Shown here in pieces: positions 1-51,108 of a stretch of 51,108 bases of DNA (within the stretch, counting starts at the first letter, position 1; each line of letters begins with the position of its first letter). Made by a program: the position numbers and the translations under genes. Source of the stretch: Candidatus Microgenomatus sp. (lineage in GTDB: Bacteria; Patescibacteriota; Microgenomatia; UBA1400; PJMF01); NCBI GenBank assembly GCA_020724725.1, contig DYGL01000003.1:1-51108 (forward strand), read 5' to 3'. The notes beneath the pieces are model-generated. The model searched no databases. It was given only the letters and a program-made list of their open reading frames with translations, and was not told the DNA's origin.

Positions 1-314
1 AGTTCATTTTGCGCCACAGCAAAACCGCGATTGGACGAAGCACCAAAGCGTTGATTGACTTGATTGACTAGTAAAACAATGCGTAATTTTTTGTATTTTC
101 CCAGATAATAATCTGCTGCAAATTCACTAAATTCTTGTTGTTTGATTTGAAATTTTTTCTCAAACCAAGCAATAGTGTCATCTTCTGGGCCGCTAGCATC
201 ATCGACCACAATTAGCTCATCGCCATCACGCATACAGTCCAAAACCGCTTGCAGATTCTTTTCATAAAGATGAACTCCTTTGTAACTGGGAATAACGATT
301 GAAACATTTGGCAT
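1..314 (-). CDS. Glycosyltransferase family 2, N-terminal part (truncated by window edge)
   Basis: Not in ORF track because it runs off the left edge. Reverse strand from ATG at 314 reads MPNVSIVIPSYKGVHLYEKNLQAVLDCMRDGDELIVVDDASG..., a GT2 N-terminus; overlaps the stop of the next gene. Confidence 0.85.
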   Translation of the reverse strand, partial: MPNVSIVIPSYKGVHLYEKNLQAVLDCMRDGDELIVVDDASGPEDDTIAWFEKKFQIKQQEFSEFAADYYLGKYKKLRIVLLVNQVNQRFGASSNRGFAVAQNE

Positions 315-1417
315 TAATTATTGACCATTTCTAAGAGTATTTTTTTAAATTTCTCTTTGGAGAAAATCTGGCTTCTTTGTTTGGCTAACTCAGCTAACTT
401 TTCTCGTGTTGTTTTATTTTTAATCAATTCTAAAGTTTTGACAAGACAATCATCTTCATCATTCCACAAGCATTCAAGTAAAACTCTACCCAGAATTTCT
501 TTCTGACCACCCTTATTGATCACCACTGGCACAGCACCAGCTGCCATGGCCTCCAGAGTAGAAATGCCAAAGTGCTCGGCTTTTTCTGGATTGATTTTTT
601 CGTCTACTTCAAAACCAGAAGCATGCCAATAAATTGAAGCTTGCTGATAAAGTTTGATGAGCTCATCACGCTTGGCATCATGAATAATTTTGATTGGTAA
701 ATTTTGACTCGCTTTTTTGACCTCTTTGGCGAATTCCTCATCCTCTTTTTTGCCAAGTAAAATTAATTGCCAGTTTTGCAAACTTTTAGGATCTAGAGTT
801 CGCAAATCTTTGAAAAATTTAATTAAAATATCCTGACGTTTACTGTGCAACTGACAAAAAAATCTTCCTACTGACAAGATAATTTTTTGTTTGCTTGTTT
901 TATTTTGAACAAATTCTTGTTGATCAACATAAGGTTGGTGGACAAAATCGATTTTGGTTTGCCAAAATTTTTCAACATATTTTTTGGTAAATTCTGAATT
1001 AGTATTCTTAATTTGCCAGTTAGCTAATTTCAATTTTTCCAGATAAGAAGATTTGTTCAAAGGCAAGGGAATTTGAATATGAAGAATATTTTTGTTGGCC
1101 AATGAGAAAAAAAGACTGCCGTCTGTTTGATAATAAAGCACATCGAATTGTGCTGTCCAGAAAATTTTTTTCAAAAAATTGGCCTTGGTAAAAATTGGAC
1201 TAGCAACAAATTTAATTCCAACTAAAGAGTAATTGAGAAATTCTTCATATTTTTTTCTGATTGCTTCAATTTCGACTTCATCTAATGGCTCTAAGCTACT
1301 AATAGACATTGAAACCTCATGACCTTCTTCTTGGAGAATTTTGGCACAATCAAAAAGATATTTTTCACCGCCACCAGTATGTTTTGGAAGGTAGGGAGAG
1401 TAGAAGGCAACCTTCAT
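314..1417 (-). CDS. Glycosyltransferase family 4/GT1-like
   Basis: GGGEKYLFDCAKIL N-terminus, SVGRFF, and C-terminal EHFGISTLEAMAAGAVPVVINKGGQKEI GT4 donor motif. Confidence 0.88.
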   Translation of the reverse strand: MKVAFYSPYLPKHTGGGEKYLFDCAKILQEEGHEVSMSISSLEPLDEVEIEAIRKKYEEFLNYSLVGIKFVASPIFTKANFLKKIFWTAQFDVLYYQTDGSLFFSLANKNILHIQIPLPLNKSSYLEKLKLANWQIKNTNSEFTKKYVEKFWQTKIDFVHQPYVDQQEFVQNKTSKQKIILSVGRFFCQLHSKRQDILIKFFKDLRTLDPKSLQNWQLILLGKKEDEEFAKEVKKASQNLPIKIIHDAKRDELIKLYQQASIYWHASGFEVDEKINPEKAEHFGISTLEAMAAGAVPVVINKGGQKEILGRVLLECLWNDEDDCLVKTLELIKNKTTREKLAELAKQRSQIFSKEKFKKILLEMVNN

Positions 1418-2241
1418 AATTTAATTTTACCCTCTCGCTGCCACAAATTCTTAATTTCTTGTTCTTCTTTGTCGTATTTACTTTTTAAACTAGGTTTTTG
1501 TTGTAGTTCCCAAACCTGAATATAAACCATCATGCGATTCATACCTTGTACTAAAGCTTCAATTAAGCCAGGCATGCCGTCTTTGTAACCCTGATTTCTT
1601 ATCGCTCGACGATAAAATTCCATCACTCCTTTGCGAATGATTGTTAGAAAGTTAACTTTTTTGACCAAAGCAGCGGCCAAAGCGCTAGCTTCTTTGATTG
1701 TCCACTGAGCACTTTTATATAAGTTGTCTTGAGTGTTGCGGTGAGTGAGATGTATCATCTCATGTTGTAGTTGATGAGCTTGACCCTTAAAAATAGGGCT
1801 CTCGTGAATGTCTCCCTCCCAAGACAGTAAGCTGTCTTTTTGAAAAACTCTAGTTACCAAATCATTCTGCCAATTTCCAAATTTAAAACGCTGACCATAG
1901 CAAACATTACTGCGACGAATGGTCATGGCTTGGCAGTCATTTTGCTCGATATGAAGCAGAATCTCTTTAGCTAGAGCTGGAGTAACTCTTTCGTCAGCAT
2001 CTACATAAAATAGCCATTCCGTCTCGACTAGACTATGTCCTTTCTCTCTCAATTTGGCAAAGGATTCATGAGCAAAATTAACGACCTTGCAGTTGTAGTT
2101 TTCGGCAATTTTAATGGTTTGATCGGTTGAACCGGTATCTAGAACAATAATTTTTTCGCAAAAAGATAAAGTTTCCAAGCAAGCTTGAATCATTTTTTCT
2201 TCATTTTTGCTAATAATAATGGCAGTTAGATTTGATTGCAT
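1414..2241 (-). CDS. Glycosyltransferase family 2 (WaaE/KdtX-like)
   Basis: LTAIIISKNEEKMI...VLDTGSTDQT...FYVDADERVTP. Confidence 0.87.
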   Translation of the reverse strand: MQSNLTAIIISKNEEKMIQACLETLSFCEKIIVLDTGSTDQTIKIAENYNCKVVNFAHESFAKLREKGHSLVETEWLFYVDADERVTPALAKEILLHIEQNDCQAMTIRRSNVCYGQRFKFGNWQNDLVTRVFQKDSLLSWEGDIHESPIFKGQAHQLQHEMIHLTHRNTQDNLYKSAQWTIKEASALAAALVKKVNFLTIIRKGVMEFYRRAIRNQGYKDGMPGLIEALVQGMNRMMVYIQVWELQQKPSLKSKYDKEEQEIKNLWQREGKIKL

Positions 2242-2244
2242 ATT

Positions 2245-3168
2245 TTAGATAAAGGCTTGTTTACCCATACGACCAATAAAAACATCAAAAACAGCTTTAC
2301 GTTCACTTTTGTTGCCTCTCATTAAGATGTTAAAAGCCAAGTGTAAGGCGGTTAGTTTGCTACGCAAGGGAGCATACCTCATCGCTAAAAATAGTCTGTT
2401 TCTGGTTTGATAATATTGTTGTAGCGGTGAGCCAGCTCCACCAGTTGAACGACCAATTTTATGATAGACCACGGAGCTTGGACAATACATGACTTTAAGA
2501 CCAGCTTCCCGCACTCTCAAACTATAGTCAACATCTTCACTATAAAGAAAAAAGCGATCGTCTAGAGGGCCTACCCTTTCAATTACTTCTCTACTGATCA
2601 TCATTACACAACCAGTCGCAAAATCAGTTTCTTTTTCCTCTTCAAATTGACCGCGATCCACTTCATCTATGCCAATGTGATAAGAAAGTAAGTTGGTCCA
2701 GTCTACCTCTCCACCAACATACCAGATAACTTTGCCTTTCTCTTGTTCACTATAAGAATTTTCAAAGTATTCGTAATTTTTATAGAAATAAATTTTGGAA
2801 GCAGCTAAACCAATTTTTGGATCACGTTTCATCATTTTGTAGAGCTCTTGTAAGAAATCCTTGGTGACGATAGTGTCAGAATTGAGTAGCAAATAATAAT
2901 CGCTGTCATAATGGTCAATAGCGTGCTGAATGCCTAAATTATTGCCACCTGAAAAACCAAGATTGCTTTCACTGCGTAAAAGATCGACTTTGGTATTTTT
3001 TTTGAGAAAAGGCTTGGTAAATGTCAATAAATCTTTAGAACCATTGTCGACTACTACAATTCGGTAATCGAAACCAAGGTGCTCAATTTGACTTAGAGAA
3101 TCTATGGTAGCTTTAGTGTCATCTGGAGTGTTGTAGTTAACAATGATAATTGAAATGTGATTTTTCAT
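2245..3168 (-). CDS. Glycosyltransferase family 2 (rhamnosyltransferase/WcaA-like)
   Basis: ISIIIVNYNTPDDTKATIDSL, LLLNSDTIV, FLYSEDVDYSLRVREAG. Confidence 0.88.
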   Translation of the reverse strand: MKNHISIIIVNYNTPDDTKATIDSLSQIEHLGFDYRIVVVDNGSKDLLTFTKPFLKKNTKVDLLRSESNLGFSGGNNLGIQHAIDHYDSDYYLLLNSDTIVTKDFLQELYKMMKRDPKIGLAASKIYFYKNYEYFENSYSEQEKGKVIWYVGGEVDWTNLLSYHIGIDEVDRGQFEEEKETDFATGCVMMISREVIERVGPLDDRFFLYSEDVDYSLRVREAGLKVMYCPSSVVYHKIGRSTGGAGSPLQQYYQTRNRLFLAMRYAPLRSKLTALHLAFNILMRGNKSERKAVFDVFIGRMGKQAFI

Positions 3169-4082
3169 AGATTAAATTTTCTTTTGCAAAATGCCAGAAA
3201 CTTAGCCAAACCCTTCTTTTCTTTAATTTCCAAACCTCTTACCCAGTAGTTTAACTCTTTTTGGAAATGACGCAAATCTTTGAGTAATTCGCTCGTTTGG
3301 TTTTTTTCTAAACTTTTTTGATTTTCTAAGCGGTCAAAAATCTTCATTTGGACGGTCATTTGATAAACAGCTTGCATTAAGCTTAGGTACAAGCCTCTAA
3401 CTCCATCTTTATAACCTTCTTTGGCAAAAAATCTGCGCAAAAAATCATCGCTAAAAACTTGCAAAAGACTTGACTCTGAAATAGAAAAATATTTTTGTTT
3501 AGCTTTTTGCAGCGCTTCAATGTCGGTATATCGATCAAAACGCGCTAAATAATCTTTAGTATCCACATAGTTGTGATGCAAAAGAGCCAAGTTTTCTTTT
3601 GCTGGTAAAACTTGGGCTTTGTAGCCATTTTCAATCACTGGCTGAGCATGAATTTGCTCGCCCCAACTTACCAAGCCGTTTTTAAAAAAGCGCAGTTGAT
3701 AATCTGGCCACCAACCTGTGTGTTGCATCCAATATCCGCTAAAAATATTTTTACGAGGCAAATAATAAACATCTCCTAGATCTTTTTGATCAATTCTTTG
3801 CAATTCTTTGGCTAGGCTAGGCACTACTTCTTCATCAGCATCCAAAACTAAAATCCAATCTTTAGTCGCCTGAGCTAAAGCAAATTTACGCACTGGTTCG
3901 ACAAAAAGAGAATCTTCTTTGTAGTCAAGAATTTTGGAGCAATATTTGCTAGCCTTTTCTTTGGTCTGATCAGTGCTTTTGATATCTACCAGAATCACCT
4001 CATCAGCAAATTGAACAGAACTTAAAGTTTTGACGATGGTGGATGCTGAGTTTTTGGCAATCACTACTGCTGAAATTGACAT
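3165..4082 (-). CDS. Glycosyltransferase family 2
   Basis: ISAVVIAKNSASTI...LVLDADEEV; similar architecture to 1414-2241. Confidence 0.87.
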   Translation of the reverse strand: MSISAVVIAKNSASTIVKTLSSVQFADEVILVDIKSTDQTKEKASKYCSKILDYKEDSLFVEPVRKFALAQATKDWILVLDADEEVVPSLAKELQRIDQKDLGDVYYLPRKNIFSGYWMQHTGWWPDYQLRFFKNGLVSWGEQIHAQPVIENGYKAQVLPAKENLALLHHNYVDTKDYLARFDRYTDIEALQKAKQKYFSISESSLLQVFSDDFLRRFFAKEGYKDGVRGLYLSLMQAVYQMTVQMKIFDRLENQKSLEKNQTSELLKDLRHFQKELNYWVRGLEIKEKKGLAKFLAFCKRKFNL

Positions 4083-4123
4083 AAAGAGCCATTTCTTGGT
4101 TTCGTTAGAGATGTATTGATAGT

Positions 4124-4864
4124 ATGATAGCAGTTGTCATGAAAAAACTTAAGTCTCTATCGATTTTTTTTCCTGTTTTTAATGAAGAGGCTAATTTAGA
4201 AGTTTTGCTAAATCAAGCTTTACGCATCACTCCAGAACTTGCCAAACAATACGAGTTGCTAATCATAAATGATGGCAGCACCGACGATAGCCTTAAAATT
4301 GCCCAAAAAATAGCAAAAAAACATCCAGAAGTTAGGGTTATTTCTCATCCGAACAATTTGGGTTATGGCGAAGTGCTCAAAACCGGCATCAAACAAAGTC
4401 AGTGTGAATGGATTTTTTGGACTGATAGCGATTTGCAGTTTGATTTGGCCGAACTTGCCAATTTAATCAAAGAAAGTCAAAAGCACCAAGCAATCATTGG
4501 CTATCGCAAAAAAAGAGTAGAAGGAATTTTTAGACATTTTAATGCCAATTTATTCAAACTCTACATTGATCTGCTTTTCAGAATTCAGGTTAAAGATATT
4601 GATTGCGCCTTCAAACTTTTTAGGGCTGATTTACTAAAAAAATTGAAATTAAGTTCTGGTAGTGCCTTTACTAGCGCTGAGATTCTCTACTTGCTCAAGA
4701 AAAAAGGAATCAAATTTAAAGAAATTCCCGTTACTCATTATCCTCGACTCTATGGTCAAGCTACTGGCGCCAATTTTAGTGTTATTGCCAAAGCTTGTTT
4801 AGAGGCTTTGACTACCTATTTAAAGATTAAGCTTTCTTCTCTAAAATCTAAGGCAAGCTCATGA
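4124..4864 (+). CDS. GT2, polyprenyl-phosphate (dolichol-phosphate-mannose synthase-like) glycosyltransferase
   Basis: SIFFPVFNEEANLEVLL, LIINDGSTDDSL, WTDSDLQFDLAEL; start may be the internal ATG at 4139. TGA stop overlaps next ATG. Confidence 0.86.
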   Translation: MIAVVMKKLKSLSIFFPVFNEEANLEVLLNQALRITPELAKQYELLIINDGSTDDSLKIAQKIAKKHPEVRVISHPNNLGYGEVLKTGIKQSQCEWIFWTDSDLQFDLAELANLIKESQKHQAIIGYRKKRVEGIFRHFNANLFKLYIDLLFRIQVKDIDCAFKLFRADLLKKLKLSSGSAFTSAEILYLLKKKGIKFKEIPVTHYPRLYGQATGANFSVIAKACLEALTTYLKIKLSSLKSKASS

Positions 4865-6567
4865 TTAAGAAATTTTTAACCACTTTTTTTCTGTTTTTAA
4901 TTTTTTTAGCTAGCAGCTATTCTCTTTTGCATCGTGGTTTTTTTCATGTTCATGATTTTACTCATGCTGCCAGAATTGCTGAAATGGCTAGAGCTTTAGT
5001 CGATGGCCAACTACCAGTGAGATGGAGTGAAAATTTTGGTTTTGGTTTTGGCATGCCTTTGTTTAATTTTTATGCCCCACTGCCATATTTTGTGGGAGCC
5101 ATTTTTTTACAAATGGGTTTCTCAGTCGTCACTAGTCTTAAATTGCTTTACTTTCTAAGTAATTTCTTAACTATGTGGGGAGCTTATTTGCTAGGTAAAA
5201 GACTTTTTGGTCGAGGCGGAGCCTTAATTTTATCTGCAGCTTACACCCTAGCTCCTTACAGAGCGGTCAATCTTTTTGTGAGAGGTGCTTTGAGCGAAGC
5301 ATGGGCTATGGCATTTTTACCCTTTGTTTTGTGGGGCATTATTTCTTTTATTCAAACTAAGCAAAGAAAATATCTTTTAGTCTTGCTTCTGAGCTTGGCG
5401 GCGATTGTTCTTTCCCATAATTTAACAGCTTTAATGTTTATTCCACTGAGCGCTTTGTTTGTTTTTCTATATTTGCTCAGAGAAAAGCAAATCAAATTAC
5501 TTTGGCAGTTTATTCTTATTTATTTTCTAGCCTTTGCTTTAACTGCTTTTTACATCTTGCCAGCCTTATTTGAAAAGAATCTAACGATGATTGAGCAAAT
5601 TTTCTCTGGTTATTTCCATTACAGCAATCATTTTTTGTATATTCGTCAATTTTTTCAAAATAATTGGCAATATGGTGGTTCAGCTTGGGGGCCAGACGAT
5701 GGTATCTCTTTCTTTTTAGGACAGGGCCAGCTTTTGGGTTTGTTGGGTCTTGCTTACTTAAGTATTAAAGTGTTGTGGCAAAAAGCTAGAATTTTTACTC
5801 AGAGCAAAGCATTTTTTTTCTTGGCATTTTTTTCTTTAGCAAGCATTCTGGCTTTGTTTTTAAGCTTACAAAGAAGTTTACCAATTTGGGAACAACTTAA
5901 ATTTTTACAATACATGCAATTTCCTTGGAGATTTCTGACGGTTGCTACTTTTTTTATTGCTCTTTTAATTGGTGCTTCCAGCTATTTAATCAGAAATAAT
6001 TATTATCGTTATACTTATTCTTTCTTGCTACTAATTGTGCTTTTTTTCAATTTGACTTTCTTTAGACCAAAAGAGTATTTGGATGATGCAAACAGCTTAT
6101 ATTATGAAGATGCTTCTAGAATTAGCTCAGAAATGAGTGAGATTCTACCAGATTATATTCCTGCTCAGATGCCTTCACTCAAGCTCTTAAAAAATCAAGC
6201 TAGTGCATTGCCTAAATTTTGGTTAGACGATCAAAAAAATAATGACAAATTAGAACTAATGTTTGCTAATAGTTTTAGGCAAATGCTGGCAGTTGAGTTG
6301 AAAGAAGAGAGCTTGGTTAACTTCAAAGTTGCTTATTTTCCTGGTTGGCAAGCAGAAGTTGACGGCGAAGTTAGAGAAATCATTGTCAATCAAAGTTTAG
6401 GTAACATTCAAGTTTTAGTTCCAGCCGGCAGCCATAAAGTAGCCATCTTTTTTAGCGAAAACACTTTGGCTAGAAAAATGGGTGATGGATTGTCTATATT
6501 GGCTCTGATTGTTACTCTTTATTTTTTCTCACCTTTTGCCAAAGTAAAAGACAAGCTAGCAAACTAA
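4861..6567 (+). CDS. Multi-TM GT-C/YfhO-like membrane protein
   Basis: About 12 hydrophobic segments, LPVRWSENFGFGFGMPLFNFYAPLPYF loop and C-terminal YFPGWQAEVDGE module. Confidence 0.75.
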   Translation: MIKKFLTTFFLFLIFLASSYSLLHRGFFHVHDFTHAARIAEMARALVDGQLPVRWSENFGFGFGMPLFNFYAPLPYFVGAIFLQMGFSVVTSLKLLYFLSNFLTMWGAYLLGKRLFGRGGALILSAAYTLAPYRAVNLFVRGALSEAWAMAFLPFVLWGIISFIQTKQRKYLLVLLLSLAAIVLSHNLTALMFIPLSALFVFLYLLREKQIKLLWQFILIYFLAFALTAFYILPALFEKNLTMIEQIFSGYFHYSNHFLYIRQFFQNNWQYGGSAWGPDDGISFFLGQGQLLGLLGLAYLSIKVLWQKARIFTQSKAFFFLAFFSLASILALFLSLQRSLPIWEQLKFLQYMQFPWRFLTVATFFIALLIGASSYLIRNNYYRYTYSFLLLIVLFFNLTFFRPKEYLDDANSLYYEDASRISSEMSEILPDYIPAQMPSLKLLKNQASALPKFWLDDQKNNDKLELMFANSFRQMLAVELKEESLVNFKVAYFPGWQAEVDGEVREIIVNQSLGNIQVLVPAGSHKVAIFFSENTLARKMGDGLSILALIVTLYFFSPFAKVKDKLAN

Positions 6568-8134
6568 AAAAGCTTAGACTGTTACCTATTATTCTAGGCC
6601 AAGTGTTCTGAGTAAATCTAGTCTTTACTTGATATTCTCCAGCATCTAATTCGTAGGCCAAACGTCCTTGAATAGTTTCATTGTCAATGTAGTTAACTTT
6701 TTGTCCATCAACTTTGGTTTCCCACCCTGGGAAATAGGCTGTCGATTCAATTATTGTTGATTTCTCTTTGAGATTCAATGAATATTCTCTGAAAGAACCA
6801 TAAAACTTGCTGACTTTAATCTCACCCTGTCCAGATAGTAAAAAAACTGGTTCTTTTTTACTTTCAAAAAAGGCAAACTGAAAAGTTTTGGGCATGTTTT
6901 CCTGATTAACAGAAGTTGTGCCTGCATCAGCATCATAATCAATGATGTTTTTATGGTGATAATCAATAGGCTTAACTTGCCAAAATTGGATAATTTGTAG
7001 AATTACTACAGCTAGCAAAATATTTTTAAGTGGCTTATGAAGCTGACCAAAAATCAAAGCAGAAACTGGCAATAAAACAATTGAAAATAATAAAGCTAAG
7101 CGCCAAGGAAACTGAATGAAGCTTGCCAGAGGTAAAAGATCATAAAGAGGACGACTGGCAGATAACTGAGCGAAAAAAAGCACAAACAAAGCAATGAAAA
7201 AAACCGCATTCCCTCTACTTTTCTTTTGCAAGAAAAAAACCAAAGCCAAGATAAACAAGATCACTTGCAAAGCTCCAAGACCATAACTCATAGAGTCAAC
7301 ACTACCAAAATAAGAATAGCCAAAATGAATTGGCCAAGTTAAAAGTTGAGTTAGGGTTGGAAAGTGTCTGTAATAATTAATTGATAGATCAACGTCATCC
7401 AGAATAATTAAATTCTTCTCCAAAAGAGCTGGCAACCAAAACCAAAGAGCGTTTATAAAAGCCCAAACAAAAACTAAAGCTGTTTTTTTTAAATAAAAAA
7501 TATTTTTCCAAGAAGTTACAATAATATAAAAAACCAACAAAAGACTGGCAAAAAAAGCAGTAATATTGTGAGATAGAAAAAGTGATGTAACTAGTAAATT
7601 CAAATAAACAAAATTCAAATCCAAAAATTTTGAATCATTTCTCATTTTTTCTAAAAAGTAAAAAATCCATGGCAAAATACTCCAAGCCATTACTTCACCA
7701 ATGTTACCTCTAAAAATGATGCTAGTGTAAATATAAGGATTGAGAGCAAAAATGGTTAAGGCAAAAATCCTAGCATTTTTACCAAATTTTTTAATTCTTA
7801 AAAACGAATTTGCTCCAAGTAAAGCAAAAGAAACTGAAGTAAAAATTAGTAATTTGAAAGTTAACTCATAATGAAAGTTGAGAATGGAAAAAGGTAGAGA
7901 TAAGATGTTTGCCAAAGGATAATTATAATTAAAAACCGGATATCCGTAGCCATTTACTAAATTTGGTGCTAGACGAGGCGGAACTTGTAGTTCTCTGACA
8001 GCTATCTTGTAGTTGGCAAAACGAATCAGATGATTATTTCCATCATGAGTTACTGGCACACCTTGGTGAAAAAAGTATCTAGTGCTAATTAGAGTTAAAA
8101 CCAAAAAAAATAAAAAAGAATAAATTTTTTGCAT
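6512..8134 (-). CDS. Multi-TM GT-C/YfhO-like membrane protein, paralog of 4861-6567
   Basis: Same layout: GYGYPVFNYNYPLANILSLPF loop, YFPGWETKVDGQ C-terminal module; convergent 3' overlap with previous gene. Confidence 0.75.
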   Translation of the reverse strand: MQKIYSFLFFLVLTLISTRYFFHQGVPVTHDGNNHLIRFANYKIAVRELQVPPRLAPNLVNGYGYPVFNYNYPLANILSLPFSILNFHYELTFKLLIFTSVSFALLGANSFLRIKKFGKNARIFALTIFALNPYIYTSIIFRGNIGEVMAWSILPWIFYFLEKMRNDSKFLDLNFVYLNLLVTSLFLSHNITAFFASLLLVFYIIVTSWKNIFYLKKTALVFVWAFINALWFWLPALLEKNLIILDDVDLSINYYRHFPTLTQLLTWPIHFGYSYFGSVDSMSYGLGALQVILFILALVFFLQKKSRGNAVFFIALFVLFFAQLSASRPLYDLLPLASFIQFPWRLALLFSIVLLPVSALIFGQLHKPLKNILLAVVILQIIQFWQVKPIDYHHKNIIDYDADAGTTSVNQENMPKTFQFAFFESKKEPVFLLSGQGEIKVSKFYGSFREYSLNLKEKSTIIESTAYFPGWETKVDGQKVNYIDNETIQGRLAYELDAGEYQVKTRFTQNTWPRIIGNSLSFFSLLACLLLWQKVRKNKE

Positions 8135-8143
8135 AATTTAGAT

Positions 8144-9769
8144 TTATTTAGTCACTAAAACCAAACTAGGATCACCATTTAGAAAATTAAATTTTTCTAC
8201 AACAGTGAAACCATCGGGAATCTCACTTTCATAATAAATAAACTTAGCTTGTTTTTTGTTGAAATCCTTTTCTTTGTAAATGTAATCAAATGGATCTGCC
8301 AGACCAAAACTATTAATTGGATTATTTAGTAGAGCATTTTTTAATTCTCTAGTCTGCCCTATTAGTTCTGGAAAATAATAATAAACAAAAATTCTAGGTA
8401 ACCAGTAACGCTCGTCAATTTCAACGCTGTAGAAATCTTTATGGTGATCTCTAAGATATTGTCCAACTTGGTTATAGCTGTAGAGCCAAGCCTCACTCGA
8501 TCTTTTTGGATAATCAATAAAGTAGTCACTGTAATAAAAAACCGCATTGACTAAGAACAATACAACAATGAGTCCGAAAAACAGCCTTTTACCCATATGC
8601 CAAGCTTCATTTAAACCCCAAGCAATTAAGGTCGCCATTGGTATAAATAAATAAATTGCTCGAGAAGCGTGAGGAACCTCATAAACCATCGCTGCTGGAA
8701 TAGGTGAAATCAATAAAAAAGCCAAGAGTAGTTGTGAAATTTTACTTTTCCAATTTCTAATCATTATAAAAAGACCTAAATAATAAAAAGGCAAACTAAC
8801 TAAAAGAAATTCACCAAAGTAACCTGAGTGTTGGCGCAAGTTAGAGTCTCCTTTTAGAAATAAAAAATTAGGACTGAAATGAGTCAACATGTTATGAATA
8901 AAGTCTCTCAAAGCTAAAAGATGACGATGATAAACCAATTTAGAATAAAGATTTGAACCGTATGTTTCCAAGTATTGACTGGATTCAGCAATTACTCTTT
9001 GACGACGAATTAAGTTGTCATTGTTGAGACGATAATCTTGACTTCTTTCGTAATAAGGAGAGTTCAACATTGGCAACATGCTTAAAACAAAAACTATGAT
9101 TGATGAGAACAGCCAAGCTTTCTTGTTTTTTATTTTTGCAAAGAAAATCAAGACTAGAGCCACAAAAAGTAAAGGCACAATGATTCTTAAAGAATAGTAA
9201 GAATAAACAGCGAGCACAGCAAAAAAAGTGCTAATTAAAAAGTAAAAATTTTTGTGCTTGAGAGCTTTGAGAAAAAATAAAATTGCTAGCAACAAGAAAC
9301 TAACCGAAAAGCTAGATTCAAAAGCAATACGAGCAAAATGGGTAGACCAAGGAGAAATCGACAAGATAAAAGCCGTCAAAATCGGCATTAATCCATATCT
9401 CTTGGCCAAAGTATGGTCAAAATTTAATAGTTCTTTGACTAAAAGGTAGCTTAAATAAATCAGCAATAAAGAAAAAATAGCTACAGGCAAACGAATAGCA
9501 AAAGGATTCATGCCTAAAAATTTAACTGACAGGCTAGTTGCCCAAATTAATACTGGAGCTTTAAAATCACCATAAGAGCCCAAAACTGGTTGAAGCCAAA
9601 ACATGTTATTCATGTCTTTACCAGTTTGACTAATGCTTAAAGCATCCAAACCAATGGCAGCCTCATCCCAATACAATGATGCTGGATTATTACCTAGCTG
9701 AAAGAAGCGTAAAAAAGCTGCTAAAACAAAAATGATTACTAAAAAAAATCTTTCTTTGTTTTTATTCAT
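8144..9769 (-). CDS. ArnT/PMT-like GT-C glycosyltransferase (family 39 type)
   Basis: LGNNPASLYWDEAAIGLDALSISQTGKD catalytic first loop; multi-TM. Confidence 0.8.
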   Translation of the reverse strand: MNKNKERFFLVIIFVLAAFLRFFQLGNNPASLYWDEAAIGLDALSISQTGKDMNNMFWLQPVLGSYGDFKAPVLIWATSLSVKFLGMNPFAIRLPVAIFSLLLIYLSYLLVKELLNFDHTLAKRYGLMPILTAFILSISPWSTHFARIAFESSFSVSFLLLAILFFLKALKHKNFYFLISTFFAVLAVYSYYSLRIIVPLLFVALVLIFFAKIKNKKAWLFSSIIVFVLSMLPMLNSPYYERSQDYRLNNDNLIRRQRVIAESSQYLETYGSNLYSKLVYHRHLLALRDFIHNMLTHFSPNFLFLKGDSNLRQHSGYFGEFLLVSLPFYYLGLFIMIRNWKSKISQLLLAFLLISPIPAAMVYEVPHASRAIYLFIPMATLIAWGLNEAWHMGKRLFFGLIVVLFLVNAVFYYSDYFIDYPKRSSEAWLYSYNQVGQYLRDHHKDFYSVEIDERYWLPRIFVYYYFPELIGQTRELKNALLNNPINSFGLADPFDYIYKEKDFNKKQAKFIYYESEIPDGFTVVEKFNFLNGDPSLVLVTK

Positions 9770-11300
9770 ATTTAATTAATCCTAATTTTTGATCTAAAAT
9801 AATTTTTTCTTCGCTACTTCTATCTGCCAAACTTTTAATGAAATGATAATTTAAGAGGCGCTCTCCATAATAAAAATTAATAGCATCAGCATCCTGATAC
9901 TTAATTGTAGAGAAAAAATCACTACTTGGTAGCTTCAAATACCAGGCAGTTAAAATGTATTGATATCCACCTTCATCAATTACAGCAATTTCTTGATTGG
10001 GATAATCCTTTTCTGCTTCAAAGAGCAAGTTTTTATATTCGCTAAAAAGAGAAATTGGCTGATTCTTTGGGTAACTCAAAAAATATTTATTGCAATAAAT
10101 ATAACTCTCTATGGCTAAAATAGAAAAGATTAAAATTAAAATAATATTTTTTTGTCTTAAAAAAAATGTGGTCAACTTATCTGTAAAAATTGCTGCTAAA
10201 CAAGCAAGCATAAAAAAGAAAAACAAACTGCGAGTTGCGTGAGGACTATCTACCGTCACTACTGAAGGAGCTAAGGCAATAATTGCCAGGTATAAACAAA
10301 GTAAATTTCTTTTACGTAATTTTTTATCATTTGAAGAAATTAATAACTCTCCTAGTAAATCTATCATCATTAAAATAGCCAAAAAATAAGTTAAATAAAA
10401 CAAGTGTCCAGTAGCTGGTAAGCTATGCCACGGATGAGTACCACCTTTTGTCACCAAGAAATCCAAAGAGAAGCTTTCTAAAAAGTTTTTACCAATTTCT
10501 TTTCCATAAAATAAATATTTATTAGCAAAAACTGTTCGCAAATTTTCTGGAACACTTTGTCTATAAAAGGCAAAGTCTTGCCAAAGACTTTGATCATTAA
10601 AAACAGTAATGCCACTTTTTTGATTAACCAAAGCATAGAAATTAAAAAAGCCAAACAAAAAAATTGCCACAAACAAAGTAAATGGCAACAACCATGATTT
10701 GTATTTTCTTAAACCCTCCTGCCAAACAATAAGCGGCAAAATAAATGGCAAAAGCAACAAGGGAGTGTTGTAGGTTAAAATTGCCAGAAACATTAAAATT
10801 GCGGCCAAGTAGTAATTTTTTTTAGTTCTTAGAGAAAAAAATAAACTAGCTACAAAAAGCAAAAGAGCTAAGTTTGCCTCAAAAGCAATTCTAGAATAAA
10901 AGAAAAAGACTGGATTTAAAGCTATTAGTAAAGACAATAGCAAGGCAGATGAATTTTTGATTTTTAGAACTTCTTTAGCGAAATAGAACGCTAAAACTAT
11001 TAATAAACTGCCGGCTAAAGCAGATGGCAATCTCGTCACAAAATCATTGCTTGGTAAAAAGTTAAATAAAAAAGCTAAAAGATATGGATAACCTGGTAAT
11101 TTATAATCACCAAAAGACTTAAACGTTAGCGGTAACTTCGCTTGCCATTCATCCATGCCTGTTTCTTTTATCAAGAAGGCGTTGTAGGCCAAGGCTGCTT
11201 CATCTCGATTTAAAATTGATGGCAAGTCGTCTAATCTAATCACTCTTAAACTAAATCCAAGTAAGAAAAATAGAGCTAATAAGATTTTATTTAACTTCAT
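9762..11300 (-). CDS. ArnT/PMT-like GT-C glycosyltransferase
   Basis: LDDLPSILNRDEAALAYNAFLIKETGMDEW loop; multi-TM. Confidence 0.8.
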   Translation of the reverse strand: MKLNKILLALFFLLGFSLRVIRLDDLPSILNRDEAALAYNAFLIKETGMDEWQAKLPLTFKSFGDYKLPGYPYLLAFLFNFLPSNDFVTRLPSALAGSLLIVLAFYFAKEVLKIKNSSALLLSLLIALNPVFFFYSRIAFEANLALLLFVASLFFSLRTKKNYYLAAILMFLAILTYNTPLLLLPFILPLIVWQEGLRKYKSWLLPFTLFVAIFLFGFFNFYALVNQKSGITVFNDQSLWQDFAFYRQSVPENLRTVFANKYLFYGKEIGKNFLESFSLDFLVTKGGTHPWHSLPATGHLFYLTYFLAILMMIDLLGELLISSNDKKLRKRNLLCLYLAIIALAPSVVTVDSPHATRSLFFFFMLACLAAIFTDKLTTFFLRQKNIILILIFSILAIESYIYCNKYFLSYPKNQPISLFSEYKNLLFEAEKDYPNQEIAVIDEGGYQYILTAWYLKLPSSDFFSTIKYQDADAINFYYGERLLNYHFIKSLADRSSEEKIILDQKLGLIKYE

Positions 11301-12903
11301 AAAATTCCCAAGTCTTATCTTTATTTAAACGAACAAGCAGGCTGTTTTTTTGATCAGTGAGTTGATCAAATTTATTTACGAATTCTAAATTATCAAAATT
11401 GAGAAATTCACCTTGATCTTTTTTAGCAATTTTAGCAAAACTTTGGACAGTACTGGGGTCTATTTGATTGTAAAAGAAATAATACATGGCTGGTCTACCC
11501 TGCTCTCTGCTTATATAAATTTTTTCATAATTATTGCGCACTGCAAATACCTTTTTGACCATTTCTTCATAACCAAACTGCCATTCTTGCTTGTACTTTT
11601 CTGGATAAACAAAAATCAATTGATAGAAAAATTTAGAAAAATAAAGAGAATAAATAAAAATAATTGTTCCAATTAAATAAACTTTTAAGTGTTGTTTTTT
11701 AATTAGGCTTAAAACTTGCCAGATTCCAAAGCTTAAAAAAATAATAAAAACTGGTAAAGCAGATAAAGTTCTTAGCGCATGAGGCACCGCTTTTGTAAAA
11801 GCCGCTGGCAGGATCATGCAAATCAAATAAAAGATCAGTAACAAGTTAATTGACTTTTTTTGTCTAAACAAAAAGATTAGGGCAAAAATAAAGAAAATCG
11901 CATCTAAATAATAAAACTGACCAAAAGTTTGAATGCTGTGTCTAGGATTAGCATCACCATTTACAAACAAATAATCAAATCGAAAATGACTTATAAAGTT
12001 TTCCAACACTTCTCTAGTAAAAAACAAATAACGATGATAAAGAATCTTCGACCAAAAAGTTTCACCGTGAATTTCAATTTGTTGGTTGCTTTCTTGAATA
12101 ATAGACAAATCATTAAAAATGCTAGTCTCAGCTATTCTTTGTTGACCTGATTTATCAAAAAGCGCCAATGCTATGGGAGAAAAAACAAAAAAAGCAGTCA
12201 AGCCAGATATTATTAAAGCTTTGTAGTTCAATTTTGATTTTTTACGCCAAAAGTAAAAAACAAGTAAGGCAATTCCCAGCAAAGGAGCACTGACTCGATT
12301 GGCGTGGTAAGCATAAGTTGAGAGACTAAGCAGTAAAGTTGACAAAACAGCCCATTTGCCAAGGTTTGTCACTACAAAAAACAACCAAAAATTTACTCCC
12401 CAAACCACCAAAGCAGTAGCCAGCGTGCTTTCCCAGGCCGATCTAGAAAAAGTGAGAAGCCATGGTGAAACAGAGCTTAAAAATAAGGCTAAATAAAAAA
12501 TATAATTGGCTAATTTGGATTGATTTTTATAATAAAAATACAGAAAAACAGTTCTAGCTAAAAAGGCTGAACCAAAAATAATTAAAATAGAAGCCAAAAT
12601 TGTTGGCAAGCGAACTGCTAAAACACTTAAGCCCATTGCCTTGATGAAGGGCACTAAAACATAAAAATATAAACTAGGTTTAAAGTCACCAAAAGATTCG
12701 AAAGCAATAAGAGGTAAAAAGTGTCCATGATGATCTCTTAAAGTTTTGGAGATACTATAAGCATCATAGCCCAGGGCAACCTCTTCCCAATAAGGACTTG
12801 GTGGAGAAACATTGAGGTAAGCAAAACGAGTAAACAAAATTAAAGTCAAAAGAAAAATTAAGCAAGCAATTTTCCACCATTTTTTGTCTTTAATCATTTG
12901 CAT
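11287..12903 (-). CDS. ArnT/PMT-like GT-C glycosyltransferase
   Basis: VSPPSPYWEEVALGYDAYSISKTLRDHHG loop; multi-TM. Start at 12897 (MIKDKK) would give an ATGA overlap with the upstream gene. Confidence 0.8.
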   Translation of the reverse strand: MQMIKDKKWWKIACLIFLLTLILFTRFAYLNVSPPSPYWEEVALGYDAYSISKTLRDHHGHFLPLIAFESFGDFKPSLYFYVLVPFIKAMGLSVLAVRLPTILASILIIFGSAFLARTVFLYFYYKNQSKLANYIFYLALFLSSVSPWLLTFSRSAWESTLATALVVWGVNFWLFFVVTNLGKWAVLSTLLLSLSTYAYHANRVSAPLLGIALLVFYFWRKKSKLNYKALIISGLTAFFVFSPIALALFDKSGQQRIAETSIFNDLSIIQESNQQIEIHGETFWSKILYHRYLFFTREVLENFISHFRFDYLFVNGDANPRHSIQTFGQFYYLDAIFFIFALIFLFRQKKSINLLLIFYLICMILPAAFTKAVPHALRTLSALPVFIIFLSFGIWQVLSLIKKQHLKVYLIGTIIFIYSLYFSKFFYQLIFVYPEKYKQEWQFGYEEMVKKVFAVRNNYEKIYISREQGRPAMYYFFYNQIDPSTVQSFAKIAKKDQGEFLNFDNLEFVNKFDQLTDQKNSLLVRLNKDKTWEFYEVK

Positions 12904-14633
12904 TTACCAGTCCTTGTCAGCTCTTCACCAAAAGAACTTAAGTCAATAATAAAGGCATAGGTCAAGGCTCCAGATCTTGATTTAATTCGAGTTAAAATAT
13001 GATCCTTGCTAAGCCAATGATTATCTACGTAAATAACTCTTAGTCCTTTTAAATGGGCAGCGCAAGCTAAGGTGTTTGGTTCTTCATTTTTGGCTACTCT
13101 ATATTTGCCTAAAGACAAGGCGTGTTGGAAACCAGAACCTTCGCTTTGATCTAAAACAATTTTACTTTGATAGTAAATTGGTTCAATTTTCTGATAATAA
13201 GCGTAGTACATCAAAGGGTCAGAAAAAAAGCTTTGAATTATCACTTCATCGACTTCATTTTTCTTCACATAGTCATCGGTAAAAGCAAAAATATCTTTGG
13301 CAAAGGAATCATAATAAAAATCCTTTTTGCTAGCGTGTACGCTAATAAAATTTACGAAGTAAGTTGATAAAGAAGTTAGACATAAAATCAAAAGCAATAA
13401 ATCAAAGTAAATTTTTTTAGTCAGTTTTTCATTTAAAAATTCATAAGCCATAGTAAAAATTGGCAAAATAAAAATAAATAAAGCTGAGATTCTAATTTTT
13501 TGTACACCAGATAAAATGGCTGGAATTGGAACTATCAATAATCCACTCAGTAAAAAAAATAAAAATAATTTTGATTCTTTGTTTTTTTTATTAAAAAATT
13601 TATAAACAAAAATAGCCAAACCAATTAAATACAAAGGCAATAAAAAGGTGGCAAATAAACCAGTGTCATCAACATTCATGTAGGTTAAATTTTCATCACC
13701 TTTAATAAAAAGATACTCTGGAGAATAGCTTTTAATAAAATCATTAATTAATTCTTTGGAGTAAACAATCGGCTTATTGAAAATTCCATAACAAAGCAAT
13801 TTTGGGTAATTTTGCAAACAAAAATGTCTATTTTCGTTAACGGTGGCTATTAATTGTTCGTTGCTAAAAACACCAACTTGTTTAAATCTAGCCAAATTTG
13901 AGTTGGCAGCTTGACCAAAGAAAAAAGGCACTATCAGCAAAGAAAAGAGTGTTAAAAACATTCCAGTTTTTAACTTGTTTTTTTTGCTAAAAAAGAAAAA
14001 ATAAACGGCAAAAAATAAAACAAAAAAAACTGCTATAAATTTATAAATCACGTAGGCATAAATACTTAAAGCAAAAAATAAAGCTGACAATAAAAAGAAA
14101 AGTAAATTTGGTTTTAAACGAGCTTTAAAAATAAAAAGCAAAGCTAAACTAAAAAATAAAAGGCCGAGATTGGCTTCATAGGCAAAGCGGCTCAAGATGA
14201 AAGTCCAAGGAGAAATCAGGGTTAGTAAAGCAGCTAAAAAAGCAGCTTTTTTACTAAACTTCCATTCCAAAAAGAGCAGGTAAACAACGAAAACTAGTAA
14301 AATTCCACTGATAGCCGCTGGCAATCTTGCCGCCAAATTATTTAGGTCAAAAAAACTGACAAACGGCAATAAAGCGTAAACTTGTGCTGGTAATTTATAA
14401 TCGCCAAAACCCTTAAAAACCACAGGGTAACTTAAACCGTGTTCGTCCTTGCCAGTTTTAAGCAAAGAATAAGAAATATAAGCATAATGCGCCTCATCTA
14501 TGATTAATGTAGATGGAGCTTCTGACAACTTGTAAAGTCTAGTAAAAACCGCTAAAGCCAAAAGTAACAGTATAACTAAAGGCCAAAGAACTTTTTTCAT
14601 ATATTTTTTTTCAAACTTTTGATTTCTTGCCAA
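12894..14633 (-). CDS. ArnT/PMT-like GT-C glycosyltransferase
   Basis: SEAPSTLIIDEAHYAYISYSLLKTGKDEHG loop; multi-TM. Likely true start 14600 (MKKVLWPL), overlapping upstream TGA as ATGA. Confidence 0.8.
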   Translation of the reverse strand: MARNQKFEKKYMKKVLWPLVILLLLALAVFTRLYKLSEAPSTLIIDEAHYAYISYSLLKTGKDEHGLSYPVVFKGFGDYKLPAQVYALLPFVSFFDLNNLAARLPAAISGILLVFVVYLLFLEWKFSKKAAFLAALLTLISPWTFILSRFAYEANLGLLFFSLALLFIFKARLKPNLLFFLLSALFFALSIYAYVIYKFIAVFFVLFFAVYFFFFSKKNKLKTGMFLTLFSLLIVPFFFGQAANSNLARFKQVGVFSNEQLIATVNENRHFCLQNYPKLLCYGIFNKPIVYSKELINDFIKSYSPEYLFIKGDENLTYMNVDDTGLFATFLLPLYLIGLAIFVYKFFNKKNKESKLFLFFLLSGLLIVPIPAILSGVQKIRISALFIFILPIFTMAYEFLNEKLTKKIYFDLLLLILCLTSLSTYFVNFISVHASKKDFYYDSFAKDIFAFTDDYVKKNEVDEVIIQSFFSDPLMYYAYYQKIEPIYYQSKIVLDQSEGSGFQHALSLGKYRVAKNEEPNTLACAAHLKGLRVIYVDNHWLSKDHILTRIKSRSGALTYAFIIDLSSFGEELTRTGKCK

Positions 14634-16081
14634 AATTTTTCTTTAGAAAGTAATAGAAAAACTACGATATAAACCAAAAGTGAGGCAAAGCCACCGCTAA
14701 AGAATAAGAAATAACTTTCAGCCCACCACTTAATTCCCAAAAATCCGAAAATTGCCATAGCTAAACTTGCCAATAATTGAGGCCAGATATTCTTTATAAT
14801 TTCCAAGTCTATATATTTTTTGGCCATAAAAACTGAAAAAATAGAAGTAAAAGAAATTAAAAAAGCCGCGATAGCCACGCCGTTAAAAGCAAATTTCCAA
14901 ACTAAAATTGGAGTGAGAACCCAAGTTAAAACTGTCCACAAAACCATCAATTTGAGAGTTTGATCAATCTTGCCAATCGCATTAAGACTATTTATTAAAG
15001 GTGTGGAAATGGCTGACCAGGCTACACTTAAAGAAAATAAAATAAAACTAAAAATAGCTGGCTGCCACTTGACATACTTATCGACGAGTTCAGTAAGAGG
15101 ATAAATAAAAATCGACATGCCTACTAGAATTGGAAAAATAAACAAAGCAATGAAAAAAATAGATTTCTCAATAGCTTTTTTAAGCAAATCCTTGTGAGAC
15201 TGTAGTCTAGAAAAAGTTGGGAAAGTAATGGCCATAACATTTTGTACAGTCAAATTATATGGATACATAGACCAATTTTTTGACCATTGTAAGTAGCCGA
15301 AATCTTTAAGAGGCAAAAAAGCTCCCAAAGCTAAAAAATAAAGCTGATCTTTAATACGAGCCAAAAAATCATTAATTTGAAATTTCAAACCGAAGCCAAG
15401 CAGGCCTTTAAGAGATTTTTTAGCAATTTTTAGGCTGGGTCGCCAAGGTTGAATAATTTGCATTACAATTAAACCGAGTACAGATCGAGACAAAATGGCA
15501 TAAAAATAAGCAGTTACCCCATAACCTTTCCAGGCTAAAACAATCAAAATCAAATGAAAAATTAATTGCTCAAAAATTTGAGGCAAAATTAACTTATTAA
15601 AATCAAGTTTACGTTCCAAAATAATCGAAGGAATAGTTTTGAAGGTGGCCAAAGGAAAAGAAATAGCTAAAGCCAGTAAAACCAAGTTGCCAGCAGAGCC
15701 TATCTTGGCATTTAAAAAACCAAAATGAATGATCAGATAAACTAAAAAGAAAATTAGCAAAGATAAAATAAGTTGCACTGTGAAAGCTGTTTTTAAATCA
15801 TCTTGAGTTGGTTCATCTTTTTTCTGAATTAAAGAAGCTGCTAAGCCAATATCAGAAAAGAAAACCAAAAGAGCAATGATTTGAGTCACAATGCCGAAAA
15901 TACCGAAGTCTTCAGGAGAAAGAAAGGCACTCAAAACAAAAGCTGAAGCTAAGCCAATTCCCTGTAAAAGTAAGGTGCGTAAAAAAAACGACAAAACTCC
16001 ACGCACCGATTTTTTCTTAATTTTATCAATCTCTTCAACACTCAATTCTTCTGAAGCGAGGGAAATTTCCTGATCAACCAT
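14597..16081 (-). CDS. Polysaccharide/lipid-linked oligosaccharide flippase (Wzx/WzxC-type, MOP superfamily)
   Basis: LLQGIGLASAFVLSAFLSPEDFGIFGIVTQIIALLVFFSDIGLAASLIQKK N-terminus typical of Wzx-like exporters; multi-TM. Confidence 0.87.
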   Translation of the reverse strand: MVDQEISLASEELSVEEIDKIKKKSVRGVLSFFLRTLLLQGIGLASAFVLSAFLSPEDFGIFGIVTQIIALLVFFSDIGLAASLIQKKDEPTQDDLKTAFTVQLILSLLIFFLVYLIIHFGFLNAKIGSAGNLVLLALAISFPLATFKTIPSIILERKLDFNKLILPQIFEQLIFHLILIVLAWKGYGVTAYFYAILSRSVLGLIVMQIIQPWRPSLKIAKKSLKGLLGFGLKFQINDFLARIKDQLYFLALGAFLPLKDFGYLQWSKNWSMYPYNLTVQNVMAITFPTFSRLQSHKDLLKKAIEKSIFFIALFIFPILVGMSIFIYPLTELVDKYVKWQPAIFSFILFSLSVAWSAISTPLINSLNAIGKIDQTLKLMVLWTVLTWVLTPILVWKFAFNGVAIAAFLISFTSIFSVFMAKKYIDLEIIKNIWPQLLASLAMAIFGFLGIKWWAESYFLFFSGGFASLLVYIVVFLLLSKEKFWQEIKSLKKNI

Positions 16082-16112
16082 ATATTGTTCATTCTATGCG
16101 ACTTTTTTCTCT

Positions 16113-16141
16113 TTGAAAATAAGCGGCTTTTACAATATACT
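16113..16141 (+). promoter_or_regulatory. Sigma70-type promoter TTGAAA-N17-TATACT
   Basis: TTGAAA 16113-16118, 17-nt spacer, TATACT 16136-16141, ATG at 16150 (8 nt gap). Confidence 0.65.
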
Positions 16142-16149
16142 CGAAATCA

Positions 16150-17259
16150 ATGAGCTCAAATTTGGTTTTTACTCTTGAATATCGTAAGCCAGGAATTTTC
16201 CTGAAAGTGGTTCTTTGGATTTTAGGCCTTCTTTTCCTTTCCTTAATTGCATTATTTGTTTACTTGAACGTCTTAAGTAATCGCTTTATCAAAGCATTCG
16301 TCAAGGGAGCGGAAGTCACAAAAGAAGAATTTTTAACTACTGGCACTAACTTTTTCAACCAGTTACAACAAAATTATGAACAAGCACCAAATCTACCTCA
16401 AAAATACAATTTTTTACTACTAGGCACAGATAAATTAAGTGGTAGAGATGGCGACCCTGAGTTAACCGACACAATCCTCTTAGCTCAAATAGATTTTGAA
16501 ACCGGCTTAATCAAAACTCTTTCCTTGCCTAGAGATTTGTATCATGAAGACTATCAAACTAAAATCAATGCTCTTTATTTCTATGGCCAAGAAAAGTATA
16601 AAGATGAGCCAGACAGATTTCCAAGAGAAGTTTTATCAGAAATGACAAATCTTAAAATAGATCAAAGTTTGGTTTTAAGTATTGAAGATCTAGCTGATCT
16701 CATCAATTTAGTTGATGGCATAGAGCTTGATGTGCCCACTGCTTTTACTGATTCGACTTTCCCCGTTCCTGGAATTGACGTAAGTGAAGTCAAAGATCCG
16801 AAGATCCTTTATAAAGAAATTAGTTTCGAAACGGGTAAACAACATATGGATGCTAACAGAGCCTTGGAGTATGTGCGCAGTCGTTATAGCTCTGGAAATG
16901 AAGGTACTGATGAGGCCAGAGCAATACGTCAGCAGCTTGTTTTAGAAGCTTTATTTCAAAAAATCTTGTCCATTAGAAGTCCAGAGAAATTCGGCCAACT
17001 TTATCGTTTTTATTTAGACCGTTTTGAGAAATATATTTCCCTTGATGAAATTAATCCTATCGCTGCCAGATATTTACTTTATTTAGAAAAAAATCCAAAT
17101 GGCCAACTTAGTTTTGAAAAACATCAGTTGCCTATCTATCCAGAAAATGAAGAGGGTGTGATTTTTAACCCACCACTTTGGCAAACCAAACAGCAATGGC
17201 TTTATAAGATAAAGGATGAAAATAAGTTTCATGAAAACATTCAAGCTATTTTCAACTAA
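16150..17259 (+). CDS. LytR-CpsA-Psr (LCP) family cell-envelope glycopolymer ligase
   Basis: N-terminal TM, NFLLLGTDKLSGRDGDPELTDTILLAQID, SLPRDLY, ALEYVRSRYSSGNEGTDEARAIRQQ. Confidence 0.92.
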   Translation: MSSNLVFTLEYRKPGIFLKVVLWILGLLFLSLIALFVYLNVLSNRFIKAFVKGAEVTKEEFLTTGTNFFNQLQQNYEQAPNLPQKYNFLLLGTDKLSGRDGDPELTDTILLAQIDFETGLIKTLSLPRDLYHEDYQTKINALYFYGQEKYKDEPDRFPREVLSEMTNLKIDQSLVLSIEDLADLINLVDGIELDVPTAFTDSTFPVPGIDVSEVKDPKILYKEISFETGKQHMDANRALEYVRSRYSSGNEGTDEARAIRQQLVLEALFQKILSIRSPEKFGQLYRFYLDRFEKYISLDEINPIAARYLLYLEKNPNGQLSFEKHQLPIYPENEEGVIFNPPLWQTKQQWLYKIKDENKFHENIQAIFN

Positions 17260-17377
17260 AAATTTGATTCGCTTATTATTTGCCAGCGTAGTAGTCTTAT
17301 CTTTTGTGGCTGGATTTTATCAATCGTCTCTTGAAGTAGAAAAAAGGAAAAATCAACTTTTAGAATATGCAAAATAA
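17231..17377 (+). CDS. Small single-TM protein (48 aa), below ORF-track cutoff
   Basis: ATG 17231 to TAA 17377: MKTFKLFSTKNLIRLLFASVVVLSFVAGFYQSSLEVEKRKNQLLEYAK; fills the LCP-rmlB gap and overlaps both genes. Confidence 0.5.
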   Translation: MKTFKLFSTKNLIRLLFASVVVLSFVAGFYQSSLEVEKRKNQLLEYAK

Positions 17378-18392
17378 AAAAACAATTTTAGTTACTGGCG
17401 GAGCTGGCTTTATTGGGTCAAACTTTGTTTATCATTACTTAACCAACCACCCAAATGACAAAATTATCAATCTAGACCTTCTCACTTACGCTGGTAATTT
17501 GAGTACTTTAGAGGGCTTAGAGGGATATGGTAATCATAAATTTGTACATGGAGATATCAGAGACGCTAAGCTAGTCGACCAAATTGTGGCTGAGGTAGAC
17601 ATGGTTGTACACTTTGCAGCTGAAACTCACGTTGATCGCTCTATCATGGAGCCAGCCATTTTTCTAGAAACCAACATTATCGGCACTCAGGTTTTACTTG
17701 ACGCAGCCCTGCGCCACAAAATCAAGCGCTTCCATCATATTTCCACTGATGAAGTTTTTGGTGCTTTACCACTCAACTCAACAGAAAAATTTAACGAAAA
17801 CACTCCTTACGATCCTCATAGTCCCTACTCTGCCTCTAAAGCAGCTTCAGATCATCTGGTCAGAGCTTATGGTGATACTTATGGTTTACCATACACTCTA
17901 AGCAATTGTTCCAATAATTATGGTGAATTTCATTTTCCAGAAAAAATGATTCCGCTCGCTATTACCAATCTGATTGATGATCAAAAAGTTCCTGTTTACG
18001 GAGATGGTCTTTATGTACGTGATTGGCTCTATGTACAGGATCACGCCAAAGGCATTGAGCTAATTTTGGAAAATGGAGAAGTTGGGCAAACTTATCTCTT
18101 TGGAGGTTTGTATAAAGATGTGAATAATCTTGAATTAGTCAAAATGATTCTTAAAATTATGGATAAAGATGAAAGCTACATCGAACATGTCACAGATCGC
18201 CCCGGACATGACCGTCGCTACAGTGTAGACTTTTCCCAAACTAGCATGAAGCTAGGTTGGCAACCAAGTGTTAGCTTGGAAGAAGGTTTACATAAAACCA
18301 TTACTTGGTATCAAGAAAACCAAGCCTGGTGGAGACCACTTAAAGAAAAAAACCAAGCCTACTTTAAGAAACAATATCAAGAAAGAAAATAA
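17367..18392 (+). CDS. rfbB: dTDP-glucose 4,6-dehydratase
   Basis: GGAGFIGSNFVYHYL, HFAAETHVDRSI, STDEVFG, YSASKAASDHLVRAY. Confidence 0.93.
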   Translation: MQNKKTILVTGGAGFIGSNFVYHYLTNHPNDKIINLDLLTYAGNLSTLEGLEGYGNHKFVHGDIRDAKLVDQIVAEVDMVVHFAAETHVDRSIMEPAIFLETNIIGTQVLLDAALRHKIKRFHHISTDEVFGALPLNSTEKFNENTPYDPHSPYSASKAASDHLVRAYGDTYGLPYTLSNCSNNYGEFHFPEKMIPLAITNLIDDQKVPVYGDGLYVRDWLYVQDHAKGIELILENGEVGQTYLFGGLYKDVNNLELVKMILKIMDKDESYIEHVTDRPGHDRRYSVDFSQTSMKLGWQPSVSLEEGLHKTITWYQENQAWWRPLKEKNQAYFKKQYQERK

Positions 18393-18395
18393 ATT

Positions 18396-19280
18396 ATGAA
18401 TAAAATTCCTCTTTTAGGTACTGGACTCAATGGTCTGATTGGTTCCAAATTTGTAGTAGATTTTGCTGATAAGTACGATTTTGATAATCTAGATCTAAGA
18501 AATCCGCTTCGTCCAGTTGATATCACCAATGAAAAGCAAGTCATGGCAGTTGTCAGCCAGTCTCCAGCTAAATTTTTGGTGCATATGGCTGCTTACACCG
18601 ATGTGACTGGTGCATGGCAACAAAGTGGCGATAAAAACGGACTTTGCTACGCTGTCAACGTCAAGGGTACAGAAAACCTAGTTAAAGCTTGTGAAGCTAC
18701 TGGCAAACACTTGATCTACCTTTCGACTGCTTATGTTTTTGATGGTGAAAAAACAGAACCTTATTTAGAAACAGACGCAACCAATCCCATTGAATGGTAT
18801 GGTCAAACTAAGGCAATGGCAGAAGAAGTCGTGCAAAAAAGCAATCTCAATTGGACTATCTTGCGCATCGACATGCCTTTTCGTAATGATCGTTTTGAAA
18901 AAATAGACACCTTACATCGCGTGATTGAAGGAATGAAAAGTGGCAAACTTTACCCACAATTTGGCGACCATCACTTTGGCCCAACTTATATCAATGACTT
19001 TGTCAAAATTATTGATTTCATCTTACGTCAAGAAATGACTGGACTTTTCCATGCTTCTTCAGGCGAAACTTGGACAGATTTCGAGTTTGCTAAAATGATT
19101 AACGAAACTTTAAACCTCAACTTCAATGTTCAAGAAGGTTCTCTGGCTAAATACTTAGAAAGCAATAATCGACCTTATCAAAAAAACACTGCTTTAAACA
19201 TCGATAAAATTAAAGCTAGCCTTGATTTTCAACTCAAGAGTATTAGGGAAGCTGTGAAGGAGACCATTTTATGGGATTAG
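18396..19280 (+). CDS. dTDP-4-dehydrorhamnose reductase-like SDR (RmlD/RfbD-like)
   Basis: GTGLNGLIGSKFV, STAYVFDGEKTEPY, YGQTKAMAEE; NAD(P)-binding SDR layout. Confidence 0.8.
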   Translation: MNKIPLLGTGLNGLIGSKFVVDFADKYDFDNLDLRNPLRPVDITNEKQVMAVVSQSPAKFLVHMAAYTDVTGAWQQSGDKNGLCYAVNVKGTENLVKACEATGKHLIYLSTAYVFDGEKTEPYLETDATNPIEWYGQTKAMAEEVVQKSNLNWTILRIDMPFRNDRFEKIDTLHRVIEGMKSGKLYPQFGDHHFGPTYINDFVKIIDFILRQEMTGLFHASSGETWTDFEFAKMINETLNLNFNVQEGSLAKYLESNNRPYQKNTALNIDKIKASLDFQLKSIREAVKETILWD

Positions 19281-19471
19281 AAGTCGCTGGAAAAATTGTA
19301 GATTTATCTGAAAAGATGAATGAAGACGATCCGAAAATAATTAGAAAAAGATGCCAAATAATCAGAGACGCTATTTCTGATTTAAAAAAGATCAAAGAAC
19401 CAAGTGCCACACAGCTTTCAGAATTGGAAAGATTAAAAAATCAATTAGCTGAGTTGGAAAGCAAACTTTAA
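19271..19471 (+). CDS. Small hypothetical helical protein
   Basis: 66 aa, overlaps the end of the RmlD-like gene by 10 nt; charged helical composition. Confidence 0.55.
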   Translation: MGLEVAGKIVDLSEKMNEDDPKIIRKRCQIIRDAISDLKKIKEPSATQLSELERLKNQLAELESKL

Positions 19472-19494
19472 TTTAGATTTTTGATCCAATTTGA

Positions 19495-19500
19495 TATAAT
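19495..19500 (+). promoter_or_regulatory. -10 element TATAAT
   Basis: Exact TATAAT 8 nt before ATG at 19509, with AGGAG between. Confidence 0.5.
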
Positions 19501-19508
19501 AGGAGTAT

Positions 19509-19697
19509 ATGGCAGGAGAATATACTGGCAACGAACCAACTGGAATTGAATCAGCTACTTTTGAAATTGAGAGCTACATGAAAAAAAATGAATGCTCAGT
19601 TGATGAGGCATTAACAGCTCTTAAAACAACTTGGGCTAACGATATAGAATTCATTGACTTTCTAGAAGCAGCAGCTACCTATCTCAAAAACAAGTAG
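19509..19697 (+). CDS. Small hypothetical protein
   Basis: 62 aa, preceded by TATAAT/AGGAG; ends 2 nt before the convergent trmD stop. Confidence 0.55.
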   Translation: MAGEYTGNEPTGIESATFEIESYMKKNECSVDEALTALKTTWANDIEFIDFLEAAATYLKNK

Positions 19698-19698
19698 T

Positions 19699-20343
19699 TT
19701 AAGAAGTTTTTTTACGCCAAGCTTCAATTTTGGCATGATCTCCTGAAAGCAAAACCTCTGGCACTTCCCAGCCTTTATAGCTAGCTGGCTTGGTGTACTG
19801 AGGATGAGCAAATTTACCAGGCTGGCTATGAGACTCATCTTGGTTGCTCAATTCATTGCCCAGAACTTCAGGGATCAAACGGGTCACTGCATCAGTCATG
19901 ACCAAAGAAGCAACTTCCCCTCCAGTTAAAACATAATCGCCAATGCGAATTTCTTCATCAATCAAATATAGAGCTACACGCTCGTCAACTCCCTCATAAT
20001 GACCGCAAATAATGGTCAGTTCTTTTAGTTTAGCTTGTTTTTTGGCTACCTCTTGGGTAAAAAGCTGACCTTTGGCAGAGGTCAAAATAATTTTTTTCCC
20101 CTCCTGTCCTTTGCTCAAACCCAAAGATTGAAGAGCCTTATCAATCGGCTCAACCATCATTACCATTCCTGGTCCGCCACCATAAGGTCGAAGGTCAGTG
20201 GTTTGATGTTTATCGCTAGCAAAATCACGTAAATTAAGAATACTAATCTCTAATAATTTTTTAGCTAGAGCCCTTTTGATAATTGAAGTTTGCAAAGGAG
20301 TCTTAAAAAAATCTGGAAAAATAGTCAGAATATTTATTTTCAT
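19699..20343 (-). CDS. trmD: tRNA (guanine-N1-)-methyltransferase
   Basis: INILTIFPDFF, LTSAKGQLF, ICGHYEGVDERV, EEIRIGDYVLTGGEVA. Confidence 0.96.
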   Translation of the reverse strand: MKINILTIFPDFFKTPLQTSIIKRALAKKLLEISILNLRDFASDKHQTTDLRPYGGGPGMVMMVEPIDKALQSLGLSKGQEGKKIILTSAKGQLFTQEVAKKQAKLKELTIICGHYEGVDERVALYLIDEEIRIGDYVLTGGEVASLVMTDAVTRLIPEVLGNELSNQDESHSQPGKFAHPQYTKPASYKGWEVPEVLLSGDHAKIEAWRKKTS

Positions 20344-20397
20344 ATTTTATGATAGGCTATTGTCTATTATACTAGAGCGGTAAACAGAAAGTTGCTT

Positions 20398-21678
20398 ATG
20401 AAAGTTGCAGTAATTGGAACTGGTTTTGTAGGGGTCGTTTCAGCGGCCGTTTATGCCTCATTTGGCCATCAGGTTGTAGGTCTAGATATTGACGAAAACA
20501 AAATTAACCTCTTGAAACAAGGGAAGGTGCCTTTTTATGAGCCAGGCTTGCAAGAGCTTTTGCTTCAACAACAGCAAACCACCCAACTTAATTTCACTAC
20601 TTCCTACGAAGAAGCTATTAAAGAAGCAGAAATTATCATTATCGCTGTCGGCACACCTTCAGCAGCAGATGAGACAGCAGATTTGCGCTATATTTTCGCC
20701 AGTGCCAGATCTTTGGCTCCATATCTCAAAGAAAACGCCATTGTAGTGATTAAATCCACCGTTCCTCCAGGCACTTTAGAAAAAACTAGTGAAATTATCA
20801 AAGAAATTACTCAAACTAAGTTTTACGGCGCTTCTTTACCAGAATTTTTACGCGAAGGCTCAGCAGTTTATGACACTCTAAATCCAGATAGATTGGTGAT
20901 TGGTGCTGATGAAGACTATGTTTTCTCTCAATTAGAAAAATTACATGAAAAACTGCAAGTGCCAGTTGTGCGTTGCAAAGTTGCTTCTGCCCAAATGGCC
21001 AAGTATACCGCTAATTCTTATTTAGCCACCCGCATTACTTTCATTAATGAAATTGCCAATTTGTGCGAAAAAAATGGTGCTGACATCAACGAAGTTATTG
21101 AAGCGATTGGTTACGATAAAAGAATTGGTCAGCATTATTGGTATCCAGGTCTTGGTTATGGCGGTTCTTGTTTCCCCAAGGATGTTAAAGAATTGGCCGC
21201 CTATTCACGTAGTGTGGGTGAAGATGGCAATCTTCTTAACAAAATTAACGAAATCAATAAGGATCGTATTTTCAGGCTTCTCAATAATTTCTCAAGAGAA
21301 GTGGGTGGTTTTGAAAATAAAACCGTTGCTTTGCTTGGCTTATCTTTTAAACCAAACACTGATGATATGCGCGAAGCTCCCTCAACCAAAATCATTCCTT
21401 TTTTAAGCAATCATGGTGCCATGGTCAAGGGCTATGATCCAATGGCTAAATATTTCAATAATTCAAATGATCACCACCAACAAGTCGATTCTATCGAAGA
21501 AGCTTGTCAGGATGCCGATATCATTATGGCTGTAGTTGAGTGGCCAGAAATTACTGGTTTTGATTTTTCTAAAGTCAAAAATGACAAAAAGCAATTCTTT
21601 ATCGATGCTCGCAATCAATTCTCTGCTGATTTGGTCAAAAAATGGGGCTTTGAATATCTAGGTATTGGTAAAAGATAA
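20398..21678 (+). CDS. ugd: UDP-glucose/nucleotide-sugar 6-dehydrogenase
   Basis: MKVAVIGTGFVGVVSAAVYASFGHQVVGLDID, PEFLREGSA, GYGGSCFPKD. ORF track starts at TTG 20392; ATG at 20398 more likely. Confidence 0.93.
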   Translation: MKVAVIGTGFVGVVSAAVYASFGHQVVGLDIDENKINLLKQGKVPFYEPGLQELLLQQQQTTQLNFTTSYEEAIKEAEIIIIAVGTPSAADETADLRYIFASARSLAPYLKENAIVVIKSTVPPGTLEKTSEIIKEITQTKFYGASLPEFLREGSAVYDTLNPDRLVIGADEDYVFSQLEKLHEKLQVPVVRCKVASAQMAKYTANSYLATRITFINEIANLCEKNGADINEVIEAIGYDKRIGQHYWYPGLGYGGSCFPKDVKELAAYSRSVGEDGNLLNKINEINKDRIFRLLNNFSREVGGFENKTVALLGLSFKPNTDDMREAPSTKIIPFLSNHGAMVKGYDPMAKYFNNSNDHHQQVDSIEEACQDADIIMAVVEWPEITGFDFSKVKNDKKQFFIDARNQFSADLVKKWGFEYLGIGKR

Positions 21679-21681
21679 ATT

Positions 21682-23594
<1,913 letters not shown>

Positions 23595-23596
23595 AA

Positions 23597-24769
23597 ATGA
23601 AGAAAGCTATTGTCATCATCCCTACTTATAATGAAAAAGACAATATTGTCCAGACTGTAGAAGCTCTATCCAAAGTCATTAAAAATCAAAAAAATTGGAA
23701 AGTAGAAGTATTGGTGGTTGATGACAGCTCTCCAGACGGCACTACACAAGTAGTGCAAAATTTGCAAAAGAGATTTAACTTTATCCATCTTTTGGTTAAT
23801 CAAAAAAAATCTGGTCTAGGTGGCGCCTATTTAAGTGGCATGAATCAAGCTTTTAATAAATTAGGAGCTGACTTAATTTTTGAATTTGATGCTGACCTGT
23901 CTCACGATCCGCAAAAAATCCCTCAATTTTTGACTAAAATCGATCAAGGTTATGATTTTGTCTTGGGTTCAAGATACATTGAAGGCGGGTCCATTCCCAA
24001 AAACTGGGGTACTCATCGTAAATTCCTAAGTGTCTTTGGCAATCTTTTCATTAATTTTTTAATGTTAGATTTTTCAATTAGAGACTGGACAACTGGCTTT
24101 AGAGCTATCAAAAAAGAAGTTTATGAAGCTATAGAAAAGGAACTTCATGGTGAAAGATTCTCTGGATATACTTTCCAGATTGGTTTTTTGCACAAAGCCT
24201 TGCGCAAAAATTTCAAAATCGCCGAAGTGCCTTTTCATTTTAAAGATCGCGTATTAGGTAATAGTAAAATTGGGCCAGAGTACATCAAAAACACTCTGTT
24301 ATATCTTATGAGAGTGAGAATTAAAGAAATTTTAGCAATGAGAGTGGTGAGATTTGCCATGGTAGGAGCTTTTGGCGCCTTGGTTCAATTGATTGCTTTG
24401 CAACTCTGGAGAATGGTTTTTACTACTGAAAAAACTTTTGTCATTGCCAATTTTCTCTCCATTGAAACGGCTATCGTCTCCAATTTTATCTGGAGCAACC
24501 TCTGGACTTTTAAAGATCGTAAGCTAACTCCAGCTCAAATTCCTCTAAGCTTTATTACTTTTAATCTATCTTCGGCTGGCTCGATTTTGATTCAAAGTGT
24601 GAATGCTTACATTACGGCTCACACAGTTGGTTTAGTACCAGTTTTCACCGTTCCAGTCATCAACTACATTGTTGATACAGGAGTCATTTCCGCTGTTGTT
24701 GGCATATTGCTAGGCATGTTTTGGAACTTTTTTGCCTACAATACTTTTATCTGGAAGAAAAAGAAGTAA
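23597..24769 (+). CDS. Polyprenol-phosphate mannose synthase (DPM1-like GT2) fused to GtrA-like membrane domain
   Basis: IPTYNEKDNI, VVDDSSPDGT, EFDADLSHDP then VVRFAMVGAFGALVQL...SNFIWSNLWTFKDRK GtrA signature. Confidence 0.9.
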   Translation: MKKAIVIIPTYNEKDNIVQTVEALSKVIKNQKNWKVEVLVVDDSSPDGTTQVVQNLQKRFNFIHLLVNQKKSGLGGAYLSGMNQAFNKLGADLIFEFDADLSHDPQKIPQFLTKIDQGYDFVLGSRYIEGGSIPKNWGTHRKFLSVFGNLFINFLMLDFSIRDWTTGFRAIKKEVYEAIEKELHGERFSGYTFQIGFLHKALRKNFKIAEVPFHFKDRVLGNSKIGPEYIKNTLLYLMRVRIKEILAMRVVRFAMVGAFGALVQLIALQLWRMVFTTEKTFVIANFLSIETAIVSNFIWSNLWTFKDRKLTPAQIPLSFITFNLSSAGSILIQSVNAYITAHTVGLVPVFTVPVINYIVDTGVISAVVGILLGMFWNFFAYNTFIWKKKK

Positions 24770-24782
24770 ATTAACGCTACAA

Positions 24783-26273
24783 ATGAAAAATCTTTTTTTG
24801 GGTCTAATTCTACTTAGTGCTATTTTTTTACGTTTTTACAATCTTGAAAACTCACTAATGTTTCAAGGAGATCAGGGCAGAGATGCTATGGTGGTTAGCT
24901 CCATTTTCAAAGATTTGGATCCTGTTTTTATTGGTCCAGTGACTAGTATTGGCAACATGTATTTGGGTCCATTTTATTATTATTTTATGTTGCCCTTTTT
25001 ATTTTTATCTTATCCAAGCCCAATGGGCCCTGTTTATGGGGTGGCAGCAGTCTCAGTTCTGACAGTTTTCTTATTTTTCAAAATTGTTGAAAAAATCTTT
25101 AAATCCAAGACTGCTTACCTTGCCACAATTTTTTTCACTTTCTCAGCTGGAGTAGTCAATTTGGCTCGCTTTAGTTGGAACCCTAATTTAGCTCCATTTT
25201 TCTCTCTGCTAATGTTTTATTTTACTTATTTGGCTTGGCAGAAAAACTCTAAATACTGGATTTTAACAGCACTTTGTTTTGGTATTTTGATTCAATTGCA
25301 TTATGTTACTTTATTGGCTTTGTCTGGAGCTGGCCTAGTCTTGCTTATACAAATATTTGAAAAAGATAAAAATAAACAAAAACTGCTTAAGCATGTTTTA
25401 TTGGCTATTAGCGTCTTCATCCTAACTCTTGCTCCACTCATGCTTTTTGACTACAAACATGATTTTCTCAATGCCAAATCCTTTGCCAATATTTTCACCA
25501 AAGAAGAAAGTTTTAATTTAGAGAAAAAAGCAAGTAGACAAAAAACTTCAGTTGTCTATAAATTCTTTACTTTAGACCTCAAAGACAAGGCCTCCAAAAT
25601 AATTTTTGAACCAAGTTTTGGAGTGAATAAGTTTAATCATCCATTTTTGTTTTTTGCTTTGCTGATCAGCTTGATTTATCTTGTTAGAAAAAAATTCAAA
25701 CTTGAAAAAGGAGAAATCGTTCTATTAGCTTTTCTTTTGCCAGGAATTGTTGGAGTAAGTTTGTATCAACATCAAGTTTATGAACATTACATCGCTTATC
25801 TTTTTCCTTTTGTTTATATTTTTTATGGTTTATTTTTTGCTAAATTCAAAAATAAATGGCTGATGCTGGCTATGCTGTTGCCATTTCTAACTTTTTACAT
25901 ATTCAATAACTGGTCAAGATATAATTTAAAAGATAATGGCTGGAAATTAAGTGATCTTGAAAAAACGAGTCAAGCAATTTATCAAAGAGTTCTCCCTGGT
26001 GAAAAATACAATATCGTTCTGCTTTCAGAATCTAAGGATTTATATGGCATGAATTATCGTTATTTCCTAAGCACTAAGGAAAACGAACCGGTTAAAATTG
26101 AAGATCATCACTTGGCTCAAAAGCTTTTCATCATTAATGAAGAAAAAGTTGAAAAAAATGTATTAGATTCTCTCATTTATGAAATAGTAGTTTTCCCAAG
26201 TAAAAATGTCACTGAAGTTTTTCAAATAGAAAATGGTCCAGAAATTACTGTCTTATCTAGCTATAATAAATAA
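24783..26273 (+). CDS. GT-C (family 39-type) membrane glycosyltransferase
   Basis: ENSLMFQGDQGRDAMVVSSIF first-loop motif, multi-TM; track start 24732 overlaps previous gene, ATG 24783 preferred. Confidence 0.75.
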   Translation: MKNLFLGLILLSAIFLRFYNLENSLMFQGDQGRDAMVVSSIFKDLDPVFIGPVTSIGNMYLGPFYYYFMLPFLFLSYPSPMGPVYGVAAVSVLTVFLFFKIVEKIFKSKTAYLATIFFTFSAGVVNLARFSWNPNLAPFFSLLMFYFTYLAWQKNSKYWILTALCFGILIQLHYVTLLALSGAGLVLLIQIFEKDKNKQKLLKHVLLAISVFILTLAPLMLFDYKHDFLNAKSFANIFTKEESFNLEKKASRQKTSVVYKFFTLDLKDKASKIIFEPSFGVNKFNHPFLFFALLISLIYLVRKKFKLEKGEIVLLAFLLPGIVGVSLYQHQVYEHYIAYLFPFVYIFYGLFFAKFKNKWLMLAMLLPFLTFYIFNNWSRYNLKDNGWKLSDLEKTSQAIYQRVLPGEKYNIVLLSESKDLYGMNYRYFLSTKENEPVKIEDHHLAQKLFIINEEKVEKNVLDSLIYEIVVFPSKNVTEVFQIENGPEITVLSSYNK

Positions 26274-26278
26274 AAATT

Positions 26279-27037
26279 ATGACTAAACCTTATTTATCAG
26301 TCATTCTACCTTCTTACAACGAAAGTAAAAACATTGCTCGTGGTGTTTTGGAGGAAGTCTATCAATTCTTGAAAGATTATGAAAAAACATGGGAGTTAAT
26401 TTTGTCTGACGACGGCAGTAGCGATGGTACAGCTGATAAATTGCAGGAATTTAGTCAAAAAGATTCAAGAATCAAAGTGATTCTCAATCAACACAGAGGC
26501 AAAGGTCCAACTGTTAAAGCTGGCATGCTTAAAGCCAATGGTTCTTGGAGACTATTTACTGATTTTGACCAATCGACTCCACTTAGAGAAATTCGTAAAT
26601 TGCTTAAATATACTGGAGAATATGAGGTTATTTTTGGTTCTAGAGAAATAGTTGGTGCCAAAAGGGAAAAAGAGCCTTTTTACAGGCATTTGATGGGCAG
26701 AGGCTTCAACTTTGTAGTACAACTTTTAGCTGTGCCAGGCACTCAAGACAGTCAGTGTGGTTTTAAGCTTTTTTCTGAAAGAGCAGCTCTTAAACTTTTC
26801 CAGAGTCTTTATGTTTATTCTGGTGAAAACGAGAGACAGGATGCTTTTACTGGAGCATTTGACGTAGAACTGCTTTACTTGGCCAAAAAATACGATTTTG
26901 CCCTCAAAGAAGTGCCTATTCTCTGGAAACATTTTCAAACTGATCGCGTCAATCCCCTCAAGGACTCCTTTTTAATGTTTGCTGACATTTTAAGAATCAA
27001 AGCCGCTGATTTAAGTAATAAATATCCAAAAAAATGA
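26279..27037 (+). CDS. GT2, dolichol-phosphate-type glycosyltransferase
   Basis: SVILPSYNESKNIARGV, LSDDGSSDGTADKL, FTDFDQSTP. Confidence 0.87.
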   Translation: MTKPYLSVILPSYNESKNIARGVLEEVYQFLKDYEKTWELILSDDGSSDGTADKLQEFSQKDSRIKVILNQHRGKGPTVKAGMLKANGSWRLFTDFDQSTPLREIRKLLKYTGEYEVIFGSREIVGAKREKEPFYRHLMGRGFNFVVQLLAVPGTQDSQCGFKLFSERAALKLFQSLYVYSGENERQDAFTGAFDVELLYLAKKYDFALKEVPILWKHFQTDRVNPLKDSFLMFADILRIKAADLSNKYPKK

Positions 27038-28224
27038 AAAGTTACTTGCTTAAAAGTTACTTTATTTTATATTTAGTTTTTGCCATCTTCTCTTTTGTTT
27101 TGACTGATCCCAATTTAATTCTTTTAAAAGCAGATTGGTTTCTTAACTTTCAAACTTTTCTATGGCGCAATATTTTGCCACTGCAAAACTTGCGTACTGT
27201 TTTCTTTTTCGTTTTGCTAATTTTAATTTTTCTTAATTATTTACTAATTTTAAAAAATTGGTCAAAACTAAACTTAGACTCTCGTCAAAATTTTTGGCGT
27301 TTTTTAATTTTGATTAGTTTGCCTTTAGTTATTTCTTACAACGCTCTTTCTCATGATCTTTTTAATTATATTTTTAACGCCAAAATGGTTGTTGAATTTG
27401 GCGCCAATCCTCACCTTAAAACAGCTCTAGATTTTCCAGACGAACCAATGCTGCGTTTTATGAATAATGTTCACACCGTAGCGCCTTATGGCTATGGTTG
27501 GACAGCCTTATCTCTATTGCCCTATCTAGCTGGTTTTGGAAAGTTTTTGAGTACTTTTGCAGTTTTTAAAATATTTTCTTTCTTATCCTTAGTGCTTAGC
27601 CTACTCATTCTTGAGAAATTCTTTAAAAAAGTAAATTATCGCCAATTAGCTTTGTTTTTTTTAAATCCCTTATTACTCATTGAGGTTCTAAGTAGCGCCC
27701 ACAACGATCTGTGGATGCTAGCACCTGCTTTATTGGCAATTTACTTGACTTTGGATCTTCGCAAATCAACTTTACTAAAAACAATATTAATTATTATTTT
27801 AATGGCAATCTCCATTTCTATTAAATTCGCCACTTTAGCACTTTTGCCTTTTTTGTTTTATTTTATTTTCAAAGAAAAATTTAAGAAATTGTCTAATTTG
27901 CCTATTTTTGATTTGATGAGCATCACCATGTTTTTGCCTTTACTCACTGAGCGCTCCAAACACTTTCTACCTTGGTATTTACTCTGGTCACTAATTTTTG
28001 TTCCTTTGGTTAAAAACAAATTGTGGCGCAATTTACTACTAGTTTTTTCCTTATCAGCCCTTTTGCGCTATTTGCCTTGGCTCTATTATCTACCATGGAT
28101 GAGCTTTCATTTGGACACCAGTCAAACTTTACTCTGGCAAAAAGGCATTACTTGGCTGATTCCAGCTTTCTACCTCTTGCTTAGCAGCTTGCTTTTCATA
28201 TTTAATAGAAAGCGTGAAAAATAA
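27034..28224 (+). CDS. Multi-TM GT-C mannosyltransferase-like protein
   Basis: Multi-TM with SHDLFNYIFNAKMVVEFGANPHLKTALDFPDEPML loop typical of polyprenol-dependent GT-C enzymes. Confidence 0.7.
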   Translation: MKSYLLKSYFILYLVFAIFSFVLTDPNLILLKADWFLNFQTFLWRNILPLQNLRTVFFFVLLILIFLNYLLILKNWSKLNLDSRQNFWRFLILISLPLVISYNALSHDLFNYIFNAKMVVEFGANPHLKTALDFPDEPMLRFMNNVHTVAPYGYGWTALSLLPYLAGFGKFLSTFAVFKIFSFLSLVLSLLILEKFFKKVNYRQLALFFLNPLLLIEVLSSAHNDLWMLAPALLAIYLTLDLRKSTLLKTILIIILMAISISIKFATLALLPFLFYFIFKEKFKKLSNLPIFDLMSITMFLPLLTERSKHFLPWYLLWSLIFVPLVKNKLWRNLLLVFSLSALLRYLPWLYYLPWMSFHLDTSQTLLWQKGITWLIPAFYLLLSSLLFIFNRKREK

Positions 28225-29680
28225 AGGTTTGATTTTGTTTTTAATGCTTTTAGTGCTTTACTTTGTTCTTCATTTGTTTAAGCTGAACTCTTTGCCAGTT
28301 TTTGCTGATGAATCAATCTATATTCGTTGGTCACAACTGATTATTGATGACTTTGCTCGTTATCTCTTCTATCCAATGAATGATGGTAAGACGCCCTTGT
28401 TGATGTGGCTGACAGTGCCGTTTCTAAAGATTTTTAATGATCAACTTTATGCTGCTAGATTAGTTTCCGTTTTAATTGGTTCTTTAAGTGTTTTGAGTAT
28501 TTTTCTGATTCTAAGACAACTAAAATTTAAAAAAGCGGCTTACTTCGGCATGTTTTTGGTCATTATTAGCCCATTTACCTTTTTTTATCATCGTCTCGCT
28601 TTAACTGATGCTCTTTTGCTACTTAATCTTAGTTTGACTTATTTTTTTGTTTTAAAAATTAATCAAAAAAAACAGTTTTGGCCAATCTTAGGTGCAGCTC
28701 TATTTTTTTTCTTGGCTATTCTAAGTAAGACTCCTGCTTTGCTTTTTATGCCAATTTTTTATCTAAGTATCTTTTTTGAAGATAAAATCAGTCTTAAATT
28801 GCTGTGGCAAAAAGGGCTTAGGATTAGTTTGGCTTTATTGCTAGCTGGTTTAGCTTTTTACAGTCTGAGGGTAATACCACTTTTTACCCAACTTTTTGCG
28901 GTCGGAGGTAACTTCCTACAAGATCGATCCACTCTTCTTTCTGCTGAAATTTGGCAAGTGATTCTTAGAAATAGCTCTTTTTTCTCAGCTCAACTTTTGC
29001 AATACTTGGGCCCAGTAGTTTTAATTTTGGCCTTACCACTCTTCAAACAAAGTCGAAAACAGCAAACAGTTCTATTTTTATCAGCTTTAGTATTTCTAGC
29101 CCCCTTGATCTTGCTTGGTAAAATCGTCTATCCTCGCTACATTTTGCCCAGCAGCTTGTTTTTTCTAAGTTCAGCAGCTATTTCTCTACAAAACCTTGGC
29201 AAACACAAGCTATTACAAGCTCTAGTGGTATTTTTAATTATTTTGCCAAGCTCAAATTTCCTCTACAAAGCTTACTTCAATGTAGACCAGTTGTCGCTTA
29301 GTAAGGCTGATCGCGAACAATTCTTGGAAGAATGGTCTTCTGGCCATGGCATTAAAGAAGCGGTTGATTTGATCAAAGAATTAGCCAAAGAACAAAAAGT
29401 AGCCGTCGCCACTGAAGGCTATTTCGGCACCTTACCTGACGGCATCTTACTCAACTTACATAATCAAAATGTCGAAAACATTTACGTCGAAGGCATTGGT
29501 CAACCTGTGAGAAACATTCCTGAAAGCTTTTGGCTTAAAGCCCGCGAATTTGATCGTCAATTACTCATAGTCAATTCTCATCGCCTGCAACTGAAATTGC
29601 CCCAATCACAGCTTCTAGCAAGCTTCTGTCGCCCCAACCAAGCACCTTGCTTGGAAGTGTGGGAGATAAAAGAGGATTAA
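28214..29680 (+). CDS. GT-C (family 39-type) membrane glycosyltransferase
   Basis: LNSLPVFADESIYIRWSQLIIDD and PMNDGKTPLLMWLTVPF first-loop motifs; multi-TM. Confidence 0.78.
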   Translation: MKNKGLILFLMLLVLYFVLHLFKLNSLPVFADESIYIRWSQLIIDDFARYLFYPMNDGKTPLLMWLTVPFLKIFNDQLYAARLVSVLIGSLSVLSIFLILRQLKFKKAAYFGMFLVIISPFTFFYHRLALTDALLLLNLSLTYFFVLKINQKKQFWPILGAALFFFLAILSKTPALLFMPIFYLSIFFEDKISLKLLWQKGLRISLALLLAGLAFYSLRVIPLFTQLFAVGGNFLQDRSTLLSAEIWQVILRNSSFFSAQLLQYLGPVVLILALPLFKQSRKQQTVLFLSALVFLAPLILLGKIVYPRYILPSSLFFLSSAAISLQNLGKHKLLQALVVFLIILPSSNFLYKAYFNVDQLSLSKADREQFLEEWSSGHGIKEAVDLIKELAKEQKVAVATEGYFGTLPDGILLNLHNQNVENIYVEGIGQPVRNIPESFWLKAREFDRQLLIVNSHRLQLKLPQSQLLASFCRPNQAPCLEVWEIKED

Positions 29681-29696
29681 AAATATTTTTTTGTTA

Positions 29697-29702
29697 TATA
29701 AT
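29697..29702 (+). promoter_or_regulatory. -10 element TATAAT of the tRNA-Gln gene
   Basis: Exact TATAAT 16 nt upstream of the tRNA 5' end. Confidence 0.5.
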
Positions 29703-29718
29703 TGCAAAGTATTTAAAA

Positions 29719-29789
29719 TCCCGGGTAGTGAAATGGCATCACCACTGACTCTGAATCAGTTATTCTAGGTTCGAATCCTGGCCCGGGAT
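29719..29789 (+). tRNA. tRNA-Gln(CTG)
   Basis: Hand fold: acceptor TCCCGGG/CCCGGGA, D stem GTGA/TCAC, anticodon stem ACTGA/TCAGT with loop CTCTGAA (anticodon CTG), T stem CTAGG/CCTGG with loop TTCGAAT. No encoded CCA. Confidence 0.93.
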
Positions 29790-29794
29790 CATTT

Positions 29795-30517
29795 TCAAAC
29801 AGGAGTTGCAGATATTTGCATTTTACCGGCACTAAAAATAGTTGTTTCGAAAGCTCTTTGCACTTTTAAGACCGCATTTTTTCTTAAACTTTCAAATGAA
29901 TCCAATAAGCTATTTTTATTTTTATCTAGCTCTGCAATTTTACTTTTAAATTTTATTTCTATTCCTTGCATGGTGCTTCCCAATAAACCAATTCCTTCTG
30001 CTTCAGCTTTGGACTCATTTAGAGCTGCTTCGTGAGCTAGACGCTCTTCTTCAATTTTGTTAAGTTGTTCAGCCAAAAAAAGCTGCACATAATACAAAAC
30101 TCTATAGTTTATTTGTTCCCAAAATTCTGTGAGCTCCACGGCTTCTTGTTTAAGCTCCATTTTGGCTAATAATTCCATTTTTTCTAACTCCACAAAAACT
30201 GGCATAGCCAAAAGAGATAGAGGCAGACCAAACATTCTTCTAAGTTCGGTTGCAGTGTTTTCTTCCACCACTTTTTCTTGAATAGAAGCAATCTTTTGGT
30301 CTAAACCATCAATCAACCAAGAACCGGCCTGAGTGATAATTTGCTGCCATTGAAAAGCTTCTAAACCAAATTCTTCCTTCAACTCAAAACCGAGGCTATC
30401 TAGTGCTGATTGGAGATCAATTTTATTTAAAGCAGTCCAGTCTTGATTCATCCCAACTGGATCAACTCCAATACTTGAAGCCATTTCCAAAGCATTGCGA
30501 CTTTGTTTTTCCGGCAT
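29795..30517 (-). CDS. Uncharacterised helical 240-aa protein downstream of riboswitch-like leader
   Basis: ORF with SD (AAAGGATTAAAATG); charged helical sequence, no recognised family. Confidence 0.75.
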   Translation of the reverse strand: MPEKQSRNALEMASSIGVDPVGMNQDWTALNKIDLQSALDSLGFELKEEFGLEAFQWQQIITQAGSWLIDGLDQKIASIQEKVVEENTATELRRMFGLPLSLLAMPVFVELEKMELLAKMELKQEAVELTEFWEQINYRVLYYVQLFLAEQLNKIEEERLAHEAALNESKAEAEGIGLLGSTMQGIEIKFKSKIAELDKNKNSLLDSFESLRKNAVLKVQRAFETTIFSAGKMQISATPV

Positions 30518-30587
30518 TTTAATCCTTTCTTGACTCTAAAAAAGAGTCCTTAAATTATTAATTGCCGTGGCTTCTTGGTACAAAAAA

Positions 30588-30605
30588 GCTCCCTTCGTAG
30601 GGAGC
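30588..30605 (-). terminator. Rho-independent terminator in the leader of 29795-30517
   Basis: On minus strand: GCTCCCT-ACGA-AGGGAGC followed by TTTTTT (30582-30587); 7-bp perfect stem. Confidence 0.85.
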
Positions 30606-30644
30606 ATCGTTTAAAATTGCGTCAAAAAAATTAACTCGATGCTC
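30602..30644 (-). promoter_or_regulatory. Putative antiterminator stem
   Basis: GAGCATCG (minus, 30644-30637) perfectly pairs CGATGCTC (minus, 30609-30602); shares GCTC with the terminator 5' arm, so the two are mutually exclusive. Confidence 0.65.
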
Positions 30645-30659
30645 GTCAAGAATGTCTCT

Positions 30660-30740
30660 TTTGCTGAAGATCGGACTAAATCCAAAAAGGAAATCACCGT
30701 TGCGGCACAGTCGCAGATTTTCACTGCGTTCCACAGCAAA
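30660..30740 (-). ncRNA. Cobalamin-riboswitch-like aptamer (compact)
   Basis: Minus strand TTTGCTGTGGAACGCAGTGAAAATCTGCGACTGTGCCGCAACGGTGATTTCCTTTTTGGATTTAGTCCGATCTTCAGCAAA: closing stem TTTGCTG/CAGCAAA, GGAA + P3 CGCAG/CTGCG with TGAAAAT loop, CTGTGCCGCAACGGT core and AGTCCGA, matching the remembered RF00174-type consensus. Confidence 0.78.
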
Positions 30741-30760
30741 TAACAAGTTAACAGAAAAAA

Positions 30761-30766
30761 ATTATA
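30761..30766 (-). promoter_or_regulatory. -10 element (TATAAT) upstream of the riboswitch-like RNA
   Basis: Exact TATAAT on minus strand, 20 nt before the aptamer closing stem; no clear -35. Confidence 0.5.
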
Positions 30767-30782
30767 GAATCAATCATTAAAA

Positions 30783-31637
30783 TTAAAACTCAAACCCCTT
30801 CATCTTCTCCTTTAACCTGGAAAAAACTTTATCTCTAAAAGAAATGCTATTGAAAAAAGCTTGAGTAAGGCTCAAGGAAAAATTTTCCTGACCAAAAACT
30901 AATTGACGATATTTCTTTTGCAAAACAAAAAATAATTGATTTAAAAGAGAAAATGATTTTTTAACTCTGTATCGTCCGAATTTATAATTATCATAAAAAA
31001 ACAAATAATTTTTCAACCAAGGATTAGCATTTAAAAATTGTTTTTTAAAATCGGCCACGTCATAAACAAAATTCATTTGCAAAATCTCATAAGCCTCATA
31101 CAAGCTTCTTCTCTCTTCGCTGATTACTAAATCATTCTCATCCAGCCACAAGTTGAGGCACCAAGCATTACTGTTTTCCTTTTCTGGTCTCTTATCCTTT
31201 AATTTAGTCAGTAAAATCAAAATAAAGCGAGTTAACCACAAAGTATTGTGTTGACAAATGATCATAAAATCTAAATCATCGTCTTTTTGAGCATTATCAA
31301 CGGCTGTAGAGCCAGTCAGAACCACAGCTTTAACAAAAGGCACTTTTTTGATCAAATCAACAAAGTTTTGAATTTCTTTCTTTTTGATCGAAATGAATTT
31401 AGCTCTTTGCAGACGATTTTCTAAATCTCTTTTTTTTAAGAAAAAATATTGTCCATCACTTTGAATTAAAGATTGGCTAATCAATTTTCTTAATGAATTT
31501 TCTATTTTTTTTGAAGAAATGAAAATTTTTTCTTGACCCTTAGCGAGACGCTCAAAAATTTCCTTTTTACTCAAAGCGAAAGAAAAACAACTGCTGTAAG
31601 CCAAAGTTAAAAATACTAAGCGATCTTGTTCATTCAT
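30783..31637 (-). CDS. Winged-helix-like N-terminus plus nucleotidyltransferase-fold protein
   Basis: VVLTGSTAVDNAQKDDDLDFMII matches NTase GS...DxD pattern; N-terminal region HTH-like. Confidence 0.65.
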   Translation of the reverse strand: MNEQDRLVFLTLAYSSCFSFALSKKEIFERLAKGQEKIFISSKKIENSLRKLISQSLIQSDGQYFFLKKRDLENRLQRAKFISIKKKEIQNFVDLIKKVPFVKAVVLTGSTAVDNAQKDDDLDFMIICQHNTLWLTRFILILLTKLKDKRPEKENSNAWCLNLWLDENDLVISEERRSLYEAYEILQMNFVYDVADFKKQFLNANPWLKNYLFFYDNYKFGRYRVKKSFSLLNQLFFVLQKKYRQLVFGQENFSLSLTQAFFNSISFRDKVFSRLKEKMKGFEF

Positions 31638-31671
31638 TACGCTCCTAAATATACGCTATAATCTCCAATAT

Positions 31672-32439
31672 ATGAAGATTTATTCTTGGAATGTTAATGG
31701 TATTCGAGCAGTTTTAAAAAAAGGCTTTCTATCTTGGATGGAAAAGACTGAAGCCGACATCGTCTGCTTACAAGAAACCAAGGCTTCACCCGACCAACTT
31801 TCTTTTGATTTGACTCAAATTGCCGACTACCAAAGTTATTTTGCTTGGGCAGAGAAAAAAGGTTACAGTGGAGTAGTTACTTACAGCAAAAAAGAACCTC
31901 AAAAAGTGCAAATTGGCCTCTTAGAAGACAAGTTTGACCGCGAAGGTCGCACTGTTATTACTTATTACAAAAACTTCGTTCTCTTTAACATCTATTTTCC
32001 CAATGGCAAAGCCTCACCAGAAAGACTCGCTTACAAAATGGCCTATTATGATTTCTTATTAAACTATCTAAAGGAATTATTAAAAACTGAAAAAAACATC
32101 GTCATCTGTGGCGACGTCAACACTGCTCACCAAGCCATTGACTTGGCTAGACCAAAGGAAAATGAGCAAATTTCTGGTTTTCTTAAAGAAGAAAGAGCTT
32201 GGATTGATCAGTTGCTGGAACTTGGTTTTATTGATACCTTTCGTCACTTAAATCAAGAAACAAGCAATCGCTACACTTGGTGGAGTCAGAGATCAGGAGC
32301 TAGAGCCAGAAATGTTGGCTGGAGAATTGATTATTTCTTTATTAGTCAAAATTTATTACCCCATCTGCGCCAAGCAGAAATTCATGAACAAGTCATGGGT
32401 TCTGACCATTGCCCAATTTCCATCGAACTTGAATTCTGA
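31672..32439 (+). CDS. xth: Exodeoxyribonuclease III (AP endonuclease)
   Basis: MKIYSWNVNGIRAVLKKGF, DIVCLQETKA, CGDVNTAH, WWSQRSGARARNVGWRIDYFF, GSDHCPI. Confidence 0.95.
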   Translation: MKIYSWNVNGIRAVLKKGFLSWMEKTEADIVCLQETKASPDQLSFDLTQIADYQSYFAWAEKKGYSGVVTYSKKEPQKVQIGLLEDKFDREGRTVITYYKNFVLFNIYFPNGKASPERLAYKMAYYDFLLNYLKELLKTEKNIVICGDVNTAHQAIDLARPKENEQISGFLKEERAWIDQLLELGFIDTFRHLNQETSNRYTWWSQRSGARARNVGWRIDYFFISQNLLPHLRQAEIHEQVMGSDHCPISIELEF

Positions 32440-32454
32440 TAAAATCAGGCCATT

Positions 32455-33048
32455 ATGCTAGATGAGAGATTTGTAATTTTAGGAGCTTTAATTTCCTTTT
32501 ATGGTGGCCTTAGTTACCTTCTTGATACTATCAAAGGTAAAAACAAACCCAACCGTGTAACTTGGTTTTTGTGGGCCTTAGCTCCCCTCATTGCCTTTAG
32601 CGCTGAGTTAGAAAAAGGAGTTGGTTTGACAGCTCTGATGACTTTTATGGCTGGCTTCAATCCTCTGATGATTTTAATCGCCTCTTTTGTAAACAAACAA
32701 TCCTACTGGAAACTAAATAAAATGGATTATGTTTATGGTTCTATTTCTATTTTTGCAATTATCATCTGGAAGATCACTGGCGAAGGTAACCTTGCCATTC
32801 TTTTTTCCATTTTGGCTGATGGTTTTGCTTCTATCCCAACAGTCATCAAATCTTATCGTCAACCAGAAACAGAAAGTAGCAATATTTATCTATTTGCTAT
32901 GATTAATGCTGGCATTGCCCTACTCACCATTAAAGACTGGACTTTTGCTCACTACAGCTTCCCTGCTTATATCTTTTTACTTTGTGCTTTGATTTATAGC
33001 TTGGTGAAATTTAAATGGGGTGTGAGACTAAAGGCCGAAGTAAAGTAA
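32455..33048 (+). CDS. Small multi-TM protein (possible PQ-loop-like)
   Basis: About 7 hydrophobic segments, GLSYLLDTIKGKNKPNRVTWFLWALAPLIAF. Confidence 0.6.
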   Translation: MLDERFVILGALISFYGGLSYLLDTIKGKNKPNRVTWFLWALAPLIAFSAELEKGVGLTALMTFMAGFNPLMILIASFVNKQSYWKLNKMDYVYGSISIFAIIIWKITGEGNLAILFSILADGFASIPTVIKSYRQPETESSNIYLFAMINAGIALLTIKDWTFAHYSFPAYIFLLCALIYSLVKFKWGVRLKAEVK

Positions 33049-34155
33049 AATTGAATCTAAAGTTTTTTGAATATCCTGTTCTTTGGCTGAGTCATTTTCT
33101 AAAATCCAAAGTTTACCCTGACCATATTTAGCAATGTCATCTTCCAAATGTTTTTTCTTATTAAGAAAATTATATTGACTTTGCAATCTTCTTTGAATTT
33201 GTTCTTGATTTAAGCCTCTACCAAGCAGGCGTTCTTGTTGAACTTTTTCACTAACCGATAAAAGAAGCATGTTGTAGTTCACCAACTGACTCATTGAAGC
33301 TTCAACCAGCAAAGCGGCATTAAGAAAAATCAAACCTTTTTTATCTTTAAGTTCGCGACGCAAACGCACCAGAATTGGAGTAGCCATGATTTCGTTAAGT
33401 TTTTTCAACTTTTCTTGATCAGCAAAAACAATTTCTCCCAAAACCTTACGATTAATACTACCATCGGCCTTGGCTACTTCAGCTCCAAAAAGATCAGTGA
33501 TTTGTTTGCGCACTAAGGCGTATTTTTCTTCCTGCAAATCTTCTTGAATTTGCCAAGACAAATGATCGAGCTCAATATTGTAGGCTTCAAGTCCTTTTTT
33601 TCTGGCCAACTCAAGCATTTTTTCTCCCACATAAGACTTGCCTGAACCAATTTCACCAGTCAAACCTACAAGATATTGACCACTAATTTTGGCTTCAACA
33701 CACTGTTTAACGTAAGCTGGCACGTAATCTTGGATCAAGCCTTGTTCACGTTGAATGTCTTTGACTGCACTAGAGCTAATGTGAGCTAACGAAGGTTTAG
33801 CAAATAAAATAAAGGTATCAATTCCTAATTGCTGACTTTCGCCTAAACTATGTAAACTCATTTCGTATTCAAAATCCTTGCTACTGCGCACTCCTTTGAC
33901 TATAACGTCAATGTTGTTTTCATAAGCAAAGTCAACCAACATGCCGGTAAAAGACATCACTTCTACATTTTTAAGAAATAATAAAGATTTTTTCGCCATC
34001 TGAGTTCTTTCCTCCAAGGAAAAGAGATAACTTTTGGCTGGATTGACACCAATTGCCACCACCAAACGATCAAAAATCTTGGCTGCTCGTTCAATAATGT
34101 CGAGATGACCATAAGTAATCGGATCACCAGAAAAAGCGTAAATAGCTGATTTCAT
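33028..34155 (-). CDS. coaD-coaE: Bifunctional phosphopantetheine adenylyltransferase / dephospho-CoA kinase (CoaD-CoaE fusion)
   Basis: MKSAIYAFSGDPITYGHLDIIERA...VKGVRSSKDFEYE...SSSAVKDI (CoaD) continuous with VGLTGEIGSGKSYVGEKM P-loop (CoaE). Confidence 0.88.
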   Translation of the reverse strand: MKSAIYAFSGDPITYGHLDIIERAAKIFDRLVVAIGVNPAKSYLFSLEERTQMAKKSLLFLKNVEVMSFTGMLVDFAYENNIDVIVKGVRSSKDFEYEMSLHSLGESQQLGIDTFILFAKPSLAHISSSAVKDIQREQGLIQDYVPAYVKQCVEAKISGQYLVGLTGEIGSGKSYVGEKMLELARKKGLEAYNIELDHLSWQIQEDLQEEKYALVRKQITDLFGAEVAKADGSINRKVLGEIVFADQEKLKKLNEIMATPILVRLRRELKDKKGLIFLNAALLVEASMSQLVNYNMLLLSVSEKVQQERLLGRGLNQEQIQRRLQSQYNFLNKKKHLEDDIAKYGQGKLWILENDSAKEQDIQKTLDSILLYFGL

Positions 34156-34179
34156 CACCTAAATTATAACATTGGTAAA

Positions 34180-36267
34180 CTAATCCAAAATAATGCGCGC
34201 ATCTAGAATTTTAACCCCATCTTCATTTGCTAATAGAGGGTTGATGTCCAGCTCTTTGATTTGAGGGAAATCACTCACTAACTGCGATAAACGACCCAAA
34301 GCATCAACAATTGCTTCCTGATTGACTGCTGGCAAACCTCTTACTCCAGTTAAAATTTTGTAGGCTCTTAGCTTTTGAATTAAATTAGTAGCATCAATTT
34401 TTTGAAGCGGAGCAAAAGCAAAAGCAACATCTTTTAAAACTTCAACGTAAATTCCACCCAAGCCGAACATTATCATCGTACCTAAAGAATTTTTATTGAT
34501 ACCCAAAATCAATTCTGTACCTTTATCCGCCATCTCCATCATTAAAATACCATCGATTTTGGCTTGAGGCTGATTTTTTTTGACCCTTTTAAGCATCATT
34601 TTTGTCTCACTGATAATATTTTTTTGATCAATATTTAAAGCAACTCCTCCAACATCACTTTTGTGTAAAATATCTTTAGAAACGACCTTAATTGCCACCG
34701 GTTTATCAAATTCCTTTACTCCGTTGATTATTTCTAAAGCAGAATTAGCTATAAATGATTTTAAAAGAGGAAAACCATAAGCACGCATCACCTCCAGCGC
34801 CTCTATCTCAATCAGGCTCTTCCTACCTTCTCTTTCTAAATTAGCGAAAATTTCTGCGACCCTGTCTTTATTTACTTCTTTGTAGTTTAAGTCTGCCTCA
34901 TTATTGGTTTTAATCCAATCATGAAACTTGGCAAATTTGGCCAAAGCCTTAGCAGTTGGTTCTGGAAAAGTAAGATTAGCAATTTTATTTTGACGCAAAA
35001 TTTGCACACCTTCTGCCACTAATTCTCTACCCATTAAACTAACTACAATTGGCTTTTGACTAATGGCGCGTATTTTAACAACTGCTTCAGCTACCTTGGC
35101 TGGCTCAGTCATTGATTGTGGAGTGAGTAGCACAATTAAAGCCTCAACCTCCTCTGCTTGCATTAAAATTCGAATTGCCTGTTCATAAACTTCACCCATC
35201 GCATCACCCAAAACATCAATTGGGTTGTGAACACTAGCTGAAGAAGGAAGAAAAGATTTTAGTTTTTGGGTTGTTGAATCAGTTAGTTTTGCCAACTCCA
35301 AACCATTTTCTATGACCGCATCAGTAGTCAAAACCCCAGGCCCACCAGCATTTGTAACAATGGCCACTTTCTTAACTTCTTGAATCTGATTGAGAGAGAA
35401 AACTTGGGCCAAATCAAAAAGCTCACTCACGCTAGAAGCACGAATAATACCAGCTTGATCAAATAAAGCCTGATAAGCACTGTCATCGCTGCTAAGAGAA
35501 CCAGTATGAGAAGCCACGGCCTTAGCGCCAGCATTAGTTTTGCCAGATTTAAGAACAATAATTGGCTTTGGATTATCTCCTCGATTCAAATCACGTAAAG
35601 TTTTAATAATTTCTGGAGCATTTTCCAAAGATTCTGCATAAATGCAAATAACTTTAGTCTTTGGATCATTATGTAGATATTTAATTAGCTCTAATTCTTT
35701 GAGCAAAGCTTTATTGCCTGTACTTAAAAATTTAGAAAAACCAATTCCCAGATTCTGGGCATAATCCAAAACGGCGGTACACAAAGCTCCACTTTGCGAA
35801 AGAAAAGCAATATCTCCAACCGGAGGCATAATCCCAGCAAAAGAAGCATTCATTTTCCATGAGGGATTGATGACTCCTAAACAATTTGGCCCAGCTAAAG
35901 TTATCTTCAGTTTCTGGCAGGTTGCAATTAATTCCTGCTCCAATTCATTCTGACCAACTTCTTTAAAGCCAGCAGAAATTACCAAAGCTGCTTTAGCCCC
36001 CTTAAGAGCGGCTTTTTCAATTTCTTGGCCAACTAAATTAGCCGGAATAGCTAAAATTGCCAAATCAATCTGACCTGGTAATTCTGCTACGCTGTGATAA
36101 GCACGTAAACCATGAAGAGAATCAATTTTGGGATTGATAGGATAAATTTGTCCAGCAAAACCTTGTTTGACCAAATTTTCAACAATATCATTGCCAACAG
36201 ATCTCTCTTTGCTTGAGGCTCCAATAATCGCAATTGCTCGTGGTTGAAAAAGAGCATCTAAACTCAT
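34180..36267 (-). CDS. ADP-forming acetate/acyl-CoA synthetase (fused alpha-beta)
   Basis: LFQPRAIAIIGASSKERSVGNDIVENL, ISAGFKEVG, GPNCLGVINP, VASHTGSLS, and C-terminal ATP-grasp KVVSKDILHKSDVGGV. Confidence 0.93.
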   Translation of the reverse strand: MSLDALFQPRAIAIIGASSKERSVGNDIVENLVKQGFAGQIYPINPKIDSLHGLRAYHSVAELPGQIDLAILAIPANLVGQEIEKAALKGAKAALVISAGFKEVGQNELEQELIATCQKLKITLAGPNCLGVINPSWKMNASFAGIMPPVGDIAFLSQSGALCTAVLDYAQNLGIGFSKFLSTGNKALLKELELIKYLHNDPKTKVICIYAESLENAPEIIKTLRDLNRGDNPKPIIVLKSGKTNAGAKAVASHTGSLSSDDSAYQALFDQAGIIRASSVSELFDLAQVFSLNQIQEVKKVAIVTNAGGPGVLTTDAVIENGLELAKLTDSTTQKLKSFLPSSASVHNPIDVLGDAMGEVYEQAIRILMQAEEVEALIVLLTPQSMTEPAKVAEAVVKIRAISQKPIVVSLMGRELVAEGVQILRQNKIANLTFPEPTAKALAKFAKFHDWIKTNNEADLNYKEVNKDRVAEIFANLEREGRKSLIEIEALEVMRAYGFPLLKSFIANSALEIINGVKEFDKPVAIKVVSKDILHKSDVGGVALNIDQKNIISETKMMLKRVKKNQPQAKIDGILMMEMADKGTELILGINKNSLGTMIMFGLGGIYVEVLKDVAFAFAPLQKIDATNLIQKLRAYKILTGVRGLPAVNQEAIVDALGRLSQLVSDFPQIKELDINPLLANEDGVKILDARIILD

Positions 36268-36308
36268 ATGTTACAAAAAAGATTGTAGCTAAAAAGAAAG
36301 ATAAAAGA

Positions 36309-36314
36309 TAGAAT
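36309..36314 (+). promoter_or_regulatory. -10-like element TAGAAT
   Basis: 7 nt before ATG 36322. Confidence 0.4.
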
Positions 36315-36321
36315 TGTTACT

Positions 36322-36576
36322 ATGAAAAACAAGCACAAACTAGTCCTAGAAAACCATGACACCATCTATGACGTTAGTAATTGGCTAGTTTTTAAGAAAA
36401 ATTTTTTAGCTGGCATTGCCCGTAGCGCTGGCTCATGGTTTTTTAACATTCTCGTCTTGCTGGTTTTAGCTTACATCTTGATTCCAGTTTTTGGTTCTTT
36501 CATGAATGAATTGAGCAACAAAATACCAAAGAACCTAAATGACATCGTCATCCAAATCGAAAAAAATGGCAATTAA
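36322..36576 (+). CDS. Small membrane protein
   Basis: 84 aa, one or two TM segments (SWFFNILVLLVLAYILIPVFGSFM). Confidence 0.65.
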   Translation: MKNKHKLVLENHDTIYDVSNWLVFKKNFLAGIARSAGSWFFNILVLLVLAYILIPVFGSFMNELSNKIPKNLNDIVIQIEKNGN

Positions 36577-37678
36577 TTTTTTTCTCCAAAGTAAAGATTT
36601 TGGCGGAGCTGAAAAATTCGCTCAAGATTTATTAATTGAATTGAGCAAACAAAAACAAAAAGTTTTTCTCTACACAACAAATCTAAATTTAATTAAGACA
36701 ATTGCTGAACAAAAAAATATTGTTGTAAAAAGAATTCCCTTTTACCTAGATTATGCTTCAAATCATAAAGGATTGTTAAAAAGTTTTTTACTCACTCCCT
36801 TGGCGGGAATTTATTATTTAAAAACTTTTTTGGAAATTAAAAGTCGTCAGGAAAAACAATTTATTTTTTGTTCTGGGTTTAGTGAAAAAATCATTCTTGG
36901 CCCACTGAGTAAATTTTTTTCTTTAAAAATTTTTTTCATAGAATATGGACCGCTTGAACCACTTTTTAAAAAACTTTATGGCATCCCAAAAATTCTTTAT
37001 TATCTTTTTGCCAAAAACCAAGCAGAAAAAATCATTGTTTCTTCAAAAAACACCCTAGAAGTTTTAAAAAATATTTTTCCTCAAAAAAAAATGATTTTTA
37101 TTCCTTGTGGCAGTTTAATTCGAAGTAATCACTTTAGACCAAATCAGATTGAAGATGGAGTTATCAGCGTAATTTCTAGACTAGAAAAAGGTAAAGGGCA
37201 AGATTTGGCAATCAGCGCTTTTAAACAAGTAGAAAGAGAATTTCCTAAAGCTAAGTTACAAATTATTGGTACCGGCAACTTTTACACAGAACTCAAAAAA
37301 CAAAGCCAAAACAATCCTCGCATCAAATTTTTAAAATATGTGGAAAAACCAGAATCACTAATTAAAAAAAGCGAAATTATCCTTTGCCCTTCCGTGTGGC
37401 CATTAGAGGGTTTCGGCTTAGTTGTAATTGAAGCCATGGCTCTTGGCAAGCCAATCGTGGCCTTCGATCGAGCTCCATATAATGAAATTTTAGAAAACAA
37501 AAAAAACTCACTGTTGGCTAAAGACAACGATATTAATGATTTGGCCAAAAAAATTATTTTTCTGATGAAAAATAAAGATTGGCAAAATAAATTGGCTAAA
37601 CAAGCCTATTTAGACTTTCAAAAAAAATACCAAATTTCACAAATTGCTAAACAATACTTAAAGCTTTTGGAGGATTAA
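36566..37678 (+). CDS. Glycosyltransferase family 4
   Basis: MAINFFLQSKDFGGAEKFAQDL...VISRLEKGKGQDLAISAF...EGFGLVVIEAMALGKPIVAFD; ATG 36566 preferred over 36539. Confidence 0.9.
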   Translation: MAINFFLQSKDFGGAEKFAQDLLIELSKQKQKVFLYTTNLNLIKTIAEQKNIVVKRIPFYLDYASNHKGLLKSFLLTPLAGIYYLKTFLEIKSRQEKQFIFCSGFSEKIILGPLSKFFSLKIFFIEYGPLEPLFKKLYGIPKILYYLFAKNQAEKIIVSSKNTLEVLKNIFPQKKMIFIPCGSLIRSNHFRPNQIEDGVISVISRLEKGKGQDLAISAFKQVEREFPKAKLQIIGTGNFYTELKKQSQNNPRIKFLKYVEKPESLIKKSEIILCPSVWPLEGFGLVVIEAMALGKPIVAFDRAPYNEILENKKNSLLAKDNDINDLAKKIIFLMKNKDWQNKLAKQAYLDFQKKYQISQIAKQYLKLLED

Positions 37679-38440
37679 AAATCTATGTCTCCTGAATTGG
37701 TCTTTTATTTCTTTGATTAAAAACTTTTGCAAAATTTGTGGATATTTTTTTTTCAAAAAATCTATCGTGTGTGATTCATGAACTTCTAAGAAAATTTTAC
37801 CGTTTTGACTTAAAAAGTCTCCATCTATTATCTGATCAATCAACTCAGCAATTAAAACAAAGCCATCTTCTCCGCCGTCCAAAGCTAAGTTGGGCTCATA
37901 ATCTTTAACGCTCTTGTCCAAATTCATCATTAAACTAGAAGGAATATATGGCAAATTGGCCGCAATTAGATTGAATTTTTGTTTTGACAGATCATTCAAT
38001 AAATCACTAATTAAAAATTCAACTAAAAAAGGTAATTTTTTAGGAAACAATCTAAATAAATTTTCTTTAGCTACAGACAATGCTTCACTTGAGATGTCAG
38101 CAAGCAAGAATTTTTCTACCAAAAAATTTTTTTTATGAGATTTTAGTAAAAAATCCAAAAAAGATAGACTGATTACTCCACTCCCAACACCAACTTCTAA
38201 ATATGATATTTTTTCTTCTAAAGAATTGACAAAATTCTTCATTAGATCAACCAACTCTTCTGTTTCTACTCTAGGTATCAAAACATTTCGATTTATTTTA
38301 AACTCAAGATTTTTAAACTCCACAAAACCAGTTAAATATTCAACTGGTAAGTCACCTTTTGTAAGTAGGTCTGCTTCTTGCAAGCTATACTTAAGTAACT
38401 GGTTACGCTCGTAAATACTTAGTTTTCTAGATTTATTCAT
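37658..38440 (-). CDS. prmC: Peptide chain release factor N5-glutamine methyltransferase-like
   Basis: VEYLTGFVEFKNLEFKINRNVLIPRVETEELVD, YLEVGVGSGVISLS, AANLPYIPSS; start likely ATG 38440 (MNKSRK) rather than 38509. Confidence 0.88.
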   Translation of the reverse strand: MNKSRKLSIYERNQLLKYSLQEADLLTKGDLPVEYLTGFVEFKNLEFKINRNVLIPRVETEELVDLMKNFVNSLEEKISYLEVGVGSGVISLSFLDFLLKSHKKNFLVEKFLLADISSEALSVAKENLFRLFPKKLPFLVEFLISDLLNDLSKQKFNLIAANLPYIPSSLMMNLDKSVKDYEPNLALDGGEDGFVLIAELIDQIIDGDFLSQNGKIFLEVHESHTIDFLKKKYPQILQKFLIKEIKDQFRRHRFLILQKL

Positions 38441-38519
38441 GAAAATTGTGACTTGTAAAATTTCTATTATTAATGCATATTGTAATCCATATAAAGTATA
38501 AATATTCAAAGAAAGGAAT

Positions 38520-38552
38520 AATTTAGTTTTTTAAGCGAAATAAAACTAAATT
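38520..38552 (+). repeat. 11-bp perfect inverted repeat in 5' region of DsbA-like gene
   Basis: AATTTAGTTTT (38520-38530) / AAAACTAAATT (38542-38552), 11-nt loop; 11 nt before ATG. Confidence 0.75.
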
Positions 38553-38563
38553 ACGACCGAAAG

Positions 38564-39385
38564 ATGGCAAAAAAAACCCAAGCAAAGGAAGTTGCGCAGG
38601 TTGCAGACAGGTTTTCTTTTCAAGCTTTTAGTAGCTTCGTCAACACCAACTTCTCTCTAATTATTATTTTGGTAATGGCCTTTGTTTTAGGCTTTTTAAG
38701 TGGTTCGCTTTGGACTGAAAATAGAATTTTAAAAAGTGGCGGAGGTGTTGCTTTAAATGACACTTCTGCAGCGGAAGCTGCTGCTGCCGAGGCTGCTGCA
38801 AAAAAACTTGAGCAAGTTCCAGCTTTCGATCCAAAAACCGATCATTTTAGAGGTAATAAAGATGCTGAGGTTGTTATGATTGAATACTCAGATTTTGAGT
38901 GTCCATATTGTAATCGTTTCCACCCCACCATGCTTCAGGTAATGGAAGAGTATGGCGACAAAGTAGCTTGGGTCTATAGACATTTCCCACTTTCCTTTCA
39001 TCCTAATGCTCAGCCTTTGGCCGAAGCTAGTGAATGTGTGGCTACTTATGGTGGTAGCGATGCTTTCTGGAAGTTTTCAGACAGTGTTTACGAAAAAATG
39101 GGTGACGGCACCATTTATGGTAGCAATCCTGAAGCCAAAAAAGTCAGCACTGAGATGATGGTTTCTTTAGCCACTGCAGCCGGAGCCAATGGTGCTCAAG
39201 TCAAAGCTTGCATTGACAGCAAAGAAATGAGTCAAAAAGTCAAAGACTCTCAAGCTGGTGGTAGCAAAGCTGGTGTAACTGGCACTCCAGGCACCATCAT
39301 TGTTAGTAAAAAAGGTGGTTTTGATCTAGTTCCAGGAGCTTTACCCTTCGAACAAGTTGAGGTCATGTTAGGAGAACACCTTTAA
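38564..39385 (+). CDS. Membrane-anchored DsbA-family thioredoxin-fold oxidoreductase
   Basis: N-terminal TM, YSDFECPYCNRFHPTM active site CPYC, GVTGTPGTII cis-Pro loop. Confidence 0.92.
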   Translation: MAKKTQAKEVAQVADRFSFQAFSSFVNTNFSLIIILVMAFVLGFLSGSLWTENRILKSGGGVALNDTSAAEAAAAEAAAKKLEQVPAFDPKTDHFRGNKDAEVVMIEYSDFECPYCNRFHPTMLQVMEEYGDKVAWVYRHFPLSFHPNAQPLAEASECVATYGGSDAFWKFSDSVYEKMGDGTIYGSNPEAKKVSTEMMVSLATAAGANGAQVKACIDSKEMSQKVKDSQAGGSKAGVTGTPGTIIVSKKGGFDLVPGALPFEQVEVMLGEHL

Positions 39386-39406
39386 ACTCTAAGTTAAAAA
39401 ATTATT

Positions 39407-39433
39407 AAACCGCGAGCCAAAAACTCGCGGTTT
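39407..39433. terminator. Bidirectional rho-independent terminator
   Basis: AAACCGCGAG-CCAAAAA-CTCGCGGTTT 10-bp stem followed by T-run on + strand, A-run upstream for minus strand; between convergent genes. Confidence 0.92.
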
Positions 39434-39434
39434 T

Positions 39435-41084
39435 TTATTTACCATTAGTTTGAAAGTCTCTAAAAATCAATTGCAGTTTGTCAACTCCACGATATGAATT
39501 AATATCTAAAGAAACTGCAAGATCAAACTCTGTTGCAATGGATAATTTATCAACTAAATCAGCTCTGTGCCAAGCTAAAACCTCATATTCTCCATCATGA
39601 TTTGGAAAATTAATTATCAGCTTAAGATGCTCTTGTTCTCTACCCATTAACTTATAATTTTTCAACAAAACTTTTTGCAAAACAAAAATCGGCTTTGGGT
39701 TGGCCAAACCAAATGGAGAAAATTCTTCAATCAATTCCATAGTTTCTAAGTTGAGGAGATTGAAAGGTAAGACAGCGTCAACCTGAAGAGTTTTCTCTAA
39801 ATTCTTATCTGCCAATAGTTCTTTGGCTTTTTTTTGCATGGCTTTTTTTAAAGTAGCAATTTTTTCGCTACGCAAAGCAAAACCAGCTGCCAATGGATGT
39901 CCACCAACTTCTAGCAAATCTTTTCTAAAGAGACGAATAAATTCAGTAATATTAAAACCATCTAGAGAGCGAGCTGAAGCTTTAGAAATCTCTTCACCAA
40001 CACTAATTACGATACTTGGTTTGGCAAATTTTTCCGTCATTTTGCCAGCAATCAAACCAATAATCCCTTCGTGATATTCGAAAGAATCTAAGAAGATAAT
40101 TTTTTCTTCGGTTTCTTTAATAACTATTTCTTCAGCCTGCTTGGTTAAAGAGATAGTTAAATTTTGCCTATCTTCATTAGTATTCTTGAGTAAGTTGCTT
40201 AATTGAATTGCTTTATTTTCATCTTTAGTGCAAAGTAAGCGCAGAGCGTCCATGCCATCAGCCAAACGTCCCATGGCATTAATACGTGGCCCAATTTGAA
40301 AACCAAGTGTGTAGGTATCAATTTTGCTTGGATCTATTTTGGCTAAAGAAAAAAGATGTTTTAAGCCAAGATTTACATTAGTTCTTAAAACAGCCAATCC
40401 ATACATTAATAAAAAACGATTGATTGATAAGAGAGGCATTAGATCAGTGACTGTCGCAATTGCTACCAAAGCCAATAGCCTTGTTAAAAGCTCTCGGTCA
40501 CCATCATCAGACAATTCCTTAGCCAAAAACCAAGCTACCGCACAACCACAAACTTGACTGGTGTGAAAAACCGCCAGAGCATTTAATTTCTGCTCATCCT
40601 TTTGATGATGATCGCTGATGATCACATCAATTTTTTTATCTTGAAGAAATCCTAAAGCCTCGTGAGCTACAATACCATTGTCCACGGTAATAATAAGGCC
40701 GGTATCTGAATGGTCAATTAATAAATCATTTAAAGCTTTAACTGAAAGTCCATAACCATGCTTTAGACGATGAGGTATAAATGGAAAAACATTGTAGCCT
40801 TTGGCATGCAAGAATTGCCACAAAACAGCTGTGGCTGTAATTCCATCAGCATCATAATCACCAAAAACAATAATTTTCTCATTTTTTTCTTTGGCTATAG
40901 CCAAACGATCTTGAATTTTTTGTAATTCTTGAGCTTTAATACCCAAATCATTTAAAGAAATTTTGAAGGGTGAAAAGCCACGAAAAAAATCTTGAGCATC
41001 TTCAATGTTTCGATTTTTGAGAAGAATTTCTTTTAACTCTTCAAGATTTCCTGGAATATAAGTAGATTGGATGTGCCATTTCAT
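39435..41084 (-). CDS. recJ: Single-stranded-DNA-specific exonuclease RecJ
   Basis: IIVFGDYDADGITATAVLW, DHHQ, GPRINAMGRLADG, VGGHPLAAGF. Confidence 0.95.
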   Translation of the reverse strand: MKWHIQSTYIPGNLEELKEILLKNRNIEDAQDFFRGFSPFKISLNDLGIKAQELQKIQDRLAIAKEKNEKIIVFGDYDADGITATAVLWQFLHAKGYNVFPFIPHRLKHGYGLSVKALNDLLIDHSDTGLIITVDNGIVAHEALGFLQDKKIDVIISDHHQKDEQKLNALAVFHTSQVCGCAVAWFLAKELSDDGDRELLTRLLALVAIATVTDLMPLLSINRFLLMYGLAVLRTNVNLGLKHLFSLAKIDPSKIDTYTLGFQIGPRINAMGRLADGMDALRLLCTKDENKAIQLSNLLKNTNEDRQNLTISLTKQAEEIVIKETEEKIIFLDSFEYHEGIIGLIAGKMTEKFAKPSIVISVGEEISKASARSLDGFNITEFIRLFRKDLLEVGGHPLAAGFALRSEKIATLKKAMQKKAKELLADKNLEKTLQVDAVLPFNLLNLETMELIEEFSPFGLANPKPIFVLQKVLLKNYKLMGREQEHLKLIINFPNHDGEYEVLAWHRADLVDKLSIATEFDLAVSLDINSYRGVDKLQLIFRDFQTNGK

Positions 41085-41096
41085 GATTTATAGCCT

Positions 41097-41102
41097 TATA
41101 AT
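41097..41102 (+). promoter_or_regulatory. -10 element TATAAT
   Basis: Exact TATAAT 6 nt before ATG 41109. Confidence 0.5.
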
Positions 41103-41108
41103 AAAACT

Positions 41109-42695
41109 ATGACTCTCAATTTACCATTTGAAGTACTATATCTCATCTACCAATTTAAACAACATAAATTTGAAGCTTATCTAGTTGGTGGCGCAGTGAG
41201 AGATTTAACCATGAATTTCGCTCCAGAACTAATTAAAGATTTTGATCTAACCACTGATGCCTCTCCATCAGAAATTCAGAAAATCTTTCCGCAGAGTTTC
41301 TATGAAAATAAATTTGGGACAGTTAGTTTTACTCATGAAAATTTACTAGAAGAACTAGCCAAAAATTACCAACTGCCAAGTAAAAATTTGGCCAACCTAT
41401 TAGCAAAAGAGGAAATAAAAAACAATCGTATTATTGACCTCAAAAAAGCCAAAAAGGTTCATTTTTCACTCAAAGATCAACTCAACTCACAAGATAAAGA
41501 TTCTCTAGAAAAAGACAATCAAGTGCCACCTTTTGAAATGACCACCTTCCGCAGTGATGGTGAATATTTAGACCACCGCAGACCAGACGAGGTTGTTTTT
41601 GGCACAAACTTAGAAGAAGATTTGAAAAGAAGAGATTTTACCATCAATGCTCTGGCCATCACTGTTGAAGAGCAATACTTGCAAGAAATTTTTTCCAAAA
41701 AAAAACTAGAAAAATCCTACACAATTGAGAAAGAAAATTTTAAACTAATTGACCTTCACCATGGTCAAGAAGATTTGGATAAAAGAATCATCCGCACTGT
41801 TGGTCAAGCCGATCAAAGATTCGCTGAAGATGCTTTGCGCATGTTAAGGGCAATACGCTTAGCGGTGCAATTAAACATGGATATTGAAACTGACACTTAT
41901 TACGCCATTAAATATCATAAAGATCTGCTCAAATTTGTTAGCTTTGAAAGAATTAGAGATGAATTCATGAAAATTTTGGCTAGCGACCAACCAGCCAAAG
42001 GAATTGAATTACTTGATGAAACAGGACTCTTGGTTCATATCATTCCAGAACTTTACCGAGGTGTGGATATGCAACAAAGAGGCCATCACACCACTGATGT
42101 TTGGACTCATAGTCTTGATGCTTTGCGCTACTGTCCATCTCATGACCCAATTGTTCGCTTGGCTACTTTATTGCATGACATCGGCAAGCCAGTTACCTAC
42201 AAAGAAGAAAATGGTGAAATTACTTTCTACAGCCATGATGTCCTAGGTTCTCGTATTGCCAGTAAGATTGCTAACAGGCTCAAACTGAGTAAAAAAGAAA
42301 TTCAAAGAATTTTTATTCTCGTTCGATATCATATGTTTCACTATCAAGAACACCATAGTGACGCCTCGATTCGTCGTTTTATTAGACGAGTTGGCTTTGA
42401 AAACATTGATGATATTCTTGATTTGCGAGAAGGTGATCGTCTCGGTAGTGGGGCCAAAAAAACTAGCTGGCGCTTAGAAGAAATGAAGCAAAGAATCATT
42501 GAACAACTCAATCAACCAATGGGTTTGGATGATTTAGTAGTTAATGGTCATGATTTGATGCGAGAGCTTTCAATCAAGCCTAGTCCAATTTTGGGCGAAA
42601 TCTTGGACAAACTTTTAGAAAAAGTTTTAGAAAATCCACAACTAAACGAAAAAGATAAACTAATACAAGAAGCAAAAAAGATTCTAGAAAATTAA
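41109..42695 (+). CDS. cca: CCA tRNA nucleotidyltransferase / poly(A) polymerase family with HD domain
   Basis: AYLVGGAVRDLTM, KDFDLTTDA, LEEDLKRRDFTINALAI, RFAEDALRMLRAIRLAVQL, LLHDIGKP HD motif. Confidence 0.93.
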   Translation: MTLNLPFEVLYLIYQFKQHKFEAYLVGGAVRDLTMNFAPELIKDFDLTTDASPSEIQKIFPQSFYENKFGTVSFTHENLLEELAKNYQLPSKNLANLLAKEEIKNNRIIDLKKAKKVHFSLKDQLNSQDKDSLEKDNQVPPFEMTTFRSDGEYLDHRRPDEVVFGTNLEEDLKRRDFTINALAITVEEQYLQEIFSKKKLEKSYTIEKENFKLIDLHHGQEDLDKRIIRTVGQADQRFAEDALRMLRAIRLAVQLNMDIETDTYYAIKYHKDLLKFVSFERIRDEFMKILASDQPAKGIELLDETGLLVHIIPELYRGVDMQQRGHHTTDVWTHSLDALRYCPSHDPIVRLATLLHDIGKPVTYKEENGEITFYSHDVLGSRIASKIANRLKLSKKEIQRIFILVRYHMFHYQEHHSDASIRRFIRRVGFENIDDILDLREGDRLGSGAKKTSWRLEEMKQRIIEQLNQPMGLDDLVVNGHDLMRELSIKPSPILGEILDKLLEKVLENPQLNEKDKLIQEAKKILEN

Positions 42696-43576
42696 TTCTT
42701 TTTATTCTTTTTCCAATTATCAAAGACCAAAAGTAAAGGTACAGCAGTAAAAGTACTCGAGTAAGTGCCAGTAATTGCGCCAATTAAAAGAGCAATTACA
42801 AACCAATGAATGGTGCTGCCCCCCAAAATTGCTAAGGTTAAAAGCATAATGATGATGGTTAGAGAGTTGTTGATTGAACGACCAAGTGTTTCCAAGACTG
42901 CAGCATTAGCAATTTGTTCGAAAGGATAACGAGGGTTTTTGCGTTTTAACTCACGAATACGATCGTAAACCACAATGGTGTCATGAACAGAAAAGGATAA
43001 AGTCGTTAATAAAGCAGTTACAAATAAAACGTCCACCTCCACCTGCATAAAATGTCCCAATAAACTAAAAGCGCCAATTAAGATTAGTGAATCGTGTAAC
43101 ATTGCCAAAACAGCACAAAGACCGTATTTGAGCTCATCGAAAGCCCTCCAAATATGAAAAGTAATGATAGAAGCCACAATAATAATTGCAATCAATGTTT
43201 TGCGAAGCAATTCTGCTCCCAAAACTGGCCCAACGGTTTCAAAACGCAAAACTTCAATTTGTCCATAAGTTTGGCTAAGCTTGGAAACCAACTGATCTTT
43301 GTTTTGGTTATCAATTTCTTTGCCTTTAATTAGAATTCTTTGCTCGCCAGCACTTTGTATTACTTCTGGCTCATATAAACCGTCCAAGCTCTCTTTCAAT
43401 TTCTCTTGTGAATAATTGGCAAATTTTTCTGTATCTTGAAAATGTAATTCCATCAAAGAGCCACCAGTAAAATCTATGGCTGGCTTAAGACCAAAAAGAA
43501 ACAAAGAAAATATTCCTGGTAATAAAAATGATAAAGAAATCAAAAAGTAAAATTTTTTAAATTTCATTAGATTCAT
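42692..43576 (-). CDS. secF: Protein translocase subunit SecF
   Basis: PAIDFTGGSLMELHF, FSVHDTIVVYDRIRE, GRSINNSLT. Confidence 0.96.
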   Translation of the reverse strand: MNLMKFKKFYFLISLSFLLPGIFSLFLFGLKPAIDFTGGSLMELHFQDTEKFANYSQEKLKESLDGLYEPEVIQSAGEQRILIKGKEIDNQNKDQLVSKLSQTYGQIEVLRFETVGPVLGAELLRKTLIAIIIVASIITFHIWRAFDELKYGLCAVLAMLHDSLILIGAFSLLGHFMQVEVDVLFVTALLTTLSFSVHDTIVVYDRIRELKRKNPRYPFEQIANAAVLETLGRSINNSLTIIIMLLTLAILGGSTIHWFVIALLIGAITGTYSSTFTAVPLLLVFDNWKKNKKN

Positions 43577-44934
43577 GATTTATTCCTCTTTTCTCGATTA
43601 AAAATTGGCAAAAAAGCTCTAAGTAGTAAACGGCTAACCACAACTCCCGTAAAAAGACTCATTAAAGTACCAATCAAAAAAGTTAGACCAAAACCTTTAA
43701 CTAAACCGCTAGTATTTAAGAAAGAAAAATTAAGTGGATTAATTAAAACCAAGGCAGTCATAATTGAAGCCAAGTTGGCGTCTTTAATACTGTCCCAAGC
43801 CCGACCAAAACCCAATTCCATAGCTCTAGCGTAAGGCTGACCGCTTCTTACTTCTTCCTTCATTCTTTCAAAAATCAAAATATTAGCATCAACAGCCATA
43901 CCAATAGTCAAAATTAATCCGGCAATTCCAGGCAAAGTAAGTACTACTCCCAAAACTTTATAAATGGCAATGGTTAAAGTAGCATAAATCAGAAGAGAAA
44001 TGCTGGCAACAAAACCCAACCAACCATAGTAAACAATCATAAAAAGTAACACCAAGCCTAAACCAAGCAAGCCAGCCAAAACACTTTTACCAACAGACTC
44101 ATCACCCAAACTAGCTCCGATCGTTCTTTGTTCCAAAACTTTGATATTAACCGGCAAGGCTCCTGCATTAAGCTGAATCGCTAAATTTTTGGCTTCCTTG
44201 GTATCAAAATCTCCACTGATTACAGCTCGGCCATCAAGAATTGGGGTAGAAATAACTGGACTCATAATTGGCATTCCATCAACAAAAATTGCTAAGACCT
44301 CATTAACGTTTTCTTTGGTTACCTTGGCAAATAAGTCTCTGCCCTCCTCATTCATTTCCAAAGAAATCACTGGCTTGCCAGTTTGCGGGTCAATTTGGGC
44401 CAAGGAGCGCTTGAGTTGTTTACCAGTTAAACCAGTTTCTGCAAAAGAATCAAGCCAAATTTGGGGAGAAATAGTTGCTTCATTAAATTCTTCTTCAGTA
44501 AGTTGTCGTTGTAATTTAAATTCTAGCTGAGCTGTTTGTCCAACTAAATTTAAAGCCTCCTGTGGATCTGAAATGCCTGGTAATTCAATAATCAAGCGAT
44601 AGCTATCATCTTTTTTAGAAGTTTGAATTGAAGATTCGCTAATACCATAGAGGTCAACTCTTCTGGCAATAATTTCTCTAGCTGATTCTAGGGCTACTTC
44701 TCTATCTTCTACAGTAATCTCACCCATTTCTGCTTCCAAAGTAACTTGCATGCCACCCTGCAAATCTAAACCTTTGCGCAATTGATAGTCTTTTTGAATG
44801 TGTTTACCAAAAAAATAAAAATCTAATTTTGGCTTTTGAAAATTGCCAATTTGATCTGGCAAAGCAATAAATGCTGCCACAAAAGTCAAGAAAAAAATTA
44901 AAAATAGAGACTTAGTTAAAGACTTTTTTTTCAT
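43573..44934 (-). CDS. secD: Protein translocase subunit SecD
   Basis: LRKGLDLQGGMQVTLE, ELPGISDPQEAL, GMAVDANILIFERMKEE. Confidence 0.97.
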   Translation of the reverse strand: MKKKSLTKSLFLIFFLTFVAAFIALPDQIGNFQKPKLDFYFFGKHIQKDYQLRKGLDLQGGMQVTLEAEMGEITVEDREVALESAREIIARRVDLYGISESSIQTSKKDDSYRLIIELPGISDPQEALNLVGQTAQLEFKLQRQLTEEEFNEATISPQIWLDSFAETGLTGKQLKRSLAQIDPQTGKPVISLEMNEEGRDLFAKVTKENVNEVLAIFVDGMPIMSPVISTPILDGRAVISGDFDTKEAKNLAIQLNAGALPVNIKVLEQRTIGASLGDESVGKSVLAGLLGLGLVLLFMIVYYGWLGFVASISLLIYATLTIAIYKVLGVVLTLPGIAGLILTIGMAVDANILIFERMKEEVRSGQPYARAMELGFGRAWDSIKDANLASIMTALVLINPLNFSFLNTSGLVKGFGLTFLIGTLMSLFTGVVVSRLLLRAFLPIFNREKRNKS

Positions 44935-44943
44935 AAATTTAAA

Positions 44944-45543
44944 TTAGATAGTGGGCAACTCTCTATGGCAAAATTCTATTTCATCGCCAATAACCATTAC
45001 TCTAACCCCATACATCACTTCCATGATAAATGGGTCGCGACGAGCTTTACGAAACTCAAATTCCTCAGTTTCTAAAACAGCATAGTTAATTTCTCGCCCA
45101 AAATCTTTTTCTTCAGCCTTAATTAAGGCTTCAATTTCTGGCAACACCACTTCACCTACAATTAAAATATCTAATTGATCTCGATCTAATTTTGCTTGAT
45201 TGATGAAAGCTCCGGTAAACACAACATAGTCGACATTACCTAATTTTCTTCTTAGCTTCCTAATTTTCTTACCAATGCCAGAAGTTTTAATCACAATGCG
45301 CTGTAATTCTTGAAAAAAGAGATATTTCTTGTTGAGAGTGTAGTAAAGACGATTGGACCTTTGTTCACTTTTAAGCAAACCTGCCTCCAACATTCTGTCC
45401 AGTTCTCGACGCACGGCATTAATTTCTTCTTTAACTAAGCGTGTAATTTCACGAACATAAAACATCTCGTTTGGTTTTTCAAAAAAGAGAGTCAACATTT
45501 TGACTCTGACTTTGGAAACCAATAAATCATTTAAATCTGCCAT
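44944..45543 (-). CDS. Winged-helix regulator with C-terminal degenerate nucleotidyltransferase-like domain
   Basis: MADLNDLLVSKVRVKMLTLFFEKPNEMFYVREITRLV wHTH; VVFTGAFINQAKLDRDQLDILIVGEV resembles an NTase motif lacking the Ser. Start ATG 45543 preferred to 45579. Confidence 0.7.
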   Translation of the reverse strand: MADLNDLLVSKVRVKMLTLFFEKPNEMFYVREITRLVKEEINAVRRELDRMLEAGLLKSEQRSNRLYYTLNKKYLFFQELQRIVIKTSGIGKKIRKLRRKLGNVDYVVFTGAFINQAKLDRDQLDILIVGEVVLPEIEALIKAEEKDFGREINYAVLETEEFEFRKARRDPFIMEVMYGVRVMVIGDEIEFCHRELPTI

Positions 45544-45626
45544 GTTAAATCTTTCTTGAAAATCTGCAATTGAATGCAATTTTTACTCAATTTCAATCTT
45601 AACAAAAAATAATAGAAAAGCAAAAC

Positions 45627-46262
45627 TTAATTAGCTCTTTTGGCAAAAATCAAAAGTCTTTCTTTGGTTGTTCCAGGAGGCCAACAGGTTTGCAGAACTA
45701 TGTTTTCTCCCTCATAAGACTGATAAAGAAAGCTTGTGTCTGTGGGTTGACTAATTTTCTTTTCGGTGACCAAGTAGCGATATCTTTTTCTTTCATGCCA
45801 AATGTAAATCTCATCGCCAGTTTCTAATTTGTTGAGCAAATAAAAAACAGCATTGTATTGGACTTGAAAACCTGGACTAGAAGAGTGAGCAAAGTAATAT
45901 CCTAGGCCTTTTTCATCCGGGTAATTGGTGCTTGAGGCATGAGCAATGCCTTGCTTTAGGGCTGCTTTATACTGCTCTTCATCATTTGGATCAACATTAA
46001 AGACCACTCTTTCGTCTAGACCTAGGCTAGGAATGACTATGCCATAATCTTTATTTTTAGAAGCATTGCCAACAATAGTCATTCCTGAAAAATCAGGAAA
46101 AAATAAGGCTTGAGGATTCTCAATCCCTCTATTTTGAAAAAATGATTTGAATTGATATTTAAATTCTATCCAAAGCACCGGCAAAAAAACCAAAATTAAC
46201 CAAAACAAAAAGGTTAAAAAGGCCAAGAGAATTAGAACAGGGAAAATTTGACGAATTTTCAA
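45627..46262 (-). CDS. Sortase
   Basis: N-terminal TM, YFAHSSSPGF (His), IVLQTCWPPGTTKERLLIFAKR (TLxTC-like Cys and Arg). Confidence 0.9.
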   Translation of the reverse strand: MKIRQIFPVLILLAFLTFLFWLILVFLPVLWIEFKYQFKSFFQNRGIENPQALFFPDFSGMTIVGNASKNKDYGIVIPSLGLDERVVFNVDPNDEEQYKAALKQGIAHASSTNYPDEKGLGYYFAHSSSPGFQVQYNAVFYLLNKLETGDEIYIWHERKRYRYLVTEKKISQPTDTSFLYQSYEGENIVLQTCWPPGTTKERLLIFAKRAN

Positions 46263-46266
46263 TAGC

Positions 46267-47661
46267 TTATTTCCTTTTTTTCAACGAACGCTTATTAAGA
46301 TTATGATTCATCTTTTTGGTTCCTTGAATAAAGGGGTAACTGAAAGCTAAAGCACCACTAGTCAAACCTAGAATTGAGAACCAAGTTGGAGTGCCAGTTG
46401 AAGGCTGCTTAGTAATTGGTTTGGTGCTAACATAAACAGTTTGTTCACAAGCACTACTTCTCCTCCATTCACCAGTTGAGTCTTGCACAGAAGCTTTAAC
46501 CTTATAGGTGCCCGGACTAGCATATTGATGCTCAAATTCTTCTTGATTGGCTTCAACCTGATTACCATCGCCGTAATCAATTTTGTAGTTTTTAAGATCA
46601 CCTTTATTGTCATAGCCGGCAACTTTAAAATTCACTAGAGCTGGAGCTTGGTTGTTTTGACCTGAAACAATCTGCAAATAAGAACAAGCACTACGATGAC
46701 TTTCAATTTTAACAGGGCTAACTCTAGCTACCACCTGACATTGACGATCTTTGAGCCAGTTACCTTGACTATCTTTAACCTCAACTGCAGCACTAAATCT
46801 ACCAGAACTTTCGTAGGTATGATCAACCTTGCTATGACTGGTTTCCAAATCAGTCCCATCACCAAAAAGAAAACGATAGGCTTTGATTTCTCCTAAGTTG
46901 TCGCTTGCTTTAGCTTCAAAAGTAATTTTTGCAGGCACTTGATCGTTATTACCACTTAGAATCAACAAATCATCACAGGAGCTGACATGAGGGATACGTT
47001 CATCAACTACCAAAAAGAAAGCTCCGTCATTAAAATCCATATCTTCAATTAAAACATCATGACAATCTTTATCTGAGCCATTGCAACTAAGGCTGACGTT
47101 TGGCTTGCTATAACTTTCTTTTAAAAATTTTTCATAAGCATAACCATCTCCCCAGCATTGAGCAGATAAAAGTTTATTGCCGTCACTGCTGATTTTGCTA
47201 TATAAATCGCTCACATCAGCTGAACCAGCACCAGAAAAACCATTGCAGATGTTGTTTTTAGGACTTATCCAACCAGAGTAAGGCGTGTCTTTCATGTCTG
47301 CTAAAAAAGAAATTTTATCTCCAGAAGAAACTCTAACACCCGTGCGCCAAACATCATTTCCAGTTACAGTTTGACTGTAACTGCGATCATTAACTCTGAG
47401 CTTGAGAGTAGTTTTGATTCCTGTTTTATAATAGATCAAAACTTCTCCAGAAGCCACACTGGAAAAAGTATAATCAAGCTTACCAGAATCATTTCTGCCA
47501 CAATGCTCAATGGAAACATCTTGACCTGAAAAGTTAAATTTGTAGAACCAAGGCTGATCGCAATGAGCATCTGCTCCTAAAGTTGAAGTTGAAGCCAAAA
47601 CTCCAGAATTACTTAAAATAAGTAAAACCAAAGTTGTGACCAGAGTTTTTATCATAATCAA
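46267..47661 (-). CDS. Secreted surface protein with two PKD domains and sortase-type C-terminus
   Basis: Signal peptide; two PKD repeats (FLFGDGTDLETSHSKVDHTYESSGRF; KIDYGDGNQVEANQEEFEHQYASPGTYKV); C-terminal QPSTGTP + TM + KRSLKKRK. Confidence 0.85.
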   Translation of the reverse strand: MIMIKTLVTTLVLLILSNSGVLASTSTLGADAHCDQPWFYKFNFSGQDVSIEHCGRNDSGKLDYTFSSVASGEVLIYYKTGIKTTLKLRVNDRSYSQTVTGNDVWRTGVRVSSGDKISFLADMKDTPYSGWISPKNNICNGFSGAGSADVSDLYSKISSDGNKLLSAQCWGDGYAYEKFLKESYSKPNVSLSCNGSDKDCHDVLIEDMDFNDGAFFLVVDERIPHVSSCDDLLILSGNNDQVPAKITFEAKASDNLGEIKAYRFLFGDGTDLETSHSKVDHTYESSGRFSAAVEVKDSQGNWLKDRQCQVVARVSPVKIESHRSACSYLQIVSGQNNQAPALVNFKVAGYDNKGDLKNYKIDYGDGNQVEANQEEFEHQYASPGTYKVKASVQDSTGEWRRSSACEQTVYVSTKPITKQPSTGTPTWFSILGLTSGALAFSYPFIQGTKKMNHNLNKRSLKKRK

Positions 47662-48854
47662 TAGCTAACATCCGAATCGGTAGCCAAGACTGAAATCCAA
47701 ATTTGCCCCCTAGCTAACTCGATAGCGTTACCTCTAACGTCGACAAATTCCAACTCAGCTTCACGATCTTTTTTAACCCAATTGGCTTCGATTGGAGCCT
47801 GACCGTGTTTAAAAATCAAAGCTTTACCTCTTCCAACAGTACCATACATCATATGTTTCTTTTCATTAATGGGACCTTTTTCGGTAGCAAAGAGAATTAC
47901 AACATTTTTACTAGATAGTTGCTCATCATTATTGATATCAACATGAGCCTCCCCAGCATTATTTCTCTTATAAGAATCACTGTTGCTGTCATAATTCCAC
48001 TCAACTGAATATTGGTTATAACCACTCCAAAAATCATAAGCAATTTTGGTGGTTGAACCTGCTTCTGGAATTTCTTCTTCATAGCTAAAACCCTTATAAG
48101 CGCTAGACCAAGGAGCGGCAGCGATGGTTTTTCTAGCGACCACTCTCTCTGGGGTTAGACTGGTCCAACCTCGATCAGCAGCAACCTTCCATAACGCTTC
48201 AGTGGTTGTTTCCATGGTGTGCTCGGTAGCAATCTCTTTGCCAGGAATACGATTGTAATTACGGAAGAAAGTTGGATAACCAACAGAAAACTGATTAATA
48301 TCATTCTCACCTTCCCAACCATATTCACGAATTTGGCCAAGAGCATCTGTTGGACCAGGCACATTTGCTCCACCAACATGAACATACATGGGCAAGTTAA
48401 ATCCAGAAGCCCAATCTAAATAATAAGTTCTAGCCGAACGAATTGGAGCTAGAGTTAAATCGTTGGCTTGAGCTGCACAGTAAAATAAAGCACCAAAACG
48501 AGTCACTCCACCCTCAGCTACTGCTTCAAAAACCAAATCAGCTCGACTCAAACCTGCCTGAGGACGAGAATCTGGAGTATTTTCAATCATTACAAAAAGT
48601 GGACGACGGGTATCCCAAGCATCCTTTTCGGTTTTGGTGTAGTAAACACCATTTAAAGGACAGACCTGATCTCTTGGTTCACTAGGATCAATTGTCAAAA
48701 GACTACTAAGTAAAGTCTGGGCGGGGTCTGTGGTTTGATTATTGTTTGTAGTATTGGCCACAGAGCCTTTAGAAAAGGAGGAAAAAGCCAAGAAAGATAA
48801 GCCGGAGCTCAATATATATAAAATCAAAACAACAATTAAATTCTTCTTAGGCAT
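47658..48854 (-). CDS. DUF3048 (YerB-like) extracellular protein
   Basis: RPLFVMIENTPDSRPQAGLSRADLVFEAVAEGGVTRFGALFYC motif; N-terminal TM/signal. Confidence 0.85.
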   Translation of the reverse strand: MPKKNLIVVLILYILSSGLSFLAFSSFSKGSVANTTNNNQTTDPAQTLLSSLLTIDPSEPRDQVCPLNGVYYTKTEKDAWDTRRPLFVMIENTPDSRPQAGLSRADLVFEAVAEGGVTRFGALFYCAAQANDLTLAPIRSARTYYLDWASGFNLPMYVHVGGANVPGPTDALGQIREYGWEGENDINQFSVGYPTFFRNYNRIPGKEIATEHTMETTTEALWKVAADRGWTSLTPERVVARKTIAAAPWSSAYKGFSYEEEIPEAGSTTKIAYDFWSGYNQYSVEWNYDSNSDSYKRNNAGEAHVDINNDEQLSSKNVVILFATEKGPINEKKHMMYGTVGRGKALIFKHGQAPIEANWVKKDREAELEFVDVRGNAIELARGQIWISVLATDSDVSY

Positions 48855-48881
48855 AAATCCTTTCTAAATTGCATTTAAACT

Positions 48882-49133
48882 TCAAGTATATAATAGAGCC
48901 ACAGTTAACAAAACCAGTAAAATAAAAATAAAAACCAAAAAAGTTTTTCTTAGATCCTTAATAATCAGTTGAGGATCATAAGCAAAAATTTCCTTTAGAT
49001 AGCTAACTTCTTGTTTTACCTCTTTTTCAATTGGTTTAGACACTTGCTTGATTTCTTGTTTCAAAGGAAGGACTTTTTTTTGACGACGCAATTCACTCTG
49101 CAAACGGTCTTTTTTGGTTCTTTTTTTTGCCAT
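48882..49133 (-). CDS. Small C-terminally anchored membrane protein
   Basis: MAKKRTKKDRLQSELRRQKK... with C-terminal TM TFLVFIFILLVLLTVALLYT; start ATG 49133 preferred over 49172. Confidence 0.6.
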   Translation of the reverse strand: MAKKRTKKDRLQSELRRQKKVLPLKQEIKQVSKPIEKEVKQEVSYLKEIFAYDPQLIIKDLRKTFLVFIFILLVLLTVALLYT

Positions 49134-49134
49134 A

Positions 49135-50244
49135 TTATCTAAAAATATTTCTAATATCATTAAAAGAAACAATGATCATCAAAGCAAGTAGAGAAATATA
49201 GCCAAAATAATTCAAGTAGGCAGCAACTTTATCAATTTTTCTTTTTTTGAAAAATTTTTCCAAAACAATTAAAACAGCTCGACCACCATCTAAAGCCGGA
49301 ATCGGTAAAAGATTCATAATGCCTAAATTGATTGATAGAAGAGCCGCAAAATTCACAATATTTAAAAAGCCACCTTCAAAAAAACCATAAGTATTGGCCT
49401 GATCAATGATACCTATCGGACCAGCAATTTCCTGTTGCAGGCCACGGCCAGCAAATAAATCAAGCACCATTTGCCATAAAGCTTGAAGAATCATTATCGC
49501 CAAAGCAAGAGATTGCTTAAAAGCCTCAGTAATGGTCTTAAATGGCATAAGATACCAAGGATAATTCTTGAAAATAACTTCGCTAAAAGTTATGCCCATT
49601 GTGCCTTCTCCATCTGGAGTTTCTGCCTTGGTTCGCAAATAAATATTGTAATCTTGATAATCACTAGGGCAAGCTTCCTCTGCACATGGTAAAGAGGTGC
49701 GAATTGTGACTGCTTCTCCTAGATGAGCTTGCACAAAACTTTGCACTTGTGTTGGAGAATCAACTTTAATCCATTCCTGATTAACTTGAAAAGCTAAAAT
49801 ATTGGTATTATCTTGCAAACCAGCTTGTTTGGCTGGAGAGTTTTCCACTACCTGACCAATTCTAGCTTGCCCATAAAGAGGGGTAGGAATACCTAGTTGA
49901 TAAAAAACCGCTGCAAAAGCCAAAATACCAAAAACAAAATTAAAAAAAACTCCTGCTAGAACTACTTCTAAGCGAGCTTTGATCGATTTATTGTGAAAAG
50001 AGCCCTTGTCATCTGGGTTTTCTTCTGGACCATTTTCACCCTCCATTTGCACAAAACCACCAAAAGGAATCAAGTTTAGGGAAAAAATAGTTTCTTTTGA
50101 TTTAAAAATTTGTAAAAGACGAGGTGGGTAGCCTAAACCAAACTCTTTAACTTTGATACCATTTCTTCTAGCAGCCAAAAAATGACCAGCTTCATGAATA
50201 ATGACCAAAATAGATAGGATGAGAATAAAAATCAAAGCTGCCAT
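49135..50244 (-). CDS. rseP: Site-2 protease family M50 metalloprotease with PDZ
   Basis: ILVIIHEAGHFLAARRNGIKVKEFGLGYPPRL (HExxH), C-terminal LLPIPALDGGR. Confidence 0.94.
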   Translation of the reverse strand: MAALIFILILSILVIIHEAGHFLAARRNGIKVKEFGLGYPPRLLQIFKSKETIFSLNLIPFGGFVQMEGENGPEENPDDKGSFHNKSIKARLEVVLAGVFFNFVFGILAFAAVFYQLGIPTPLYGQARIGQVVENSPAKQAGLQDNTNILAFQVNQEWIKVDSPTQVQSFVQAHLGEAVTIRTSLPCAEEACPSDYQDYNIYLRTKAETPDGEGTMGITFSEVIFKNYPWYLMPFKTITEAFKQSLALAIMILQALWQMVLDLFAGRGLQQEIAGPIGIIDQANTYGFFEGGFLNIVNFAALLSINLGIMNLLPIPALDGGRAVLIVLEKFFKKRKIDKVAAYLNYFGYISLLALMIIVSFNDIRNIFR

Positions 50245-50247
50245 ATT

Positions 50248-50802
50248 TTAAAGACTCAAAAGTTCTTGTTCTTTTTTCTTACTCATTTCTTCTAGTTTGG
50301 AAATATATTCTTTGACAGTGTTGTCTAATTCTTCAACTTCAGCTTTGATATCATCTTCACTAATTCCAGCCCCACCTTCTTGTTTTTCAATATCTCGACG
50401 CAAATCAGAACGAACACTGCGTAGCATCACCTTGGCTTCCTCTTCTTTTTGATGCAAAATTTTAACCATTTCTAGTCTTCTCTCTTGAGTGGGAGCTGGC
50501 ACTACAATTCTAATCAAATCGCCATCCACAATTGGATTTAAATTGAGTTGAGCCAATTGAATGGCTTTTTCTATTTCTGATAACAAACTTTTGTCCCACG
50601 GTTTAACAGTTAGAAGTTGTGTGTCTGGAGCAGAAATCGAAGCAACTTCGTGCAAAGCCATTCTGGTGCCATAAGCTTCTACAAAAACTCCATCAAGAAG
50701 TTGAGCACTAGCCCTACCAGTGCGTAAAGAAGAAAAGTCATCTTGAGCGTGACTTAAAGTTTTTTCAAATTTATCCAGATAAGAAGATTTGTGTATTGCC
50801 AT
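50248..50802 (-). CDS. frr: Ribosome recycling factor
   Basis: FSSLRTGRASAQLLDGVFVEAYG, VASISAPDTQLLTVKPWD, PAPTQERRLEMVK. Confidence 0.97.
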   Translation of the reverse strand: MAIHKSSYLDKFEKTLSHAQDDFSSLRTGRASAQLLDGVFVEAYGTRMALHEVASISAPDTQLLTVKPWDKSLLSEIEKAIQLAQLNLNPIVDGDLIRIVVPAPTQERRLEMVKILHQKEEEAKVMLRSVRSDLRRDIEKQEGGAGISEDDIKAEVEELDNTVKEYISKLEEMSKKKEQELLSL

Positions 50803-50818
50803 ATTTTAAGAGAGCATT

Positions 50819-51106
50819 CTAATTGATATTAAATTCCAAATCAACCCGAGGAAAGGGTAAGCTTTGCTTGGTGGGATTGTTTTCCTTCAGAGTTTCTCGA
50901 AGCTCATAAACTCGCTCATTAAGTGGACCCAACTCCACATTCTCCTCTTTCTGCTCAAAAACTGGGTCTGGATCTGGGGATTTCTTTAAAAAGATTGATA
51001 AAAATGTAAAAAACACAATTAAAAACAAAACAACAACCAAAGCATAAAAAGGTCTCAAGCTTTTATTTTTTTGTAAATCTTTAAAACTTAAACGTTTTTT
51101 TGACTT
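50819..51106 (-). CDS. Small single-TM hypothetical protein, 5' end beyond window
   Basis: Track start is TTG at 51058, but frame stays open upstream to the edge (SKKRLSFKDLQKNKS-LRPFYALVVVLF...). Confidence 0.55.
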   Translation of the reverse strand, partial: KSKKRLSFKDLQKNKSLRPFYALVVVLFLIVFFTFLSIFLKKSPDPDPVFEQKEENVELGPLNERVYELRETLKENNPTKQSLPFPRVDLEFNIN

Positions 51107-51108
51107 AT

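What the first reader, a model, noticed from the sequence alone, without database searches (positions are those of the whole stretch)
30517..30766. Cobalamin-riboswitch-like leader controlling an orphan gene of unknown function
In the only long non-coding gap, the minus strand reads TATAAT, then a compact aptamer TTTGCTG-TGGAA-CGCAGTGAAAATCTGCG-ACTGTGCCGCAACGGT-GATTTCC...GGATTT-AGTCCGA-TCTT-CAGCAAA. The closing 7-bp stem, P3 hairpin, CTGTGCCGCAAC(G)GT core and AGTCCGA are what I recall of B12 riboswitches; the lack of large peripheral arms suggests a compact class-II-like form. It precedes a terminator and one 240-aa gene (29795-30517) with no recognisable family. B12 riboswitches normally precede transport, biosynthesis or B12-isozyme genes, so an uncharacterised target could be a new B12-related protein.
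Basis: partly seen in the sequence, partly recalled or inferred. Interest (0 to 1): 0.92.

Follow-up and report, generated by a model that had tools for sequence, protein, structure and literature searches.

The report
B12 riboswitch controlling an orphan protein
An ultra-small, probably symbiotic bacterium carries a genuine vitamin-B12-sensing RNA switch that appears to shut off a conserved protein of unknown function when B12 is plentiful, which marks that protein family as a likely new part of how such bacteria cope with B12 shortage.

Summary
Minus strand 30759-30617 matches Rfam RF01482 (AdoCbl) at 54.1 bits (gathering score 50, E 3e-7), the only such site in the 715-kb draft genome. Its helices covary across 21 leaders of the same family (14 of 20 pairs change on both sides; 0 of 500 shuffles reach the score). 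It carries the published class IIb signatures (GGAA, UCU, no large peripheral arms). An L13/P13 element, an antiterminator and a terminator overlap as in the mutationally proven P. megaterium metE OFF switch, so AdoCbl-induced termination is the expected action (inferred; not assayed).

The target is a real gene. The 240-aa soluble all-helical protein has no Pfam, NCBIfam or PDB relative. Homologues occur in 16 genomes, all in the window's own family, and all 16 have this riboswitch directly upstream. In that family every intact riboswitch precedes this protein or an unrelated 570-650-aa orphan. Elsewhere in the order the switch precedes orphan-nrdR-class II RNR operons or a transcobalamin-like uptake operon. 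The only B12 enzyme recognised in the window's genome is an RTPR-type class II RNR.

Best reading: an AdoCbl OFF switch on a new B12-linked protein, most likely for B12 acquisition or supply. The exact role is unproven.

The parts
30617..30759 (-). AdoCbl (class IIb-type) cobalamin riboswitch: aptamer plus P13
   Evidence: RF01482 54.1 bits, E 3.1e-7; only hit in genome
30660..30740 (-). P3 closing stem UUUGCUG (30740-30734) / CAGCAAA (30666-30660)
   Evidence: 6 of 6 tested pairs show double-sided compensatory change; coordinates
30712..30728 (-). P4 hairpin CGCAG-UGAAAAU-CUGCG, preceded by GGAA (J3/4, 30732-30729)
   Evidence: 100% of cells paired, 4 of 5 pairs with double-sided changes
30696..30710 (-). 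P5/L5 and B12-box region CUGUGCCGCAACGGU; L5 UGCCG 30707-30703; CGG 30699-30697 pairs with CCG 30674-30672 (P6)
   Evidence: invariant in the aligned leaders; registers as in the RF01482 alignment
30667..30671 (-). J6/3 AUCUU containing the UCU motif of class IIb (AdoCbl-selective) switches
   Evidence: sequence; class IIb criterion from PMC11260477
30635..30650 (-). P13 hairpin CUUGA-CGAGCA-UCGAG; L13 loop CGAGCA can kiss L5 UGCCG (5 bp, bulged A30643)
   Evidence: motif GACGAGCATC present in 22 leaders of the family; P13 covaries
30602..30644 (-). Antiterminator GAGCAUCG (30644-30637) / CGAUGCUC (30609-30602)
   Evidence: shares 4 nt with the terminator 5' arm and uses L13 plus the 3' side of P13, so it excludes both
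30582..30605 (-). Intrinsic terminator GCUCCCU-ACGA-AGGGAGC followed by UUUUUU
   Evidence: scan; (-11.5 kcal/mol)
30532..30548 (-). Small hairpin GACUC-UUUUUUA-GAGUC just 5' of the Shine-Dalgarno AGAAAGG
   Evidence: sequence; hairpins of different sequence at the same place in relatives (by eye)
29795..30517 (-). Orphan target gene, 240 aa, soluble, all-helical, motif LR-x-x-FG-x-P-xxx-LA-x-PV-x-x-x-L
   Evidence: homologues in 16 genomes, all with the riboswitch upstream; AlphaFold2 pLDDT 79
29719..29790 (+). tRNA-Gln (CTG), convergent neighbour that ends the region; not part of the system

Best explanation
The leader is an AdoCbl-responsive class IIb cobalamin riboswitch that works by transcription termination. 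When AdoCbl fills the aptamer, L5 kisses L13 and stabilises P13; this occupies GAGCAUC, the antiterminator cannot form, and the GCUCCCU/AGGGAGC-U6 terminator stops transcription (OFF). When AdoCbl is scarce, GAGCAUCG pairs with CGAUGCUC, which removes the 5' arm of the terminator, and the 240-aa protein is made. Shown by computation: the aptamer, its covariation, the mutually exclusive stems, and the strict genomic linkage of switch and protein family. Inferred: ligand identity, direction of control, and that the protein is a B12-shortage protein, most likely serving acquisition or supply of B12 for the cell's AdoCbl-dependent ribonucleotide reductase.
For: RF01482 above gathering score. Covariation score 0.538 against 0.210 shuffled, 0/500 reaching it, and at most 0.151 for slid versions. 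L13 motif invariant, antiterminator overlapping the terminator by 3-4 nt in 13 leaders. Energies P13 -2.6, antiterminator -11.1, terminator -11.5 kcal/mol, the order required by the mutationally tested P. megaterium metE model (PMC10653944). Orphan profile finds 16 genomes, all with the switch just upstream, three of them (G017, G020, G060) not in the profile. The window's genome has an RTPR-like class II RNR and no PF02310 protein. The four family members with neither RTPR nor PduO-type ATR also lack the switch and the orphan (chance of that, ignoring phylogeny, 0.008 by hand calculation). In sister families the same switch precedes nrdR-class II RNR operons and, once, a transcobalamin-like operon.
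Against: No experiment. The protein has no signal peptide, no transmembrane segment and no known B12-binding or transport motif. Seven family members keep RTPR without either orphan, so it is not essential for B12 use. The order-wide link to class II RNR would also fit an RNR-related role. The kissing loop is almost invariant, so it has little covariation support. A few leaders of the family (e.g. L076, L078, L080) show no clear terminator in my scan.
Confidence: 0.82

Rival explanations
1. The riboswitch is as described, but the orphan serves ribonucleotide reduction or the DNA-synthesis response to B12 shortage (for example binding, protecting or braking the class II RNR), not B12 uptake.
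For: In families f2, f4, f5, f6 and f9 the switch is followed by an orphan, then nrdR, then class II RNR; the only B12 enzyme recognised in the window's genome is RTPR; in G020 a second, weak switch precedes class I nrdB-nrdA.
Against: In the window's family the orphan is not next to the RNR, and the short orphan is not homologous to the long one by profile comparison. RTPR is 90-98% identical within the genus while the orphan is only 39-56%, unlike a tight partner.
Confidence: 0.25
2. The orphan is a surface or host-interaction protein switched on under B12 starvation to exploit a host cell.
For: In several sister genera the gene after either orphan type is a 900-1400-aa protein, some with membrane segments and one with a M23 peptidase domain; the orphan evolves fast; weak fold resemblance to long helical bundles including ClyA/AhlC-type pore formers, E 0.13 at best.
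Against: No export signal; no fold match is significant; in the window's genus the large protein is not adjacent.
Confidence: 0.2
3. The switch binds a cobalamin form other than AdoCbl (MeCbl, HyCbl or another corrinoid) in vivo.
For: Cobalamin riboswitches can accept several corrinoids (PMC9600662), and the Mtb ppe2 class IIb variant is not AdoCbl-selective (PMC11260477).
Against: Both class IIb motifs are present and the best model is AdoCbl; the cell's recognised B12 enzyme is of the AdoCbl-dependent type, and all seven genus mates have a PduO-type adenosyltransferase.
Confidence: 0.12
4. The switch activates: P13 acts as an antiterminator and AdoCbl turns the gene on, as in A. halodurans cobT.
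For: One activating corrinoid riboswitch is known (PMC10653944).
Against: Here P13 (30650-30635) does not overlap the terminator (30605-30588), so it cannot compete with it; a separate antiterminator that overlaps both is conserved, which is the repressing design.
Confidence: 0.05

Closest known systems
RF01482 AdoCbl riboswitch / class IIb cobalamin riboswitches
   Same: Core, closing stem, P4-P5-P6, GGAA in J3/4, UCU in J6/3, L5-L13 partners, no large peripheral domain
   Different: Family-wide conserved L13 motif GACGAGCAUC; sits in a Ca. Pacebacteria-like CPR lineage, where I found no published cobalamin riboswitch (open-access library only)
Priestia megaterium metE riboswitch (repressing, transcriptional; PMC10653944)
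   Same: Kissing loop stabilises P13; the 3' side of P13 otherwise pairs with the 5' arm of the terminator as antiterminator
   Different: Target is an unknown protein instead of methionine synthase; the L5-L13 kiss here needs a bulged A
Mycobacterium tuberculosis ppe2 class IIb riboswitch (PMC11260477)
   Same: Compact class IIb switch on a gene of uncertain function
   Different: ppe2 switch is translational and lacks the UCU motif; unrelated target protein
L. leichmannii-type AdoCbl-dependent RTPR (PDB 1l1l, TIGR02505)
   Same: The B12 enzyme recognised in this genome resembles it (E 3e-36 and 4e-68)
   Different: Scores below the TIGR02505 cut-off; not located next to the riboswitch in the window's family

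Membership tests
RF01482 AdoCbl riboswitch | cmscan score at or above the gathering cut-off | tested here: met
   54.1 against 50 bits
RF01482 AdoCbl riboswitch | consensus helices supported by covariation in relatives | tested here: met
   14/20 pairs with double-sided changes, 0/500 shuffles
RF00174 Cobalamin (class I, with P8-P12 arms) | score above gathering cut-off, peripheral arms present | tested here: not met
   20.8 against 31.5 bits; no arms in the sequence
Class IIb cobalamin riboswitch | GGAA in J3/4 and UCU in J6/3, no P8-P12 | tested here: met
   30732-30729 and 30670-30668; criteria from PMC11260477
Class IIb cobalamin riboswitch | selective binding of AdoCbl | not testable with these tools
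   needs in-line probing or ITC
Repressing transcriptional corrinoid riboswitch | terminator, and an antiterminator that excludes both P13 and terminator | tested here: met
   conserved in relatives
Repressing transcriptional corrinoid riboswitch | L5-L13 kissing pairs | tested here: inconclusive
   complementary with a bulged A but almost invariant; in G060 the only change falls on the bulged base
Repressing transcriptional corrinoid riboswitch | ligand-dependent termination | not testable with these tools
   needs in vitro transcription or a reporter
Known B12 transport, biosynthesis or isozyme families (target protein) | match to a curated model | tested here: not met
   no Pfam, NCBIfam or PDB sequence relative; no significant fold match
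AdoCbl-dependent RTPR (genome's RNR) | TIGR02505 above curated cut-off | tested here: not met
   230 against 340 bits, so RTPR-like, though it matches PDB 1l1l at E 3e-36

The most novel reading that the evidence does not exclude
Two mutually exclusive, apparently unrelated orphan protein families, always placed first behind the same cobalamin riboswitch, form an undescribed B12-shortage system of this CPR (Microgenomates-type) order: either a new kind of B12 acquisition or a B12-gated control of ribonucleotide reduction in cells that appear to depend on external B12 for making DNA.
Probability: 0.4. Interest if true: 0.8.

Novelty: new member of a known kind. Interest (0 to 1): 0.6.

Why it matters
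Most proteins of CPR bacteria have no known function, and how these reduced cells obtain cofactors is largely unknown. A metabolite-sensing RNA that precedes one orphan family in 16 of 16 genomes gives a direct functional label: the protein is governed by B12. It also indicates that these cells sense AdoCbl, use it for deoxynucleotide synthesis, and regulate by riboswitch. The switch is a ready B12-responsive part for genetic tools in CPR.

Tried and rejected
Chance or a degenerate match: rejected by the gathering score, covariation and synteny. Class I (RF00174): rejected. The orphan as a spurious ORF: rejected (codon pattern, homologues). Short orphan as a truncated long orphan: no support from profile comparison. 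Assigning a fold or function by structure: no significant hit in PDB or viral models for the short orphan or in PDB for the long orphan (low-confidence model). Phage origin: nothing convincing in PHROGs. Literature searches combining cobalamin riboswitch or B12 with CPR/Patescibacteria returned nothing relevant, in an open-access library only.

Full report
Observation. It is the only RF01482 site in the 715-kb, 84%-complete draft genome. RF00174 scores 20.8 bits, below its cut-off. No other RNA family comes close.

Organism. Named relatives carrying the orphan are Ca. Pacebacteria MAGs UBA1364 and UBA6180, CP011212 (GW2011_GWF2_28_16, labelled TM6 in its record) and a MAG labelled Parcubacteria group. 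I therefore call the lineage Ca. Pacebacteria-like CPR (Microgenomates); the genome itself is unnamed.

RNA anatomy (standard helix numbers). P3 30740-30734/30666-30660; J3/4 GGAA 30732-30729; P4 30728-30712; P5/L5 inside 30709-30701; P6 core CGG 30699-30697 with CCG 30674-30672; J6/3 AUCUU 30671-30667; P13 30650-30635 with loop CGAGCA; antiterminator 30644-30637 with 30609-30602; terminator 30605-30588 plus six U. On 21 leaders of the same family, 89.3% of cells pair, 14 of 20 pairs show changes on both sides, and the covariation score is 0.538 against 0.210 in shuffles (0/500) and at most 0.151 when slid. P4 pairs in 100% of cells with four of its five pairs changed on both sides; P3 in 6 of 6; P13 in 4 of 6. 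The tool's caution applies: relatedness inflates the shuffle comparison, but the slid control keeps relatedness and also collapses.

Switch mechanism. GACGAGCATC is present in 22 leaders of the family. In 13 of the leaders the antiterminator and a terminator were both found and overlap by 3-4 nt. For the window P13 is -2.6, antiterminator -11.1 and terminator -11.5 kcal/mol. This is the architecture dissected by mutation in the P. megaterium metE riboswitch, where the kissing loop stabilises P13 and the free 3' side of P13 otherwise pairs with the 5' arm of the terminator (PMC10653944). Both class IIb junction motifs named in PMC11260477 are present, which predicts AdoCbl selectivity. The direction (OFF) and the ligand are inferred.

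Target protein. 240 aa, ATG 30517, Shine-Dalgarno AGAAAGG. No relatives in Pfam or NCBIfam; PDB profile hits are weak coiled-coil matches. It is real: substitutions between genus members follow codon positions 2<1<3. AlphaFold2 gives an all-helical protein, pLDDT 79, pTM 0.64, with the conserved FG-x-P...A-x-PV motif at the turn between the two longest helices. Foldseek gives nothing significant (best E 0.13, AhlC). No signal peptide or membrane segment.

Linkage. A profile of 13 homologues finds 16 genomes among 88 of the order, all in the window's own family (16 of 42) and none of 46 outside it. In all 16 the riboswitch lies just upstream, including G017 and G020, not used in the profile, and G060, whose switch was found only afterwards. 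In the 33 family genomes first sampled, 22 have the switch: 15 precede the short orphan, 6 precede a long orphan of 570-650 aa, and one (G027) runs off its contig in a short ORF. None of the 11 without the switch has either orphan. Short and long orphans never co-occur there and are not detectably homologous.

B12 context. The window's genome has a 730-aa RNR resembling L. leichmannii RTPR (PDB 1l1l, E 3e-36; TIGR02505, E 4e-68 but below its cut-off). RTPR homologues are in 28 of 33 family genomes at 90-98% identity within the genus. A PduO-type adenosyltransferase is in 27 of 33, including all seven other genus members; it was not found in the window's own draft. No PF02310 protein is in the genus. 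The four genomes with neither RTPR nor ATR (G009, G011, G014, G030) also lack switch and orphan.

Other families of the order. The switch precedes a long orphan, often with a C-terminal zinc ribbon, then nrdR, then class II RNR (L075, L079, L090, L094, L098, L099, L100). In the complete genome G034 it precedes DUF4430, an alpha/alpha-toroid protein and DUF6580. I recall DUF4430 plus such a toroid as the transcobalamin/intrinsic-factor layout; that is from memory. In G020 a second weak site (25 bits) precedes class I nrdB-nrdA.

Interpretation. Repression by AdoCbl normally governs transport, synthesis or B12-free isozymes. The orphan is not an isozyme of anything recognised, and no synthesis is expected in such a reduced genome, so acquisition or supply is the leading role (about 0.4 to 0.45), then an RNR-related role (about 0.25) or a starvation-induced surface or host-interaction role (about 0.2). 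What is well supported is narrower: a real class IIb riboswitch with a terminator platform, dedicated to this gene family. The confidence of 0.82 refers to that plus the OFF mechanism, not to the exact protein role.

Novelty. The RNA is a new member of a known class. The protein families behind it appear uncharacterised, and I found no paper on cobalamin riboswitches in CPR in the library available.

Noticed in passing
L093 (G034) 2000-4750: A weaker AdoCbl riboswitch hit (34 bits) precedes a DUF4430 protein, an alpha/alpha-toroid protein and DUF6580: looks like a transcobalamin-like B12 uptake operon in a complete CPR genome.
   Followed up: partly
L075, L079, L090, L094, L098, L099, L100: Riboswitch, long orphan (often with a C-terminal zinc ribbon), nrdR, class II RNR; in several genomes two or three large RNR ORFs follow in tandem.
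   Followed up: partly
L097 (G020:C7): A weak second riboswitch hit (25 bits) upstream of class I nrdB-nrdA in a genome that also has an RTPR-like gene.
   Followed up: partly
L078, L080, L081, L084, L088, L095: Orphan followed by 1000-1400-aa proteins with membrane segments; the L081 one ends in a Peptidase_M23 domain, and L080 and L088 carry metallopeptidase-like motifs by eye.
   Followed up: partly
window 30580-30530 (-): Between terminator and Shine-Dalgarno several relatives keep a CCACGGCAATTAAT-like block and a small hairpin of differing sequence just before AGAAAGG.
   Followed up: no
window 33028-34158 (-): One 376-aa gene fuses phosphopantetheine adenylyltransferase (CoaD-like) and dephospho-CoA kinase (CoaE).
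   Followed up: no
window 30783-31637 (-): Upstream gene has a weak nucleotidyltransferase (Pol-beta/MntA-like) domain; unrelated upstream genes in other genera suggest it is not part of the system.
   Followed up: no
L105 (CP011212.1): Complete chromosome labelled candidate division TM6 groups with this Ca. Pacebacteria-like genus: a probable mislabelled record.
   Followed up: no
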